A DNA stretch of 64,000 nt, taken from Ignavibacteriales bacterium (GTDB taxonomy: Bacteria > Bacteroidota > Ignavibacteria > UBA10030). Numbering within the stretch: the first letter of the stretch is position 1; the number at the start of each line of letters is the position of its first letter. The position numbers and the translations under genes are program-made. Positions 1 to 64,000 of the stretch are shown here, piece after piece. The notes beneath the pieces were generated by a model. That model was not told the DNA's origin. It did not search any database and saw only the letters and a program-made list of their open reading frames with translations. The stretch spans positions 1 through 64,000 of the forward strand of contig JAPLFR010000002.1 in assembly GCA_026390575.1 (NCBI GenBank). The letters run 5' to 3'.

Positions 1-36
1 TCGTTCACGTTCTTTGGTGTTCATGGTCAGGTGCAT
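1..36 (-). CDS. Transposase, N-terminal 12 codons only (ISNCY-like)
   Basis: An ATG at position 36 opens a frame that stays open to the window edge, beginning MHLTMNTKERER. It is preceded on the same strand by AAGGA nine bases upstream, a good Shine-Dalgarno at good spacing. A second possible start is the internal ATG at 24. The opening M-N-T-K-E-R-E-R resembles the N-terminus of helix-turn-helix ISNCY-family transposases, where this stretch leads into the HTH. Only a dozen residues are visible, so family assignment is tentative. The frame differs from that of the surface protein running into it. Confidence 0.4.
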   Translation of the reverse strand, partial: MHLTMNTKERER

Positions 37-3000
37 TTCTGGGGTTCCTTTGTGAGTGTGTGCACATACAAGGTACTACCCGTGAACCTGACATTTTCAC
101 TGTCCGCTTAACCTGACATTTTCTGTGCCGTATTACATTGAAAATGAATCCTGCTGGCGCGTTGAGAATAATTGTGGTATTATATTGACCAGCATTGCCA
201 CTCGTTGCCTCTGCATATACTGGACCAGTTATATCTGTCCAAGAACCTCCCGTATTATCTGCGGAGATTGCACTACCGCCGGTCGCTGGAGTTACACTCC
301 CAGTGCCTGCGGCATTAACAGTGATGGATGGACTTGTATTTGCAGTTTTTGCGCCGTTAGTAATATCTGTAGCTGTGATTGTCGGACTACCGACTGTGTT
401 TAGAGTAATATTGAATGTTTGAGTGCCACCAACAAGCGCAGCATTGGCTGGCAATGTAGCGGCACCATCGCTCGAAGTAATACCAACTACATCCGTAGCG
501 GTTACCGGATTCCAACTGGCATCAACTGAATTTACATCTACTTGAAATAGATTACCCACATTGCTTGCTGTTGGTGTTCCTGTTTTACCCGTGGTACTTC
601 CAGGTGCTGCTGTCTCACCCGGAACAAGTATTTGCAGTTTTGTAAACGCACCTGTATTTACCGTTGTGCTGGGGCTTGTGTTGGAAGTCTTTCCACCATC
701 TGTGATATCCATTGAAGTCACAGTAGAAGTGCCCGCCGTCCGGAGTGTCACGCTAAATGTATGAGTTCCTGAAGACAATGCAGCATTCGCCGGCAGCGTT
801 GCATTCAGATCAGATGAAGTGATGCCGACAACATCAGTCGCTGTTGGGATAACGTTCCAATTTGCATCAACTGCATTGACTGTAACATTGAAAGCAGTTA
901 CTGCACTCTGTGCTGTCGGTGTACCTGTCTTACCATTTGTCGTGCCTGGAGCCGCCGTCTCTCCCGGCATGAGTATCTGCAATTTCGTAAATGTACCAGC
1001 AACCACTGTGAGAGCTGGGCTTGAGCTGAAGGCTAAGCCAGTGGTTATATCGGTTACTGTCAATGTCGTCGATTGTAAGGTCGGTAGTGTTACACTAAAG
1101 ACCGTTGACCCGGATGACAGCGCTTTATTTGCCGGCATTGTTGCATTGGCGTCTGTTGAAGTAATCGAAACGACATGGGATGAGTTTGCTACGTTCCAAT
1201 AAGTATCAACCGCGTTGATAGTGACATCAAACGATGCTCCTGCTGTGGGTTGAGATGCTGTTCCAGTTTTTCCATTGCCGGTTGTTCCTGCGTTTGCCGT
1301 TTCTCCAGGTACCAGGAGTAGTAATTTAATTGGTGAACCAGCATTAATTGTTAACGAAGAACTTGCCGGTCCAGAGATTGAACCATCGCCTGCAGTTATC
1401 GTCGTCGCTTCTGCCATCAACAGAGTTGTGGCTAACGTAGTTGTCGACTGACCATTCGTGAAGCTTACTGCTGTTGTATACGTTGGGCTGCCGCCTGGAC
1501 CGCTGTAACTAATCGTCTTTGATCCGCTGTAGGACGTCGTAACGTTAAAGAACTGATCTGTTGCAGTCAGTGAAACAATATTAAATGCAGCGCTGGCCGT
1601 CTGTGCTGTGGGTGTTCCACTCACACCGACACCAGCTGTGAATGTCTGATTGGGAAGAGTTACAACAAGTTTTACAGTCGCACCTGCTGTCTCTGTTAAT
1701 GTTCCGAAATTTGTAGAACCATGACTTACGCCAACGAGTGTCGAAGTACCGGAGCTTGTGATATTTCCACTGGCGAGAGGTGTTCCAGCAGTGGGTCGGA
1801 TACGGATATTCTGCCAGGTCAATGAATTGATGACAGAACTAGTGCTACTTGAGTTAACAGTGAATGATATTTGCGTAGAGGTTGTCGTCACTGCGGATAT
1901 TGTTATATCCGAGCCGGTGCCGCTTACATGTCCAACACTGACTGTCGGTTGGGTACCGCCGGTGTCGAAAATGTAACCTGAGGGCACATTGAGTACAAGT
2001 GTTCCTGTCGTGACTTGACCTGTTGCTCCTTCTTGATATACAGGTCCGGTAAGGGAAGTGTATGTTACGCCAGTGTTATCAGCAGAGACTGCGCCACCCC
2101 CAGTTGCGGCTGTTACAGTTCCAACTGCTCCAGCAATGACCGTAATCGAACCGCTGGTAGATGGTGTCATCCCGGAGTTTGTAACATCGCTGACTGCAAT
2201 CGTCTGACTACCGGTGGCATTTAAAATCACACTTAAAGTTTTCGTACCAGCAGCGAGAGCAGTATTAGGCGGCAATGTTGCGGCGCAACTCGCAGTAAAT
2301 TGGACGACATCTGTTGAATTGACGACGTTCCAGTAGGCATCGACCGCATTAACTGTAGCATTAAATGATGAATTTACAGTTTGAGAAATGGGTGAGCCTG
2401 TCTTTCCTGATGTTGAGCCAGCAGCGGCTGATTCACCGGGCACGAGCAGCTGCAATTTTGTAAATGTTCCTGCGTTAACAGTCTCATAAGAACTGACGGC
2501 AGCGGTCTTCGCTCCATCAGTAATGTCTGTCGCCGTAATAGTAGTTGTACTGCCGCCGGCTTTCAATGTCACTGCATATTGGTTCGTGCCAGAGACGAGT
2601 GCTGCATTCGATGGAAGAACCGCGTTCAAATCTGATGAAGTAATTCCAACAGCATCTGTTATGGTGTTGACCAGATTCCAATAAGTATCAACAGCATTTA
2701 CCGTAACGTTGAACGATGTTCCAGCTGTTTGCGGTGTTACTGTTCCAGTCTTTCCGGATGATGATCCCGGAACCGAACTTTCTCCAGGAAGAAGTATCTG
2801 GAGTTTCGTAAAGGCGCCAGCGTTAACTGTAATGGATGCGGTTGTAGCTGGTGTTTTTGTACCGTCAGAAATATCTGTTGCAGTTAACGTTGGATATTGA
2901 GTTGATTTTAATGTTACACTTAGTGTCACCGTCCCCAACGATAAAGCTGTGTTTGCCGGTAAAATAGCATAGGCATCTGTAGATGTTATCCCAACAACAT

Positions 3001-4426
3001 GCGAAACCGAAGTTATAACATTCCAGTGATCGTCAACAGCATTCACCACCAGGTTAAATGATTCACCTGCATTTCTCGCTGTAGTAAATCCTGTCCAGCC
3101 TTGTGCTGATCCTGGAGCTGCCGTTTGGTTTGGCAACAGAATCTGGAGCTTAGAAAATGCCCCCGGATTCACTGTAATTGTAGGACTTGTATTGGCTGTC
3201 TTTACGCCATCAGTTAAATCTGAGGCGGTAATTTTTTTACTACCAGAAGTTTTCAGTGTAACGGAAAAAGCCTTGGTACCTGCAATTAGATTTGCATTTG
3301 CTGGTAATACTGCATTTGCATCATCAGAAGTGATACCTATCAAATCTGTTATTGTTGTGACTGTGTTCCAATAAGTATCGACAGCATTCGCTGTGATAGA
3401 GAACGATGAACCAGCTGTGGTTGCATTCGGAGTGCCTGTTTTTCCAATTCCTGTCGGAGTTCCCGGATCTGCAGCCTCACCAGGCACCAACAATTGCATT
3501 TTTGCAAACGCGGCCGGATTAACAGTTAGTGCCGAACTTGCAGGGCCAGTGATCGTTCCATCGCTGGCAGTAATGGCAACTGATTCTGCTTTGTAAAGTG
3601 TTGTCGAAAGAGTGGTTGTCGATTGACCACTCGTGAAGGAAACAGATGTTGTATAAGTTTGGTTAGTGCCGCCGGGGCCTGTATAACTGATTGTTTTAGC
3701 ACCGGAATATGAAGCAATAATATTCACGAACTGATCAGTTGCAGTCAGTTTTGCAAGGTCAAACGCCGCACCTGCAGTCGGTGCCGTTATAGTACCGGAA
3801 TTTCCGCTTGCCGCCTTCGTTGAAGCATCGGTGAAGGTTTGTCCCGGTAATGTCACGACAAGCTGACTGAGATTGCCGACAACTTGAGAGAGGGAACCAA
3901 AGTTTGTAGTACCATTTGTAATACCAGTAACGGTTGCTGTTCCTGGGTTTGCTGAAGTTCTTAAGATATTACCTGAACCAGGGAGATTCCCACCATCAAT
4001 AGGTTGAACTTGAACGCCGATGATTGTTAAAATATCTGTTTTATTCGTGCCCCCAATACTTAAGGTTAATGTAATCGTTGATGCAGTTACTGATGTATTG
4101 GTGACAGCGACATTCTGGTTGCCACCTGTACCACCGGTGACTGTAGTTGAAACAGAACCTGGTGTGTTAAATTGCCATCCTGCTGGTGCAGTAAGAATAA
4201 ATGTTACACCTGTACCGGTAGCAAAATCGCCGTTTGCACCTTCGGTTATGACAATGTTCCCAAGTGCCGTCCAGGCAGGAGATGTAGCATTTGCTGCTTT
4301 ATCTGCAGAAATATTTGTTCCACCTGTGGCGGCAGTAACAGTCACTGCTGCTAGAGCAGATTGATCCCACGACAGTACAAGTACTGCAAAGAGCGAAATG
4401 AGCAATATGTGAATTGCTTTTTTCAC
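5..4426 (-). CDS. Giant secreted repeat protein, 3' end truncated by an IS
   Basis: The frame has 1473 codons, of which about 1430 (down to position 137) are native and the rest is read-through into the IS. It starts with GTG at 4426; residues 1-27 form a signal peptide ending ALAA. The body is Thr/Ser/Gly/Ala-rich, predicted all-beta, without Cys pairs or a visible catalytic motif. The module order is: header domain (residues 28-187), a LVVTLPxQTF domain (188-303), four copies of a ~115-residue repeat (305-766), a second header (767-917), a second LVVTLP domain (918-1030), three more repeats (1031-1373), and a third header that is cut at about 1430. A T9SS sorting domain would be expected at the lost C-terminus, so the product is probably not correctly anchored. 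It is likely a surface adhesin or filament protein; this is inference from architecture. It lies 57 bp downstream of two receiver-only regulators on the same strand. Confidence 0.8.
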   Translation of the reverse strand: MKKAIHILLISLFAVLVLSWDQSALAAVTVTAATGGTNISADKAANATSPAWTALGNIVITEGANGDFATGTGVTFILTAPAGWQFNTPGSVSTTVTGGTGGNQNVAVTNTSVTASTITLTLSIGGTNKTDILTIIGVQVQPIDGGNLPGSGNILRTSANPGTATVTGITNGTTNFGSLSQVVGNLSQLVVTLPGQTFTDASTKAASGNSGTITAPTAGAAFDLAKLTATDQFVNIIASYSGAKTISYTGPGGTNQTYTTSVSFTSGQSTTTLSTTLYKAESVAITASDGTITGPASSALTVNPAAFAKMQLLVPGEAADPGTPTGIGKTGTPNATTAGSSFSITANAVDTYWNTVTTITDLIGITSDDANAVLPANANLIAGTKAFSVTLKTSGSKKITASDLTDGVKTANTSPTITVNPGAFSKLQILLPNQTAAPGSAQGWTGFTTARNAGESFNLVVNAVDDHWNVITSVSHVVGITSTDAYAILPANTALSLGTVTLSVTLKSTQYPTLTATDISDGTKTPATTASITVNAGAFTKLQILLPGESSVPGSSSGKTGTVTPQTAGTSFNVTVNAVDTYWNLVNTITDAVGITSSDLNAVLPSNAALVSGTNQYAVTLKAGGSTTTITATDITDGAKTAAVSSYETVNAGTFTKLQLLVPGESAAAGSTSGKTGSPISQTVNSSFNATVNAVDAYWNVVNSTDVVQFTASCAATLPPNTALAAGTKTLSVILNATGSQTIAVSDVTNSGMTPSTSGSITVIAGAVGTVTAATGGGAVSADNTGVTYTSLTGPVYQEGATGQVTTGTLVLNVPSGYIFDTGGTQPTVSVGHVSGTGSDITISAVTTTSTQISFTVNSSSTSSVINSLTWQNIRIRPTAGTPLASGNITSSGTSTLVGVSHGSTNFGTLTETAGATVKLVVTLPNQTFTAGVGVSGTPTAQTASAAFNIVSLTATDQFFNVTTSYSGSKTISYSGPGGSPTYTTAVSFTNGQSTTTLATTLLMAEATTITAGDGSISGPASSSLTINAGSPIKLLLLVPGETANAGTTGNGKTGTASQPTAGASFDVTINAVDTYWNVANSSHVVSITSTDANATMPANKALSSGSTVFSVTLPTLQSTTLTVTDITTGLAFSSSPALTVVAGTFTKLQILMPGETAAPGTTNGKTGTPTAQSAVTAFNVTVNAVDANWNVIPTATDVVGITSSDLNATLPANAALSSGTHTFSVTLRTAGTSTVTSMDITDGGKTSNTSPSTTVNTGAFTKLQILVPGETAAPGSTTGKTGTPTASNVGNLFQVDVNSVDASWNPVTATDVVGITSSDGAATLPANAALVGGTQTFNITLNTVGSPTITATDITNGAKTANTSPSITVNAAGTGSVTPATGGSAISADNTGGSWTDITGPVYAEATSGNAGQYNTTIILNAPAGFIFNVIRHRKCQVKRTVKMSGSRVVPCMCTHSQRNPRNAPDHEHQRT
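85..123. repeat. 14-bp direct repeat at the IS terminus
   Basis: The sequence AACCTGACATTTTC occurs at 85-98 and again at 110-123, a 25-bp period. Repeated short boxes just inside an element end are typical of transposase binding sites in several IS families. They lie between the transposase start (36) and the point where the interrupted gene becomes recognisable (137). Confidence 0.6.
308..1336 (-). repeat. Three further copies of the ~115-residue repeat
   Basis: Codons 1031-1373 carry copies five to seven of the same unit, with the NAVD/NSVD and GITSxD landmarks conserved. Copies 6 and 7 are the most alike (shared FTKLQILxPGETAAPG start). The block is separated from the first four copies by a repeated header plus a LVVTLP domain, so the gene is organised as super-modules of header, spacer domain and 3-4 repeats. 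Confidence 0.85.
2129..3514 (-). repeat. Four tandem ~115-residue repeats in the surface protein
   Basis: Codons 305-766 encode four consecutive copies of a unit that starts F[AST]KLQ[IL]L[VL]P, has a central NAVDxxWN, then VGITSxDxxAxLP, and ends with a TATDITDGxKT...ITVNAG segment. Individual copies differ at many positions, so this is an old protein-level repeat and not a recent DNA duplication. Confidence 0.85.
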
Positions 4427-4483
4427 TTTGTTAGAATCTGAATATGCTCTTTTGTTTCATTATTGATTCCATTGTTGAATACA

Positions 4484-4888
4484 TCATGCCGCGTAAGCAC
4501 TGGCTACCATTGGCTGCATATGCGAATGCTGCTCGCTGGAAAGAATGGAGAGAAGCGCACTCTTCATCGAGGTTTTCGCAATAAATCCATCGGCAAAATC
4601 CTGTGTGTTCCTGCGATAGAACTCGCTCGGATCCATCGAGAGAATAAATACTTTCGTGCCGGGCCATCGATTTTTGATCGCCTTCGTTGCTTCAATGCCA
4701 TTCTGCTTCGGCATGTGAATATCCATCAGAACGAGATCGGGGTGAAACCGTTCTGCCTGTTCGACTGCTTCCTGCCCATCGATGGCTTCTCCGACTACTT
4801 CTATATCTTTTTGCGCTCTCAAAAACGCAATTAAGATCCGACGGAAACTGTCGTGATCATCGGCTAAAAGAACTTTGAGTTTGTACAT
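4484..4888 (-). CDS. Receiver-only response regulator
   Basis: A 134-residue protein consisting of a CheY-like receiver domain. The acidic pocket is D10-D11, the phosphoacceptor is D56 (in VLMDIHMP), S84 takes the Thr/Ser position and K105 is the conserved lysine. The EAIDGQEA and NGIEATKAI stretches match NarL/FixJ-type receivers, but there is no LuxR-type HTH: only about 25 unstructured residues follow. The start is firm, with AAGGAG seven bases before ATG. It follows another receiver-only gene by 27 bp and precedes the giant surface protein. Without an output domain it probably acts by protein contact or as a phosphate sink; no cognate kinase is adjacent. Confidence 0.9.
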   Translation of the reverse strand: MYKLKVLLADDHDSFRRILIAFLRAQKDIEVVGEAIDGQEAVEQAERFHPDLVLMDIHMPKQNGIEATKAIKNRWPGTKVFILSMDPSEFYRRNTQDFADGFIAKTSMKSALLSILSSEQHSHMQPMVASAYAA

Positions 4889-4915
4889 GGTATTACTCCT
4901 TATTGTTGGTTTTTA

Positions 4916-5326
4916 TTATTTGATAATTTGTAATTCATAGTCACTAGGAATACTTTGCTGCTCCCTCTGAACACTGAATGTCGCTTCGAGCGATGGCTTC
5001 ATTGAACCTTTGAGTATAAATCCATCCGCGCGCGCTTCAAGTGCCTGCTTGCGATACATCGGATCGTCATGATTCGTGGCAATAAGCACTTTCGTTTCCG
5101 GCCATCGCTGTTTGATAATCCGCGTAGCCTCAATTCCATTCATCAAAGGCATCGAGATATCCATCAGCACAACATCGGGAAAAAGTTTCTCTACTTTCTT
5201 GATTGCGTCATCGCCGTCTATCGCTTCTCCAACAACTGAGACATTCGGCAATCGATCAAGAAAATCATGGACGACTTTCCGAAAATCTCGGTGGTCATCA
5301 GCGATAAGAACTTTGATTCTGTTCAT
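4916..5326 (-). CDS. Receiver-only response regulator
   Basis: A 136-residue CheY-like receiver, paralogous to the gene just downstream (shared VVGEAIDG, VLMDI.MP, NGIEAT, RWP.TKV, DGFI.K, SMK.SL). D10-D11 and D56 form the phosphorylation pocket; a Thr in the LIATNHDD segment and a Lys in GFILKGSMK complete it. No DNA-binding domain follows. GAAGGG lies about nine bases upstream of ATG. It is the first gene of a probable unit with the second regulator and the giant surface protein; the promoter should lie in 5327-5450, a region with several TACCGTA-type palindromes. Confidence 0.9.
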   Translation of the reverse strand: MNRIKVLIADDHRDFRKVVHDFLDRLPNVSVVGEAIDGDDAIKKVEKLFPDVVLMDISMPLMNGIEATRIIKQRWPETKVLIATNHDDPMYRKQALEARADGFILKGSMKPSLEATFSVQREQQSIPSDYELQIIK

Positions 5327-5450
5327 ACTCTTTTTCCCTTCTGAAAAATGAGAATACTCCTTTAATTACTGGGGATAATATAGCATTGGGGTAGTTGTGA
5401 CGAATCAATTGATCACCGTATTTTGAAGAATACAGGGATTACCGTAGGCG

Positions 5451-5487
5451 TCTACGGTAAATACCGTAATTATACGCTTGAGGTTAC
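5451..5487. repeat. Left inverted repeat of the IS1595-type element
   Basis: Reverse-complementary to 7861-7897 with four mismatches. The core is a perfect 20-mer at 5462-5481 matching 7867-7886. It contains the near-palindrome ACGGTAAATACCGT. A further ACCGTA/TACGGT pair lies just outside (5441-5458). Confidence 0.75.
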
Positions 5488-5622
5488 TAAATGACGCCGA
5501 TATTAGCCAAAAATGACAGAGTAATACCAAATGTATTTAAGAAACGATTCGGGGTGTCAAGGGAAACTTATGTGAACGATATGGGTGATTGGTTACTTTG
5601 GGGTGGAGATATTCCCGGTTGG

Positions 5623-6018
5623 CTACCGCAAAAGTATAAGAAGCAGTATAAACATCTCGATAAACAAAAACGATTGAACAATAGATTCTATTCGTACAAT
5701 GACGCCACTCTCGGAGATTCTTTTTTCTATAGTCTCATGCAAGATTTTCTCGGTCATAGTATCTATGATTTCATAATCGTCAAAAATCTGTTCATAAAGC
5801 TCTTTGGTTTTCAAAAAGCTCCACACGATGAGCCAACAAGAGAACACAGAAAAGAGAACCAAAAGAAGGATAAGAAGATGATTCCCTGTGGCAGAAAGTA
5901 AATAAATAGCAGAGAATACGCTAAGAAGTATTCCATTAATTGTCAGGAGCGCACCCCAGTACATATATCTTGATTCACGTATAATTTGAGAATATTGAGT
6001 GCGGGATTTTTCGGACAT
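5623..6018 (-). CDS. Small three-helix membrane protein (IS passenger)
   Basis: A 131-residue protein with predicted membrane segments at about 21-43, 46-69 and 112-130. A charged amphipathic linker (70-110) lies between helices two and three. It begins MSEKSRTQYSQII. No enzyme motif is visible. Two close N-terminal helices plus a helical cytoplasmic part recall SLATT-type membrane effectors, but this is a shape resemblance only. It is the last gene of the passenger operon, 40 bp after the 55-residue gene. The opposite strand is also open for 136 codons (5491-5901), but that product runs from outside the element and looks spurious. Confidence 0.6.
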   Translation of the reverse strand: MSEKSRTQYSQIIRESRYMYWGALLTINGILLSVFSAIYLLSATGNHLLILLLVLFSVFSCWLIVWSFLKTKELYEQIFDDYEIIDTMTEKILHETIEKRISESGVIVRIESIVQSFLFIEMFILLLILLR

Positions 6019-6058
6019 TTGAGATTACTCTTATGAATAAAGAAAATAAAAATATTCT

Positions 6059-6226
6059 TTACTGTTTCGGTAATTTAATCTCTTGCGGATTTACCCGAAC
6101 AATACGCTGTATGAACTCATGGAAAGGTATGGCTTTTCCTTTCATGTTTCCATCGAAGATCATTTCAATCTTTGTTTTGCGTCCGCGTTTAGTGGCATGT
6201 TTATTCGTTGGTTTGGGTTTGTTCAT
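6059..6226 (-). CDS. 55-residue basic protein, translationally coupled
   Basis: ATG at 6226 overlaps the stop of the upstream gene as ATGA; the stop codon is at 6059-6061. The N-terminal half is Lys/Arg-rich (MNKPKPTNKHATKRGRKTK). The C-terminal half contains FHEFIQRIVRVNPQEIKLPKQ-type residues, a short amphipathic segment followed by a fixed tail. A second copy of the tail survives at 8658-8711, where six of seven codon differences are silent in this frame. That supports coding on this strand rather than the opposite one. The function is unknown; small basic proteins with a V-x-x-x-E tail commonly accompany other small genes, and a partner or antitoxin-like role is possible but untested. Confidence 0.7.
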   Translation of the reverse strand: MNKPKPTNKHATKRGRKTKIEMIFDGNMKGKAIPFHEFIQRIVRVNPQEIKLPKQ

Positions 6227-6864
6227 GTGTCTGACCTTATGGGGAGTTCTGTGAGATGACCTTTTATATATGCCTGAAGAATTACCTGAAAATTTGTATG
6301 GATAGCATCAAGAGTAACTACGTCCACCTCAAAATGCTCTTTGCACAATCGGCACTTAAATTCAATAATACTATAGCGCATACCCATTGCTCTTTTTTCT
6401 TTGGCGAGCATTTGCACATGATGTTTGGAACAGTAACAACCATCGTAAATTTTTCCGCTATTGGCATGATACATAAAGGTAATATTATCGAAAGTATGGA
6501 ATTTTTCAGGTTGAATGGGTTCTTTTTGTACAGGTTTAAAGATCGACGTTTCTTCTTCTTTAATCGGATTAATAGATTCAACTTCGTTTGGTTTGCTGAG
6601 AGATTTTTTTGTTCGTATGCCTAAAAGGAACATGAATGAACTCACAAGTATTATATAAAACACTACAAATAATATCTCTATTGTACCCCATCGCATTATT
6701 GGTTTGGTCAGGATATTTATTAAATGATTTCTTATCCAAGAAAAAAGAAATACGAGAGTGCCTATCCCAATCGAAGAACATACACTCCAGAGAATATATC
6801 CATAGGCACTTTCTTCAACTGATTTATACAGCCGTTGTTTTCGTATTTTTAACCAGTTGTTCAA
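6223..6864 (-). CDS. Two-helix membrane protein with zinc-ribbon tail (IS passenger)
   Basis: A 213-residue protein with predicted membrane helices at about 22-43 and 61-82, then a charged linker (84-125). A C-terminal soluble domain carries C143-x-C145, H148-H149 and C171-x2-C174, a likely zinc-binding ribbon. No family is recognised. It starts 33 bp after the transposase stop and overlaps the 55-residue gene by four bases, so it belongs to the element's operon. It may be a membrane sensor or effector; only the topology and Cys pattern support this. Confidence 0.7.
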   Translation of the reverse strand: MNNWLKIRKQRLYKSVEESAYGYILWSVCSSIGIGTLVFLFSWIRNHLINILTKPIMRWGTIEILFVVFYIILVSSFMFLLGIRTKKSLSKPNEVESINPIKEEETSIFKPVQKEPIQPEKFHTFDNITFMYHANSGKIYDGCYCSKHHVQMLAKEKRAMGMRYSIIEFKCRLCKEHFEVDVVTLDAIHTNFQVILQAYIKGHLTELPIRSDT

Positions 6865-6897
6865 TTGCTTATTTGATCGTATTTATTTTGAATTATT

Positions 6898-7812
6898 CTA
6901 TTTATTAATCAAGGCTCTATATGTCAATCTTCCTTCACATGCGCCTAACAATAAACCAAATCTTACAGAGTCATTTTGTTTGCGAGAATTGTAGCGATAT
7001 TCAAACTCTTCGCAGTATCTATGTAAATGTTTTTTAGAGGTATGATGATATATACCAACAATACCGCGTTTAAGCAAGCTCCAAAATCCTTCAATGGTGT
7101 TTGTGTGAATGATACCATCAACGTATTTGTGTGCGCTATGGTTAATAACTTTATGATCTTTGAACTCTTTATCCAGTCCTTTGTATGCAGTGTAGTTGTC
7201 TGTCATAAGGGTAGAATCGGGAGTTACACCTTTTCTGATAATTGGCTTTATGGTTTCTGCTTTAACGTTTGGAATAGTTTCTATTCGAGCATTTCCACCG
7301 CGTTCCACCATACCAAAGACCGGGGATTTTTCTGGATTGAATCCTTTGCCATAACCGTGTCTTGTACCGCCAATAAAGGTTTCATCAACTTCAACGATAC
7401 CACCAAGAGGTTTTTCAAAAGAACCCGTTGTCATGGTAAGCCTTATTCTATGCAACATGTGCCAAGCAGTAGCTTGACGAACACTAATATCTTTAGCAAG
7501 CTGGCAGGAAGAAATACCTTTCTTGTGTGCAGACACAACGAACATCGCATGAAACCACTTCTGCAAAGGAAGTGCGGAATCCTCGAAAATAGTGCCAACT
7601 TTAACAGAAAACGGCTTTTTGCAAGCAGAGCATTTAAAGAGTTTTCCACCTTGAATCTTATACATCTTCTCAGTGCTTCCGCAATGGACGCATACGGGCT
7701 TATCTCCCCATCTGGATTGAATAAGAAACTCTCTACAAGATTCTTCAGTAGGGAATCGTTTAATGAGTTGAAGCAGGTTATTGATCTTGGGTTCTTCGAT
7801 TGTCTTTTTCAT
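6898..7812 (-). CDS. IS1595-family transposase
   Basis: A 304-residue full-length transposase. The N-terminal zinc ribbon has C41-x2-C44 and C61-x2-C64. It is followed by an HTH-like segment (about 97-122) and a DDE/DDN-type catalytic domain with D143 in VDETFIGG, D205 in TDNYTAYK, and the N238-x2-E241 region in HTNTIEGFWSLLK. The C-terminal GIYHHTSKKHLHRYCEEF block is characteristic of the IS1595/ISSpo3-like group. All landmarks are intact, so the protein should be active. It is the first gene of a four-gene unit inside inverted repeats. Confidence 0.95.
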   Translation of the reverse strand: MKKTIEEPKINNLLQLIKRFPTEESCREFLIQSRWGDKPVCVHCGSTEKMYKIQGGKLFKCSACKKPFSVKVGTIFEDSALPLQKWFHAMFVVSAHKKGISSCQLAKDISVRQATAWHMLHRIRLTMTTGSFEKPLGGIVEVDETFIGGTRHGYGKGFNPEKSPVFGMVERGGNARIETIPNVKAETIKPIIRKGVTPDSTLMTDNYTAYKGLDKEFKDHKVINHSAHKYVDGIIHTNTIEGFWSLLKRGIVGIYHHTSKKHLHRYCEEFEYRYNSRKQNDSVRFGLLLGACEGRLTYRALINK

Positions 7813-7860
7813 GGTCGTTTCCTTGAGTTTTTAACTACACAAATATACAACAATTCTCTG

Positions 7861-7914
7861 GTAATGTCAAGCGTATAATTACGGTAAATACCGTAGATGT
7901 ATGCCTGATGTTAC
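7861..7914. repeat. Right inverted repeat lying in a 54-bp imperfect palindrome
   Basis: Bases 7861-7897 are the inverted partner of the left end. The sequence continues past it as an imperfect palindrome centred on ACGGTAAATACCGT, with outer arms beginning GTAA and ending TTAC. The part 7881-7916 is also a direct repeat of 5455-5490 (31/37 positions by eye). The site is 50 bp upstream of the transposase start, so it may also be its operator. Confidence 0.65.
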
Positions 7915-7971
7915 TAAGAATTCGGCGAAAATGGACTGTTTTCAGCGAAACGCAATTTTTAAAATAGGTCG

Positions 7972-8430
7972 CGCAATCAGGTAAAGTGACGTAAAAGTGA
8001 CAGAAAAGATGAAAAAAGACTTTGATACCGTAGATAGAGGAAATTTGAGGTAAGATCGAAAAAAGAGTTACTTAAAGCTTAAATAGTGTTGTGCTAATTG
8101 GGTAAAGTGGATGTAAGCGCGGCAGACTTTAGTAAAATATTTTTGCTTGTATTATAGAGAGATGAAAAAGTTTTTGCTGATATTAATAGAGAAGACTTGT
8201 TGCAATCAGGTAAAGTGTGCAAAAGTTGTGAAGATTGTGGAAAAATATCTTGATACCATAGATAGGGAACACTTGGCGTAAGTCCTAAAGAAAGAGTTAC
8301 TTACAGCATAAAAAGTACTGTGTTAATTGAGTAAAGTGAGTGTAAATGTTGAAGGATTTAGAAAAAAGTTTTTGCTTGTTAATAGAGAGATGAAAAAGTT
8401 TTTGGGATTTATATAGAGAGATCTCTGAAA
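7972..8430. repeat. Non-coding tandem repeat, ~229-bp period with half-units
   Basis: Two diverged copies start at about 7972 and 8201. Shared landmarks in the same order are CAATCAGGTAAAGTG, GATACC[GA]TAGATAG, GAGTTACTTA[AC]AGC, AATTG[GA]GTAAAGTG and TAGAGAGATGAAAAAGTTTTTG. The box AAT[TC].[GA]GTAAAGTG recurs four times, near 7974, 8093, 8203 and 8324, at 110-120 bp spacing. So the array is really four ~115-bp units in an A-B-A-B pattern. No coding frame follows the period. The right flank of the IS shares TACCGTAGAT with it. Confidence 0.75.
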
Positions 8431-8445
8431 TATTAATTGAATAAC

Positions 8446-8547
8446 GGTAGTCGCGAACTCCCGCCTGCCAAAGTCTCGCTTGTGGGACGGCGGGAAGGTT
8501 AGTTCGCAATTGTGTTCAGAAAACGCAATCTGAAAAGCGCGACTACC
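8446..8547. repeat. 102-bp nested palindromic (clover-leaf) element
   Basis: The outer arms GGTAGTCGCG (8446-8455) and CGCGACTACC (8538-8547) are perfect complements. Inside are a first hairpin made from GCGAACT / AGTTCGC (8453-8459 and 8501-8507) reinforced by CCCGCC / GGCGGG, and a second hairpin TTGTGTT / AACGCAA. The result is a three-way junction. It is G+C-richer than the surrounding DNA. It could be a REP/MITE-like mobile palindrome or a structured RNA; no gene is attached. Confidence 0.7.
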
Positions 8548-8657
8548 ATAATAAAATCGATTATTCAGATGTCTCATATAGTAAATCATTGATTCAATTT
8601 TTTTGTTCAATTATCGTAGAGGACATAAATGAAAAGCAATAATAAAAAAACTAGTCC

Positions 8658-8777
8658 TTATTGTTTCGGCAATTTTATTTCTTGTGGATTTACCCGAATA
8701 ATGCGTTTCATCGTTTCCAAAAATGACTGAACTTGTTCAATGGGTTTCTTGACTTGGGGCTTAGTTGTTGTTTTTTT
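8658..8777 (-). pseudogene. Fossil copy of the 55-residue gene
   Basis: The last 15 codons before the TAA at 8658-8660 encode RIIRVNPQEIKLPKQ, matching the tail of the 55-residue protein (6059-6226) except for one Val/Ile change. The frame is open back to 8777 but has no plausible start: the only ATG gives 17 residues, and an in-frame stop lies at 8778-8780 next to a run of nine T. Some 30 bp further along, an ATGTCC at 8626 echoes the start of the small membrane gene that follows the intact copy. This is probably the remnant of an older copy of the passenger cassette. Confidence 0.6.
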
Positions 8778-8784
8778 TTAGTCT

Positions 8785-8810
8785 AAAAAAAACCTCGACA
8801 AATGCCGAGG
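8785..8810 (-). terminator. Rho-independent terminator after the T9SS protein gene
   Basis: On the minus strand, CCTCG GCATTTGT CGAGG forms a five-pair stem (8793-8810) followed directly by eight T. It lies about 120 bp after the stop of the 912-residue gene, with another inverted repeat between. Confidence 0.75.
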
Positions 8811-8860
8811 CTCTTTTCTGATAAACTTATAAATAAAAACTCACTTCATTCCCCTATGTA

Positions 8861-8909
8861 AAATGTCTGACATCTCCTTTTTGACTCGTTAGGAAGATGT
8901 CAGACATTT
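8861..8909. repeat. 15-bp perfect inverted repeat behind the T9SS gene
   Basis: AAATGTCTGACATCT (8861-8875) and AGATGTCAGACATTT (8895-8909) are perfect complements with a 19-base loop. Each arm is itself nearly palindromic (ATGTC-N-GACAT). It starts 20 bp after the stop of the 912-residue gene and lacks a T run. It is more likely an mRNA 3' stabiliser or protein site than a terminator. Confidence 0.7.
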
Positions 8910-8928
8910 ACTCTACTCATCTACTCGC

Positions 8929-11667
8929 TTATTTCATCAGGAGCATTCTCTTCGTCTGGACTGAGGTGCCAGCTATCAGACGATAAATATACGTTCCGCT
9001 CGACAACCTGTTCGCATTAAATTGGATAGAGTATAGTCCAGAACTTAATTGATCATTCACAAGTGTCGCTACCTCATGACCCAAGAGATCATAGACTTTC
9101 AACGACACGAAATTATTTTCTTGAATCGCAAAACTTATTTCTGTACTCGGATTGAATGGATTCGGATAATTATCATATAGTTTAAATCCACTCGGCTGAT
9201 CGGATTCTAGGAGTGATAATTCAGATACGTTCTTTCCTAAAGAGGATGCTTCCACAGTATACGCAACGCCATCATTGATGACATTCTTAGCACCTTGGCT
9301 CTTAGGAACCCATACTTCATAGCTTGCCTGTCCTTTATTACCGTTTGCATCCAGCACTATGAGGTTAATTGTATATACTCTCCCGTTTCCCCAATCTTGT
9401 CGTTCTGCGCGCAAGTTTACGCACTTTGCGTCATTGCTAATAACAATATCGTTATACGTGTTACCATCACCGGGAACGTTTTCCGGTTCGTCGCTGCTAA
9501 CAGAAGCAATTCGGATTTTGCTAATTTCAATCGGTAATCCTTTGCTGTCATTGGCAGAAACGACAATGTCAGCGACTTTGATGTTGACGTATTTATGATT
9601 TGCCGGCCATAAATTAATATGCGTGTCCTTCACCACAATTGTGGGCGGTGCTGCAGCCACAACATTAATGATGACATCATCGGAAGCGGTCAAATGGCCG
9701 TCAGACACTACAAGTGTTATGGTATGAGTCCCAACCGGTAACGTTACTGCAAGTTGCACACCTGTACCAAGGATGTTTGTTCCTTCATTCCAAGAATACG
9801 TCAGAGCATCTCCATCTGGATCTGATGAAGCTGAACCGTTCAGTGTCACTTGAACACCTTCATTAACCGTTTGATCTGACCCTGCATTGGCAACAGGCGG
9901 GTGATTTATTGTTGCTAAAACAGTCACAACAACAATATCAGAACATGTTCCACCATTATTATCGTTAACTGTTAACGTAATAGTATGAATACCCACTGGT
10001 AATGATACTGTAATTTGCGGAGCTGTTCCAAGTGTCGCCCCTCCTTCTTGCCATAAATATGACAACACATCTCCATCCGGATCTGAAGAAGCTGAACCGT
10101 TGAGTATTACTTGTGTACCCACGGTAACAGTTTGATCCGGGCCCGCCTTGGCGATAGGAGGCTGATCAGGAGAAATTAAGTTGCGTGATATCGAGAATGA
10201 ATTACCAAAATAATTAGCAGTCAAAATATCCGGCTTGCCATCTCCATCTATATCACCGATCTTCAACCCATAAGGAGCAAGTCCAGTCGATATATCGACC
10301 TTAGGGGCAAAAGAATCTAGCGTAACATTACCGCTGGCACATATATTAAGAAATATTGAAACTTTTTCACTGGTGCTATTCGCTGTTACAATTTCCGGCT
10401 TACCGTCGCCATTCAAATCACAAAGTGCAACATCATATGGATTATTAACAGTGGCACTTGCAGTCGAGAAATCGACTTTCGGAGCAAACGATCCTGTTGT
10501 GATATTTCCGGTAGTACCTATGTTTTGAAAAACAGAAATCGTATTGCCCATAACATTTGCGACGACCATATCCATTTTCCCATCGCCATCGACATCACCA
10601 ACCGCAACACCGATCGGATTTTCTCCTGTTGCAAAATACACGGGTAATGCGAACGTTCCTGATGATATGCCATAACCTGTACCTATATTCTGATACACCG
10701 ATACACTATTGATCGTATTATTGGTAATCACAATGTCCGGTTTCCCATCACCATCGATATCTTTTATTGCTGCTCGATACGGATTTCCTGAAGCTGGAAT
10801 ATGAACTCCTGAAGCAAATGACGTTGAACCGATCGTGCTTATGTTTCGTAACACAGAAATTGAAGTGTTGTTGGCAGTGACAATATCAGGTTTTCCATCA
10901 CGGTCAAGATCACCAATCGCCAAACTAATGACTCCTGCTCCCGTCTGGAAGTTCACTCTTGGGGCAAAGGAAATGCTTCCGCTGGTACTCATGTTCCGAT
11001 AAACTGAAACTGTCGCTTCGCCACCATTGCAAACGATAATATCCGGCTTACCGTCACCGTCTATATCACTAACAACTACTCCCATAGGATTATTTCCAGT
11101 TGGTACGTTCACCTTTGCTGCGAATGATCCTGACGAGATAGTACCGCTTATGCTTATGTTTCTATAAATGGAGAGAGTGTTGTTACTCGAATTTGAAACG
11201 ACAACATCCGTTTTACCATCACCATCTAAATCACTAATCGCAATATCAAATGAGTACGCATCATCGAGGAAATCTACATTCGAGGCAAATGATGATGCTC
11301 TTATGGTTGTACTGCCCGTGAAAGTTGTTACAAACGGCGCATTGGAATATGCCGTCAATCCTGTTACAACGTCTGTTACGGATAACGGTTGGTATGTTGC
11401 GCCAACAGGAACATTTACTGTGAGTGATGTTGAACTTGCCGATGTTACGACAGCTTTCACAGGACCAAAATAAACTATATTGTTCGCTGGAATAGAATTA
11501 AAGTTCGCACCGTTGATTGTGACACTTGCACCTATCGGACCCGAGGCCGGAGAGAAGGAGGCAATAGAAGGAACTGCACCTTGTGTCCTCACCTCATTTG
11601 CATAGAGTAACGTGAGTACGACAATGAAGAAAATATTTTTTATGAACGAACTTTTAACGAGTTGCAT
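8929..11667 (-). CDS. T9SS-secreted FG-GAP/PKD surface protein
   Basis: A 912-residue protein with a signal peptide at 1-29. It has an IPT/TIG domain (33-117) and seven FG-GAP/VCBS-type repeats (145-495) with calcium-loop motifs of the D-x-D-G-D-G-K-x-D type. Two PKD-like Ig domains follow (503-584 and 589-670, both with NGSASSDPDGD), then a beta domain (675-792). The C-terminus is a T9SS type A sorting domain (830-912) with YPNPFNPSTEISF and a final KRMLLMK. The product is exported by Sec, crosses the outer membrane by the type IX system and is attached or released after CTD cleavage. FG-GAP propellers suggest ligand or polysaccharide binding. One repeat has DLDRDG, a slightly altered loop. 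The gene stands alone with its own terminator. Confidence 0.93.
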   Translation of the reverse strand: MQLVKSSFIKNIFFIVVLTLLYANEVRTQGAVPSIASFSPASGPIGASVTINGANFNSIPANNIVYFGPVKAVVTSASSTSLTVNVPVGATYQPLSVTDVVTGLTAYSNAPFVTTFTGSTTIRASSFASNVDFLDDAYSFDIAISDLDGDGKTDVVVSNSSNNTLSIYRNISISGTISSGSFAAKVNVPTGNNPMGVVVSDIDGDGKPDIIVCNGGEATVSVYRNMSTSGSISFAPRVNFQTGAGVISLAIGDLDRDGKPDIVTANNTSISVLRNISTIGSTSFASGVHIPASGNPYRAAIKDIDGDGKPDIVITNNTINSVSVYQNIGTGYGISSGTFALPVYFATGENPIGVAVGDVDGDGKMDMVVANVMGNTISVFQNIGTTGNITTGSFAPKVDFSTASATVNNPYDVALCDLNGDGKPEIVTANSTSEKVSIFLNICASGNVTLDSFAPKVDISTGLAPYGLKIGDIDGDGKPDILTANYFGNSFSISRNLISPDQPPIAKAGPDQTVTVGTQVILNGSASSDPDGDVLSYLWQEGGATLGTAPQITVSLPVGIHTITLTVNDNNGGTCSDIVVVTVLATINHPPVANAGSDQTVNEGVQVTLNGSASSDPDGDALTYSWNEGTNILGTGVQLAVTLPVGTHTITLVVSDGHLTASDDVIINVVAAAPPTIVVKDTHINLWPANHKYVNIKVADIVVSANDSKGLPIEISKIRIASVSSDEPENVPGDGNTYNDIVISNDAKCVNLRAERQDWGNGRVYTINLIVLDANGNKGQASYEVWVPKSQGAKNVINDGVAYTVEASSLGKNVSELSLLESDQPSGFKLYDNYPNPFNPSTEISFAIQENNFVSLKVYDLLGHEVATLVNDQLSSGLYSIQFNANRLSSGTYIYRLIAGTSVQTKRMLLMK

Positions 11668-12267
11668 AAGTAACCCCTTTGCATTGGAAAAAATTAAAAA
11701 TATTTCTTTGTGATCTTTTTTACAAAAAGCTTTGCAGTAATACTTGAGTCCGTATTATTCAGATCGAGATTACGACTATTTCCTAGATCGTATAGGAATT
11801 TTCTGATATCGACAACAACACGCACAAATGCCCATGCGTTCCTAGAACAAAAAAATTTATTCTTTTGCGTAATTTACTTAATAAAATTTAATGATTGAAA
11901 GTGCTAAAATCAATGATAATAACATGAAAAATGGAGAATTAGTTTCAATTATGTCTAGAGGAATTGCAGTGGTACCATTTTGAAGATTTGAAAAGAATCT
12001 ACACTCTTGAGATTGCGTAAAAGCTATATCGCTTTTCTGATCACGACTAAAAATGAGAATTTTTCCTAAAACGAGACGTCAATAACTCTCAGTTACGATC
12101 GTTTTTTCCCCCTTCCTTACATCCGTTTGGGCTAATCGATGTCATTTATCAAAAGCACAATCTTGTTGATAAGAAGAGATAATGTTCACTGTCTCAAAAA
12201 GAGAAGATATTTTACGGAATGAAAAATGTTTTAATGAAAAGTCCAGAAGAACGTTGTTCTGATCCCA
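11668..12267. other. 600-bp intergenic region, no gene seen
   Basis: A+T-rich DNA between the stop of a NarL-type regulator gene and the start of the T9SS protein gene, both on the minus strand. I see no credible coding frame, tRNA or strong hairpin. A 62-codon frame at 11710-11898 on the plus strand has no family features. The promoter of the surface protein gene should lie within the left part. Confidence 0.5.
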
Positions 12268-12939
12268 TTAGGGGTTTGAACGATGTTTCTCTTTCTTGCT
12301 CAATGCGTATCGGACAAGATTGGCGGCGTCGTGGATATCGAGCTTTTGCATGATGTTTGTTCGATGCGTGTCGACTGTTCTTGCGCTGATGAAAAGTTTT
12401 TCGGCTATCTGGGAATTGTTTAATCCATCCGCAATATAGAAGAGGATTTCCTTTTCACGTTTCGTGAGAAGGACGTCTTCATTGCTGAGGGGAAGTTCTT
12501 CCCGTACATCCGCTTTCCGCAAGTATGCGTTCACCATAATTTCTGAGACACGCGGACTAAAGAAGGTCTCTCCTTTTGCTACAGCACGTATGGCGGCGGC
12601 AAGGTCATCTTTCCCTGTATTTTTCAACATATAGCCGCCGGCACCGCACTTAAATATCTGATACACATATTCTTCGTTATCGTGCATCGTCAGCACAAGA
12701 ACTTTGGTGGTGGGATTATTTTTTCGTATAAGCTTTGTGGCTTCAATTCCTGAAAGTTTCGGCATCGAGAGATCGATGATAACAATATCAGGTTCCAACT
12801 TCTTAGTCATCGCAACTGCTTCTTCCCCATCGCCGGCTTCACCGACCACGACAAATTCTTTGTACGGTTCTAATAATTTAATAAGACCGCTGCGAACCAT
12901 CGGATGATCATCCGCGAGAAGAATTCGGATTTTATTCAT
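12268..12939 (-). CDS. NarL/LuxR-family response regulator
   Basis: A 223-residue protein with a receiver domain (D10-D11, phosphoacceptor D56, TMHD and ML.K segments) followed by a LuxR-type HTH at about 157-215 (LTKREKEIL...NNSQIAEKLFISARTVDTHRTNIMQKL). It is a DNA-binding transcription regulator. Its start overlaps the stop of the upstream sensor kinase by eight bases, so the two are co-translated and form a cognate pair. The next gene downstream is 600 bp away. Confidence 0.95.
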   Translation of the reverse strand: MNKIRILLADDHPMVRSGLIKLLEPYKEFVVVGEAGDGEEAVAMTKKLEPDIVIIDLSMPKLSGIEATKLIRKNNPTTKVLVLTMHDNEEYVYQIFKCGAGGYMLKNTGKDDLAAAIRAVAKGETFFSPRVSEIMVNAYLRKADVREELPLSNEDVLLTKREKEILFYIADGLNNSQIAEKLFISARTVDTHRTNIMQKLDIHDAANLVRYALSKKEKHRSNP

Positions 12940-15103
12940 GAGTATTCGATTTTAGTATTGGTACTTCGACAGTAATCAGTGTTCCATGGTTCGGCGTCGA
13001 ATCAATGGTGAGTGCGCCGCCGATCGAAGAAGCGCGGTCGCGCATACCCGGCAATCCCATACCGCCCTTGCCTGTTGCACGGATAAGGCTTGGCTGAGTG
13101 GTGATGCCCTTTCCATTGTCTTCGATAACGAGGCGAATGCCCTTGCTATGATGAATAATTTGCAGATTGACCTCTGTGGCTTCTGCATGCTTCGATATAT
13201 TATTGAGCGACTCTTGCGCGATTCTGTACAGGCCTATTTCCAAATTTGTGTCGAACCGGTCGTTGACACCATGCGCTTGAAATTGAACTTTCACATTCGT
13301 TCGATTAGCAAATTGTTCGCTCAGAAGCTGAAGCGCAGGCGCCAATCCAAAATCCTCAAGGACGCTCGGCATCAGGTTGTATGAAATTTCGCGCGCTTCC
13401 TTCATCACGCTGTCAAGCAAATTCTTCATATCATCAATACGTTCACGTTCATCCTTGCCCGCCGTAATCATATCTTCCAGAATTTCAAGATTGAATTTGA
13501 TAGCGGTCAGCATCTGACCAAGACCGTCATGGATTTCTCGTGCGATGCGTCTGCGTTCGTCTTCCTGCGCCTGCACACGTGCGCCGGAGAGAATTTCTAA
13601 TTCTTTTTCCCGTTGAAGAAGATCTGTATACAGTTGAGCGTTGACCATTGCGATAGAATGTTTCTCGGCAAGCGAGGTAAGCAGCCGCATCTCGCGTCCG
13701 GCAAAATCGTGGTACTGGCGGTATCCTACAACAAGCATCCCCCTATGCTTTCCTTCTACAATCAACGGAAGCCATGCAGTTGAAATAAGTTGTTCCTCTC
13801 CAACAAGTGAAAGCCGGGAAAGCGGATATTGTGTATTGGTCTTGGAATTTTGTATAATCAGCGGATCTTCCCTTCTGAGAATATCACGCAGCGTGTCACT
13901 GGGTTGGAACATTTCTGCCGTATGCTGAAGTGTGTTGCCGCACATCGAATTCCATTGTATGTGCAAATTTGATTCATCAAACAGGAGAACACCGCCAAAA
14001 TGTGCACGTGTCAGGTTTAATGTGTGCTGCAAAATTGCGGCAAATATTTTATTCAAATCGACAACACCAACAAGTTTTCGGTCGATATCACTGAGTGTTT
14101 CTTGTTCCCAGAGCCAGAGCGTCTGTTCGCGTTCGAGCATTTTTCGTTCGGTGATAGTACGAAACGACGCTTGCACAGCTGGATGATCATTCCATGCAAT
14201 CACATGTGCGTTTGCTTCCAGGTCTATCATCTTTCCCTGTTTCGTCAAACCGCGCAGCTCGTAATTCCTCAGGACTTCGTCTCCTATGGAACGACCATCA
14301 GGCGTCAGCGTAAGGTATGGTTTGTTCGGCGGAGCAACGGTTTCCGTAAAATGAAGCGATTGCATTTCTTCCGCTGATGCATAACCGAAGATATTGATTG
14401 CTGATGGATTGACATACACGAGCCGTTCATTCTGCACGATCATAATCCCGTCGAGCGAGCTTTCTACAATACTGCGGTACTGGCGCTGCGTTTCGATCAT
14501 TTTTCGCGTAAACTCTTTTCTTTCCGCGAGGTCCTTGTGCAAGGCGATGCATTCTAAAAGCGTTCCGTTCGCATCAAGGACTGGGGAAAGAATCAAATCT
14601 GCAATAGCCATTTGTCCGTCTGGTCGTGCAAATTCCACTTCTCCTTTCCATACCTTATCAGATACAAGATCTGATTTCGCCGAAGACCAGCCACTTTCTT
14701 TACTCCCCGTATGGGTAGTGATTTTCATAAGATCGAAAAGATTCTGTCCTATAACGGAAGATTGATTCATTCCACTCCATTGTAGAAATGCCGGATTTGC
14801 ATAACGAGTTACACCGCTGCCATCAGTTACGTGGATTGGATTTGAGGAAGAGTTCAGCACTGCATTGAACTGTTTGAGACCGTAACTAATTTTTCGATTT
14901 CGCTGTGCTATCAGCAAGAAGAGAATAAAACAAAATCCGATGAGTACAAAATATAACGCGGGCTTCTGTAAGAAATATATACTTACAACTAATAGAAACG
15001 TCAGGAGCAGGCCGCCGCAAAGTAAAAACGTCAACGTGTGTTTCGCAGGCGGTGTAAGAAGGCTTTCGTTTGATGTACTACTTTTCCACACAGGTCTATT
15101 CAT
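12932..15103 (-). CDS. Membrane sensor histidine kinase, PAS-PAS-GAF-HisKA_3
   Basis: A 723-residue protein. Two predicted membrane helices lie at about 22-45 and 48-68 with almost no periplasmic loop, followed by two PAS domains (about 78-195 and 205-325) and a GAF domain (about 345-490). A HisKA_3 dimerisation domain has the phosphorylated His in EDERRRIAREIHDGLGQ, near residue 520. A HATPase_c domain carries NNISKHA (N box), EDNGKG and GMGLPGMRDRA. This is the NarX/DesK class that partners NarL-type regulators, as encoded immediately downstream. The tiny periplasmic part suggests sensing by the PAS/GAF domains in the cytoplasm; the ligand is unknown. ATG directly abuts AAGGA, so initiation might be inefficient or start slightly differently. 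Confidence 0.93.
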   Translation of the reverse strand: MNRPVWKSSTSNESLLTPPAKHTLTFLLCGGLLLTFLLVVSIYFLQKPALYFVLIGFCFILFLLIAQRNRKISYGLKQFNAVLNSSSNPIHVTDGSGVTRYANPAFLQWSGMNQSSVIGQNLFDLMKITTHTGSKESGWSSAKSDLVSDKVWKGEVEFARPDGQMAIADLILSPVLDANGTLLECIALHKDLAERKEFTRKMIETQRQYRSIVESSLDGIMIVQNERLVYVNPSAINIFGYASAEEMQSLHFTETVAPPNKPYLTLTPDGRSIGDEVLRNYELRGLTKQGKMIDLEANAHVIAWNDHPAVQASFRTITERKMLEREQTLWLWEQETLSDIDRKLVGVVDLNKIFAAILQHTLNLTRAHFGGVLLFDESNLHIQWNSMCGNTLQHTAEMFQPSDTLRDILRREDPLIIQNSKTNTQYPLSRLSLVGEEQLISTAWLPLIVEGKHRGMLVVGYRQYHDFAGREMRLLTSLAEKHSIAMVNAQLYTDLLQREKELEILSGARVQAQEDERRRIAREIHDGLGQMLTAIKFNLEILEDMITAGKDERERIDDMKNLLDSVMKEAREISYNLMPSVLEDFGLAPALQLLSEQFANRTNVKVQFQAHGVNDRFDTNLEIGLYRIAQESLNNISKHAEATEVNLQIIHHSKGIRLVIEDNGKGITTQPSLIRATGKGGMGLPGMRDRASSIGGALTIDSTPNHGTLITVEVPILKSNTHE

Positions 15104-15167
15104 TCCTTACATCACACCAAAGGCAGATGCGTATGCCTTATCAAGAATTTTCAGTATTGTGTGCGGA

Positions 15168-15548
15168 CTACTTTCCTACGAGTGTTTTGTATGCTTGCAC
15201 GTCGAGGAGCGTGTCCAACTGAGCAGGCTCGGTGATCGCGATCTTTACCATCCATCCTTTTCCGTATGGATCTTTATTGACAACTTCCGGATGATCTTTC
15301 ATCTCTGCATTCACTTCGACCACTTCGCCGGCGACAGGTGCAAACAAATCGGAGACGGCTTTTACAGCTTCAATCGTTCCAAATGATTTACCTTTTTCTA
15401 CTTTTGTTCCAACGGCAGGTATCTCAATGTACACAATATCTCCTAATTCACTTTGGGCATAATCCGTAATTCCAATCCAGCCAAATTGTCCTTCAACTCG
15501 GATCCATTCATGGTCTGCTGTATATTTCACATGTTCGGGGAAGTTCAT
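15168..15548 (-). CDS. gcvH: Glycine cleavage system H protein
   Basis: A 126-residue lipoyl carrier protein, normal length for GcvH. The lipoylated lysine is K63 in [15 protein letters not shown]. The N-terminal YTADHEWIR and [15 protein letters not shown] blocks are diagnostic. It shuttles the aminomethyl group between the P, T and L proteins of glycine cleavage in the cytoplasm. AGAGG lies six bases upstream of ATG. It follows accC by 106 bp on the same strand; gcvP, gcvT and a lipoyl ligase are not in the window, so it may be read from the accBC promoter. Confidence 0.97.
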
Positions 15549-15654
15549 AGCAACCTCTTACGCTTAGAGAAGGTTTTTAAAATGAAGTTGTGTATCTGCC
15601 GCCGATGAAACGCGGTAAATCCCACAACCATACTCTTTGTTGAATGTCTAAAAT

Positions 15655-17028
15655 TTAATCATCAAACACAAATGATTCGATAAACTTTGTATCGAAATCG
15701 CCGCTTTTAAATTTATCATTCAACATCAACTTTTTGTGGAATGGAATCGTGGTCTTGATTCCTTCGATGATAAATTCATCCAGCGCGTAGTACATCTTCG
15801 TAATCGCTTCTTCTCTGGTTTTGGCTTTCACAATCAACTTGGCAATTAACGAATCGTAGTACGGCGGAATCACATAGCCGGCATAAATATGCGTATCGAC
15901 ACGCACGCCAAAACCGCCGGGGAAATGCAGACTCGTAATCTTACCTGGGCTTGGCCGGAATCCCATTGCCGGATCTTCTGCATTGATGCGGCATTCAATG
16001 ACATGCCATTGCGGTTTCACCTGAATTTTTTTCAGGCGCTCTCCCGCAGCCATTTGGATCTGCAGCTTCAATAAATCTACTCCCATGACTTCTTCCGAAA
16101 CTGGATGCTCTACTTGAATGCGTGTGTTCATCTCCATGAAATAGAAGCTCTTGTCTTTGTCTAACAAGAACTCCACAGTCCCTGCTCCAACATATCTGAC
16201 ACTTTTTGCACCTTTCACTGCCGCAAGGCCCATTGCTTCGCGAAGTTCTGGAGTAAGTGCTGGTGACGGTGATTCCTCGGCTAACTTTTGGTGCCTTCGT
16301 TGAATACTGCAATCGCGTTCGCCGAAATGGACAACCGTTCCGTACTGATCGCCCATAATCTGAATTTCGACATGACGAGGTTCTTCTATGTATTTTTCAA
16401 TATAGACTGCTGCATTCCCAAATGCAGTTTCCGCTTCGTGCTTTGCTGTCAGGTATGCATTCTCCAGTTCTTCGAGCGAACGGACAATGCGCATACCTCT
16501 CCCCCCGCCTCCTGCTGTTGCTTTAATGATAACAGGAAGACCAATCTCATCCGCGATCTTTTTTGCTTCAGTAATATCTGAAATAGTACCTTCGCTCCCC
16601 GGTACGACAGGCACTCCCGCTTTCTTCATGGTTTCTTTCGCAAGCGCTTTGTCGCCCATAGAAGTAATTGCATCCGGACGAGGACCGATGAACGTGAGGC
16701 CGGATGATGCGCAGATATCGGCGAAGTTTGCATTTTCTGCAAGGAAGCCGTACCCGGGATGAATAGCATCGGCATCTGTCACTTCTGCAGCGGCAATCAA
16801 ACGCGGAATATTGAGGTAACTCTGCTTGCTTGACGGCGGACCGATGCAAACAGCTTCATCGGCAAACTTGACATGAAGAGAATCACGATCAGCTTCGGAG
16901 TACACGGCAACCGTCTTGATTCCTAATTCACGGGCAGCGCGAATGATACGCAGCGCAATTTCCCCCCGATTTGCTATAAGGATTTTCTTAAACAAAGGAG
17001 TGCGGTTTCCAGATTGAGAATGAATCAC
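15655..17028 (-). CDS. accC: Acetyl-CoA carboxylase, biotin carboxylase subunit
   Basis: A 457-residue protein. The N-terminal segment [19 protein letters not shown], the glycine-rich ATP-grasp loop GGGGRGMR and the catalytic [13 protein letters not shown] segment are all present. It carboxylates biotin on AccB using ATP and bicarbonate, the first half-reaction of malonyl-CoA synthesis. The start is GTG at 17028, overlapping the accB stop by one base (TAGTG) and preceded by AAGG four bases upstream. This adds about 12 residues before the usual family start. Confidence 0.97.
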
Positions 17029-17504
17029 TACGCCTTCTCAATCAGAAACAAAACTTGATTATATTCGACTGGTTTGCCGTTCTCTGCAACGATATTCACT
17101 ACAGTGCCGTTGCAATCTGATTCTATTTCATTCATTAATTTCATCGCTTCAACAATGCACATAACCGAACCGACCTGTACTGTCTGCCCTACTTCGACAT
17201 ATGGTTCTGCATCGGGAGATGGGGCACGATAAAAAGTACCAACAATGGGTGAACGAACCTCATGATATTTTGATTCCGACGGAACACCGTGTGATGCAGG
17301 ATTGACCGATTCTGCGGGCTGGAGAATATGTGATGGTGTGGCTTGCGGTACTGCCATTTGTGCAGAATTTGCAGTCTGTACGAAAACCCCAGAGTTGCGA
17401 TTACGCGCAACTTTGATTTTCGTCCCTTCTTCTTCAAGCTCTAACTCGTCGATCGAACTGTTTTCGACCAGTTTGATAATTTTTTTTATATAAGAAAGGT
17501 TCAT
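17028..17504 (-). CDS. accB: Acetyl-CoA carboxylase, biotin carboxyl carrier protein
   Basis: The ATG at 17504 is chosen over the in-frame codon at 17531 because GGAG lies five bases upstream and [16 protein letters not shown] is the usual N-terminus. This gives 158 residues. After an N-terminal helix there is a flexible Ala/Pro/Ser linker (about 45-80), then the biotinyl domain with the modified lysine in [13 protein letters not shown]. It carries carboxybiotin from AccC to the AccAD transferase. It lies in an efp-accB-accC order, common in bacteria. Confidence 0.96.
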
Positions 17505-17566
17505 CAGATCTCCGTTATAAAGAAATCTCAATAAAGCAAGCTTCTTCTTTTGGAAGGTGAGTTCAC

Positions 17567-18130
17567 TTAACTATTCACGCGTTCTAAATATTTACCTGTT
17601 CTTGTATCCACCCGAATAACATCGCCCTCGTTGATAAAGAGCGGTACATTGATACTCGCGCCGGTTTCTACAGTGGCCGGTTTTAAAGCACCGGTTGCGG
17701 TATTACCTTTAATACCCGGCTCCGTTTCGGTAACTTTTAACTCCACATGCTGCGGGATTTCCGCTCCAACAATATCCAAACCCACCATCTGCAGTTGGAC
17801 TGTTTCGCCTTCCTTTAAAAATTTTGCGCCTTCGCCCAATGCCTTTTCGTCCACTGGCATCTGCTCGTAGCTCTGTTTATCCATAAATTGATAACTGGCG
17901 CCATCGTGGAAGAGATATTGGAATTCTTTCTGCTCAACGCGGATTTCTTCCACCTCTTCGCCAGACCGAAAGCGGGTTTCTGTTACCCGACCACTCCTAA
18001 GATTGCGAAGCTTTGCTTGCACGAAAGCACGAAGATTTCCCGGAGTTCGGTGAATATATTCCTCAATCCTGTGTAATTCTCCATTAAATACTATAACCAT
18101 GCCAATACGAAAATCAGAAGTTGAAGCCAT
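17567..18130 (-). CDS. efp: Translation elongation factor P (Asn at the tip)
   Basis: A 187-residue, three-domain EF-P; domain I contains [12 protein letters not shown] and domain III ends in [18 protein letters not shown] enters the ribosome at stalled polyproline stretches and stimulates peptide bond formation. In many EF-Ps the domain I loop is PGKG.A with a modified Lys (or an Arg in the EarP type). Here it reads P30-G31-N32-L33-R34-A35, so the tip is Asn and no EpmA, EarP or YmfI partner is encoded nearby. The factor may work unmodified or use Arg34; this is inference. AAGG lies six bases before ATG. It is the first gene of the efp-accBC group. Confidence 0.96.
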
Positions 18131-18515
18131 GAGTAACCTTCAAATCCTCTCTATTTTTTACAAAAATGATACTATTTTTTGAATTTTAAGGGAAAAAGAT
18201 ACATAAACTTAGCAGAAAAGTCAAGAAACACGTAAATCTAAATTCGTGATAAGTCCAGATAAACCTTCTTAGCCTATATAGATACTTTTTTATAAAATTT
18301 TATGAACCACTTTTGCATTTTTCTCCTATTTACAACCTTTCCTTCACTTCTATAGTTCTATTTTCGGTTTATTCCTTTTTTTTATCTAACTCCTTTCTAT
18401 TGGCACGTTTGGTGTTTATATTCTTTACAATGTAAGAATATAGAGATCAACAAAATGAACGCAGTGATACTGCCAATCTCTATAAATACATTAGAGCAAA
18501 AGTGAAGAACGACTC
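18131..18515. other. Divergent intergenic region between efp and a kinase gene
   Basis: 385 bp, A+T-rich, with promoters expected in both directions. TGGCACG followed nine bases later by GTG (near 18410) partly recalls a sigma-54 site but lacks the GC of the -12 element. No gene or convincing RNA structure is seen. Confidence 0.5.
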
Positions 18516-19619
18516 ATGACAAAACGAATTTTATGTATTGAAGATGACGCTGGAATGCGGAAGGTGGTCCGACTATTGCTCGAAATGTCTGGATATGAAA
18601 TGGAAGAAGCCACAGATGGAAAAGAGGGAGTGGATTTAGCATTGAGGATTCTGCCAGATCTCATTGTGTGTGATATCCGAATGCCGGGTATGGATGGATT
18701 TGAAACCCTGGAAGAATTGCACCGGCATGAATCGACTGCACACATTCCATTCGTTTTTTTGACAGGTGAAGACCCGCGCACTCATCTTCGAAAAGGGATG
18801 AATCTCGGTGCCAGCGATTTTATCCTCAAGCCGATTGATGCGGATGATTTCATTCATGCAGTGCAAGTGCGTTTGGACGAAGCCGATGAGAGGAAAAACG
18901 AATCGCAGCGCGCAATTGATGAATTGAGTGAAAGTATTACACGGGCACTGCCGCACGAACTGCGGACACCAATGACAGGGATATTAGGCTTAGCCGAACT
19001 TCTAAAATCGCAGGCAGAAGAAATGGCGCCTGAAGAAATTAAGGGCCTTGCACAGTCATTGTTTGATTCGGCTGTGCGGATGAATCAAACGCTGGAAAAA
19101 TTTTGGATCCACACACAATGCCTGTTCCTCCAGAATGATCAAGCGAAGATTTCTGCATCTCGCCAAATGGGTTCTCAAGAAGCACATCAGATCCTTACGC
19201 GTGTTGCAGAAGAGCTTGCGTCTTCTTTTAACCGGTCCACCGACCTCGCCTTGAACCTCTCTCCCATCTCTATTGCAATTTCTGAACAATATTTAAAACA
19301 ATTACTGCAGCAAGTGATGGACAATGCATTTAAATTTTCTACTGTCGGCACGCAAGTGATAATTTCGACTGCTCGCGAAAACGAAATGGGCATAATAACA
19401 ATAAAAGACAATGGACGCGGAATGTCCGAAGAGCAAATCAAGAAGATTCATATGTTCATGCAATTCGATCGGGAACGGCATGAACAGCAAGGTCTGGGAT
19501 TGGGATTGATGATTGCAAAACGTTTGACAGAAATTCACGGCGGCAATATTTTCGTAAACAGCATACAAGGGCAGGGAACGACTATTTCTCTTTCCCTGCC
19601 ACTGCTCCCGATGAAATAG
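18516..19619 (+). CDS. Receiver-histidine kinase protein (soluble)
   Basis: A 367-residue protein with an N-terminal receiver domain (D10-D11, phosphoacceptor D53, T83, K105), a short coiled linker (about 118-140), a HisKA domain with H147 in LPHELRTPMTGILG, and a HATPase_c domain (VMDNAFKFS N box, IKDNGRGMS, GLGLGLMIAKRL). There is no membrane segment. Input-by-receiver kinases of this order receive a phosphate signal and pass it on, so it should act within a phosphorelay. The residue before the His is Pro in place of the usual Ser. The gene is followed after 74 bp by the RNase gene on the same strand. Confidence 0.92.
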   Translation: MTKRILCIEDDAGMRKVVRLLLEMSGYEMEEATDGKEGVDLALRILPDLIVCDIRMPGMDGFETLEELHRHESTAHIPFVFLTGEDPRTHLRKGMNLGASDFILKPIDADDFIHAVQVRLDEADERKNESQRAIDELSESITRALPHELRTPMTGILGLAELLKSQAEEMAPEEIKGLAQSLFDSAVRMNQTLEKFWIHTQCLFLQNDQAKISASRQMGSQEAHQILTRVAEELASSFNRSTDLALNLSPISIAISEQYLKQLLQQVMDNAFKFSTVGTQVIISTARENEMGIITIKDNGRGMSEEQIKKIHMFMQFDRERHEQQGLGLGLMIAKRLTEIHGGNIFVNSIQGQGTTISLSLPLLPMK

Positions 19620-19693
19620 TTGTACTATTGGCGTTGGCGATACCTTGTCATCTGCACTCCGATGATAACCTGCATAGATTGTCCGAGGAAAAG

Positions 19694-20467
19694 ATGCCAG
19701 TTGTTTCTATTCGATGCTATGCTGAGTTGAGCGATTTTCTTCCGCCGAATCAGAGGTTCATGACTTTCCCTCTGTCTCTTCCGTCAAATGCAGTTTTAAA
19801 AGATCTCCTAAACAAAATCGGAATCCCTTCCGACGTCATTGACTTAGCCCTTATCAATAACAAACCAGTCGGCCTAACGTACCACCTGGAGGAAAACGAT
19901 CGGGTCGCCTTTTATCCGGTATTTGAGAATTTCGACATCTCCTCCGTAACAAAAGTACGGGACCATCCTCTCCGTCAGCCGAAGTTTATCCTTGATGTGC
20001 ATCTGGGAAAGCTCGCCCATCACCTACGGATGTTCGGTTTCGACACGCTCTATCAAAACAATTGGACGAAGGAATCCCTCATTACAATTTCAAAAAACGA
20101 AAATCGGATACTCTTAAGCAGAAGCAAGTCGTTATTGGATATCGAATCACTCACCCATGCTTATCTGATAAAGAACATAGATCCACACTTTCAAATTGTT
20201 GAAGTACTTGAGTGGTTTGATCTTTACAATTTGGCATCTCCATTGACTCGTTGTATCAAATGTAATTCAAAGCTTCAGCTTGTAGAGAAAGAAGCGATAC
20301 TTTCACGAATTCCACTCAGGGTAAAGGATTGGTGCAACGAGTATCAGCGGTGCTCATCGTGCGACCGAATATACTGGAAAGGATCACACTATCAACACAT
20401 GAATGCATGTGTGCAGGAAATCTTCTCTGGGCGGTCTCATCCCGATTATCCAAATAAAAATAATTGA
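19694..20467 (+). CDS. Ubiquitin-like / Mut7-C RNase domain protein
   Basis: The start at 19694 is preferred over the in-frame codon 66 bases upstream because GAGG precedes it at good spacing; the product is 257 residues. The N-terminal ~85 residues form a ThiS/MoaD-like beta-grasp domain (Mut7-C ubiquitin type). The C-terminal part starts KFILDVHLGKLAHHLRMFGFDT, the Mut7-C RNase domain of PIN fold, and ends in a zinc ribbon with C-I-K-C and C-S-S-C. The family is predicted to degrade RNA; the target and the role of the ubiquitin-like part are unknown. Confidence 0.88.
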   Translation: MPVVSIRCYAELSDFLPPNQRFMTFPLSLPSNAVLKDLLNKIGIPSDVIDLALINNKPVGLTYHLEENDRVAFYPVFENFDISSVTKVRDHPLRQPKFILDVHLGKLAHHLRMFGFDTLYQNNWTKESLITISKNENRILLSRSKSLLDIESLTHAYLIKNIDPHFQIVEVLEWFDLYNLASPLTRCIKCNSKLQLVEKEAILSRIPLRVKDWCNEYQRCSSCDRIYWKGSHYQHMNACVQEIFSGRSHPDYPNKNN

Positions 20468-20581
20468 GAACTGGAATTAAGGTTCACTGAAATGCAGAAC
20501 AGGAAGATTTCATGTTCCTAAAATATGATCGGAATACCAATCCAATCTACGTTACAATTGACTTTTTCAATACATTCAGGA

Positions 20582-22087
20582 TTAGGGCAGTTCTTCTGAG
20601 GACTTTGAAGAGGAGGAACGCGTTAATACCTTCTGAACAATCGATTTCATCTCACTCATCTCTCTTGCATCAATCACCTTCAGGAGTACCAATGCAGCTC
20701 CAAATGCAATCACCAGTACAAGCTTCACTACTATACTCATAGGATCAAGCGGCTGTAAATGCAGTACACGATATAGTATAAACATGCATGCTGCTGACCC
20801 AGCAATCGTCAACACTTTATTCCATTCGTACTCTACTCGATAGAATCGCTGAGATGCAAAATACATTCCCGTCGCCATGACGATATAACTGAACAACGTT
20901 GAAAGCGCTGCACCAAGAATCCCTATTTTAGGAATGAGAAATAAGTTTGCACCAACATTCAACAATGCACCAGCGCCGGTAATAAACGGAAGATATTTTG
21001 TTTTCTTTTCAAGATACACACCGACGACAAACACAACGTACGCTCCGGTGAAGACATACGCCAGCAGTACCCAGGGAACGATCTCAACTCCTTGCCAGTA
21101 AATCGGCGGAAAGAATTGTTTTCCAAAGAATTTCATCCGGACAATGTCTTCAATGAATAACGAAATAGTAAGGAAAACGGACATAGCACCAAGTACAAAA
21201 TAGGTGAACACTTTTGCAAAGAGCGGTTTTGCGTCGGCATCTTTGGCGTGATTGAGGAAAAAGGGCCGCCAAGCATAATCAAACATTCCGACAATGAGCA
21301 TCATAAAAATGCCAAGTCGGTAATTGAGCTGGTAGATTCCGAGCGTTGCATCGTTGGTCAATGCTTTAACGATTGGACGATCGATCACTTGCATCGCAAT
21401 ACCTGCAAGTCCGGCAGGAATATACGGAAGACCAAATTGAAGAATCTCTTTATATAATCCGACGGGAAATTTGAAAGTTAACCGTCGAAGCACCATGCCA
21501 ATCATTGCAAGAAAGGTGAGTCCGGATGCTAAGAGGTTTGCGAGAAATACTCCTTCAGCATGCATACCGAGACCAAGTATCAATCCGAGATTGAGAAGAA
21601 GATTCGCTGTGATGTTGAAAATTTTTAATGCTGCAAATCGCTTCGCCTTCTGCTCCATTCGCAGAGAAGCGAACGGAATGATCGTCAGCGCATCTAAGCA
21701 AAGAATCCATCCTGCATATTGTATAAAGTAATGTTGTGATGAATCAACACCTAAGAATGACGCCAGCGCAGGTGAATTGAAATGGATTGCCAGCGCAAGT
21801 AAAACTGATGTTGCTAACAGAGAGAGAAACGGAACACTGAAGTTTTGTTTCTTATCGCCAAGTTCCAGAGATGACACAAAGCGCATATATGCCGGCTCCA
21901 TGCCATAACAAAAAATGACGTAAGCAAAAGCAATGTACGCATAGATATTAGAGATGACGCCGTTTTCGGCCGGCAGGAGAACGTTGGCATAAAACGGGAC
22001 AATAAGAAAGTTTAATAATCGCCCGACAACGGTGCTCAAACCGTAGATGGCAGTCTCTTTTCCAAGGCGGAGAATTTTATCCAGCAT
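20582..22087 (-). CDS. Polysaccharide flippase, Wzx-like (MATE/MVF superfamily)
   Basis: A 501-residue polytopic protein with about 12-14 predicted membrane helices. The N-terminal LGKETAIYGLSTVVGRLLNFLIVPFYA matches the first helix of the polysaccharide biosynthesis family. It moves undecaprenyl-linked oligosaccharides across the inner membrane. It is the distal gene of the large polysaccharide region on this strand and is separated from the thioesterase gene by 129 bp. The window has a second flippase (41162-42601), so each may serve a different glycan. Confidence 0.88.
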   Translation of the reverse strand: MLDKILRLGKETAIYGLSTVVGRLLNFLIVPFYANVLLPAENGVISNIYAYIAFAYVIFCYGMEPAYMRFVSSLELGDKKQNFSVPFLSLLATSVLLALAIHFNSPALASFLGVDSSQHYFIQYAGWILCLDALTIIPFASLRMEQKAKRFAALKIFNITANLLLNLGLILGLGMHAEGVFLANLLASGLTFLAMIGMVLRRLTFKFPVGLYKEILQFGLPYIPAGLAGIAMQVIDRPIVKALTNDATLGIYQLNYRLGIFMMLIVGMFDYAWRPFFLNHAKDADAKPLFAKVFTYFVLGAMSVFLTISLFIEDIVRMKFFGKQFFPPIYWQGVEIVPWVLLAYVFTGAYVVFVVGVYLEKKTKYLPFITGAGALLNVGANLFLIPKIGILGAALSTLFSYIVMATGMYFASQRFYRVEYEWNKVLTIAGSAACMFILYRVLHLQPLDPMSIVVKLVLVIAFGAALVLLKVIDAREMSEMKSIVQKVLTRSSSSKSSEELP

Positions 22088-22216
22088 GCATTAGCAGTCA
22101 GTAATCAGTATTCAGTTCTCAATCTTCATCATCATAGCATTGCATCTTGGTACGTTCGACGTACTACGTATTACTTCCGTCGTCAAGTATCTGCAATCGC
22201 ATTCTGTAATCAGGTA

Positions 22217-22654
22217 TCAATCTTGTCCTAAGGAGTTCACAGGTGTCATCAGTGCCTTCTCCATAATTTGCATGAAATATAACGGCGGCCGTGTTGGTTT
22301 CCCTGTGGCGACATCTAAAAAGCTATGAATCGTGTACCCTTCCGCAAGCAGTTCTTCCTCATGATTTCGGAATACTTGATAGTGTATTTTCAGTGTCGCT
22401 TTAGGTAATTCTGGAACGATCGCTTCAATAGAAAGCAGATCGTCATAGCGGGCTGGTTTTCGATATTTTGCAAATGCTTCAATGACGGGGAGAAGAATAC
22501 CACGGGTTTCAAGCTCTGAGTAAGGTAATCCGAGTGAACGGATCAATGCAGCGCGTCCTACTTCAAAATATTCAAAATATTTTCCGTGATAGACAACTTT
22601 CATTTGATCCGTATCCGCATATCGAACACGGATTTCTGTGATGTGCTTTATCAT
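22217..22654 (-). CDS. YbgC/4HBT-family acyl-CoA thioesterase
   Basis: A 145-residue hotdog-fold protein. RVRYADTDQMKVVYHGKYFEYFEVGR carries the conserved Asp (D16) used by 4-hydroxybenzoyl-CoA thioesterase-type enzymes. Its length is typical. It hydrolyses acyl-CoA; the substrate is unknown. It sits about 115 bp downstream of accA, consistent with a fatty acid or lipid role. Confidence 0.9.
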   Translation of the reverse strand: MIKHITEIRVRYADTDQMKVVYHGKYFEYFEVGRAALIRSLGLPYSELETRGILLPVIEAFAKYRKPARYDDLLSIEAIVPELPKATLKIHYQVFRNHEEELLAEGYTIHSFLDVATGKPTRPPLYFMQIMEKALMTPVNSLGQD

Positions 22655-22770
22655 TAACAGATTTAATGATCTGGTGATTTAGTGATTAGTAATTGATAAC
22701 TTTTTTCTACCATCTGTCATCTGCAATCTGCTCTCTGTTATTTACTTTGGACTTTTTACTTGATACTTTT

Positions 22771-23724
22771 TTATTTCTCTTTCCACGCGCCCATCTTCGA
22801 AAACTTTTCGACACGAAGATGAACGAGACGATCCGGTTTTATCTTTTGCAGCGCTTTCAGCTCCTCCAGAAGCGTCTCTTTCAGCGTCTGCGCCATCAGT
22901 TTTGGATTGCGGTGCGCACCGCCTTTTGGTTCTGGAATGATCCGATCAATGATTCCTTGTTCTAATAAATCAGGCGCGGTGAGCTTCAGTGCTTCAGCCG
23001 CTTGTTCTTTATATTCCCAACTCCGCCAGAGGATGCTTGAACAGGATTCCGGTGAAATAACAGAATACCAGGAATTTTCAAACATCAGCACACGATCACC
23101 AACGCCAATGCCGAGCGCGCCCCCTGAAGCTCCTTCACCGATAACAACGATAATAATCGGTACGGGAAGATGCGACATCTCGAACATATTGCGTGCAATC
23201 GCTTCACCCTGACCACGCTCTTCCGCACCTATTCCCGGATATGCTCCCGGTGTATCAAGCAGAGTGATGATAGGTCTGCCAAATTTAGCTGCAAGCTGCA
23301 TCAAACGAAGCGCTTTGCGGTATCCTTCCGGATTAGGCATACCAAAATTTCGGTATATGTTAGAGCGTGTGTCTCTTCCTTTTTGATGTCCGACAATAAG
23401 TACTGTTTCTGTGTCGATCTTGCAAAAACCAGCAACAATCGCTTTATCATCACCAAATCGACGATCGCCATGCAATTCTATAAAGTCTTCCGTCATGAGT
23501 TGGATGTAATCCAACGTATATGGCCGATCCGGATGCCGGGCAAGCTGGACTCTCTGCCACCGTGTCAAATTGCTATAAACGTTCATACGAAGCTGATCCA
23601 CTTTTTGTTCGAGTGTAGCGATTTCGTCGGCAATATCGAGATTGTCTGCGTAATTGCGCATCTCCATAATTTTTTGTTCAAGCTCAAGAATTGGACGTTC
23701 AAAATCCAGTATAACTTTTGCCAT
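22771..23724 (-). CDS. accA: Acetyl-CoA carboxylase carboxyltransferase, alpha subunit
   Basis: A 317-residue protein of the usual AccA length. Diagnostic stretches are the N-terminal [55 protein letters not shown] and [14 protein letters not shown], which build the CoA-binding crotonase-like fold. With AccD (not in the window) it transfers carboxyl from carboxybiotin to acetyl-CoA. GGAG lies nine bases before ATG. It is 24 bp downstream of the GT2 fusion gene on the same strand, though unrelated to it in function. Confidence 0.97.
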
Positions 23725-23748
23725 AGGGAAAATCTCCTTGTCACGCTT

Positions 23749-25791
23749 TTATATTCCTTGCGTATTTTTTCGCATCGCACGATATTGCAGCCATGTCTTG
23801 ATAAGAATTTCAAGATCAAGCAGAACGCTCTGGTTCCGCGCATAATAAAGATCGTATTGAGTACGTTCGTCGTCTGATAATGTTCGGTCTTGCTGCAGTT
23901 GCACCAAACCGCTGAGGCCCGGCTTGCCAAGAAAGAGCAAATCTTCAGTCTCCTTTGGTTTTCGCGATTCATTCATGGGTGTACCAACAAGACTCATGGT
24001 TCCATTGAACACACGCGGCAATCCCGCAAGAAATCCGTTTTGTTTCTTTTGCTTCATCGTTGATGATAATCGAAAAATAGGATAAACAGATATCAAGAAC
24101 AATCCGGAAAGTACGATATCGAACATTCGTTTTGTAAACAGATGGGACGGCTTGTCGATATTATATGCAATTTGCACCAATGGCAAATCGTCGAGACTAT
24201 CCACACTTGCCTTCCCAACAATGACTTCCATGGTCGTTGGAACAAGATGAAAGTTCACGACCTGTTCACGGCTCCTGCTGATCACCGAAAGAATTTGTGC
24301 ATAACTGAGTGCCGTCGGTGAAAATATCACGTCGTTGATTTTCTGCTCTTTCACTATCTTTCCAACGTTGTCGATACTGCCAACGACCGGGACGCCATTC
24401 AATATCTTACCGATTTGCTCGTGTGTGGTTCCGACAAATCCTACAATTTCGTATCCCTCACCAATTCTTGCCCGCAATTTTTGTTGCAATCCAACAGCGT
24501 CTTTATCCGTGCCCACGATGAGCGTTCGTTTGCCAAACAGCGTTCCTCTGCCATGTGCAGACGTTTTTCTGACGAGTCGAAATACAAATCGCCATCCCGG
24601 AATAAGAGCCATTGAGAGAATCCCGGAAATAGCGACAATCATTCTGCTGAAGGCATAGTTCTTAAAAAAAGCTGTCAGTGCTGAGATGAAAACATAAGCG
24701 AGAAAAATAGCGCCGAGGGATCGAGAGATGGACATGCGCCGCTGTGTATATACTCCCGCCACGTACAAACAACCGATCACAATGATCGCTGGAATAGTAA
24801 AGACGATTGAATAGGCGTACGCCGGATATCTGAAGAGTTCTCCTCTCCATATGTATTCTGCTATAAGAAGACTTACGGTCATTGCGATAAAATCGAAAAC
24901 AGCGATTTTCAAGGGCTTCAATGCTGACGTGATGAATGCAGCGAATGAAACTACGCCGATGGAGACACGCAAAACAATTTTAAAGAGTCTTGAAGATTGG
25001 AAATGTTTTTCGACGAAAAGATGCATTGCTTTATAAAATGTATGGATCTCATCTAAGCTGCTTCGCCGCGTGCTCTCGCCTTTGTAATGAATAATCTGTG
25101 TGGAGTGGACATAGTATATTCGCCAGCCGGTTTGACGAATGCGGTAGCACCAATCAAGATCCTCGCCATACATGAAATAACTCTCATCCAAACCTCCAAC
25201 GTGCTCGTATGTTTCTTTTCGCACCATCATAAACGAGCCGCTGACAGCATCAACCGGATAAGTTTCTTCCGTTTGTAAATAGGTAAGATTATATTTCCCA
25301 AATAACTTGGTCTTCGGAAAGAGCTTGCTGAGTCCGAATATTTTTGTGAATGCAACCCACGGCGTCGGAAACCCGCGGCGGCACGCCGGTTGAAAACTGC
25401 CGTCAGGATTTAAAATCTTGCATCCGGCAAGTCCGGCTTCCGGATGACTCTGGAGAAACTCAACCATCACACGGATAGTGTCTTCCTGCACAATTGTATC
25501 AGGATTAATGAGGAGCAGGAATTTGCCACGTGCCTTCTTGAGTGCAACATTGTTTGCTTTGGCAAATCCAAGATTGACACTATTGGCAATAAGTCGAATG
25601 TGCGGAAATCGCCGCCGCACCATCTCTGCACTGCCATCATCGGAAGCATTATCGACGACGAAAATCTCTGATCGAAATCCCTTCAATGCTTTCTGAATGG
25701 AACCGAGCGATTGATGCAGAAAATCGCGAACGTTGTAGTTGACAATGATGACTGAAACATCGAGCAATGCTTGTCTACGCGCGCTAGCCAT
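23749..25791 (-). CDS. GT2 glycosyltransferase fused to a degenerate sugar transferase
   Basis: A 680-residue fusion. Residues 1-290 are a GT2 domain (VSVIIVNYNVRDFLHQSL, VVDNASDDGS, NPDT, and a GEDLDWCYR acceptor-site motif). Residues 290-400 hold about five membrane helices. Residues 415-545 form the Rossmann-like middle of polyprenyl-phosphate sugar transferases (GTLFGKRTLIVG). The C-terminus starts like a bacterial sugar transferase (KRMFDIVLSGLFL) and keeps MSLVGTP and PGLSGLVQ. The stretch with KFRSM and the catalytic Asp-Glu pair is absent, so this half is probably inactive and the protein may be a membrane-anchored GT2. A complete transferase is encoded at 27711-29129. Confidence 0.88.
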   Translation of the reverse strand: MASARRQALLDVSVIIVNYNVRDFLHQSLGSIQKALKGFRSEIFVVDNASDDGSAEMVRRRFPHIRLIANSVNLGFAKANNVALKKARGKFLLLINPDTIVQEDTIRVMVEFLQSHPEAGLAGCKILNPDGSFQPACRRGFPTPWVAFTKIFGLSKLFPKTKLFGKYNLTYLQTEETYPVDAVSGSFMMVRKETYEHVGGLDESYFMYGEDLDWCYRIRQTGWRIYYVHSTQIIHYKGESTRRSSLDEIHTFYKAMHLFVEKHFQSSRLFKIVLRVSIGVVSFAAFITSALKPLKIAVFDFIAMTVSLLIAEYIWRGELFRYPAYAYSIVFTIPAIIVIGCLYVAGVYTQRRMSISRSLGAIFLAYVFISALTAFFKNYAFSRMIVAISGILSMALIPGWRFVFRLVRKTSAHGRGTLFGKRTLIVGTDKDAVGLQQKLRARIGEGYEIVGFVGTTHEQIGKILNGVPVVGSIDNVGKIVKEQKINDVIFSPTALSYAQILSVISRSREQVVNFHLVPTTMEVIVGKASVDSLDDLPLVQIAYNIDKPSHLFTKRMFDIVLSGLFLISVYPIFRLSSTMKQKKQNGFLAGLPRVFNGTMSLVGTPMNESRKPKETEDLLFLGKPGLSGLVQLQQDRTLSDDERTQYDLYYARNQSVLLDLEILIKTWLQYRAMRKNTQGI

Positions 25792-25795
25792 ACGC

Positions 25796-26518
25796 TTAGC
25801 GGTTCTCTTTTGAAAACAAAGTTCTGAACTTCAACTTCCACACCATCCATGCCGCTTCATAGACAATATGTTTCGACATTTTTGAGACACCTTCGCGCCT
25901 GTCGGTAAAGACGATAGGCACCTCGCACACGCGGAAACCATGTTTCCATGCGAGATAATTCGTTTCAATTTGGAAGCTGTACCCGTTCGATTTGATGGAG
26001 TCAAGGTCGAAACTTTCCAGCACAGCACGGCGGTAACATTTGAATCCCGCTGTTGCATCTTTCACGGGCAGGCCGGTGATAATCCGCGTGTAAAGATTTG
26101 CAGAATAACTGAGAATCAATCGCCGCAACGGCCAATTCACGACGTTCACGCCATGGATATACCGCGACCCTATGACCAGATCACAGTCCTCGGCTTTTGC
26201 GAGAAGTTTTATTAACATCGCGGGATCATGTGAGAAATCGGCATCCATTTCAAACACAAAATCGAATTCATGCGCTAGTGCATATTTGAATCCCGCCACG
26301 TATGCAGTACCCAATCCTAGTTTGCTTGCGCGTTCAATGAGATGAATACGCACATTCGTCCTCTGCATTTCTTTTACTAACTTCGCTGTCCCATCCGGCG
26401 AGTTATCATCAACAATCAGCACGTTGAATCCTTCATCCTGTGCGAGCACCTCAGGGATGATCTTGGATACATTGTCCGCTTCATTATAGGTTGGGATGAT
26501 AATAAGAGAATGTTTCAT
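25796..26518 (-). CDS. Polyprenol-phosphate mannosyltransferase-like GT2
   Basis: A 240-residue GT-A protein. It shows VDDNSPDGTAKLV, the metal-binding EMDADFSHDP, GSRYIHGV and VKDATAGFKCYRR, as in DPM1/Ppm-type enzymes that transfer a hexose from a nucleotide sugar to a polyprenol phosphate. There is no C-terminal membrane domain, unlike longer GtrB-like relatives. It precedes the GT2 fusion gene by only four bases and follows the aminotransferase by 12 bp, so it is co-transcribed with both. Confidence 0.92.
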   Translation of the reverse strand: MKHSLIIIPTYNEADNVSKIIPEVLAQDEGFNVLIVDDNSPDGTAKLVKEMQRTNVRIHLIERASKLGLGTAYVAGFKYALAHEFDFVFEMDADFSHDPAMLIKLLAKAEDCDLVIGSRYIHGVNVVNWPLRRLILSYSANLYTRIITGLPVKDATAGFKCYRRAVLESFDLDSIKSNGYSFQIETNYLAWKHGFRVCEVPIVFTDRREGVSKMSKHIVYEAAWMVWKLKFRTLFSKENR

Positions 26519-26530
26519 AAAATGACCAGA

Positions 26531-27637
26531 TTATTTCTTCATTGATTCTAAAATTGATTGAACGATAAATTTCTGCTGATCTTCGTCAAGTTCTGTATGC
26601 ATCGGTAACGAAAGAACTTCGTCCGTCGCATTCTCGGTTATCGGAAATGCGCCTTTGGGTTTCCCTGCCGCTTTATACGCTTCCTGCATATGCAAAGATA
26701 TTGGATAGTAAATACCATACGGAATTTTTTTCTCACTCAGAGATTGTGCAACACGATCTCGATTTTTAATTCGAATTGTGTATTGATGGAAGACATGCCT
26801 GCCGTATGGCGCTTCAAACGGGATCTCGACATCGGACCCAACAAACAATCGATTGTAGACGAGAGCCGCCTTACGTCGTGAGTCAATCCACTGATCTAAA
26901 TAGCGAAGTTTCACACGCAGCATCGCGGCTTGCAATGCATCCAATCTGCTGTTCACACCAATAATTTCATGTTTATAGCGTACGCGCGATCCGTGTACAA
27001 CAATCATCCGCAGCTTCTCTGCTAAAACCGCATCATTTGTTACGACCATACCGGCATCACCAAACGCACCGAGATTTTTGCTAGGGAAGAAACTGAGGCA
27101 GCCCATCGCGCCAATGCCGCCAACTTTTTTACCCTTATAGTCAGCGCCAATTGCCTGACACATATCTTCTATCATGGGAATATTGTATTGACGTGCAATT
27201 GTTACCAGCGGATCCATATCCACGGTTTGCCCGTACAAATGCACCGGAATAATCGCTTTCGTCTTTTTTGTGACCACTGCCCCTATCTTTGATGGATCAA
27301 GATTAAAAGTCTTCGGATCTATATCGACATAAATCGGCTTGGCACCAAGTAACATAATTGTTTCAATAGTAGCAGCGAATGTGAATGGCGTCGTGATCAC
27401 TTCATCCCCCTGCCCAATTCCCAGTGCCATCATCGATACCATGAGTGCATCGGTGCCGGAAGCACATCCAATTCCATGATTCACATGCAGGTACTGCGCA
27501 ATTTCATTTTCAAACTCCAATACTTCTTTACCGAGAATATATTGTCCCGATTCAATCACTTTGATTGCAGCTTCGTCTATTTCTTTCTTTATCTTCTTGT
27601 ACTGACCGACAACATCAACCATATGAATTGGTTTCAT
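26531..27637 (-). CDS. DegT/DnrJ/EryC1-family sugar aminotransferase
   Basis: A 368-residue PLP enzyme. The Schiff-base lysine is K187 in SFFPSKNLGAFGD. GCASGTDAL binds the cofactor phosphate, MIEDMCQAIGA contains the conserved Asp, and GVNSRLDALQAAML is the family's C-terminal landmark. It aminates a keto nucleotide sugar; the closest sense is a WbpE/WlaK-like 3-keto or 4-keto aminotransferase. This fits a glycan containing an amino sugar. It is 73 bp downstream of the sugar transferase gene. Confidence 0.93.
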   Translation of the reverse strand: MKPIHMVDVVGQYKKIKKEIDEAAIKVIESGQYILGKEVLEFENEIAQYLHVNHGIGCASGTDALMVSMMALGIGQGDEVITTPFTFAATIETIMLLGAKPIYVDIDPKTFNLDPSKIGAVVTKKTKAIIPVHLYGQTVDMDPLVTIARQYNIPMIEDMCQAIGADYKGKKVGGIGAMGCLSFFPSKNLGAFGDAGMVVTNDAVLAEKLRMIVVHGSRVRYKHEIIGVNSRLDALQAAMLRVKLRYLDQWIDSRRKAALVYNRLFVGSDVEIPFEAPYGRHVFHQYTIRIKNRDRVAQSLSEKKIPYGIYYPISLHMQEAYKAAGKPKGAFPITENATDEVLSLPMHTELDEDQQKFIVQSILESMKK

Positions 27638-27710
27638 TCAGATTTCTTTCAAGCTAATTCTGTAAATTTTATCTGCCTTTTTACTTATACCTTTGAACTT
27701 TTTTACTATT

Positions 27711-29129
27711 TTAAGCGTGCCCTTTTCCTGTAATCATCACATAAATAGTGTTAAAAAGAATTTTCAAATCCAAGCGCCAAGAAATATTTTCAATATAGAA
27801 TAAATCGTATTTAATCTTTGCGCGCACATCCTCCATATTTTCGTCATATTTATGTTTCACTTGCGCCCAACCTGTAATGCCAGGCCGCACACGATGACGG
27901 TGGTTGTAGAGCGGAATTTCTTTCGTTAATTTATCCACGAAAAATGGACGCTCAGGCCGTGGCCCTACTAAACTCATATCTCCCGTAAATACATTGAAAA
28001 ACTGGGGAACTTCATCAAGATGCGTTTTCCGAAGAATGCGTCCGGCAGTCGTCACGCGCGGATCGTTCTTTCCAGCCCAGATTGGTCCAGACTTTTTTTC
28101 TGCATCCAAGCGCATCGAGCGAAACTTCAATATCTTAAAATGAGTACTATTCTTTCCAACACGCACCTGGCGATAGAGTACAGGACCTCGAGAATCAAGT
28201 TTTATGAAACACGCGATAAGAATCCAGAGTGGAAGTCCGGCAAGCAGTACTGTAAAAGAAAAAAGAATATCGAGTGCGCGTTTTGCTGTTTCTTCCCACG
28301 GCTTCATCAACTGTGGTCGCACTTCCATAAGCGGCAAACCATAGAGAGAACTGATGCGTGCCTGCCCGCTGACAATATCGTATAAATCCGGCATTATTTT
28401 CATGCCTACGTCAACAGAATCACATTGACGCAATATATCGCTCAGTTGTTTTCGTTCGGAGGGATCAAGCCCAATCAGTACTTCACTGATTACGTGCTTC
28501 TTGATAAGCACAGATAATTCCTTCATCGTTCCCACAATTGAGATGCCTTTGTAAGTGTTCCCTTTCGTGCGAAGATCAGGTGCACTCTTTGCTCCTACTT
28601 TCACAAATCCAATTACTTTATATCCCAAAGCCGGATATTTCAGCACCATATCACACAACTCAAAAGCTTTATCTGACCATCCGACAATAATTGTGTTGCG
28701 CAGTCCGACTCCGGCTAAGAGTAATCTCCGTTGAACAAATCGTCTCGTTATTCTACCGATGACAACTAAGACCATCAGAACAAACCAATATCCAAAAATC
28801 ACAAGCCGGTAATGTACAATAGTATCACTGGATTTATCATCAAGAAAAATTAAAGAGAACAATATCAGTGTACCAATAATAGTTACTCTGACTATCGTGA
28901 GAATCTCATCGATGCGGGATTGCTCATACCATGAATGATAAAGGCCAAAGATACTAAACCAGATAAGCCAGTACACACAAACGAACGCCATGGGCAATAG
29001 AAAATCCGGTTCAATGCTGTAAGGAATCCATCCGCTTCGCACACGAAAATAATAATATGCGAAATATGCAAGATTGATGGTGAGAACATCAATTAACAAC
29101 GTAGTGATTTGTTCACGCCGGGAGTTCAT
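27711..29129 (-). CDS. Polyprenyl-phosphate sugar phosphotransferase (WbaP/WcaJ-like)
   Basis: A 472-residue protein with four to five N-terminal membrane helices (about 8-125), a Rossmann-like CoA_binding_3 domain (about 140-260) and a full C-terminal catalytic domain. The latter has [22 protein letters not shown], the Asp-Glu pair in [20 protein letters not shown] and PGITGWAQV. It transfers a sugar-1-phosphate from a nucleotide sugar to undecaprenyl phosphate, starting repeat-unit assembly at the inner membrane. Its ATG overlaps the wecB stop (ATGA). Confidence 0.95.
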
Positions 29130-30292
29130 GAAATCGTTGTCGTGTGATGCGTCAAAATGTCTAAAATCTTTTCCGATGCATGACCATCGCCGTATGGATT
29201 TTTAACAAGATCATGCTTAATGTTTCCTTCAACGGTGCGCTGGATTGCACCAAGGATTTTTGCAACATCCGTACCGACAAGCTCGGACATTCCAAGATTG
29301 ACGCTTTCCATCCGTTCCGTAACTTCACGCATGACAATGCAATGTTTCCCAAATGATGGGGCTTCTTCCTGAATACCTCCGGAATCCGTAAGCACAAATT
29401 CGCAATGCTTCATCAGCGTAAGCAATTCAAGATACGGAATTGGTGCAATGAGTTTTACATTTGGTATATCTCCTAATAATTCATGCACAGGACCTTTTAC
29501 GTTCGGATTGAGATGCACAGGATAGATAAAATAGAACTGAGGATATCGAATTGCGCATTCGCGGATTGCTGTACAAATGTTTTGAAATCCACCGCCGAAA
29601 CTCTCGCGTCTATGAGCAGTGATAAGTGCAAACGGCTTTTTTATATCAGGGGATATTGTTTCGAGCTTATTCAGATCATGCTTTTCTTGTATCAACCTCA
29701 GCGCATCTACAACAGTATTGCCAATGACATATAACGTCGAATCCTTTGCTCCTTCTCGTTCTAAGTTAAGACGCGAATCCTCAGTTGGACATAAATTATA
29801 CATCGATACAACACTAATAAGCCGCCTGTTGCATTCTTCAGGGTATGGTGCGTCCATGTTAAATGTTCGCAGGCCGGCTTCAATGTGAGCAACTTGCACT
29901 TTCATATTAAATGCACAGATCGCGGTCATTGCCGCGGTGGTGGTATCTCCCTGTACCATGACGATATCCGGTTTCACCTTCTCAATGACCGGCGGGAGTT
30001 TGGCAAACACAGATTCGCAAATCATATTCAGTGTTTGGTTGGGACGCATTATCTGAAGATCATCGTCTGGTTGAACTCCAAATATGGACAATGCTTCCAT
30101 CGCCATAGTCTTATGCTGACCTGTAAGGCAATAAACGACCTTTATATCTTTTCGCTTTCTAGCTTCTATGACAACTGGGATAGTCTTAATAATTTCAGGG
30201 CGAGTACCGGCAACAATAAGGAGAGTTTTCAATAATTCTTTCTCTTTAATCTTTCTGGGAGTCTCAATAGTATTAGTATTAATAGGAGTCAC
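29126..30292 (-). CDS. wecB: UDP-N-acetylglucosamine 2-epimerase (non-hydrolysing)
   Basis: A 388-residue enzyme. KTLLIVAGTRPEIIKTIPV, TGQHK, VQGDTTTA, HIEAGLRT, PEECNRRL, TAHRRESFG and TDSGGIQEEAPS are all family signatures. It converts UDP-GlcNAc to UDP-ManNAc for envelope glycans. The frame begins with GTG at 30292. A TTG at 30232 would give the more usual MKTLL start, so the first ~20 residues are uncertain. The stop overlaps the sugar transferase start by four bases. Confidence 0.95.
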   Translation of the reverse strand: MTPINTNTIETPRKIKEKELLKTLLIVAGTRPEIIKTIPVVIEARKRKDIKVVYCLTGQHKTMAMEALSIFGVQPDDDLQIMRPNQTLNMICESVFAKLPPVIEKVKPDIVMVQGDTTTAAMTAICAFNMKVQVAHIEAGLRTFNMDAPYPEECNRRLISVVSMYNLCPTEDSRLNLEREGAKDSTLYVIGNTVVDALRLIQEKHDLNKLETISPDIKKPFALITAHRRESFGGGFQNICTAIRECAIRYPQFYFIYPVHLNPNVKGPVHELLGDIPNVKLIAPIPYLELLTLMKHCEFVLTDSGGIQEEAPSFGKHCIVMREVTERMESVNLGMSELVGTDVAKILGAIQRTVEGNIKHDLVKNPYGDGHASEKILDILTHHTTTIS

Positions 30293-30461
30293 CTTCTTTT
30301 AGAAAATAAGAAATTCTTTCAAGGAATTCATCTTTTTAGGAAGATTTCACGAGGTGGAAAAGATTTACTGATGCGCAGCGTATGTTTTTATTAAAAAGGT
30401 TTGCTATTCATCAAGCAAGGTGCGTGAGCTAAATAAATGCGCTTTCATTATCTTGAAGAAA

Positions 30462-32729
30462 TCATTTGGGAGAATAACAGATCCATCCGCATTCAGGAGG
30501 AAGAATCATCGGTTCTGAAGGTTTCACTCCCACACCCTGAGTAAGAACTCCTCCAAGAATTATATTATAATTATACCATCCATGGGGGAAAAGTCCTCTG
30601 ATTATCCAATTACCAGCACTATCGGGGCTTCTATTAATATAAACTACTACGCCATGATCATACTCAATTCTCACTCGTCCCATAAAATCCTTAGAATGTA
30701 TATCAGCAAATTCGTTCGGGTGATCGGCAATGTATTGTGAGGCTGTTTTCGCTATTCCGATCGAATCATAGTACATAATGCTAACCGGTTTTGCATCTGT
30801 AAGAAGTTTTTGCATCGGTAGCACGTGTCGATATTCCAGAATAATTTGTTTCAGAGAATGATCCTGCCAATCGGATGCACTTTTTGTAACTAATCCTCCA
30901 TGCCCATAAGCGAGTTCTGTCGCAATAAAAGGCAACAACTGTTTCTCAGAGAACGATGTATCCAACAAACTCCCATAGAAATCGTAAATGTGGCCAGCTC
31001 CATGATAAGAAGATTTCGATCTGAGTTTGTTGAGATGAAAATCTATGAACAGCGGAGCATGATATCCATTATAATAATTGTCATAGTAGGATTTGTTGCG
31101 GGACTGAGATTGTCCAGGTGGATTAGGAACCGCAGTATATATCCTAGCTTCAAAATCATCGAAGTATCCAGCATAAAGGAAGTGATTTCCACCTTCACCT
31201 TGAGTCGGTCCATTGTTTGTCTGTTTTCTTAATATGTCGGGAATCCTTCGGTAGTTGCGCAATGTATAGAGGAACTTGCCAGAATTTTCTCCAAGACTCT
31301 TGTCAAAATCGACATAGCTCTTGCTTTCATCTCCCATTAACGGTCCAGAAGGAGATGTTGAGCTTGTGACGTCGAGGTAACTCCAATCCGCACCATAGTT
31401 ATGATAAATTGCAGCGGAGACCCGCGTTCCAATATCAAGAATACGAGATGGCTTGATAGCATATGCGAATTCACTGTTACAGTTTGGCCCAAACGCCATC
31501 GCAAATTTATTATTGGGGAGTTTCGAAACACACGTACTGTCCACCTGGATCAAAATCTCGGCTCCTGTCCGATATTTGAAATACATATCGACATAATTTT
31601 GATGAAGAGCAAATGTGAATCCGTGTTGATGCGCTTTATCTCGAATGTTTTTCATTACTTCATTGCCGCCGCCGCCCCAGCTCTGCCACTCCAGATGAGG
31701 GCAAGCATCATTCCCTCCAATGTAATCGTTTGCCGGAAGCACATTCGGATTTCCTGCGTCGTCCCCCGACCACCACCAGTCTTTTATGAGGAGAGCAATA
31801 TTGGTGATCCCGAGCTTTCCCAAACTATCCAGATAACAAGAGAGTGAATTGTCACCAAGCCATGGTTTTAAGATCCATGGGAAAGGCGGTTGAAAACTAA
31901 CAACAATCTTGTCTTGCATTTTATCTTTGTGCGGTGCTATTGGTCCTACGACATTAGGCATAACCTCATTTACGTCCTGAGACGTCGTGAGATATATTCT
32001 TTCCTGTATCCGATGACGTGTTCCATCAGTATTCGGGAAGTAATCGACTCTTTGTGCATAAGCACTATCAGTTAATGATTTTGTGAGTGGATACATCCTT
32101 GAACAATTAGTTCTTTCCCAATCGAAAAACATTGATGTGAAGCTCGATGAATTTTTCTCATAGAGTAAATTTGTTAATGTCAGGTATGGAACAGGAACCA
32201 CAAATACGCTATTTTCAGAACTCTTTGCATATCCCAAAGTAATACCGGATCCCATCGGATCATTATCGTCGGTACCGACAATATCAATTATCAAAGTTCT
32301 TCCTTTGATATGAAATTTCATCCAATAACTATAGAGGGAATTTCGTTGATTGTATATCGTCCATAAAAAGGCAACACTATCTTTATCAATAATCCGATTT
32401 TTCAGTAGATATGTGAGTTCGTTATTCAGTGGAGTTAGAATTTCTTGATGATCAGAGACGAGAACTCCACCACACTTTGCTGGATGGAAATAACTCTGTC
32501 CATTTGCAGATGCTGAGAGCCCGTCAAATGTTCCCCGTTGATTTTCATATTTGTACAACGGAATATCTTCAAACCAGAATGTAACTGAACTGCTATCAGT
32601 TGAAAAGTCAATTCTGTTTGTGCCAAGAACCTGCGTGGGCTGTGGTGTAGTTTGGGAAAAAGAGATTCCAGTATACATTATTGAAAAGATTAAAGCCAAC
32701 AAGCGATAATTGCAATTTAAGGTTTTCAT
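30462..32729 (-). CDS. Secreted protein, putative TIM-barrel glycoside hydrolase
   Basis: The start at 32729 is preferred: GGA lies seven bases upstream and MKTLNCNYRLLALIFSIMY gives a signal peptide ending FSQ. The product has 755 residues. The N-terminal ~240 residues are beta-rich and resemble a carbohydrate-binding or galactose-mutarotase-like domain. The middle has barrel-like strands ending in acidic residues, such as IALLIKDWWWSGDD, HQNYVDMY and ADWSYLDVTSS, then a beta tail. The overall plan recalls GH101/GH129-type or related uncharacterised hydrolases. The catalytic pair cannot be assigned. No T9SS tail is present. It follows a T9SS protein gene by 47 bp and interrupts the polysaccharide locus, so the substrate may be the cell's own glycan. 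Confidence 0.7.
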   Translation of the reverse strand: MKTLNCNYRLLALIFSIMYTGISFSQTTPQPTQVLGTNRIDFSTDSSSVTFWFEDIPLYKYENQRGTFDGLSASANGQSYFHPAKCGGVLVSDHQEILTPLNNELTYLLKNRIIDKDSVAFLWTIYNQRNSLYSYWMKFHIKGRTLIIDIVGTDDNDPMGSGITLGYAKSSENSVFVVPVPYLTLTNLLYEKNSSSFTSMFFDWERTNCSRMYPLTKSLTDSAYAQRVDYFPNTDGTRHRIQERIYLTTSQDVNEVMPNVVGPIAPHKDKMQDKIVVSFQPPFPWILKPWLGDNSLSCYLDSLGKLGITNIALLIKDWWWSGDDAGNPNVLPANDYIGGNDACPHLEWQSWGGGGNEVMKNIRDKAHQHGFTFALHQNYVDMYFKYRTGAEILIQVDSTCVSKLPNNKFAMAFGPNCNSEFAYAIKPSRILDIGTRVSAAIYHNYGADWSYLDVTSSTSPSGPLMGDESKSYVDFDKSLGENSGKFLYTLRNYRRIPDILRKQTNNGPTQGEGGNHFLYAGYFDDFEARIYTAVPNPPGQSQSRNKSYYDNYYNGYHAPLFIDFHLNKLRSKSSYHGAGHIYDFYGSLLDTSFSEKQLLPFIATELAYGHGGLVTKSASDWQDHSLKQIILEYRHVLPMQKLLTDAKPVSIMYYDSIGIAKTASQYIADHPNEFADIHSKDFMGRVRIEYDHGVVVYINRSPDSAGNWIIRGLFPHGWYNYNIILGGVLTQGVGVKPSEPMILPPECGWICYSPK

Positions 32730-32776
32730 ACACATTTCCTTTATTGCTGTGATAAGCCCTTGATTGTAAACACGCA

Positions 32777-35290
32777 CTATCGCAGCAGTAGTAATTTCTT
32801 TGTTTGTATAAAACTACCCGATTGCAATTTGTACAAATATACTCCGCTTGCCAATCCTCGACCATCGAATGTCTTTTCGTAACTTCCCGGTCTCATCTCC
32901 TCATTTACCAATGTTGCCACTTCTCTACCGAGAAGATCGAAGACTTTCAGTGATACAAAACTTGTCAAAGGAACATCAAAACTTATAATTGTCCCTGGAT
33001 TGAATGGATTGGGATAGTTCTGGCTTAAAGAATATTGAGTAATTACTGACTTCTCTCCGTAACCTGAAATACTTATGCCATAAGGCCCTATCTGGAAATT
33101 TCCAATCTTAAACCGATAGATAGCAATAATTGAATGATTACCATGAGATTGCGGATTAAATCGAATTGTGTCAAATATTGTCGAATTAGATGCTATAGTT
33201 CCAATTGGCATCAAAGCAAATCTGTACGAAAGATCAGGAACAGAAAAATCTCTAATAATTTCCAAGTCTATATTATTCAGATTCGTTATAGTTAGTATTG
33301 TATCATGGTATTCACCGATACGTACTTTTCCAAAATTAATGTTTGTGGCACTGATTACAACCTGCGGAGAGACACACAGACCAGAAATAATAACTTTATA
33401 CGGCCCGGTTTGGGTAACTCCGTCATCAAACATATATCTTATTGACATAGCATGATTACCCAAAGTTTTAGGTGCAAAATGAATAGTATCAAAGATACTT
33501 GCATTTGGTCCGACCGTACCAATTGGCCCGGTCGGCACTATAAACGATGAATCAAAATTTAAAAACTCTCTTGTAATATTTTGAGGAACACCTGTTAAAT
33601 TAGAAATTGGTATAATATTATCCGCATATTCACCGATAGCCTTGCTTCCAAAATCAATCGTAGATTCACCAGACATAGTAATAGGCATGCCAATTCCACT
33701 AAGCCAAACCGTATCAATTGCAGGTATTATATCATTAGGTTCTGTTGACCGGGATGAATAAATAATATAGCCAGTATGCATACCTGCCGTTCGCGGAATA
33801 AATTGAATTTCGTCAGTATAAGTATGGTTGTGATAATCAGCACTGATTGGATTTGGTATATCATTCGGTGTTTTGAATGCGGGATTTGAAGGTTGCCCCC
33901 TTTGAACAATCACATCAGCCATGACAGCTACTATATACAAAACACCTCCTCCAAGCCCATTGACGTCAGCAGTGAATGATAATGAGTGAGAACCAAAAAT
34001 TATTGCTCCTCCACAAATTGGTGCGCTAAAATGAATAACATCAGGTGATGATTTTGAATTGGAATAGATTGAAAAATTAGTGTTTTGATAACGATCCCTA
34101 GCCGTAAGTTCCAACCCTATTTTGCAGAATGCAGTATCCCCGGAATTCACGAATCTACGATCAAAATCCCAAGTCAATAGTGGATACGCCAGCCACTCGG
34201 ACGAAATAGGCGCATTAACTGAATCCACAACGAGTGGTATATTACCAGTGTTAATAATAGATATTGTGGTATCAAGATGTCTTCGCGAGAAGAAAACCTG
34301 ACCGAAATTGATCTGTTTATTTGTTTTCAAAATAGCTTCCATACGTCCTTGTATTGTAATATCAATTGTGTCAGGAGAGGTAACTGACGAACTGGTTATG
34401 ATAATTTTTGATAATGATGTTCCATTCGGAGGAGAAGTATGCTTGATTGATAATACAGCATCACTCATTGGGCCCATAACCAAGAATGAAGGAGTGATCT
34501 TTAACGATGGATTAGTACTTATAATGCTATATATACGAACGAGTTCTGTGCCGTTACACGTTAAAGTGATTGTTGTATCCGTTGGAATACCAGTAAGTGC
34601 ACTGAATGTAATATACCTTGGGAATTTAAGATGAGGGCCTATATAGGAAGGTGAGAATGATATTAAATTATTGCTCCACCACCCTCCTTGAATTCCGTAG
34701 TAGGAGATCCTACCTGTAGATTGTATGACACCTATATCTTTACGAAAATAAATATCACGTTGAGTAGAAGTCATTGCTCCAATATATTTGCTGAATATAA
34801 AATCCTTTGTTGTATCACCATGTAAATATCGAGAGAATATCGAAGAATCGTTGTAACTATAAACATAATATTTCCAAAAAGGGAATACACTATGAATATA
34901 ATATTCATTACCCCAATCAGAAGTTAATAGATAAATTTCATGTTGACCTCTATTCATTTCCACTATTTGAAAATAACTTGTATCGTTCATAGAAATAGGT
35001 GGATAGTTCGTATAATTGAAGTACCAATAACGGGTATAATTTCTCGTCTGCCTAAATTTCCAACTCGTCGAATCTAACGAAGTGATAGAAGAAATAATTT
35101 GGTACTCGGTAGTTCCTGTATCAGTTGTAGATGTGTGGCCCATAGAATACGAATAATTATTAAAACTATAAGTCCATTTATTACCAAATCTCAGTGGAAA
35201 AACATCTGCAAGAGAATCTTGTTGCGCAAAGGAATTATTGATAAAAACCAAAGAGAATAATAAACAGAATTTTATAGTAATGGTTTTCAT
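32777..35290 (-). CDS. T9SS-secreted protein with ASH/choice-of-anchor repeats
   Basis: The start at 35290 gives 837 residues and a signal peptide (MKTITIKFCLLFSLVFINNSF). An N-terminal domain of about 200 residues with many Tyr and Trp is followed by several ~100-residue ASH/HYDIN-like Ig domains. Their recurring signature is a G.V..G...D..I.I.N.....L then F.P...G(N/M)H pattern. The C-terminus is a T9SS sorting domain (NYPNPFNPGTIISF ... YLYKLQSG ... KKLLLLR). It is exported to the cell surface; no enzyme motif is seen. It probably forms a two-gene unit with the hydrolase-like gene downstream. Confidence 0.9.
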   Translation of the reverse strand: MKTITIKFCLLFSLVFINNSFAQQDSLADVFPLRFGNKWTYSFNNYSYSMGHTSTTDTGTTEYQIISSITSLDSTSWKFRQTRNYTRYWYFNYTNYPPISMNDTSYFQIVEMNRGQHEIYLLTSDWGNEYYIHSVFPFWKYYVYSYNDSSIFSRYLHGDTTKDFIFSKYIGAMTSTQRDIYFRKDIGVIQSTGRISYYGIQGGWWSNNLISFSPSYIGPHLKFPRYITFSALTGIPTDTTITLTCNGTELVRIYSIISTNPSLKITPSFLVMGPMSDAVLSIKHTSPPNGTSLSKIIITSSSVTSPDTIDITIQGRMEAILKTNKQINFGQVFFSRRHLDTTISIINTGNIPLVVDSVNAPISSEWLAYPLLTWDFDRRFVNSGDTAFCKIGLELTARDRYQNTNFSIYSNSKSSPDVIHFSAPICGGAIIFGSHSLSFTADVNGLGGGVLYIVAVMADVIVQRGQPSNPAFKTPNDIPNPISADYHNHTYTDEIQFIPRTAGMHTGYIIYSSRSTEPNDIIPAIDTVWLSGIGMPITMSGESTIDFGSKAIGEYADNIIPISNLTGVPQNITREFLNFDSSFIVPTGPIGTVGPNASIFDTIHFAPKTLGNHAMSIRYMFDDGVTQTGPYKVIISGLCVSPQVVISATNINFGKVRIGEYHDTILTITNLNNIDLEIIRDFSVPDLSYRFALMPIGTIASNSTIFDTIRFNPQSHGNHSIIAIYRFKIGNFQIGPYGISISGYGEKSVITQYSLSQNYPNPFNPGTIISFDVPLTSFVSLKVFDLLGREVATLVNEEMRPGSYEKTFDGRGLASGVYLYKLQSGSFIQTKKLLLLR

Positions 35291-35566
35291 GGATTGCTTA
35301 CATCTCGTGAAAGGTTTTGTAAATATCTCAGTAGCTGCAAATCCCTTCACATTGCATACGTACATGCATAATTCAGTCAGGAAATAATTCCTTTTTGAAT
35401 TATACGTGCGCCCAGTTACTTTGTTTACAACGACAGCGACATGATATCATTGGTGGAGCTATTTTACCAAATTCTGCTTCAAACTGCAAGGCAGAGTCAA
35501 GAGGTCATGAATGGTTGATAACTACAAAGAAGGAAGGTGTTAAGAATTTGCTAATTAAATAATTTT

Positions 35567-36559
35567 TTACTCGGATGATTCTGATTCGTCATCCGCTCTT
35601 GCTCCACCAGCTTTATACCACTTAATATTCTCGTCCAGACCTTCCTTTATGGAATACCGGGGAATAAAACCAAAGTCACGGATTTTATCTGCCTGATGAA
35701 ATGTTGGGACAGTAAATTTTTTCATTCGTGCTGCAGTGAGAGGAAAATCTATGCCTGTCAACTTTCCAACTATATCAAAAATATAACCGCCCGCCTCTGC
35801 CAAGAGCAAAGGGACATACAGTCTCTGCGGCTTACGCCCTGCTTGGGAAGCTATGAGAGCAACCAACTCCCTGGTTTGCATGTGAGGTTCATCTGCATAA
35901 TTGAAAATATGAAGTCCAGCCTCGCATCTATCCTTGAGATAGATCGTAGCATCCACCAAGTTTCTAACATAGGCGATCGATTTGACATTTTCTCCGCTGC
36001 CAACCATTAAAAACCGCCCATCGCAAACTTGACGAATCAAACGGAAAATATTTGCTTTGCTGTGCGGACCAAAGACAACTGTGGGCCGAATAATAATTGC
36101 AGTTCGCGAACTATTTTCCTTAGCCCAGGCAGTTACACATCTTTCGGCGGCTAGTTTTGATGCACCATAATGATTATTTGGCACAGGTGGAGTCTCTTCC
36201 GTTGTATTTGACTGCGCACCATACACGGCAACAGAGCTGTAAAATATGAGCTTTTTAATATTTGCATTCGATGCTTCTTCTAAAATAGCTCTCGTTCCCT
36301 GTTCATTCACTCTAAAATAATCTGATTCAGCAACACCAAAATCTTTATGCTCGGCTGCAAGGTGAATCATGGTATCTACATCTTTCATCGCTTGACGGAC
36401 AATACTTCTCTCGAGAATATTTCCATCGACCTGAACAAATCCAAACAAAATATCTTTTCGAGGCCGGATATCAATACCGCGAACCGTTTCTCCTTTTTCA
36501 AGAAGAACACCTGTAAGGTATTTACCGATAAAACCTGCATTGCCAGTGATGAGTATCAT
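35567..36559 (-). CDS. NAD-dependent nucleotide-sugar epimerase/dehydratase
   Basis: A 330-residue extended SDR. The nucleotide loop is ITGNAGFIGKYL, the active-site Ser is in YSSVAVYG and the Tyr-Lys pair is in HYGASKLA. RPTVVFGP matches the family. UDP-glucose 4-epimerase-like or a related C4-oxidoreductase is possible; substrate unknown. The stop overlaps the next gene's region: the GT4 gene upstream ends at 36556, a four-base overlap with this start, indicating coupling. Confidence 0.9.
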   Translation of the reverse strand: MILITGNAGFIGKYLTGVLLEKGETVRGIDIRPRKDILFGFVQVDGNILERSIVRQAMKDVDTMIHLAAEHKDFGVAESDYFRVNEQGTRAILEEASNANIKKLIFYSSVAVYGAQSNTTEETPPVPNNHYGASKLAAERCVTAWAKENSSRTAIIIRPTVVFGPHSKANIFRLIRQVCDGRFLMVGSGENVKSIAYVRNLVDATIYLKDRCEAGLHIFNYADEPHMQTRELVALIASQAGRKPQRLYVPLLLAEAGGYIFDIVGKLTGIDFPLTAARMKKFTVPTFHQADKIRDFGFIPRYSIKEGLDENIKWYKAGGARADDESESSE

Positions 36560-37812
36560 TTAACACTCTTACCATGAGTTAATTCCATGATTAATGCATC
36601 ATACTTTATTGCGATAGCTTCTTTGGAATAATTCTTCTCAACATATTCTCTGCCCTTCTTACCTTCATGGGTAAGAGTCTCCCTGTGTTTGTAGGCTTCT
36701 AAGATTGCATTCGCAAATCCCTCCTGATCATCGATAGGCACTGCCCTGCCGCAACCTGATTGCTCAATGATCCACCGCAATTCTGAATCTTCATCAACTA
36801 ACGCTATCGCCGGTTTTGCACAAGCCATGATAGAATAGATTTTAGAAGGTACGCCATCCTTGCTGCCGGCAAGGTTCATCGGAATTATACTTACATCGCA
36901 GCAAGAATTAATTAGCGGCATGAGTTCTTTCGATTGATAACCAAGCAGTGTAACATTATTCATCTTTTTATCTTCAATCTGTTGTTTGAGCCAATCACGT
37001 TTAGAACCATCACCAATTATAACAAATCTTATGGGATGTTCTCTGAGATTTTCAGCTACGAACAACACTGTTTCCCAATCTTGAACTATTCCAATATTGC
37101 CGGCATAAAGGACGATGAAGTCATCGAACAAATTGTACTTTATCGAGAATTCGTTTCTCCTTTCTTTTGGACTATAAAACCTGGTGTCAACAAAATCAGG
37201 GATCATACGCAACTTACTTTCTGGAACCCCCCTCTTTTTGATCACTCGTTTAAATTGTTCTGCGATCGGGACTATGGCGGTATTTTTTCTATAGATGAAC
37301 TTCTCGAGCCAATTGAGAAAAGCAATGAAGGTTTTGTTTTTCACAATACCTTGACGAATAGCAACATCCGGATATAATTCTGCCACCTTATATACTGACG
37401 GTGCGCTCCATAGTATCCCTAATAACCAGGATACGACAGCAATTGTCATAGGAGGGGAAGTTGCAATAACAATGTCTTGTTTTTCAATTTTAAATAATGC
37501 GACAAAGAGTGAAACCACATGAAATCGTATATAATCAAAGACTCTCATCCATACTCTGTTACCTTTATATGGTACTTTGACATGCCATATCGGAATATTT
37601 TCAAGTTCGCTGGAAAATAATAATCCGAACCAATGTTTCTGCATCGGCTGACGTTTTGCCATCTCTTGTAACACGTTGTTGTGAGGTGTCGTAGAAATGA
37701 CCGTCACTGAATGCCCGAGCCGCTTTAGCTCGACAGCCATCTCGGTCATCAAATATGCAGTGGAATTACCATCCGGAGAGAATACCAAAGAATGAAGAAG
37801 AACTTTACTCAT
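36556..37812 (-). CDS. GT4 glycosyltransferase (WbuB-like)
   Basis: A 418-residue GT-B protein. The N-terminal acceptor domain has SPDGNSTAYLMTEMA. The C-terminal donor domain has FIVLYAGNIG, IGDGSKRDWL, and SIIPMNLAGSKDGVPSKIYSIMACAKPAIA. This pattern is that of WbuB/FnlX-type transferases adding an amino sugar such as L-FucNAc. It overlaps the following epimerase by four bases. Confidence 0.92.
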   Translation of the reverse strand: MSKVLLHSLVFSPDGNSTAYLMTEMAVELKRLGHSVTVISTTPHNNVLQEMAKRQPMQKHWFGLLFSSELENIPIWHVKVPYKGNRVWMRVFDYIRFHVVSLFVALFKIEKQDIVIATSPPMTIAVVSWLLGILWSAPSVYKVAELYPDVAIRQGIVKNKTFIAFLNWLEKFIYRKNTAIVPIAEQFKRVIKKRGVPESKLRMIPDFVDTRFYSPKERRNEFSIKYNLFDDFIVLYAGNIGIVQDWETVLFVAENLREHPIRFVIIGDGSKRDWLKQQIEDKKMNNVTLLGYQSKELMPLINSCCDVSIIPMNLAGSKDGVPSKIYSIMACAKPAIALVDEDSELRWIIEQSGCGRAVPIDDQEGFANAILEAYKHRETLTHEGKKGREYVEKNYSKEAIAIKYDALIMELTHGKSVK

Positions 37813-37848
37813 TAGGCCTTTCAGTACAAATGTTGAGCTTAGAAAAAT

Positions 37849-38898
37849 TTATTTTGATTTTGTAGCAGTAACTTTAAAGGCTGCGGCCGACATGCCTGGA
37901 GGAAATTCAGCATCTCTCCGGATATCATCCCAATTATCGTTAAACCATTTGATTGTATTTTCGAGTCCCGTTTCAAAATCCATCTTAGGTTCATAGCCCA
38001 GCAAATCTTTTGCCCTCTCTATGGATGCAAGTAACCTTTTTTTTGTGTCCCACACACGCCGTTCTGCCCTTATGATTCCGGCTTTATTACCAGTCAATTC
38101 GTTTATATGTTCCGCCATTGATAAAATATTCACTTCACTCCCCGACGCAATATTCATCTCTTGCCCGATTGCTTTTTCAGTATGAGCAGCCCTCAATAAT
38201 GCATCGACTATGTCCATGACATATGTAAAATCACGAGTTTCCTCACCGCTCCCCGTGAAGGGCAACGGCAATCCGGATAGTGCTCTAAAAATGAAATTTG
38301 GGATGACGTTTCTATATTGTCCTGGTACTTCTCCAGGTCCATAGGAATTAAAGAACCTTGTCTTTACAATGGGTAACCCATAATGATGATGGAAAAAATT
38401 TGCGTACAATTCACCCAGCATTTTCGTTATCTGGTACGGAGTGGTGAGATGCATAGACATAAAATCTTCTTTCAGAGGCAACGGTGCTGTTGAACCATAG
38501 ATGGAACAACCAGATGAAGCATATACTAATCGTTGCACACCACACATCTGAGCATACTGATATACTAATAATGTCCCTAAGCCATTCGTCATCAAGTCGT
38601 GCTGGGGAAAGTCCACGGAATTTTGATTTGCAAAAAAAGCGGCTAAATGATACACAATATTTGGCTTCAAAACAAAAACACGTTTTAACGCTACTTCATC
38701 TGTAACCGATCCTCTCACAAACAAAACATTTGGCATGGAGGGTATATTCCATTCGTAGCCTGCCGACATATTATCAAACACGACGACCATACGGGCGCCA
38801 AGTCCCGCAATAGTACGGGTGAGGTTTGTACCAATCGCGCCGGCACCTCCCGTAATCAATACTACTTTATCTTCTAATGCTTTTTTATATTCTTCCAT
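37849..38898 (-). CDS. NAD-dependent nucleotide-sugar epimerase/dehydratase
   Basis: A 349-residue extended SDR with ITGGAGAIGTNLTR, active-site Ser in YASSGCSIYG, and a Tyr-Lys pair in PYQITKMLGEL. RFFNSYGPGEVPGQYRNVIPNF resembles UDP-glucuronate decarboxylases and GalE-like enzymes. It modifies a nucleotide sugar for the surrounding locus. The final 20 residues are an unusual Ala/Lys-rich tail. Confidence 0.9.
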   Translation of the reverse strand: MEEYKKALEDKVVLITGGAGAIGTNLTRTIAGLGARMVVVFDNMSAGYEWNIPSMPNVLFVRGSVTDEVALKRVFVLKPNIVYHLAAFFANQNSVDFPQHDLMTNGLGTLLVYQYAQMCGVQRLVYASSGCSIYGSTAPLPLKEDFMSMHLTTPYQITKMLGELYANFFHHHYGLPIVKTRFFNSYGPGEVPGQYRNVIPNFIFRALSGLPLPFTGSGEETRDFTYVMDIVDALLRAAHTEKAIGQEMNIASGSEVNILSMAEHINELTGNKAGIIRAERRVWDTKKRLLASIERAKDLLGYEPKMDFETGLENTIKWFNDNWDDIRRDAEFPPGMSAAAFKVTATKSK

Positions 38899-38941
38899 TG
38901 ATAATCCTTTTTCAAATTTATTATTATTATCGACATATAAT

Positions 38942-39862
38942 TTATTTGCTATAGACTTTTTTCATCCAGGCTACGTATCTGCACACTCCTTCGTGAATAT
39001 CAATTTTAGGATCATGTTTTAGATCGCGCCGTGACTTTGAATAGTCAACTATTTTTACCCGCGTCGTAAAACCTTCTTCTCCCTTGTATTCCGCAAGCGA
39101 AGGACTTGCTCCGGTCTCTTTGATAATGATTGCTGCCAGTTCCTCAATGCTGATCACCCAATCTTCTCTGCTCCCGATATTATAGACTTCACCAGGGATA
39201 AAATTATCCACAATATTAGCAAAAGTCCTGCACGTGTCTTCGACATAATCAAAAATCCTTTTATGTCCCTTATATACTGTGAATTTTTTATTCATTAAAC
39301 AGTGATACACAATAATAGGTATTACACCCCTATAACGGCTGTAATATTCATGAGGGCCGTAACATCCGACTGGCCGCACCCGCACCACATCAACACCGAA
39401 CATTGCTGCATGGTTTAAACATTGTAATTCCCCCGTCCACTTCGATATTGCGTAGTCGTTCATTTGCTTTATTGGTACACGTTCCATAACATCTTCGGAC
39501 ATTAATTCATCGTAGTCACCATAGACCTCGGCGCTGGAAAAGAAAATCATTTTAAAACGATGCTGCTCCTGAAGACGCAACATATTTTTTGTGCCGATAA
39601 CATTTGTGCGCCAGAGGTTTTCGTAATGATCTTCACCGTTCCAGCGGCCATATTCTGCGGCAAGATGGTACACGTAATCAAACTTATGCGATCGAAAAAC
39701 ACTATCGACCTGCTGATAGACACCGGTATCCGCCTTCAAATGTTGAGGATCTTCCCCCTGTAAAATGTCACACGTCCACACGTCATGACCTCTTGCACGT
39801 AATTCATTTGTCAAATTCGTACCAATAAATCCTCTTCCGCCTGTGAGAAGTATTTTTGCCAT
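38942..39862 (-). CDS. NAD-dependent nucleotide-sugar epimerase/dehydratase
   Basis: A 306-residue extended SDR with LTGGRGFIGTNLTNEL, FFSSAEVYGDYDEL, a Tyr-Lys pair in DYAISKWTGEL, and VRVRPVGCYGPHEYYSRYRGV. It is more diverged than its two neighbours, and CYGPHE differs from the usual YGP block. It lies 43 bp from the second epimerase, part of a run of three SDRs around a GT4 gene. Confidence 0.9.
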   Translation of the reverse strand: MAKILLTGGRGFIGTNLTNELRARGHDVWTCDILQGEDPQHLKADTGVYQQVDSVFRSHKFDYVYHLAAEYGRWNGEDHYENLWRTNVIGTKNMLRLQEQHRFKMIFFSSAEVYGDYDELMSEDVMERVPIKQMNDYAISKWTGELQCLNHAAMFGVDVVRVRPVGCYGPHEYYSRYRGVIPIIVYHCLMNKKFTVYKGHKRIFDYVEDTCRTFANIVDNFIPGEVYNIGSREDWVISIEELAAIIIKETGASPSLAEYKGEEGFTTRVKIVDYSKSRRDLKHDPKIDIHEGVCRYVAWMKKVYSK

Positions 39863-39948
39863 TACTGTTCTCCAAAATTATTTTGATCAATATACATAAC
39901 TTTCTTTGTATTCTTTCAACCTGCGATAAGACTCGGCCTTGTAATAAT

Positions 39949-41097
39949 TTAACCCATGAATTTATTCATCGCATCACCTTGGCAAGCGATTTTATATGCA
40001 TTGAGTAATCGAGGTATGATACTGTCTTTTCGATATGTTTTAGCCTTCTCTAAACCACGTAATTTATAATCAAGCAATACATCATCATTTGCAAATTGCA
40101 GCATGGCTTTTACCATATCCTCGATATTTTCTCCATCGAAACATATCACAGTTGAATTCCCCGCAAATTCTTTTGTCGTAGGTATGTCAGAGGCAACCAC
40201 GGGGCAACCGCATGCGAGTGCTTCCATGATAGGAATTCCACCTCCTTCGTATAACGAAGGAAATACAAGAGCTGAAGCAGCGGAATAAAGCGTTGGCATC
40301 TCACTATCATCTAATTTGGGCAACCACATCACATTATTTTCAATTCCGGCGGCATGCAATTTTTCTGCAATAACTTTATCAGCTCCATTTTTCATTCCAC
40401 ATAAAACTAACGGCCAAGTTGTTTTCTGTCTCGTCCGGAGTATAGCATAGGCTTGAAAAAGCCTTTCATGATTCTTATGTGGATAATAGTGAGCTACATA
40501 AAGCCAGTAATGATCCGGAAGTCTGTATTTTTCACGAAAATTCTTAGCGATCCCAGATTCAACAGGCTTGAACATGTCATCGATGATAGGCGGTATAACA
40601 ATCATTTTCCCTGAATCAATCTCAAACCTATTGTGAATATCACTTTTTGTCGTCTCTGACATCGGTGCAATTACATTCGACATCCGCAGACTATAAGGTA
40701 CCATGACATACTTGTATATACGATTGAATAATGAATGGCTCATTGAGCTGCGAAATGCGAGCAAATCGTATACCGTAATAATGGACGGTACTGAACAATA
40801 AAATGAACGCGTATTTGCAAACCAATGCAACACATCGACAGTGTCATTTCTCGTTCTCAATTGAAGGAACAAATTTTCATAGAGAATCCTCGTCATTCTA
40901 TTCGTACCATCAATTCCAATAGATATTATTTTTGTATTTTCTTGTTCTGTAATCAGGCGTTTACTAAATGGTGTACAATAAGCTATGTAGGTATTTTTCT
41001 TATCATAAGATTGCAACGATTGCACGAGACTCTTTATATAGTTCCAACCGCCACCAATACTCGGATGTGCATGAAGGAGATTTAAACCTATTCGCAT
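39949..41097 (-). CDS. GT4 glycosyltransferase
   Basis: A 382-residue GT-B protein. Landmarks are the N-terminal LNLLHAHPSIGGGWNYIKSL, HYYPHKNHERLFQAY, and the donor-binding SLYEGGGIPIMEALACGCPVVASD with the conserved Glu pair. It is a mannosyltransferase-like retaining enzyme; donor and acceptor are unknown. It has good spacing to the flippase gene upstream (64 bp). Confidence 0.92.
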   Translation of the reverse strand: MRIGLNLLHAHPSIGGGWNYIKSLVQSLQSYDKKNTYIAYCTPFSKRLITEQENTKIISIGIDGTNRMTRILYENLFLQLRTRNDTVDVLHWFANTRSFYCSVPSIITVYDLLAFRSSMSHSLFNRIYKYVMVPYSLRMSNVIAPMSETTKSDIHNRFEIDSGKMIVIPPIIDDMFKPVESGIAKNFREKYRLPDHYWLYVAHYYPHKNHERLFQAYAILRTRQKTTWPLVLCGMKNGADKVIAEKLHAAGIENNVMWLPKLDDSEMPTLYSAASALVFPSLYEGGGIPIMEALACGCPVVASDIPTTKEFAGNSTVICFDGENIEDMVKAMLQFANDDVLLDYKLRGLEKAKTYRKDSIIPRLLNAYKIACQGDAMNKFMG

Positions 41098-41161
41098 GTT
41101 CTACCACTTATCGTTAAAAAAAGGAGAGAGTAGGATACAAGCGTTTTCCTGATTGTTATAT

Positions 41162-42601
41162 TCATATTGGTTGTTTGACTCTTTCTCGATTGATGGTCGA
41201 TTTAATTAATTCCCAATCAGCAAGAGTTACGCCCTTCAATCCAATAATGATGATTCCAAAAATTATTGAGCTGAACACCATTCGAAGCGCTGGGTGAAGC
41301 TCTCCAAGGGGGAGAAATAAGATCATAGAAATAATTGCCGCAACTATTGGTTTCCAAGTATTTTTTATAAGAGTAACTGATTTTAAGAATGGAAATGAAA
41401 GTATGAGGTACACAAAATAACACAATTCCGAAAGTACCATAGCTAAAGATGCTCCTACAATACCATACTTCAGAGTTAGAATCGGTGTAAAAATAGTGTA
41501 CATAACTGCGAGGAATATCGTCCCTATCATATACCGCCGTTGTTTATCCGAAGCAATTAGAGCTATTTCAAGAATGGATCGAATGCTCGCGAGTACAAAC
41601 GCCCATATAATGACGGCGAATACCATACCAGAGGATTCGTATTTAGCAGTAAATAATAGTGTCATAAGCGGTAAAGCACACAATGTTCCCACGAGGCCAA
41701 TCGGAACTGCGATTAATGCCGAGAGTCTGAAGAACTTTTCTACAAATCTTGTATAGTGGATAAGTGATTCCCGAAAATACGTAGAAAGGCTTGGCAATAA
41801 AATTCTGTGCATACTTGTAAGAATATATGCCCACATGAATAATACAATGCGGTGCGCTGCGGTAAAGTAGCCAAGTTTTTCCATCGATAGAAAATACCCA
41901 ACCATGAGCGGTGCTGCGGATAGACAATACTGCGAAAGCAACGAGGATATTCCTATCGGTGCTGATTTATGCAATGCATCCATGGCACTACGAATGCTTA
42001 ACGAAGACCAGGCAAAACCAAATCGGTTTATAACGATTGATAGAATCATCACACTTGGAAGAGTGATGCTGATAACGTAAAAGTACGCTGCAAGTGTGGC
42101 ATCTTCACTTCTTGAAATCAAAAATACTACTGCGAGGAAGAATAAAATGCCTTTCAGAATCCTTGCAATACTGATCAGTCCGACCTCCTGACGCGCTTCA
42201 AATACCCATTCCAGGAGAAAGGCCATTGGAAAAACACAGAGCGAAGTGATAACCACGAGAGATGTTGTGCCTGATGGGAGCAGGTTGAGGATAGATAAAA
42301 GTACTGCAAAACCAAACAGGAATATCGCCAAAACAAATCTCACTGACACGACATTTGCAATCCAAGAGCTGACGATCTTAGGATCCCGTGCTGTCTCACG
42401 TAATCCGATGACTTCCAGTCCAAATTCTCCTATTCGCAATAAATACAACATGCATACCTGCGCAAAATTCCATACTCCAAATCCAGATGGCCCTAAAACT
42501 CGGGCAAGTTGAACAAATCCAAGAAAAAAGAAAGATTGACCTAACACATTGCCGGCAAAAAGCATTATATAGTTTTTTAACAATTTTCTAGCGGGTACCA
42601 C
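41162..42601 (-). CDS. Oligosaccharide flippase, Wzx-like
   Basis: A 479-residue polytopic protein with about 12-14 predicted helices and the family's N-terminal LLKNYIMLFAGNVLGQSFFFLGFVQLARVLGPSGFG region. It exports lipid-linked repeat units. The frame starts with GTG at 42601, and an internal ATG in NYIMLF is an alternative, so the N-terminus is uncertain. With the Wzy-like gene upstream it forms the assembly core of the locus. Confidence 0.9.
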   Translation of the reverse strand: MVPARKLLKNYIMLFAGNVLGQSFFFLGFVQLARVLGPSGFGVWNFAQVCMLYLLRIGEFGLEVIGLRETARDPKIVSSWIANVVSVRFVLAIFLFGFAVLLSILNLLPSGTTSLVVITSLCVFPMAFLLEWVFEARQEVGLISIARILKGILFFLAVVFLISRSEDATLAAYFYVISITLPSVMILSIVINRFGFAWSSLSIRSAMDALHKSAPIGISSLLSQYCLSAAPLMVGYFLSMEKLGYFTAAHRIVLFMWAYILTSMHRILLPSLSTYFRESLIHYTRFVEKFFRLSALIAVPIGLVGTLCALPLMTLLFTAKYESSGMVFAVIIWAFVLASIRSILEIALIASDKQRRYMIGTIFLAVMYTIFTPILTLKYGIVGASLAMVLSELCYFVYLILSFPFLKSVTLIKNTWKPIVAAIISMILFLPLGELHPALRMVFSSIIFGIIIIGLKGVTLADWELIKSTINRERVKQPI

Positions 42602-42830
42602 TCACGCCTCACTTCGATGCATTAATGCTCAGAGTTTATTCCAAAAAATCGCGGTATTCCATGCTCTATTTATCAGTTACCCCGGTGCAGATCAATCAAT
42701 AAAGCTGATCATTGGATCCTAAATTCCTTCCATCACTGTGTTTTCCTATGACAGGAATTCATACAGCCATGGATCAAGAAATCTCGATAAAATGCCTATC
42801 CCTTACTTCACTGTCGATCTCATCTATTGA

Positions 42831-44105
42831 TCATAGTGAAGCAATGGAAACTCTTGGATCTACTTTCTGCGGAATGATAGTCCAGCGTAAAAATAAATAT
42901 ATCACTAACAAGTTGTATTCAAACCAGAGAAATGAAATCGGAAAATTAAAGTAGGTAATGAACATAACAAATATCATTAATCCGTACGCCGTCACGTTTT
43001 TTATGGATGGCTTGCTCCGCATACGATAGTATATCAAACCAGAACTAAATCCAAGTATAAATGGAATCGAAGCTAATCCAATAACTCCAAAATCGCTGTA
43101 GAACCACCAAAAAGCTGTATAGGTATTATAGCTACTCGTAAGGTATGGCATCCGCGAAAGATTAAAATAATCAATGATCCAATATTTAAGGCCTGAGATA
43201 GCAGTAATAAAGTCGAAAGTGAAATATCCATATGTATGATATTCTAAGAGGTTTACAGATCTGGCAAAATTCTCTAGATTCATAACTACATACATATAAG
43301 GCTCAGTAAGGAAGGCATAATCTTTTGAAAAATTCATTTTTGATACCCGATACATATAAATCATAAGAAGATTGCCAAGTCTCAACGACATAATCCAATA
43401 GAAGAAGGCAGTCACAACTGTAAAAAGGATAATGACAGTTTTCGGTCTTATATAATGACTAGCGTAATAAAGAAGTACAAAACATATAACCCCCGCCATA
43501 ATAATTTGATATCTCTGTAAAAGAAGGACATAGGAACCCACAGTAATCAAAGATAAAACAACGAGAATATTTTTCTTTGCTTTATTCCCTTTCACCATGA
43601 GTATGTATATAATAGTAAAGAAGATGATGAACGATGCCGAAAAAAGGAAAAGCGTCAATCCAGATATGTTAAAATCAACCCTTGATATTTTGCTTCCAAC
43701 AACAAAGATGGGAAGCCACCCTTTAACAGATAAACTTACAATGTAGGAGAAGCTGTAGACGGCAACGCTTAAACAAATCAACCAAAAAAGTCGTGACTCA
43801 TTTATTTTTTCTTCACTTAAGAGATTACGCATTGTATTTAATGGAATTAATTCTTTTTGAAGATTAAGAACATACGCTATAAATGTACCAATGAGAAATG
43901 CAATAATAGCAGTGAGGAGCAATATCCAACTTTCGAGTGTCCAACTATGTTGAAATGCACTAAACTTAAGTTCAGTAAGCGCAATGCTAAAGCTCCACAC
44001 GAACCCAAATATTCTAGCTGGTGAGAAGGGATCCGCATGACGCCTGATAGCTAAGAAGATGATCCCTAAACAAATCCCAAAACAAATCCAAGAGATCCAG
44101 CTCAT
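42831..44105 (-). CDS. O-antigen/EPS repeat-unit polymerase, Wzy-like
   Basis: A 424-residue protein with about 11-12 predicted helices and a larger loop between the later helices (around residues 240-310) with ITAISGLKYWIIDYFNLSR. It is A+T-richer than the flanking genes, as is common for Wzy. Sequence motifs are weak in this family, and the call rests on topology and position between the flippase and the chain-length gene. Confidence 0.78.
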   Translation of the reverse strand: MSWISWICFGICLGIIFLAIRRHADPFSPARIFGFVWSFSIALTELKFSAFQHSWTLESWILLLTAIIAFLIGTFIAYVLNLQKELIPLNTMRNLLSEEKINESRLFWLICLSVAVYSFSYIVSLSVKGWLPIFVVGSKISRVDFNISGLTLFLFSASFIIFFTIIYILMVKGNKAKKNILVVLSLITVGSYVLLLQRYQIIMAGVICFVLLYYASHYIRPKTVIILFTVVTAFFYWIMSLRLGNLLMIYMYRVSKMNFSKDYAFLTEPYMYVVMNLENFARSVNLLEYHTYGYFTFDFITAISGLKYWIIDYFNLSRMPYLTSSYNTYTAFWWFYSDFGVIGLASIPFILGFSSGLIYYRMRSKPSIKNVTAYGLMIFVMFITYFNFPISFLWFEYNLLVIYLFLRWTIIPQKVDPRVSIASL

Positions 44106-44133
44106 GAGAAGCGCTCTACCATTACCTTCAACA

Positions 44134-45399
44134 TTATTTCTTTATGATGTTTTTCCATTTTAGGCCAAACCAATCAGATCTCAGGTAATGTAATATTGTA
44201 TTAAACCTCACCGGATCACTAGCTCTCAGTCGCTCGAACCCTTCAATTGAAAAAATAATCAACATTGATAAAAGTGCCGATACAACTAAAGCGATAAGAG
44301 CATATAACGACACTTTTGGTTTTGCTTTTCGTTCAGCCGGTATTGCGCTATCAAGAATAATGACAGAAGGGGTCTGCCGCTGCTCTTCAACTTTTGCTTG
44401 TTCGTATAATGGTGTTAAGAATTGAAGGATTTTATACTGAATTTCGACATCACGAAACCATCGAATATATTCACCGCCGAGGTCAGGTATTTTATTAAAA
44501 GGAACAAAAACTTTCATTTCATTTTGCGGAATATTTGTTCCCCTATTCATCTGTGTGAGCTTATTGTGCAATTCATCTATTTCAATTTGCGTTGCAATAA
44601 CAGAAGGATTATCTGCTGATTGGGTCCTGCGAAGGACATTTGCCTGGACTTCTTTTAAAGCGAGCTGTCCTGTGATTTCTGCAGCTGCCTTTATTGACGC
44701 TTCCATTTGTTCAGGTAACGCTATGACACCATATTTCTTTTGGAATGATTTCAAAGAATCCTCTGCTTTTGCAAGGTCACTAAGATTCTTCTTGTATCGT
44801 TCTTCAATAAACTGACGGTTACCGCGCGCGTTTTGTCCCTGCAATCCCGTATTAGTTTTATTCAACATCTCAACAAAATAGTTTGTCATATCGGCGGCAC
44901 GCTGAGGATCCTTATCGTACACCGTGATGGTAATATTACCTTCATCCTCGATTTTAAAATCAACATTCGTGAGTAATTCTTTTATGGTATTCTCAATGGG
45001 ATAGTCAGTGATATCGTATACGTGCACCAAATCGAATTTTTGAATCACGGCGTTGAGTACCGTACCGCTTTTTAATATTGCTAAATATCGATCCGCTTCC
45101 GAATTGCCAGATATTGATGACAATGCTTTTGAAGGCGAAAACGATTTTGCGAGTGATGCGATTCCCTCTAATCCTCCCAATAAATCGGCTTTTTCAGCCG
45201 GGAATACCGAAGCAGTCGATTTATACCATTTTGGTAAAAGCAAAACAATAATAGCGGTAAGAACAGTACATAATAAGATAAAACGAGAAATAAACTTTCT
45301 ATACTTTGTGATAATAGAAAGAAAATCCAACAAGCTGCTTGCAGGTGTTTGAGCATTTGTCTTTGCGTCTGCTATTTCTTCCGTCTTTTTATTTGTCAT
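44134..45399 (-). CDS. Chain-length determinant protein (Wzz/GumC-like, no kinase)
   Basis: The ATG at 45399 has GGA six bases upstream and is preferred over one 15 bases earlier; it gives 421 residues. One helix lies at about 36-56 and another at about 356-378. Between them is a periplasmic region with coiled coils (around 190-270). The KWYKSTASVFPAE block and the C-terminal proline-rich AIPAERKAKPKV motif are those of polysaccharide co-polymerases. There is no Walker-box tyrosine kinase domain, and no separate kinase or phosphatase gene is seen in the window. Confidence 0.92.
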   Translation of the reverse strand: MTNKKTEEIADAKTNAQTPASSLLDFLSIITKYRKFISRFILLCTVLTAIIVLLLPKWYKSTASVFPAEKADLLGGLEGIASLAKSFSPSKALSSISGNSEADRYLAILKSGTVLNAVIQKFDLVHVYDITDYPIENTIKELLTNVDFKIEDEGNITITVYDKDPQRAADMTNYFVEMLNKTNTGLQGQNARGNRQFIEERYKKNLSDLAKAEDSLKSFQKKYGVIALPEQMEASIKAAAEITGQLALKEVQANVLRRTQSADNPSVIATQIEIDELHNKLTQMNRGTNIPQNEMKVFVPFNKIPDLGGEYIRWFRDVEIQYKILQFLTPLYEQAKVEEQRQTPSVIILDSAIPAERKAKPKVSLYALIALVVSALLSMLIIFSIEGFERLRASDPVRFNTILHYLRSDWFGLKWKNIIKK

Positions 45400-45473
45400 A
45401 TTTTTTCCAAGCATTTAATCATTTACTCATGAACGGCTGACAACGTGTACGATTTTGTACGTCAGTGCTGAAT

Positions 45474-47180
45474 TTATTTCTTTAATTGTATTGCCAGTAG
45501 TGCTATGCTCACCGCTGCTGTGATAACTGCGGCGGTTTGGCTAAAAATACTCATATAGTACGCAAAGGTGCGTTCAATCTTTTTCGGTACCCAGACATAG
45601 TCCCCCTCTTCTATTTTTGTTTCATCAGGAGCAAGCCATTGATGCGTTGACCGTTTTATGATCATTACATCACCAGTGCGCGCCTTATCGGTGAAGCCAC
45701 CTGCTCTTTGTATATAATATTCATAATTTTTCCCTGCAACAAATGGAACGTTTCCGGGATTCGTGACCTGACCAAACACGTAGATGGTTTTTCTTACAGA
45801 AGGGATCGATATGTAGTCCCCATTCCTTAGATACACATCCTCCGAAAGGTCTTTATCGATAAACAATTTTCTAAAATCCACGTTGACGACTTCGCGCTTC
45901 GTATGCAACTCGCTTTCCATCAGATAATAGGAACTGTCTTCCGGCGCTATGCTTCCCCTTAAACTAAGAAGTTTTTCAAGCTCCACTTCTTCACGCGAGA
46001 CCGTACCGCGATAGACTTGAGCAGATGCAAGCGACGCATACTCCGTAAAACCTCCGCACCATTCGATCACTGTTGAAAGTTTCGTACTGTCCTTGGATAA
46101 GGGATATGTCCCGGGATAATTGACTTCTCCCTCGACAATCACCCTGTAATCTTCGCGCACATCCGGCTGTTCTTGAACCACAATTCGGTCGCCCGCAACA
46201 AGAACCGGTGTATTCAACGAGTCATGTATCAGAGTGTGAAAATCATACACCGTCATGACCTGTGTGCCTTTCTTGACATCGTATCGGAATAAAAGAATGC
46301 TATCAGCCTTTGCCCGTGCAGTGAGACCGTAGGCTAACTCAATAGCATCGATCAAATGCTCGCCTTTGACCAGTTCGAAACTTCCCTGTGCATTGACGCC
46401 GCCATAAACGCCGAAGATATTCTTCTTCGAATCGATACGAGGGACAAATACTTCGTCTCCTTCCCTGAGCAACTGATTATACTGCGCATCTCGTGTTGCA
46501 AAGTATTTCGGGATGTCGATATGAACAATCTCACCCGACCGTCTCGTAAGACGTATATTACGCTTCGATTGAAAGCGTTCTTCAAGGGATGAGAGATCGT
46601 CTCTGATATACATGTGCGCCTGACGAAGCTTATTCTCTTCAGTTATTTTATTCGCTTCAGCCACAGCCTTATCAACACGATCCGTAGCATAGAGAATATA
46701 TTTTCCGGGAAAGCGAACAGCGCCTGTCACAGTTACGCTAAACTGCCGTGGCGTCAATAATGTTACTGTTGGATTCCCTGTGATATATTTTTTTTTGATT
46801 TCTTCGATGATTCTCTTCTTTGCATCCTTCAAGGATAAATCGACAATCGGAACTTCTCCCACTGTCGGAACAATCAATGTTCCTTCCGGCGTTACTGTAA
46901 GAGAAAAATTCAAGGGTGGACTGACCCATATATTTACAGAAAGAACATCGGATGGTCCGATAAAATATTTTTCCGGATCTACAGGCCCTTCCATAGGAGG
47001 CACATTACTGACAGGCGCTTGAATCATGCTCTTCAGATCAGATTTTGATTCTTGCAACTCCTTCTTTGTGTCTGTCGTCCATTGTGCGTTGGATGTCAGC
47101 ATAAATACACACCACATACACAAAGAGAGGATGGTCGTTTTGAGATTCCAGAATTTCATCGATTGATTTTGTTTTATCAT
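45474..47180 (-). CDS. Polysaccharide export protein, Wza-like with SLBB domains
   Basis: A 568-residue protein with an N-terminal signal segment (LSLCMWCVFMLTSNAQ) and no lipobox Cys at its end. The poly-export domain (about 70-160, YFIGPSDVLSVNIW... VTPEGTLIVPTVGEV) is followed by several SLBB beta-grasp domains (for example FGVYGGVNAQGSFEL, VIVEGEVNYPGTYPL and IYVFGQVTNPGNVPF). A C-terminal helix (about 545-566) may span the outer membrane. It forms the export channel together with the chain-length protein encoded just downstream. Confidence 0.93.
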   Translation of the reverse strand: MIKQNQSMKFWNLKTTILSLCMWCVFMLTSNAQWTTDTKKELQESKSDLKSMIQAPVSNVPPMEGPVDPEKYFIGPSDVLSVNIWVSPPLNFSLTVTPEGTLIVPTVGEVPIVDLSLKDAKKRIIEEIKKKYITGNPTVTLLTPRQFSVTVTGAVRFPGKYILYATDRVDKAVAEANKITEENKLRQAHMYIRDDLSSLEERFQSKRNIRLTRRSGEIVHIDIPKYFATRDAQYNQLLREGDEVFVPRIDSKKNIFGVYGGVNAQGSFELVKGEHLIDAIELAYGLTARAKADSILLFRYDVKKGTQVMTVYDFHTLIHDSLNTPVLVAGDRIVVQEQPDVREDYRVIVEGEVNYPGTYPLSKDSTKLSTVIEWCGGFTEYASLASAQVYRGTVSREEVELEKLLSLRGSIAPEDSSYYLMESELHTKREVVNVDFRKLFIDKDLSEDVYLRNGDYISIPSVRKTIYVFGQVTNPGNVPFVAGKNYEYYIQRAGGFTDKARTGDVMIIKRSTHQWLAPDETKIEEGDYVWVPKKIERTFAYYMSIFSQTAAVITAAVSIALLAIQLKK

Positions 47181-47205
47181 ATTTCACCGCAAATTTTTCT
47201 TGTTC

Positions 47206-47289
47206 GCTCCTCACGGAACTTCTTCGTAATTTATTTTATAAATACTCTGTTCCCATGGAGCCCAATTTTGGGCGAAGTTACTTCGTCCC
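47206..47289. repeat. Nested palindromic element upstream of the export gene
   Basis: The arms GCTCC (47206-47210) / GGAGC (47257-47261) enclose GGAAC / GTTCC (47215-47219 and 47249-47253) around an ATTTAT/ATAAAT core. A second hairpin GGGCGAAG / CTTCGTCCC (47270-47289) follows, and GCCCAATTTTGGGC overlaps both. It lies between rfbB and the SLBB gene, 26 bp from the start of the latter, so it would be in its leader. It could be a mobile palindrome or a leader structure. Confidence 0.55.
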
Positions 47290-47318
47290 TACGTTTTTCT
47301 CCTCAACTACTCATATAC

Positions 47319-48359
47319 TCATCGGCTCGTCTTCTTCTGTCCCACTATTTCTCTGCCGCCATACAACATTTGATAATAGTTCTGGTATTCACCGCTGATT
47401 ATCCGTTCCCACCATGGTTTATTGTCGACGAACCATTTTATTGTTTCTGCGATACCGCGCTCGAACGTGTATTCAGGTTTCCATCCAAACTCATTTTGAA
47501 TTTTACTGGAATCAATCGCGTACCGGCGATCATGCCCAAGACGATCCTCAACATACGTTATGAGAGATTCTGGTTTTCCAAGATTCTGCAGAATCAATTT
47601 TACAATTTCAATATTCGGTTTCTCATTGTTCCCGCCAATATTATACACTTCACCAACGCGCCCTCGATGCAGTACCGTGTCGATTGCCGAACAATGGTCT
47701 CGTACATGCAGCCAATCACGTACATTCATTCCATCCCCATAGACCGGCAACGGCCTATCGCTGAGTGCGTTTGCAATCATCAATGGAATCAGTTTCTCTG
47801 GAAATTGATAAGGCCCGTAATTGTTTGAACAGCGCGTCACGACGATGGGTATGCCAAATGTATGATGGTATGCTAACGCCAGCATATCCGCGGATGCTTT
47901 ACTTGCCGAGTATGGACTATTCGGATGTAACGATGTTCCTTCGGTGAATAAACCAGTTGTTCCGAGTGATCCATACACTTCATCCGTAGAAACTTGTAGA
48001 AATCGTTTCATCTTCAATTCCTTGGCAACTTCCAACAGAACATGTGTGCCCGCTATATTTGTGTGCACAAATTCCGAAGCACCAAGAATACTTCGATCTA
48101 CATGCGATTCAGCAGCAAAGTTGACAATAACGTCAATTTCGTACCGCACCACACACATTTGTACTCTGGTCTTGTCGCAAATATCACCTTTTTCAAACGC
48201 GTAACGCGGATCCTTATCGATACCAGTCAAGTTTTCAAGGTTGCCTGCATAAGTGAGCTTATCAAGATTGATAACACGGTACTCGGGATATTTTTGCAGG
48301 ATGAACCGAATAAAATTGCTTCCGATGAATCCTGCGCCGCCTGTAACGAGTACATTCAT
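47319..48359 (-). CDS. rfbB: dTDP-glucose 4,6-dehydratase
   Basis: A 346-residue extended SDR. The NAD loop is VTGGAGFIGSNFIRF, the catalytic STDEVYG contains the Asp-Glu pair typical of RmlB, and the Tyr-Lys pair is in PYSASKASADML. RCSNNYGPYQFPEKLIPLMI is diagnostic. It makes dTDP-4-keto-6-deoxyglucose, the precursor of 6-deoxy sugars. It is followed on the operon by the export gene; rmlA and rmlD are not in the window. Confidence 0.96.
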   Translation of the reverse strand: MNVLVTGGAGFIGSNFIRFILQKYPEYRVINLDKLTYAGNLENLTGIDKDPRYAFEKGDICDKTRVQMCVVRYEIDVIVNFAAESHVDRSILGASEFVHTNIAGTHVLLEVAKELKMKRFLQVSTDEVYGSLGTTGLFTEGTSLHPNSPYSASKASADMLALAYHHTFGIPIVVTRCSNNYGPYQFPEKLIPLMIANALSDRPLPVYGDGMNVRDWLHVRDHCSAIDTVLHRGRVGEVYNIGGNNEKPNIEIVKLILQNLGKPESLITYVEDRLGHDRRYAIDSSKIQNEFGWKPEYTFERGIAETIKWFVDNKPWWERIISGEYQNYYQMLYGGREIVGQKKTSR

Positions 48360-48362
48360 TGA

Positions 48363-48842
48363 TTAATCCATTTGAAAAGGTGAATGAGGATCGCTTTCAT
48401 GTCGAATTTCATCCACAGGTCCTTTGCGTTCCTTACCTGCGTAGAGTCTGTTCGGGAGATTGATTACCCACCCTGGTTTTGGTCCAATATTTCTATAGGC
48501 ATGGACCACACCGGCTGGAACTATCACAGCTTGTGGCTTCTGCTCACCGGCATCAAATACCATCTTTTGTCCAAATGAAGGTGAATCTTTTCGCGCATCC
48601 CATAAATAGATTCGAAATGTTGATGGTCCGATAAAGCAAAAAAAATCTGCCTGGTCTTCGTGTTCGTGCGGTCCACGTGCAACACCTGGTTCTGTCTGCG
48701 AGATATAAGACATTGCAGGAAGAAATTCTTGAGCAATGATATCGCTTCGGAATAATTCCATCAGCCAGCCACGATTATCTTGATATTTCGACAAATCGCG
48801 GATGATTACATCGTGAATTTTACCGGTTTTGTAATTCATCAT
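48363..48842 (-). CDS. dTDP-4-dehydrorhamnose 3,5-epimerase-like protein
   Basis: The ATG at 48842 has GGAGAG just upstream and gives 159 residues; a frame extension to 48887 lacks a ribosome site. It has a cupin fold with DNRGWLMELFRSD and GVARGPHEHEDQADFF, where RGPHEHE takes the place of the RGLHYQ block of RmlC with its catalytic His. VIVPAGVVHAYRN matches the RmlC exit strand. It differs enough that 3,4-ketoisomerase or epimerase activity cannot be decided. It starts three bases before rfbB, so the two work on the same dTDP-sugar. Confidence 0.88.
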   Translation of the reverse strand: MMNYKTGKIHDVIIRDLSKYQDNRGWLMELFRSDIIAQEFLPAMSYISQTEPGVARGPHEHEDQADFFCFIGPSTFRIYLWDARKDSPSFGQKMVFDAGEQKPQAVIVPAGVVHAYRNIGPKPGWVINLPNRLYAGKERKGPVDEIRHESDPHSPFQMD

Positions 48843-49076
48843 ATTCTCTCCAATAATGAAATCTACAAAAGAATGCCCGTATTTCAAAACCCGGCATCTG
48901 AGTACGCTTTGTCTAATAGAGGAAAAATATAACTCGCCCCTTTAGAGATGAATCTAAAGGTTCAATGTAATATCAGAAGTACTACGAACGCAGTAACAAT
49001 GGAAGGATTCGATAACCTTTTAATAATTTTTGTTGATGAGAAACTACAGAATTAATTTTCAAATGTCAACGCTTTA

Positions 49077-50729
49077 CTACATTCGCTCGGGAGCGGAAAT
49101 TCCGAGAATTTTACATCCGTTTGCGATTACTGTCTTTGTGGCAAGGCAGAGCGCAAGCCGTGCTTTTGCAATATCCAACTCTGGTATGACAATACGGTGC
49201 TCATGATAAAATCGATGAAATGCGGTTGCGACATCCTGCAAATACGTCGTCAGCCGATGCGGTTCAAAATTCATCGCGCAGGATTCAACAGTCTCAGGAA
49301 AATCAAGGAGCAGTTTAGACAGTGCAATTTCTGCAGGTCCCTTGAGCAAGCTATACTCGATGCCTGTAAGGGCATTTGTTGCGTTCAACGTTCCTTGTTC
49401 CTCCGCAAATCGAAGAATGCTGGCGATTCGGGCATGAGCATATTGCAAGTAATAAACCGGATTTTTCTCCGATTGCTCTTTGGCAAGATTCAAATCAAAC
49501 TCCAAGTGGCTGGATGTAGAACGCATCAAAAAGAAGAAACGTACTGCGTCTGATCCGACTTCATCTATTAATTCATCAAGCGTTACAAAGTTCGCAAGCC
49601 GCTTGGACATTTTAACTTGTTCGCCATCGCGCATAAGCGTTACGAATTGGTGAATGACTACCTTTACCTTTTCAGGATCGTAGCCAAGCGCTTTCACTCC
49701 GGCAAGAACATCAGGAATTGTAGCAATATGGTCTGCACCAAAGACATCCACAATAAGTTCGAAGCCGCGCCGAAACTTTTCCCGATGGTATGCAATATCC
49801 GGTAAGCGGTACGTTGGCTCGCCGGTGGACTTGACAATAACGCGATCCTGGTCAAGTCCCAATGCACTCGTCTTCAACCAGACAGCCCCGTCTTGATCGT
49901 ACGCAAGCCCTTTATTGCGAAATTCTTCAATTACTTCCTGAATCATTCCGCTTTTGTAGAGCGAATCCTCATTGAAGAAAATATCATGCACAACACCCAT
50001 TCTTGCGAGCACTTTCTTAATTGCTGTAAACAATTCCTGTTCTGCAAATTCTTTACATAGTGCCAATGCTTCTTCTAATGACATCGTTACGATGGAATCG
50101 CTGCGATCTTTCTTTAAATCATCTGCAATTTCACAGATATAGTCGCCTTGATAACCATCTTCTGGGAATAGGAACGAAGAATCGAACAACTGCCGGTACC
50201 GCGCATACGTTGATTCTGCAAGCATGCGCATCTGGCGGCCTGCGTTGTTGTAATAATATTCTCGCGTAACATCATGTCCCGTCCACACAAGCAGATTTGC
50301 AATCGTGTCGCCAACCGCTGCTTGGCGGCCATGACCAACGCTTAAAGGTCCGGTTGGATTCGCGCTCACATACTCCACCTGTGTCTTCTTCCCGTTGCCT
50401 ATATTCTTTTTCCCAAACGTTTCTGCATGTTTGAGGATAGCGCCAATCTGTGCAGTGAAGAATTCTTCCGTGAAACGAAAATTAATAAACCCCGGTCCAG
50501 CAATTTCAATGTTCGAGACAGAGTTCGGCTCTACTTCGAGCTTGTTAATAATTTCCTGCGCCACTGCGCGCGGATTTTTCTTTACCGCCTTCGCCAGCAG
50601 CATTGCGATATTCGTTGTGATATCGCCGTGTGCTTCATCTTTCGGCTTTTCGAACGTCAACGTTGCAACACCGTCGTACGAAAGTGAAGCAAGCGCTACG
50701 CCAAATTTTTCCGTCAGATACCTCTTCAT
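49077..50729 (-). CDS. argS: Arginyl-tRNA synthetase
   Basis: A 550-residue class I synthetase. The N-terminal Arg_tRNA_synt_N domain is followed by the HIGH-like VSANPTGPLSVGHGRQ and the KMSK-like MSKRLANFVT. The C-terminal DALR anticodon-binding domain ends ILGISAPERM. Its length is normal for the family. It charges tRNA-Arg with arginine. The ATG overlaps the rsfS stop by four bases, so the two are coupled. Confidence 0.97.
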   Translation of the reverse strand: MKRYLTEKFGVALASLSYDGVATLTFEKPKDEAHGDITTNIAMLLAKAVKKNPRAVAQEIINKLEVEPNSVSNIEIAGPGFINFRFTEEFFTAQIGAILKHAETFGKKNIGNGKKTQVEYVSANPTGPLSVGHGRQAAVGDTIANLLVWTGHDVTREYYYNNAGRQMRMLAESTYARYRQLFDSSFLFPEDGYQGDYICEIADDLKKDRSDSIVTMSLEEALALCKEFAEQELFTAIKKVLARMGVVHDIFFNEDSLYKSGMIQEVIEEFRNKGLAYDQDGAVWLKTSALGLDQDRVIVKSTGEPTYRLPDIAYHREKFRRGFELIVDVFGADHIATIPDVLAGVKALGYDPEKVKVVIHQFVTLMRDGEQVKMSKRLANFVTLDELIDEVGSDAVRFFFLMRSTSSHLEFDLNLAKEQSEKNPVYYLQYAHARIASILRFAEEQGTLNATNALTGIEYSLLKGPAEIALSKLLLDFPETVESCAMNFEPHRLTTYLQDVATAFHRFYHEHRIVIPELDIAKARLALCLATKTVIANGCKILGISAPERM

Positions 50730-51154
50730 TCTGTTTCCATGTGTTGCTTCTTGATCGGTTTTCGGAGAGTCGCGCGGCGTTTATGTGCTACCGGCTTTGG
50801 AGCCTCTAATGGATCTTGCACTTCTGTTCTCTTCGCATCGCCCCAGAGACGATCAAGGTTGTAAAACGATCTTTCTTCTTTATGAAAAACGTGCACCACT
50901 ACGTCAACATAATCCAAGACAATCCAGCGCAATGCATGATAACCCTCTTGGTGCCATACGCGCTCGCCAAGAGTTTCCATTCCATCCTGCACTGAATCGG
51001 CGATCGCTTTCACTTGTGTATCTGAGTCTGCCGAACAAATCACGAAAAAGTCTGTTGCGCTTGTGAGCTTTTTCAAGTCTAAAATCACAATATCGATTGC
51101 TTTCTTTGAAATCATCAAGTCGGCAATTCGTTTTGCTAATGTACGTGCAGTCAA
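50726..51154 (-). CDS. rsfS: Ribosomal silencing factor RsfS
   Basis: A 142-residue Iojap-family protein (DLKKLTSATDFFVICSADSDTQVKAIADSV, HQEGYHALRWIVLDYVDVVVHVF). It binds L14 on the 50S subunit and blocks subunit joining under starvation. The C-terminal ~35 residues are a basic tail rich in Arg and Lys, longer than in many relatives. Four-base overlaps on both sides (LytR_C before, argS after) make a tight operon. Confidence 0.95.
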   Translation of the reverse strand: MTARTLAKRIADLMISKKAIDIVILDLKKLTSATDFFVICSADSDTQVKAIADSVQDGMETLGERVWHQEGYHALRWIVLDYVDVVVHVFHKEERSFYNLDRLWGDAKRTEVQDPLEAPKPVAHKRRATLRKPIKKQHMETE

Positions 51155-51699
51155 TGTATTTTCCTTTCAGTGGATGACTGAAACGCTTTAAGTCTGGAAT
51201 AATCTTTTCCTATCACGACAGTGATATCAAGATAACGTGTGCGGTCGATTTTCTGGAATATTTTATCCTGGGAAACTCCAAGCATTGTTGCGAGCTTCCT
51301 TGCAGCATCCAAGTTGCCAGAACGATCAAGAATAATAGTGCGTTCTTCAACTTCGTTATTATTTCTCTTCATCTCGACAACATCATATCCTTGTGTACGG
51401 AGGACATTCGTCAAGTGCTGCGCTGCTCTCATACTTCCTGCGCCATCCAACACTTCTACTTCGAGTGCCCGGTTGTTCACAACCGGGATGTATCCACCTT
51501 CCTCACTTCCAGTATTACTTCTTCTGTTTGCTAGTACATAGATCGCAAGAAAGAATGCGACGCTCAGAACGATAAGCGTACCCTTCATTATCTTCCCGCG
51601 CAATGCAGTCAGTCGTTGGTTTTTGTGAACACGTTCACTTGATGCTGAAGATTCAACGTCTGGGTGGATAGTAGTGTTGGAATGCTCGGCTTGCTTCAT
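51151..51699 (-). CDS. LytR C-terminal domain membrane protein
   Basis: The ATG at 51699 has AGG five bases upstream and gives 182 residues. A cytoplasmic N-terminal segment and one membrane helix (about 38-56) lead to a LytR_C domain (about 74-180: VEVLDGAGSMRAAQHLTNVLRTQGYDVV ... TIILDRSGNLDAARKLATMLG). This domain binds cell wall or envelope components in LytR-CpsA-Psr proteins, but the catalytic LCP domain is absent. It precedes rsfS, a conserved order in many bacteria. Confidence 0.88.
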   Translation of the reverse strand: MKQAEHSNTTIHPDVESSASSERVHKNQRLTALRGKIMKGTLIVLSVAFFLAIYVLANRRSNTGSEEGGYIPVVNNRALEVEVLDGAGSMRAAQHLTNVLRTQGYDVVEMKRNNNEVEERTIILDRSGNLDAARKLATMLGVSQDKIFQKIDRTRYLDITVVIGKDYSRLKAFQSSTERKIH

Positions 51700-51790
51700 T
51701 CCTGCCTGACAAAAAAAGAACCGAGAAAGCTGACAGCAAGCCATTCAGCCTGACCCGGTTCACTTCGAGACACTCGTTTTAACTTGCGGT

Positions 51791-52291
51791 TCAGTGACTC
51801 TCCTCCTCATCGATTCGATCGTACATCGGCATAAAACCAAATCTATCGTAGTTATTGAGCCAATACATTGCGGGTAATTGCCGGTATTGAATTTGGAGCA
51901 GCATGTTTTTACTTGGCCGATAATTTAATTCTGCTCTCGATAAATAAATCCCTGAAATATCTTTTGCGAAACTGCCGCCAAGACTATTGAACGGCGAGTG
52001 CACTAAACTCACATCAAACTGAACGGAAAGCGGATTCGAAATCTGATACGCAATGTTGCTCGTCAGTTCGCCAAGTGAATAACCTTTGCCGCCGGAGGTT
52101 GTGTAGCTGAGTGAATAACTATTGTGAATAGTGAATCGGCTTGGATCAATCCATCCGAAAAGCAATCCATCATCCGAACGAAGCAATGATTCTCCAGCCG
52201 AAGATCTCGCTTCCGGTTGAGATCTGAATTGGCCTATAGCTATCGCACTAAAGACCAAAACTACTGCTGTTGTTTTCAAGAGGATTTTCAT
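51791..52291 (-). CDS. Small secreted protein of unknown function
   Basis: A 166-residue protein with a signal peptide (MKILLKTTAVVLVFSAIAIG). The mature part alternates hydrophobic and polar residues (NIAYQISNPLSVQFDVSLVH, SKNMLLQIQYRQLP), suggesting a short outer-membrane beta structure. No catalytic motif and no T9SS tail. It lies 92 bp upstream of the LytR_C gene on the same strand and may share its transcript. Confidence 0.78.
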   Translation of the reverse strand: MKILLKTTAVVLVFSAIAIGQFRSQPEARSSAGESLLRSDDGLLFGWIDPSRFTIHNSYSLSYTTSGGKGYSLGELTSNIAYQISNPLSVQFDVSLVHSPFNSLGGSFAKDISGIYLSRAELNYRPSKNMLLQIQYRQLPAMYWLNNYDRFGFMPMYDRIDEEESH

Positions 52292-52576
52292 TGCACACCT
52301 TCTTTTCTGAAATAATTGTACTCAAAACTGGAGTGATTGTCAAGGTTACAACTCTCCTCTAAGAAAGACGAAATCGATTACTAGGTTGTTCCGCATCAGA
52401 AGATAAAATGTTCATTGATGAATAAAACAACACTGCCGTATCATACTGTGTTTATGAAGAAAAATCAAGAAGGATCCTCAGCATGCAGAGCAACATCGCG
52501 GCAATGGAGTTTTTTTGTTTTAAGACCACCTTTCAGTATATTTTTTTATGAAATTATTTTACGCAAGTGCTCAAGA

Positions 52577-53845
52577 ATGAAAAAGCAATTAGAACCATGG
52601 CGCAGGAATCTGTACATCATCTGGACTTCACAATTCCTGGCGATGATGGGGATGAACCTCGTAGTCCCCTTCCTTCCATTCTATATCCGAGAACTCGGCG
52701 TCACCGATCCTGAAGTAATTGCAAGTTGGAGCGGACTTGTTTATGCAGGGCCATTCTTTCTTTCCTTCTTTTTCACACCATTATGGGGAATGATGGGCGA
52801 TAAGTACGGCCGCAAGTCCATGACTGTCCGTGCAATTTTTGGATTAGCAATTTCTCAAGCGCTTATTGGTTTCTCTCCAAACGTTGAGATGCTTTTTTTC
52901 TTTCGGATGGTTCAAGGAGCATTGAGCGGTTTCGTAGCTTCAGCGCTTGCACTTGTATCCGAAACGACTCCGCGAGAAAAGTCAGGTTACGCAATTGGCA
53001 TTTTGCAAACAGCTTCTGCCGGCGGCACTGTCATTGGACCGCTCGTTGGGGGCACACTTGCAGATATGTTTGGTTATCGCCCGCTCTTTTTTATTGTTGC
53101 CGCGATATGCGCTCTTTCAGGTATTGTTGTTGTAAAATATGTGCGGGAGACACATGAGCAGCGCGTCGAATCGGTTTCATTTCATATGCTGATTGACAAC
53201 TATCGCTATGCGCTTCGCTCAAGACCTATTCGGATCGCGCTCGGCATTATTCTACTTTCGCAGGCCGCTATTCTTATGATACAGCCAATATTTTCTTTGT
53301 ACGTCGATTCGTTAGAGATAAACAAGGAATATCTTGCAACAATTTCTGGAGCAATATTTTCTACGACAGGTCTAGCAATGGTCATCTCGGCACCATGGTG
53401 GGGAAAACGAAACGATGCGAAAAGTTATAAGAAAAACCTCTCCATTGCCATCATCGGTTCCGCGGCGGCATTCGCCGCACAGGGATTGGTGACGCAAGCG
53501 TATCAACTCATTTTTCTTCGAGCACTCCAGGGACTTTTTATGGGAGGATTACTTCCAACTCTCTATTCGTACGTGACAAAGAATTCATCTAACGAACGCC
53601 GCGGCGGTATTATCGGTATTGCGTCCAGCTTCAGCGTTCTCGCAGCAATGATTGGGCCGCCCTTAGGCGGATTGATCGCTGCAGAAGTGGGATTAAGGGA
53701 AAACTTTTTTATCACCGGCGGCATTTTATTTTCTGCCGTCATTCTCGTCCGATTATTCTTTGTTGATATGCACGGCAATGATGGATTGCCATCAACTGAC
53801 GCTGCCAATGTTGCCGAAGTGGAAATGTTAGAAGAGGCAAGTTGA
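52577..53845 (+). CDS. Major facilitator superfamily transporter
   Basis: The ATG at 52577 gives 422 residues with MKKQLEPWRRNLYIIWTSQFL at the N-terminus and 12 predicted helices. The frame extends another 54 codons upstream but those residues look non-coding. GDKYGRKSM is the MFS loop 2-3 motif. The closest families are drug/multidrug efflux carriers of the TetA/MdtG kind; the substrate is unknown. It stands alone on the plus strand. Confidence 0.9.
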   Translation: MKKQLEPWRRNLYIIWTSQFLAMMGMNLVVPFLPFYIRELGVTDPEVIASWSGLVYAGPFFLSFFFTPLWGMMGDKYGRKSMTVRAIFGLAISQALIGFSPNVEMLFFFRMVQGALSGFVASALALVSETTPREKSGYAIGILQTASAGGTVIGPLVGGTLADMFGYRPLFFIVAAICALSGIVVVKYVRETHEQRVESVSFHMLIDNYRYALRSRPIRIALGIILLSQAAILMIQPIFSLYVDSLEINKEYLATISGAIFSTTGLAMVISAPWWGKRNDAKSYKKNLSIAIIGSAAAFAAQGLVTQAYQLIFLRALQGLFMGGLLPTLYSYVTKNSSNERRGGIIGIASSFSVLAAMIGPPLGGLIAAEVGLRENFFITGGILFSAVILVRLFFVDMHGNDGLPSTDAANVAEVEMLEEAS

Positions 53846-53906
53846 AATGTCAAAGAACAATACTTCATAGATCAAAGAAAATATTCTTCTCGTTGACTTC
53901 TCCGCG

Positions 53907-55799
53907 CTATTCTTCCAATGTCATAATATCCTTCGGTTCTTGACCCAATGCCCTCGCTTTGAGTACCCGGCGCATAATTTTCCCGCTTCGGGTTTTTGGT
54001 AAAGAATCAACAAACTCGATATGTTCTGGTTTTGCAATTGGTCCCATCTCATGTGAAACGTGGTGGCGGAGTTCTTCGATAAGTTTATCACTTTTTTCAA
54101 TTCCGGTTTTCAAAATAACGTACGTATAAATCGCATTTCCTTTCACTTCGTGCGGCAAACCGATTGCAGCTGCTTCAGCGACTGCTGGATGGCTTCCAAG
54201 CGCACTCTCAATCTCAGCTGTGCCCAATCGATATCCAGAGACTTTGATGACATCATCCACACGGCCGATGACCCAGTAATATCCATCTTCATCGCGTTTT
54301 GCCGAGTCTCCTGTCAGATACACACCGGGGAATTTGCTCCAGTATTGATTGACATACCGATCCGGATCTTTATAAATCGTACGCATCATTGCCGGCCAAG
54401 GGGTCTTAATCACAAGGAATCCTTCTTCATTTGGGCCAACCGGTTTTCCCTCCTCGTTGTAAATGTCCATCTTTAATCCAGGAAATGGACGCGTACCAGA
54501 TCCTGGTTTTAGCGGTACAACAGGCGTTGGAGTGATCATAAACATCCCTGTCTCTGTCTGCCACCATGTATCCATTATCGGACATTTCCCTTTGCCGATG
54601 ACGCGGTGGTACCATTTCCATGCTTCAGGATTAATTGGCTCACCGACAGAACCAAGCAATCTGAGAGATGAAAGATCATGGCGGTTTGGCCATGCTTCAC
54701 CGAAACGCATCAGACCTCGAATGGCTGTCGGAGCCGTGTAGAGAATATTGATGCCATAGCGCTCAATCATCTGCCACCAACGATTTGGAAATGGATACGC
54801 CGGTGCTCCTTCATACATAAATGACGTAGCGCCATTTAAGAGCGGTCCATAGACTATATAACTGTGTCCAGTGATCCAGCCCGGATCAGCCGCGCACCAG
54901 TATCGATCTTCTTCTTTAATATCGAAAACGTACTTGAGCGTCGCGTAGGTGCCGACCATATATCCGCCATGTGTGTGAAGAATGGCTTTCGGTTTGCCGG
55001 TTGTACCAGAAGTATAGAGAAGAAAAAGGGGATCTTCGGCATCTACTTTTTCAATGTTGCACTGACTATTTGCGATCGGAAGAGCCATCAACTCATGAAA
55101 CCACATATCGCGTCCCGATTCCATATTGACCGGCTCGCCTGTCCGCTTTACAACCAAAACACTTTCAACACTTGCCGCACGTTGCAATGCTTCGTCCGCG
55201 ATTGCTTTCAGCGGAACTATCTTGCCTCGCTGGTACGATCCATCTGCGACAATCAATATTTTGGAGTGGCTATCTTCCAAACGTTCATGCAATGCCTCAA
55301 CAGTAAATCCTCCGTAGACAACTGAATGAACCGCTCCAATCCGCGCACACGCCAGCATACCAATGACAAGCTCAGGAATTCTTCCCATATATAATGTCAC
55401 GCGGTCGCCTTTTTGCACTCCGAGACTTTTCAGAACGTTCGCAAACTTGCATGTCTCACGGCGCAGAGCAAAGTAGGAGAATGAACGGAACTCGCCTTTT
55501 TCCCCTTCCCACATGAGGGCAAGCTTATTACGGTGGGCTGTTTTTGTATGCCGGTCCAGACAGTTGTACGCAATATTCGTTTTGCCTCCAACAAACCATT
55601 GATAGAATGGCTTCTTGGAATCGTCCAGGACTTTCGTCCATGGTTCAAACCAGTGCAGTTCACTTGCTTCCTTCGCCCAGAATCCTTCCAGGTTAATCTC
55701 CGCTTGTGCACTGATAGCTTCCCAGTCACGGGCACGTGCATTGATAATTGTATCATTTGATGGATAAAATATTTCGCCTGTCAGCTTTTGGTCTGCCAT
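53907..55799 (-). CDS. acs: Acetyl-CoA synthetase
   Basis: A 630-residue AMP-forming ligase. YTSGTTGKPK is the P-loop, DTWWQTETG carries the residues that close the acyl pocket, and PKTRSGKIMRRVL near the C-terminus holds the regulated lysine. It activates acetate to acetyl-CoA with ATP. The usual TETGG is TETGM here, so the acyl preference might be slightly shifted (acetate or propionate). It faces the MFS gene convergently with 61 bp between. Confidence 0.93.
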   Translation of the reverse strand: MADQKLTGEIFYPSNDTIINARARDWEAISAQAEINLEGFWAKEASELHWFEPWTKVLDDSKKPFYQWFVGGKTNIAYNCLDRHTKTAHRNKLALMWEGEKGEFRSFSYFALRRETCKFANVLKSLGVQKGDRVTLYMGRIPELVIGMLACARIGAVHSVVYGGFTVEALHERLEDSHSKILIVADGSYQRGKIVPLKAIADEALQRAASVESVLVVKRTGEPVNMESGRDMWFHELMALPIANSQCNIEKVDAEDPLFLLYTSGTTGKPKAILHTHGGYMVGTYATLKYVFDIKEEDRYWCAADPGWITGHSYIVYGPLLNGATSFMYEGAPAYPFPNRWWQMIERYGINILYTAPTAIRGLMRFGEAWPNRHDLSSLRLLGSVGEPINPEAWKWYHRVIGKGKCPIMDTWWQTETGMFMITPTPVVPLKPGSGTRPFPGLKMDIYNEEGKPVGPNEEGFLVIKTPWPAMMRTIYKDPDRYVNQYWSKFPGVYLTGDSAKRDEDGYYWVIGRVDDVIKVSGYRLGTAEIESALGSHPAVAEAAAIGLPHEVKGNAIYTYVILKTGIEKSDKLIEELRHHVSHEMGPIAKPEHIEFVDSLPKTRSGKIMRRVLKARALGQEPKDIMTLEE

Positions 55800-56033
55800 T
55801 GCATAGCCCCTTCCGAATTAGTTTATATGTATAAAAGTCGATGCTGAGTGATTGCAGTTCTCCAATATTTTTAGAACAATTACTATGGCTGCTTAATTCC
55901 TGAAAACCTTTTTAATTGCAATTATCCCTAAATGTTCTTTGTCCGGTTTTGATAAGTTGTATTGGCATTTTGTTGCAATTTGGAGAATACTCTAATAGAT
56001 TCAATAGCATTTTCTATTGAAGGATTAAGTTTT

Positions 56034-58862
56034 ATGCCTCCCAATGGCTCGCGAAAAGAAAGGCTGTACCTCATTGATGCAATGGCGCTGGCGTATAGAG
56101 CATATTTTGCATTTATTCGTCAGCCGCTGATGAATTCGAAGGGCGAGAATACAAGTGCCGTTTATGGTTTTGTCACATTTCTGAATCGCATTCTCTCGCA
56201 GGAATTTCCCGATCATATTGCGGTTGTGTTCGATACAGGCAAACCAACGTTTCGTCACGAAGCTTATAAAGCATATAAAGCAACGCGCCAGAAAATGCCG
56301 GATGACATGATAACGCAGATTCCTCTCATCAAGGAAGTGGTGCGAGCATATAATATTCCAGTGGTTGAAATGGATGGCTACGAAGCGGACGACATTATTG
56401 GCACTTTAGCAAAACAAGCTGAGCGTGAGGGCGCTCTTACTTTCCTCGTCACTCCCGATAAAGATTTTATGCAGCTTGTTTCCGATACGACAAAAATCTT
56501 CAAACCCGGCAAACAAGGGACAGACGTCGAAATTGTGGATTGTGACGGAGTGAAACAAAAATTTGGCGTCATTCCGGAAAAAGTCATTGAAGTCATGGGC
56601 CTCATCGGTGATGCGTCAGATAATATACCGGGAGTTCCGGGAATTGGTGAAAAGACAGCGATTCCGCTCATCCAAAAGTACGGCAGTATCGAAGAACTGT
56701 ATCGCCACCTTGATGAAATTCCTCAAAAAGGCGTACGCGCGAAATTAGAAGCCAATAAAGAATTGGCATTTCTTTCTAAACAACTTGTCACAATTGATAT
56801 CAACGTACCACTTCCTATTAACTTCCATTCGTTGAAAGCAGAAAAACGAAACATTGCCAAGTTGATGGAATTATTTGGAGCACTTGAATTCCGGTCGCTC
56901 CTCAGTAAGCTTCAGATGGGAACACCGGAAACACTGGAGATACCGGAAACACCAGCTCACGTAGATCCAGACATTGAATTTACACCACCAGAACCACTTT
57001 CCGATATTACGACTGATAAACATCAATATCATCTCATCACGACCGAACGCGAATTTGCGACACTCTGCGGCAAGCTAAAATCTGCACAAGAATTTGTCTT
57101 CGATACAGAAACAACTTCTACTGATTCGCTGAACGCTGAACTTGTTGGAATTTCATTCGCACTTAAGCCGCACGAAGCATTCTATGTTGCAGTTTCTGGT
57201 AAGGAACGACAGGGGCAAGGCGGTCTCTTTGGCAACAAAGATGATCAATCGAATGCTTCCATAGGTTTGTCACCGGAATTCGTTTGCAAAATACTTAAGC
57301 CGATTCTTGGAGATTCCCGCATCAAGAAAATTGGCTATAACATTAAGTATGATATACTGGTACTGTCACAGTATGGAATGAATGTCGAAGGCACGCTGTT
57401 TGATCCGATGATCGCCAGTTACATCGTCCGTGCAGATGGCCAGCATAATATGGATGATATCGCCGCAGAATATCTTTCATATAAGACCATCTCCTTTTCA
57501 GATTTGGTGGGCACTGGCAAAGAGCAAAAACATATTCGCGAAGTTTCCCTCCAGCTTCTTTCTGATTATTCATGTGAAGATTCCGACATCACTTTTCGGT
57601 TGTACGAATATTTTCAAAAGAAGTTGAACGAACTTGGCATGATAAAACTTTGCGAAGAAATGGAATTCCCGCTCGTTTCTGCTCTTGCTCGCATGGAGCG
57701 TACCGGAGTTGCTATTGATGTCGATTTTCTTGCCGTTATGTCGAAGGAACTTGAGCACCAACTTGAAACCCTTACGCGTGAAATTCACGCTGCCGCCGGC
57801 ACTTCGTTCAACATCAATTCTACACAACAACTTGCGGAAGTACTGTTTAACAAACTTCAATTGATGCCGGTACGTAAAACCAAATCGGGCTTTTCCACCG
57901 ACGTCGCTGTGCTTGAAGTATTAAAAGACACGCATCCTATTATTGAGATGCTGCTCGAATTCCGACAATCAACAAAATTGAAATCAACGTACATCGACGC
58001 TCTTCCGAAACTGATTAACGGTCGTACAGGACGGGTGCATACATCGTTTAATCAAACAGTCACGACAACAGGAAGATTATCGAGCAGCGATCCAAATATT
58101 CAAAACATTCCCATCCGCACAGAGATTGGCAAATCGATAAGGAAAGCATTCGTCGCCGGCGATCCGGGATCGCTTATTCTTTCTGCCGACTATTCGCAAA
58201 TCGAATTGCGAGTGATGGCGCACATGTCCGGTGACGAAGGAATGACTGAAGCATTTCGGAATAAAGAAGACATTCATACGACAACGGCGGCAAAAGTATT
58301 CGGAGTCGCAGCATCGGATGTCACACGAGAGATGCGGCGGAAAGCAAAGGAAGTGAATTTCGGAATTATGTACGGGATCGGTGCTTACGGACTTGCCAGC
58401 AGATTAGAAATTAGTCAGGGCGAGGCCAAAGAAATTATTGCGCGCTACTTTGCCCGCTTCCCAAAAGTTCAGCAATACATTGGTGACACGATTGCAGGTG
58501 CGCGAAAAGATGGATATGTCAGCACGCTCCTTGGCCGTCGGCGATACATTGCAGACATCCGCAGCAACAATCAAAACATCCGCCAGAATGCCGAGCGGCA
58601 AGCCATTAATATGCCAATTCAAGGAACTGCGGCGGACATGATTAAACTCGCAATGGTGCATATTGACGCAGAAATAATAAAGCAGCAACTTGTTAGTTCC
58701 ATGCTTCTGCAAGTTCATGATGAATTGGTCTTTGAAGTGCGAATGAATGAAGAATTAACTTTAAAAAAGCTTGTAGAAAAGGAAATGTGCCAAGCGCTTC
58801 CGCTTACTGTTCCCGTTGAAGTCGATCTCGGTATCGGTAAGAACTGGTTAGAAGCGCATTAA
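56034..58862 (+). CDS. polA: DNA polymerase I
   Basis: The ATG at 56034 has GAAGGA nine bases upstream and gives 942 residues. It has an N-terminal 5'-3' exonuclease (LIDAMALAYRAYFAF, DGYEADDIIG, TPDKDFMQL). A 3'-5' exonuclease domain keeps DTETT, YNIKYDILVL and the Y-x3-D of YSCEDSDIT, so proofreading is likely active. The polymerase domain has SADYSQIELRVMAHMSGD (motif A), EVNFGIMYGIGAYGLA (motif B) and LLQVHDELVFEV (motif C). It acts in repair and Okazaki-fragment processing. It converges with the LiaI-like gene with a four-base overlap. Confidence 0.97.
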   Translation: MPPNGSRKERLYLIDAMALAYRAYFAFIRQPLMNSKGENTSAVYGFVTFLNRILSQEFPDHIAVVFDTGKPTFRHEAYKAYKATRQKMPDDMITQIPLIKEVVRAYNIPVVEMDGYEADDIIGTLAKQAEREGALTFLVTPDKDFMQLVSDTTKIFKPGKQGTDVEIVDCDGVKQKFGVIPEKVIEVMGLIGDASDNIPGVPGIGEKTAIPLIQKYGSIEELYRHLDEIPQKGVRAKLEANKELAFLSKQLVTIDINVPLPINFHSLKAEKRNIAKLMELFGALEFRSLLSKLQMGTPETLEIPETPAHVDPDIEFTPPEPLSDITTDKHQYHLITTEREFATLCGKLKSAQEFVFDTETTSTDSLNAELVGISFALKPHEAFYVAVSGKERQGQGGLFGNKDDQSNASIGLSPEFVCKILKPILGDSRIKKIGYNIKYDILVLSQYGMNVEGTLFDPMIASYIVRADGQHNMDDIAAEYLSYKTISFSDLVGTGKEQKHIREVSLQLLSDYSCEDSDITFRLYEYFQKKLNELGMIKLCEEMEFPLVSALARMERTGVAIDVDFLAVMSKELEHQLETLTREIHAAAGTSFNINSTQQLAEVLFNKLQLMPVRKTKSGFSTDVAVLEVLKDTHPIIEMLLEFRQSTKLKSTYIDALPKLINGRTGRVHTSFNQTVTTTGRLSSSDPNIQNIPIRTEIGKSIRKAFVAGDPGSLILSADYSQIELRVMAHMSGDEGMTEAFRNKEDIHTTTAAKVFGVAASDVTREMRRKAKEVNFGIMYGIGAYGLASRLEISQGEAKEIIARYFARFPKVQQYIGDTIAGARKDGYVSTLLGRRRYIADIRSNNQNIRQNAERQAINMPIQGTAADMIKLAMVHIDAEIIKQQLVSSMLLQVHDELVFEVRMNEELTLKKLVEKEMCQALPLTVPVEVDLGIGKNWLEAH

Positions 58863-59386
58863 TTTTTTTGTTGCCGGCGGCGGAAGATAAGTGAAATCCC
58901 CCAGAGAATAATGAGTACGGGCCAGTAGGTGTGCACATAGTATTTCATCTCAAACCAATCAATCACATCCCACCACCATAAATAGTACAGAATGCCGTAC
59001 CCGCCGAAGAAGAGCATGGGAATAAGTACACCAAAACGACGCGGTTCATAGAAGAATAACATCAAAAATGAAAGGCCGAGCGCAAGAGAAAAAGTTGCCG
59101 GGACATCCCACGGAGCAGAATTAAAAAGTTCAAACCTGTGGACGAGAATTGCAATGCTCGAGAAGAATAAAAAGCTTCCCCAGAAAACCACTCCGCGTCT
59201 TCGCGTGATAAAGGCCTGGACTGCCGCCGCAAGTCCTGCAACGCCCAGACACACCCAAAGAATAGTCCCCCATTTATAATGAAATAGATTCAGCTTGCTC
59301 AGGATAAGTCCCGCGCCCAGCAGAATCAAAAAAATTCCGAATATGGAAAATCCGCTGGACCGCTTTCGTGTAATCGTTTCCATCAT
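58859..59386 (-). CDS. LiaI/LiaF-like multi-helix membrane protein
   Basis: A 175-residue protein with five to six predicted helices, including FSIFGIFLILLGAGLILSKL at the N-terminus and HTYWPVLIILWGISLIF at the C-terminus, the patterns of LiaI/LiaF-type transmembrane domains (DUF5668). It is four bases from the PspC gene, so the two form a pair probably linked to envelope stress. No kinase or sigma gene is adjacent. Confidence 0.8.
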   Translation of the reverse strand: MMETITRKRSSGFSIFGIFLILLGAGLILSKLNLFHYKWGTILWVCLGVAGLAAAVQAFITRRRGVVFWGSFLFFSSIAILVHRFELFNSAPWDVPATFSLALGLSFLMLFFYEPRRFGVLIPMLFFGGYGILYYLWWWDVIDWFEMKYYVHTYWPVLIILWGISLIFRRRQQKN

Positions 59387-59390
59387 TTCC

Positions 59391-60101
59391 TCACTGTTGT
59401 GTTCTTGTTTGCGGTTGACCTTCAGGAATAATCAAGTACATCAACAAATAAATCAAAATTCCTGTACCGCCGGAAAGCACGGTAAAAACCGCATATGCAA
59501 TACGGATGATTGTCGGATCGATATCAAAATATTCTCCCGCTCCTCCACAAATCCCAAAAAGTTTTTTATCGCTCATCGAACGCCGAAGCGCTTTCGGTTT
59601 CGGCTGGTCATGTGGTGAAGAATCCTTGTGTGGTATCTGATCCTGAGAGGGCTGTTCCCCTGTCATTGGTGATTCTTGTGATTGCAGAGGCGTTGAAATC
59701 TTGTCGTGTTTTGTAAGGAAATAAATACCGGCAAGAATAAGAAGCCCGGGGAATACAAATTCCCACGACATATGCCACCAGCGATGAAATGATAAAATAT
59801 CAAGATTGTCAAGTAAGATAGCGACGCCTGCGCCAACGAACAGAAATCCAAAAATGCGCACAGCAGTAAAATCATGAATCTGCGGCGAAGTTGCTTGACC
59901 AGGTTCAATTGGTTTTTCTGGAACAATAAAATATGCGAGGATATATGCAATAATTCCTGCACCGCCTAGAAGTGTTAAGAGAATCCAAACAAGGCGGACA
60001 ACCGTGGTATCTACGTTCAAATACTCACCGAGTCCGCTGCAAACTCCGGCAACCACTTTATTCGTTTGATTTCGATAGAGGCGGCGTTGTTGATTAGTCA
60101 T
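59391..60101 (-). CDS. Double PspC-domain membrane protein
   Basis: A 236-residue protein containing two PspC domains, at about 6-62 (KVVAGVCSGLGEYLNVD...) and 170-230 (KLFGICGGAGEYFDID...). The middle has a LiaI-like pair of helices (about 85-130). PspC proteins sense or bind the membrane stress machinery. Having the second domain at the C-terminus is less common than a single N-terminal one. It lies just upstream of the LiaI-like gene. Confidence 0.88.
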   Translation of the reverse strand: MTNQQRRLYRNQTNKVVAGVCSGLGEYLNVDTTVVRLVWILLTLLGGAGIIAYILAYFIVPEKPIEPGQATSPQIHDFTAVRIFGFLFVGAGVAILLDNLDILSFHRWWHMSWEFVFPGLLILAGIYFLTKHDKISTPLQSQESPMTGEQPSQDQIPHKDSSPHDQPKPKALRRSMSDKKLFGICGGAGEYFDIDPTIIRIAYAVFTVLSGGTGILIYLLMYLIIPEGQPQTRTQQ

Positions 60102-60154
60102 GGAAGTCTCCTGTTTGTTTCGTCAGTTATATTCTCAATACGAATTTCAGTTGC

Positions 60155-60212
60155 GAAGGTTACATTTTCAATCTGAAAAAAGAAATCCCGATTCCGTTAT
60201 TTCGAAACCGGG
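60155..60212. repeat. Direct repeat flanking the GH15-like gene, left copy
   Basis: 58 bp starting GAAGGTTACA; 45 of 58 positions match 62471-62528 without gaps. It includes the hairpin that ends transcription of the GH15-like gene. Confidence 0.65.
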
Positions 60213-60216
60213 ATTT
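60175..60216 (-). terminator. Terminator of the GH15-like gene
   Basis: On the minus strand AAATCCCG and CGGGATTT (60183-60190 and 60209-60216) form a strong stem, followed by TTTCTTTTTT. It lies about 57 bp after the stop codon of the gene at 60273 and protects the PspC gene from read-through. Confidence 0.8.
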
Positions 60217-60272
60217 CACATTTGACTGGTTGAGTCGGAAATGTTAAGTATTTACATTGATTTATTTATTTT

Positions 60273-62177
60273 TCATTTAGAAACCTTGCTGTAATATAAC
60301 AGGGCAGCCGAAAACTCTGCGCTGCACCATGAAAGTGGCGATGCCGGGCTACAATCGCTATTGTTTAAATATATTCTTTCAGGCATCAGGCCATAACTGT
60401 TCGAATTGTTTATCATCCAATCGATATTTTGTTTTGCAACTTTCGGATTTCCAAACAAAGAATGGTATTGGGCACTGGCTGCCGTGGTGAAGAAAAAGCA
60501 GGCATGTCCATAATCGGTCAAACTATTATCAAGTGTTTCAAAATATTGTACCCCACCATTCAGTTTATAGGTATTCTTCTGGTAGAAATTATTGGATTCA
60601 ATTGCCTCTTTATGATTTGGATAACCCCAGATGAGGCCAAAATTCATGGAACAATCCCACAAGTACAAAGTATCTTTTGTGATGTTTGAAAGGCTTTCAT
60701 TGTTCGCACCTTTTATACCAATATACCGGACATCAGCATAGGTTCCGTTCTTCTTATCGAACATCATAATTAAGTTAACCGATATTTTTTCTGAAGTATT
60801 TTTATAAAGCAACGCTTTGTCCTTATCCCCAAAGCTATCAGCTATCTTAGATGCCGTTAGGAGACTGGCTGCGCAAGTCATATTGGTAGCAGGTAAATAT
60901 CCAGTCCATTCAACAATTCCCCCTTCGTATAAAAGAGAATTTTTATCAATTTTACTTACCAGAAAATCAGCCAACTCGTAAATAAAATCCTTATTGACCA
61001 ACCAAACTTTCTTTTGCTGGTAGTACATATCGATCAATTGAATATAATATCCGTTGGCATCCCATTCGGGTTCATCATACCTGGCACCAGTTCCACCATC
61101 AACAGCTTTAGCATTTGCATCATACCTGGCATACCATTCGCCTTTGCTCTTTCGCGGGATTTCCTTTCTATTCCAAAACGTAATAATATCTTTTGCTTCG
61201 TCAAAATGTCCGGTCAATAGCATTACCCTGGCACACATCATTTCATCACGGGGATACAACTGGGGCATATTGTTTGTAACAAATTGCCCGGTGATATCGG
61301 CAGGAATTTGCCCATTTAAAATTGCTGATTTAACACAATATATATTACGTTCAAAAAAAGCAGAATAGCTTTTTTCATTTTCATTGAACTGGGGCACAAT
61401 TCCACTCTTCAGCCATTTACTCCAATAATCTTGGGCTGAAGCATATAAGTCTTTTTGTGACCGCAACCTGTTTACATTTTCAATAGCTTCATTTAATGAT
61501 TTCGAAGGGCAAATTATTACTTCGAGTTTTTCATCCGGTCTTACTTTACCTGTTACACTAACAACCGAACCTTTTATATCTACCAACTGTTCCGATGTCT
61601 TTCCAGCTATAACTATAAATACATTGTTAGACCATTCAGCAATGGCTTTGTTGTTTTCAACTTTTAACGAAACCATACGGATTTCTTTATCTGTGACTTT
61701 TTTATCTACAAGATTAATTTCAATCTTCTGTATTAATTCATTTGAACCACCTGAAACTTGTGAAGAAAGTATTATCGCATTTTCAGGATGAGCATAACAG
61801 TTTACCAATTGGACAGTTGAATTTGGATAGTAATTATTAGTGGAAGCTGTAAAAAAACTTTTAAATCCAATCTCTTTATCCCTTATTGCAATTAATTGAT
61901 TATCTGTTGACTTATTGTATAAGCTGACTTTAGACGCCGAAATATAATCGCAAGTATAATCATTATAGTAAAAATGCTGGATTCCTTTTCCATCAATTCG
62001 CCGATCATCTGAATATACCGCGCATATAGTACCATTACCAAGAATTGAATACCCTTTCCACGGTCTTTTTGAAAGTGAAATATCAGTATTTTCCAATTTT
62101 TGGGCGACAATTGATATCTCCCAAAAAGGAATCGAAAAACAATAGAATCCAATTAGAAAAATGCTTTTCATTTTCAT
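60273..62177 (-). CDS. Secreted GH15-like (alpha/alpha barrel) protein
   Basis: A 634-residue protein with a signal peptide (MKMKSIFLIGFYCFSIPFWEISIVAQ). The N-terminal ~240 residues are a beta domain. The rest matches the alpha/alpha-barrel plan of glucoamylase/glucodextranase-like hydrolases: LYPRDEMMCARVMLLTGHFDEA, DANGYYIQLIDMYY, VEWTGY, and LMPERIYLNNSDCSPASPLSWCSAEFSAALL. The final Glu-containing LMPERIY and AEF blocks resemble the GH15 acid/base region. The gene is visibly A+T-richer than its neighbours and flanked by a direct repeat, suggesting it was gained. The substrate is unknown. Confidence 0.75.
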   Translation of the reverse strand: MKMKSIFLIGFYCFSIPFWEISIVAQKLENTDISLSKRPWKGYSILGNGTICAVYSDDRRIDGKGIQHFYYNDYTCDYISASKVSLYNKSTDNQLIAIRDKEIGFKSFFTASTNNYYPNSTVQLVNCYAHPENAIILSSQVSGGSNELIQKIEINLVDKKVTDKEIRMVSLKVENNKAIAEWSNNVFIVIAGKTSEQLVDIKGSVVSVTGKVRPDEKLEVIICPSKSLNEAIENVNRLRSQKDLYASAQDYWSKWLKSGIVPQFNENEKSYSAFFERNIYCVKSAILNGQIPADITGQFVTNNMPQLYPRDEMMCARVMLLTGHFDEAKDIITFWNRKEIPRKSKGEWYARYDANAKAVDGGTGARYDEPEWDANGYYIQLIDMYYQQKKVWLVNKDFIYELADFLVSKIDKNSLLYEGGIVEWTGYLPATNMTCAASLLTASKIADSFGDKDKALLYKNTSEKISVNLIMMFDKKNGTYADVRYIGIKGANNESLSNITKDTLYLWDCSMNFGLIWGYPNHKEAIESNNFYQKNTYKLNGGVQYFETLDNSLTDYGHACFFFTTAASAQYHSLFGNPKVAKQNIDWMINNSNSYGLMPERIYLNNSDCSPASPLSWCSAEFSAALLYYSKVSK

Positions 62178-62554
62178 ATAATTCCTCTTGCTAGAATCGA
62201 TAAAATATTGGATTTAGAAGTAAACAAACTTGCGATTTGGTTTTTTTTCTTTTCACCATTGAACAATTATATCAGAATCACGGTAAAGCGTCAAGAGAAT
62301 TCAAACGATACTGTCAACTGTGGTATTCACATTCAATGATCCACCAAGTCAACTGCATACCTCGTGGTAATTACTTTTTTATTTTGATTTCAGAAGTGGA
62401 GTTGTTGATTTGCCCTCGGAAAACTCCTATTTAAATTGTCGTATTCATTTTCAGTACGGAATACATTTTTGAAGGTTACATATTCAATCTATAGAAAACA
62501 ATCCTTATTCCATTAATTAGAAATCGGTATACCATATCCAACAATCTATCGATA
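62178..62554. other. 377-bp intergenic region with the right copy of a repeat
   Basis: It holds the promoter region of the GH15-like gene and, 27 bp after the frr stop, the right copy of the flanking repeat. No coding frame with support was found. Confidence 0.5.
62471..62528. repeat. Direct repeat flanking the GH15-like gene, right copy
   Basis: Starts GAAGGTTACA like the left copy (60155-60212). The stem bases are changed (ATCC..TT against ATCCCGAT), so it no longer forms the strong terminator hairpin. It sits directly behind frr. Confidence 0.65.
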
Positions 62555-63118
62555 TCATACTTCCATTATTTCTTTTTCTTTCATAGCAAGATGATTGTCG
62601 ATATCTTTAATGTGTTTATCTGTAAGCTTTTGTGTATCTTGCTCACCGCGTTTTCGTTCATCTTCAGACATGTGTTCGCCTTTTTCAGCTTTTTTGAGAT
62701 GCTCGATGGCATCACGGCGGATATTGCGTATAGCAATCTTTCCATCTTCACCGAACTTTTTTACTAACTTCACCAGATCACGACGACGCTCTTCATTCAG
62801 CGCAGGAATTGGAACACGCACGATTGTTCCATCTGAAACCGGATTGAGACCAAGATTGGCTACCAGAATTGCCTTCTCAATGATCGGGATAATATTTTTT
62901 TCCCACGGTTGAACGGCAACCGTATGCACATCCGGTATGCTAACGTTTGCGACTTTATTCAGCGGAGTCATAGTGCCGTAGTAATCAATTTTAATTCCGT
63001 CTAACAGTGCTGTGGTTGCTTTGCCTGTGCGGACTTTTATAAGTTCTTCCCGTACAACTTCCACGGCTTTCTTCATTCTGTCTTCTGCTTGTTTCAGAAT
63101 ATCTTTTGAGTTTGTCAT
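62555..63118 (-). CDS. frr: Ribosome recycling factor
   Basis: A 187-residue protein with the three-helix bundle plan. KVRTGKATTALLDGIKIDYYG, LNKVANVSIPDVHTVAVQPWEK, GLNPVSDGTIVRVPIPALNEERR and IRNIRRDAIEHLK are diagnostic. It releases ribosomes from mRNA after termination together with EF-G. It follows pyrH by 36 bp in the usual tsf-pyrH-frr order. Confidence 0.98.
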   Translation of the reverse strand: MTNSKDILKQAEDRMKKAVEVVREELIKVRTGKATTALLDGIKIDYYGTMTPLNKVANVSIPDVHTVAVQPWEKNIIPIIEKAILVANLGLNPVSDGTIVRVPIPALNEERRRDLVKLVKKFGEDGKIAIRNIRRDAIEHLKKAEKGEHMSEDERKRGEQDTQKLTDKHIKDIDNHLAMKEKEIMEV

Positions 63119-63154
63119 AGGCGTCCCATCAATTAGTGAATTGGATGAATGATG

Positions 63155-63889
63155 TTACGATTTTTGTGTCGATATTTCAACTATTTTTGATCCAACCGCT
63201 TCTCCACAGACCACACGCTTCAAATTCCCGTGAATATTCATATTGAATATGACCAGCGGAAGGTTATTCTCTTTAGAAAGAGTGATTGCAGTGAGATCCA
63301 TAACCTGAAGGTCTTTTTTTAAAACGTCTGCATAAGAGATTTCGGGAAGATGGATAGCTGCAGGGTTCTTTTCTGGATCGCAATCATACACACCATCAAC
63401 GCGCGTTCCTTTGATGATCACATTCGCTTCTATTTCGATTGCACGCAGTACCGCGGCAGTATCGGTGGTAAAATAGGGATTTCCTGTACCTGCTGCAAAA
63501 ATAACCACACGGCCCTTTTCCAAATGACGGATAGCGCGCCGCCGAATAAACGGCTCGGCAATGCGTTGCATATCGATTGCACTCAAACAGCGTGTTTTTA
63601 ATCCCTTGTGCTCCAGCGAATTTTGTAACGCTAGTGCATTGATAACGGTTGCCAGCATTCCCATTTGGTCGCCGGTCACCTTATCTATACCGTCTGTGGA
63701 TCCTTCCATACCGCGATAAATGTTTCCGCCGCCGATCACTATACCGATTTGCACGCCAAGCTTTGCAATCGATGCAATCTCCTCAGCATAACGAGTCACT
63801 ACTTTAGGATCGATCCCGTACTCTCGATCGCCCATAAGTGATTCCCCACTGAGTTTTAAGAGAACACGGTTGTATTTGAGGTCTGCCAT
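63155..63889 (-). CDS. pyrH: Uridylate kinase
   Basis: The ATG at 63889, giving [18 protein letters not shown], is preferred over an in-frame GTG six bases earlier that lies in the ribosome site itself. The product is 244 residues. [41 protein letters not shown] and [12 protein letters not shown] mark the bacterial hexameric UMP kinase. It phosphorylates UMP to UDP. It lies just behind a terminator-type hairpin that follows tsf. Confidence 0.97.
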
Positions 63890-63901
63890 ACCCACCCCCG
63901 C

Positions 63902-63932
63902 AAAAAAAATCCCGAATTGTTTTCGGGATTTT
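63902..63932 (-). terminator. Hairpin between tsf and pyrH
   Basis: On the minus strand, AAAATCCCGAA pairs with TTCGGGATTTT and is followed by a run of eight T in all. It is a strong intrinsic terminator shape lying six bases after the tsf stop and about 13 bases before the pyrH start, so pyrH-frr expression depends on read-through or an internal promoter. The stem resembles the one at 60183-60216. Confidence 0.75.
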
Positions 63933-63937
63933 GATTT

Positions 63938-64000
63938 TTAATTTGATTCACCAAGATGATAACGAAGGAATCGACGAACAGTGATTTTTTCGCCAACCTT
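63938..64000 (-). CDS. tsf: Elongation factor Ts, C-terminal end
   Basis: The last 20 codons (KVGEKITVRRFLRYHLGESN) and a TAA stop are visible; the gene continues past the right edge. The VGE.I.VRRF.R..LGE ending is typical of EF-Ts, the nucleotide exchange factor for EF-Tu. Position upstream of pyrH-frr supports this. Confidence 0.88.
   Translation of the reverse strand, partial: KVGEKITVRRFLRYHLGESN

Follow-up and report, generated by a model that had tools for sequence, protein, structure and literature searches.

A probable IS5-family MITE with a REPIN core and a palindrome nested in a hairpin loop in an Ignavibacteriales genome

Anatomy of the locus

The window, a stretch of 64,000 nucleotides at the start of contig C2 of an Ignavibacteriales genome (G000; 3.82 Mb, 16 contigs), contains a 158-bp inverted repeat with the following parts:

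8413-8417: left flank ATAGA, equal to the right flank ATATA at four of five bases
8418-8575: whole probable MITE (shell 1), 158 bp; the ends match the 12-bp terminal inverted repeat (TIR) shared by 39 copies and two IS5-family insertion sequences (ISs)
8418-8429 (+ strand): left TIR GAGATCTCTGAA, two mismatches to GAGACATCTGAA
8446-8547: REPIN core, two GTAG-tagged REP hairpins in inverted orientation; a RAYT-like gene lies in a like array in genome G007
8446-8459 (+ strand): REP 1, 5' half GGTAGTCGCGAACT, aligning to the uninserted sibling REP GGTAGTCGCGAACTTTAGTTCGCG
8460-8498: 39-bp G+C-rich palindrome in the REP 1 loop, a gap relative to siblings at GAACT^TTAGTTC
8499-8508 (+ strand): REP 1, 3' half TTAGTTCGCA
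8509-8523: 15-bp linker separating the REPs, with the 63-bp REPIN spacing of C13:34034-34096
8524-8547 (- strand): REP 2 (inverted), stem decayed; REP pattern match C2:8524-8547 and a row in the REP alignment
8564-8575 (- strand): right TIR GAGACATCTGAA, perfect
8576-8580: right flank ATATA, putative target duplication

No transposase gene lies within the 158 bp: the open reading frames of at least 60 amino acids (aa) that cross the element are only two overlapping minus-strand frames. When the 39-bp loop insertion is disregarded, the element measures 119 bp, like its sibling copies. The one-base difference between the flanks holds for a strict reading of the ends; an exact ATATA is found (8411-8415) only if the left end is taken two bases longer. 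The flank is itself a repeat that ends in GAGAGAT, which makes the reading of this end ambiguous.

The preliminary description of this DNA had reported a clover-leaf palindrome with perfect 10-bp arms at 8446-8547. That structure is real: the outer arms GGTAGTCGCG (8446-8455) and CGCGACTACC (8538-8547) are exactly complementary, and the inner stems described with them are present as a 6-bp CCCGCC/GGCGGG stem within GCGAACT/AGTTCGC and as TTGTGTT/AACGCAA (one G-T pair). The G+C richness claimed for it is borne out as well, at 55% in the core compared with 42% in the window and 27-46% in neighbouring 100-base steps. Folded as single-stranded RNA, the 102 bases reach -44.7 kcal/mol as against -28.2 kcal/mol for shuffled sequences (z -4.9; none of 200 shuffles as good). 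The arms had also been taken as the ends of the element, and here the description needs correcting: they mark the REPIN boundary, while the inverted repeat, in an extension that had been missed, continues outwards to the true transposon ends at 8418 and 8575 (38-nt arms with 74% complementarity). Folding of all 158 bases as DNA gives a z score of -6.2.

Several other features are found nearby. An IS1595-family transposase gene (6898-7812, - strand; PF12762, NF033547) adjoins the element; it belongs to a different IS family, and no link between it and shell 1 was found. An A+T-rich repeat containing GGTAAAGTG is present in two imperfect copies (7973-8192 and 8202-8419, 76% identity over 224 bp) and ends exactly at the MITE. 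A 62-bp stretch occurs at both 6045-6106 and 8644-8705 (82% identity), in each case within a short reading frame; by eye, the two frames start alike. Another strong palindrome, AAATGTCTGACATCT...AGATGTCAGACATTT (8856-8912), lies directly downstream of an FG-GAP/PKD gene (8929-11667, - strand) and includes TGTCTGACATCT, which bears only a loose likeness to the shell end.

Copies, target duplications and related insertion sequences

A search of the genome with the clover-leaf gave a second strong match on contig C13. This copy is 119 bp long, has perfect GAGACATCTGAA at both ends and lies between two TATTA flanks; used as a query, it retrieves copies on C2 (the window copy), C13, C9 and C8. Looking for further genomic copies was the check suggested in the preliminary description, and with four copies of shell 1 in the genome, the absence of any other copy, which it had named as grounds for giving up its reading, does not apply. 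DNA matches to the C13 copy were detected in 8 of the 32 same-family genomes to which this comparison extended, and a sequence-only model of the ends matches 21 of the 32, at a loose cut-off that lets in chance hits. The gene neighbourhood of the C13 copy, near pyrE, has matching genes in all six genomes of the genus; no clean empty site was seen among them, because the intergenic stretch aligns only in the genome of origin. A distant-mode search of plasmid and phage collections gave no match, a pattern scan of the genome contig collection for the shell plus GGTAGTCGC returned 0 stretches, and two scans of the viral contig collection returned 0.

Paired copies of shell 1 were assembled from fetched stretches on end sequence alone, yielding 39 copies from 10 genomes and 6 genera. 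Pairs scoring 24 or less were left out of the duplication test, as were six rows by name, which were either less-favoured alternatives at a locus or spurious pairs of low score at L032 and L056. The 5-bp flanks are identical in 18 of the 39 copies (mean 1.08 and maximum 6 in 20,000 partner shuffles), and at least four of the five bases agree in 26 (mean 4.34 and maximum 13, again in 20,000 shuffles). When flank lengths from 2 to 9 were compared for the first 13 copies, only 5 stood out.

The shell 1 TIR, GAGAC.TCTGAA, is 12 bp long, and the same ends occur together with IS5-family transposases in L092 and L093. Each of the two TIR pairs there brackets a transposase gene, at a spacing of about 1.2 kb, and the exact duplications are AAATT/AAATT and TTTAA/TTTAA. 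The enclosed proteins (338 and 327 aa) match the IS5 family transposase model NF033581 at 252 and 261 bits (cut-off 140), and both carry the DDE domain PF01609. These ISs reside in Ignavibacteriae bacterium fen_1254 and Ignavibacteria bacterium RIFCSPLOWO2_12_FULL_56_21; a transposase scan of the genome contig collection found only these two, which were already known. Since its TIR and 5-bp duplications match those of IS5-family ISs of about 1.2 kb from related Ignavibacteria, we take the element to be an IS5-type MITE: the TIR is held in common with a full-length IS, and the duplication has the length found in the parent (5 bp). Relatives of the IS5 transposase (E ≤ 1e-10) were found in 2 of the 32 family genomes, and G000 is not one of the two; the copies in the window's genus are therefore orphans at present. 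The window copy itself is a relic, with a decayed REP 2, a decayed left end and no IS5 transposase relative in its genome.

The REPIN core

The arms of the core belong to the repeat GGTAGTCG-N5-TTNA-N5-CG, in which a GTAG tag precedes a 7-bp stem with TTTA or TTCA as its loop. The available part of PMC8266576 describes a TTTA loop in the Marinomonas REP, in which loop changes at certain positions abolish activity. With up to one mismatch allowed, the pattern has 17 matches (7 + 10) in G000 as against 3 (1 + 2) for the reversed pattern; the corresponding counts in genome G008 are 43 and 4. Among 21 distinct perfect REPs, 96.6% of 147 stem cells are paired, and 30 cells are changed on both sides compared with 8.9 after shuffling; sliding the partner strand lowers pairing to 20-38%. 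The core thus has the GTAG tag 5' of the hairpin, the two inverted hairpins and the repetition in the genome by which GTAG REPs and REPINs are recognized.

In G007, which is of the same genus, a gene for a 161-aa Y1 transposase lies inside an array of GGTAGTCG hairpin dimers. Its product matches PF01797 (34 bits), and its best model is the NCBIfam REP-associated tyrosine transposase (69.3 bits, below the cut-off of 80). Y1 genes are present in 30 of the 32 family genomes; all 13 Y1 loci of G000 lack GGTAGTCG hairpins to a distance of about 1 kb. REPIN dimers free of a shell also occur, for example L208, L213 and L219.

Exchange of cores and a second shell

The cores of shell 1 are not uniform, and they are exchanged between genomes. 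Classified by regular expression, 9 of the 39 copies have a GTAG core, 25 a GTCA-type core and 5 others; the GTAG cores come from the window's genus, those of GTCA type from other genera. The letters at and before GTC, also read by regular expression, are TGTC (31), CGTC (7) and AGTC (7), and an AT stem base is seen by eye in the shell 1 copies of G023 and G010. These other cores have a CGTC/TGTC tag, A-T pairs at the base of the stem and an inverted dimer arrangement, as CGTC REPs do, and GTCA-type cores tagged TGTC or CGTC fit the definition of the CGTC superfamily in the accessible text of PMC3733652. A fourth kind of core is seen in L105/L072 (G005) and L106 (G006), where shell 1-like ends surround a single perfect hairpin, AGATTCTTCTCCCGA...TCGGGAGAAGAATC.

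In a second shell, which has the unrelated ends GAGGYTGNCCAAAAAGT, the same 63-bp GTAG REPIN is found in six copies in G000, and GTCA-type cores are found at L230 and L233. Across the family, both core classes occur among 56 copies of shell 2 (by regular expression, with 7 of the 56 matching more than one class). This set and the 26 copies used for the duplication test include some overlapping alternatives, which were resolved by score. No target duplication of 2-10 bp beyond chance was detected in the 26 copies (p 0.03-0.05 at 6-8 bp, with no exact match), and inverted flanks give a weak sign (p 0.015-0.14 for 4-12 bp). A search for a transposase of shell 2 found none, and none of 26 fetched Y1 loci has a convincing end of shell 1 or shell 2. 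The shell 2 end presumably resembles the ends of IS1182-type elements. In G000, L201-L206, L230 and L233-L235 are MITE-like copies of shell 2; some seem to lie inside further palindromes, such as ATCCCG...CGGGAT around L202, with weak support.

A length of 119 bp recurs with different partitions: 28+63+28 for GTAG cores in both shells, 26+67+26 for a GTCAC core in shell 1 of G010 and a GGTAGGAC core in shell 2 of G003, and 25+69+25 for a GTCAT core in shell 2 of G000. Lengths of 118-120 bp account for 9 of the 39 shell 1 copies and 22 of the 56 shell 2 copies, counts that include copies of shared ancestry. Other lengths are 139 (G023), 129/130 (G019/G030), 131 (G030) and 140 (G021), and the element lengths show no significant helical phasing at 10, 10.5 or 11 bp (p 0.10 at best).

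Insertions in hairpin loops

The G+C-rich hairpin at 8460-8498 is missing from sibling copies and splits REP 1 in its loop, between GAACT and TTAGTTC. In the C8 copy, too, the first REP is interrupted in its loop, by another insertion. Shell 2 of G000 gives similar pairs: L230 and L233 share a core, one with a 34-bp loop insertion and the other lacking it, and the loop insertion of L234 is missing from L201-L206. Judged by local folding, 13 of 17 insertion sites in a hand-picked, non-exhaustive list fall in a hairpin loop, where 5.7 are expected; the p value of 0.0003 is optimistic because some rows share ancestry (L060/L097, L263/L268). Two of the 19 listed rows (L098 and L286/L290) were passed over for want of a marked site; L098 sits at the border of shell and core, and counting it in makes the result 13 of 18. 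Third-level insertions outside loops are L098, L248, L256, L268 and L276.

A 25-bp palindrome, GCCAGCCCGCTACGCGTTCTGGCGG, lies directly before the GTAGG tag in the shell 2 copies L263, L268, L269, L271, L283 and L285 of G011/G026. Its position is at the border rather than in a loop, and by eye it differs by one base in L283/L285.

Origin of the element

We consider it very probable that the element is a non-autonomous IS5-family MITE with a REPIN as its centre and a third palindrome in the loop of REP 1. Judging from the ends and duplications, the 119-bp unit would have been mobilized in trans by a DDE transposase of the IS5 family, through its 12-bp terminal repeats, with a 5-bp duplication as the outcome. 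The REPIN core belongs to the GTAG REP family, presumably spread by a Y1 (RAYT/TnpA-REP) transposase as single-stranded hairpins. The third, G+C-rich palindrome, whose insertion is seen by comparison with siblings, would then have entered the loop of the first REP in the window copy. The preliminary description had named a Y1 (REP-type) or a DDE transposase as alternative agents; both are retained, for different layers: an IS5-family DDE enzyme for the shell and a REP-type enzyme for the core. The nesting is most likely governed by a preference of palindromic elements for entering at hairpin loops and palindrome centres, where the DNA is exposed in single strands or cruciforms.

The element could instead be a REPIN only, moved by a Y1 transposase, with the flanking GAGACATCTGAA repeats being merely a preferred palindromic target. 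The shell-free dimers L208, L213 and L219 are compatible with this, as is the report, in the consulted portion of PMC3733652, of some REP dimers inside palindromes. However, the duplications lie outside the shell ends, these ends equal those of full IS5 elements, and unrelated cores are found within copies of the same shell, so that we regard the explanation as improbable. We give still less weight to two others. A conserved structured RNA (the other possibility raised in the preliminary description) or bidirectional terminator would account for the strong fold, the covarying REP stems and the intergenic position, but there are no Rfam matches in the window and the covariation is that of REP paralogues scattered over genomes; moreover, copies stand at unrelated places with target duplications, and the core is swapped for unrelated palindromes. 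A tRNA scan of the window found nothing. It is similarly improbable that shell 2, and perhaps shell 1, is moved by TIR-associated Y1 transposases (TIRYTs) instead of DDE enzymes. TIRYTs with long TIRs are described in the accessible part of PMC3733652, and shell 2 has no target duplication beyond chance (2-10 bp, 26 copies); against this, the shell 1 ends match IS5-family elements with duplications, and a convincing end of either shell is present at 0 of the 26 fetched Y1 loci.

The broader reading of the IS5-type MITE and its relatives as a family-wide modular system, in which unrelated shells carry interchangeable GTAG and CGTC/TGTC cores and loop palindromes in a unit tending to 119 bp, is one that we offer tentatively and hold to be doubtful. 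If it is true, the core may itself function in the MITE, for instance as a cruciform joining the two ends, and CGTC-type REPs would owe their spread to DDE transposases, as the carriers so far missing. To our knowledge, no dedicated transposase is known for these repeats.

Relation to known systems

As a rule, MITEs and REPs are regarded as distinct kinds of small bacterial repeat, served by different enzymes. In the present case, one shell that duplicates 5 bp holds either REP superfamily and is linked to a full-length transposon. Repeats of different origin in bacteria may travel nested in one another, as a palindrome in a REPIN in a MITE, and loop nesting would offer a simple stepwise route to long, intricate intergenic palindromes. 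How CGTC repeats move is the open question that closes PMC3733652, as far as its available text goes; CGTC-type repeats in IS5-type shells with target duplications would be one testable answer. A literature search, with most subscription journals outside its scope, returned neither interchangeable REP cores in transposon or DDE-like shells nor loop-in-loop palindromes.

Parts of the arrangement are already in print, going by the portions of the papers available: REP dimers inside palindromes (PMC3733652) and a GTAG REP inside a MITE (PMC5896051). The latter, QMITE2 of Coxiella burnetii, is similar in containing a GTAG REP, but its REP is described as an IS1111 target and its duplications are 7-11 nt; the same portion describes no core exchange, second shell or loop-in-loop palindromes. 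The GTAG-15 dimers of Anabaena variabilis and CGTC-1 dimers of Halothiobacillus neapolitanus are, as here, REP dimers in the middle of a longer inverted repeat, although in the accessible text of PMC3733652 the outer palindrome has no transposase link and is not reported with REPs of more than one class. REPINs/BIMEs and TnpA-REP systems (PMC3116915 and PMC8266576, as partly available) share the GTAG tag and the two inverted hairpins, and the Marinomonas REP (PMC8266576, same portion) the TTTA loop; the REPINs described here, in contrast, ride inside DDE-type ends. Finally, ISs that insert in REPs, such as IS1397, ISKpn1 and ISNm1106 of the IS5 family, are, in the available part of PMC1525189, mobile DNA targeted to REP palindromes, as is the third layer here, which differs in being a short, coding-free palindrome.

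Follow-up and report, generated by a model that had tools for sequence, protein, structure and literature searches.

A GH15-like gene inserted between frr and pspC of an Ignavibacteriales bacterium lies between two direct copies of the junction, one of them decayed

Most bacterial accessory genes sit alone between conserved genes and bear no trace of their arrival. Short gene-sized differences at conserved junctions, such as the one described here, are known as small variable segments of bacterial genomes, of which 10–18% are flanked by direct repeats (PMC2884548); those boundary repeats are short and were read mainly as deletion substrates, whereas in our case they represent decayed gene ends whose intact parent can be identified. 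In E. coli, single crossover of circularised fragments gave duplications of 109–950 bp beside the integrated DNA (PMC3240628), and in our case, too, foreign DNA lies between two direct copies of a part of the target gene, with lengths of about 75–250 bp. While the E. coli products were obtained under laboratory selection and with plasmids, the events reported here are old and natural, with one copy decayed and a route that we infer. Homology-facilitated illegitimate recombination, as cited in PMC3240628 and PMC5361080 for Acinetobacter, Pseudomonas stutzeri, and pneumococcus, also resembles the route proposed below in that one end would be anchored by homology and the other joint would be illegitimate; however, the insertion that it yields in textbook cases comes with a deletion, while here the resident flank was kept, leading to a duplication. 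One-sided homology has also been proposed for displaced remnants in T6SS immunity arrays of Vibrio (PMC5361080). For Ignavibacteria, a literature search, thin on subscription journals, revealed no report on insertions with duplicated gene ends.

The duplicated frr–pspC junction

The window, i.e., the whole stretch of 64,000 nucleotides that was analysed, carries on its minus strand pyrH, frr, a junction remnant (copy B), a GH15-like gene, pspC, and a LiaF-like gene in this order, with polA convergent (Table 1). The frr gene is 95% identical to that of G004, the nearest relative, and to that of G005.

Table 1. Features of the frr–pspC locus, with positions in the window.
Feature	Position	Strand	Basis
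pspC with two PspC domains; lies downstream, is intact, and has its start duplicated	59391..60101	-	Pfam PspC, E 9.3e-43
Copy A of the junction: intact terminator, pspC leader, and first ~45 pspC codons	59970..60222	-	Alignment with copy B
Accessory gene of the insertion; GH15-like, probably a secreted six-hairpin glycosidase of 634 aa	60273..62177	-	Pfam Glyco_hydro_15 below cut-off; hydrophobic N-terminus
Predicted promoter of the inserted gene, TTGACG-17-TATAAT, extended -10	62266..62294	-	Best promoter-like match at 59000-64000
Copy B: decayed junction remnant beside frr; terminator and pspC ATG lost, frameshifts	62286..62538	-	Alignments with copy A and relatives
frr (ribosome recycling factor), upstream neighbour	62555..63118	-	Pfam RRF, E 1.2e-63

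The original prediction had described a direct repeat of 58 bp on both sides of the GH15-like gene, one copy directly behind frr and the other directly before pspC. The repeat is real, but these 58 bp form only the frr-proximal end of a direct repeat of about 253 bp with 70–71% identity and small gaps, which reaches from the frr terminator through the pspC leader into the beginning of the pspC coding sequence. Its local score was 200, compared to a maximum of 42 in about 300 random window pairs, and E-values of 1.5e-28 (BLASTN) and 3.7e-25 (search against the own genome) were obtained. The placement of the copies had to be corrected as well, since copy A, thought to end before pspC, runs about 115–130 bp into its coding sequence, and copy B, behind frr, is a decayed pspC start that also contains stops. 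Weak homology of copy B to the pspC genes of relatives goes on to about 62257–62264; an extension up to the start of the inserted gene appeared only under relaxed gap costs, was within shuffle range, and is not claimed.

Compared with the junction of G004, copy A showed 82% identity. Copy B together with 62539–62557 aligns to G004 starting directly after the frr stop codon, i.e., from the first base, and thus lies at the native place. As predicted, one copy still makes a strong terminator, located at 60182–60217 in copy A (fold of -24.2 kcal/mol, z -5.3), while the other has lost it (-6.6 kcal/mol, z +0.9); in G004, where the site is empty, the same hairpin is intact (-29.6 kcal/mol, z -9.2).

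A search against the own genome found only two matching places and no third copy of the repeat, and the element proposed as a terminator-borne entry route for genes thus proved to be a junction duplicated at a single locus including about 45 pspC codons. The unit is therefore a duplicated gene start and neither a terminator family nor a mobile element. That the repeat belongs to a family of terminators or intergenic repeats and has nothing to do with the insertion, an objection already raised along with the original prediction, would agree with a terminator that is or was present in both copies; yet with two genomic places only, homology that enters the pspC codons, and the empty-site junction as single-copy ancestor, we regard it as extremely improbable. 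A REP-like or terminator family with many dispersed copies was rejected on the same count of two copies.

The empty site and the inserted gene

An empty order of frr, about 150 bp, and pspC was found in the three congeners G004, G001, and G003 as well as in other genera and families of the order. In G004, a single terminator and a single leader, 146 bp in all, separate the frr stop codon from pspC. Thus, the originally predicted order frr–junction–pspC is the ancestral one, and the GH15-like gene, which none of the 31 further family genomes contains, is an accessory insertion lying between two junction copies. Among 100 relatives, one homologue besides the gene itself was detected, in G097 of a different family (45%), and a donor search in genome_contigs, where two relatives carry the label Ignavibacteriae MAGs, found none.

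Since its Pfam Glyco_hydro_15 match (E 4.4e-4, 19.7 bits) remained below the curated cut-off of 22 and its NCBIfam glucan_glucosid match (E 2.6e-5) far below the cut-off of that model, the protein is named GH15-like only. Its fold prediction was poor (mean pLDDT of 48), and a search among solved structures revealed no relative. The gene is A+T-rich, as the first reading had it, with a GC content of 36.0% and a GC3 of 0.328, about 2.5 SD below that of core genes (0.432 +/- 0.042). The -35 hexamer of its predicted promoter sits on former pspC codons, and the promoter ends about 90 bp upstream of the gene start. This site was the best of 10 promoter-like sites at 59000–64000, judged by a sigma70-like consensus that may not be the host's. 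Matches at 11 of 12 positions occur six times in the whole 64-kb window on both strands, this site included, so that its position is unlikely to be due to chance. Going by these matches, the new gene would use a promoter lying in the remnant.

In three further genomes, other genes occupy the frr–pspC junction without any duplication, namely in G005 (724 aa), G002 (238 aa), and G014 (an acetyltransferase). Duplication is thus a by-product of one insertion mode and no requirement. The 724-aa gene of G005 (L033, 1241–3415) had no Pfam match, and a broken homologue (50%) was seen in G006. In the compared stretch of 20–89 kb, 11 of 44 core junctions differed by more than 400 bp among genomes, which makes the frr–pspC site permissive but not exceptional. 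Elsewhere in the window (52415–55799), two genes between the MarC-distant core gene (52291) and polA are shared with G005 and missing from G004, G001, and G003; no flank duplication was seen there.

In regard to age, the remnant has a branch length of 0.42 changes per site in a tree that by itself neither roots nor dates the duplication, and the synonymous distance between this genome (G000) and G004 amounts to about 0.5–0.9, indicating that the duplication is about as old as the split of the two. The insertion is therefore old. If the gene came with the duplication, its frame of 634 codons was kept while the adjoining remnant decayed, which would point to selection on the gene.

Recurrence of flank duplications in the genus

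A scan of 1.13 Mb (704 kb from this genome, 423 kb from three congeners) for two-copy repeats lying 0.3–15 kb apart with one copy non-coding resulted in 11 direct pairs and no inverted pair; prior to filtering by copy number, there had been a single inverted pair of which one copy was non-coding. Eleven direct versus zero inverted pairs exclude chance but are compatible with tandem duplication. The latter would mean that the frr–pspC junction or pspC was duplicated first and that the inner part of the spare copy was exchanged for an accessory gene afterwards. Tandem duplications are common and give direct pairs, and when gap costs are relaxed, the remnant may extend weakly in the direction of the inserted gene's start; however, no relative was found that carries the duplication without the insert, and several unrelated junctions would each have had to undergo this same coincidence, so that we consider this course of events quite unlikely.

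For four pairs of this genome, the corresponding site is empty in a congener. Thus, the pspC locus is not the only place where a duplicated end of a neighbouring gene encloses other genes; a search for such places had been suggested at the outset. The start of an SDR gene flanks both sides of an inserted two-component-propeller sensor kinase gene (1093 aa), where the marC–SDR gap of the congeners is 8–75 bp; the 3' end of a fructose-bisphosphate aldolase gene with its terminator lies on either side of two inserted genes, where G004 has 112 bp; and the promoter of a glycosyltransferase gene lies on either side of an inserted M28 peptidase gene. The duplicated piece in these sister cases was whatever stood at the junction, i.e., a promoter, a leader with start codons, or a gene 3' end with its terminator, and site and repeat length differed case by case.

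These differences also bear on a site-specific island, i.e., an integrase element that hit the 5' end of pspC, brought a replacement start, and then lost its integrase. Known elements do restore the gene they enter and have direct repeats at both ends, but the repeat here has 250 bp, the other cases lie at unrelated sites with different lengths, the interval contains no transposase, integrase, or any gene besides the insert, and no short recurrent core site for an integrase was seen at this locus or in the sister cases; we therefore hold such an origin to be very improbable. What was found is a foreign gene between two direct copies of its target with an empty target in relatives, as in an insertion with flank duplication, and neither terminal inverted repeats, nor further copies, nor a constant site and repeat length as in a transposon or integrase island.

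Similar pairs were observed in congeners. On contig C116 of G001 (L089/L090, ~67.1–73.7 kb), three genes of secreted type form a 6.6-kb insert behind ribE (riboflavin synthase), enclosed by two copies of 62 bp from the ribE 3' end with 89% identity; as one copy has two N at its edge, this may be an assembly effect. In G003 and G004, the enclosed genes were read by eye as antitoxin-like and methylglyoxal synthase, and one G004 pair may represent tandem paralogues. Altogether, insertions with flank duplication probably lie in three congeners, too. Gene order is not kept between contig C16 of this genome and contig C35 of G004, and the share of insertions with duplication was read from small samples.

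The comparison with relatives left out three pairs of this genome (window 6045, C16 227014, and C16 351885). The first of them (direct pair 6045–6106/8644–8705, 82%) lies at 5451–8705 of the window, where an IS1595-family transposase gene with a 37-bp inverted pair (5451–5487/7861–7897) is also located. A pair at the 3' end of a DEAD-box helicase gene (C16 157489–161114, L106/L107; copies at 157489 and 161020) was set aside due to a run of 2850 N between or beside the copies. REP-like repeats with about 5–11 copies each in the scanned part were noted at C16 216462–217492 and 306453–310268 (L109, L114), and a 191-aa gene resembling a REP-associated transposase is located near REP-like repeats on this contig.

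A possible route of entry and its meaning

The insertion event itself is certain, and we see an even chance that the GH15-like gene entered the frr–pspC junction by a recombination that left two junction copies, the imported DNA having carried the gene and its own copy of the flank. On the incoming DNA, the GH15-like gene would have been trailed by a separate copy of terminator, leader, and pspC start, and this DNA would have recombined with the chromosome over the pspC side, with homology at one end and an illegitimate joint at the other; alternatively, a circularised fragment may have entered by a single crossover. The resident junction copy would have been left beside frr, cut after about 45–55 pspC codons, and decayed to a remnant, while the imported copy would keep pspC whole with its leader and its terminator would end the new gene.

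Several findings favour import: the 253-bp direct repeat has its remnant at the native flank, the site is empty in relatives with the insert missing from the rest of the family, only two copies exist in the genome, the interval is devoid of transposase and integrase genes, and the pattern recurs in the same genome with direct pairs only. In addition, the inserts of the aldolase and peptidase cases also stand at the corresponding place in G005, in the latter case without the second promoter copy. In the peptidase case of this genome, the left copy is like G004 and the right copy like G005 at two of three differing sites, and the aldolase remnant, with its native outer flank present, is nearer to G004 than to G005 (30 versus 15 sites). 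Though diagnostic sites in the sister cases are few, this fits a congener as the source of the import, with insert and flank already adjacent there. A Pfam search of the genome resulted in a ComEC match and no Ku match, favouring homologous over end-joining routes in a host that may or may not be competent.

Against import counts that the relatives searched included no donor in which the GH15-like gene adjoins a pspC flank, and that a tree of copy A, copy B, and the relatives gave an AU p of 0.34 for each alternative topology, which keeps an in-place duplication viable. The replication fork could have come off its template within pspC, taken up foreign DNA by copying or capture, and continued about 250 bp upstream, so that both copies would be resident. 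Such template switching yields exactly the same geometry, requires no donor with a pspC flank, and fits both the phylogenetic inseparability of the copies and the direct orientation of every recurring pair; but the glycosyltransferase and aldolase copies lean to different congeners and G005 has the insert at the same place, for which reason we rate it as unlikely, though by no means negligible.

Returning to import by recombination, its chemistry is already known, and the interesting part is its repeated natural occurrence in one genus. We put forward only tentatively, as a possible generalization, that insertion with a duplicated neighbouring gene end is a major natural route for single genes into operon junctions of this Ignavibacteria genus, the imported copy keeping the neighbour functional and equipping the newcomer with a promoter or terminator, and the resident copy, once decayed, serving as a datable scar. 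From a decayed neighbouring gene end beside an accessory gene, one can read where the gene entered, on which side the joint lies, and roughly how old the event is. If such traces are common, they would allow gene gain by recombination in the absence of mobile elements to be tested for in a simple computational way, and would explain how genes are inserted into an operon or a gene start without destroying either. Altogether, the recurrent signature suggests that members of this genus add genes without breaking their neighbours, by a kind of recombination known from the laboratory.
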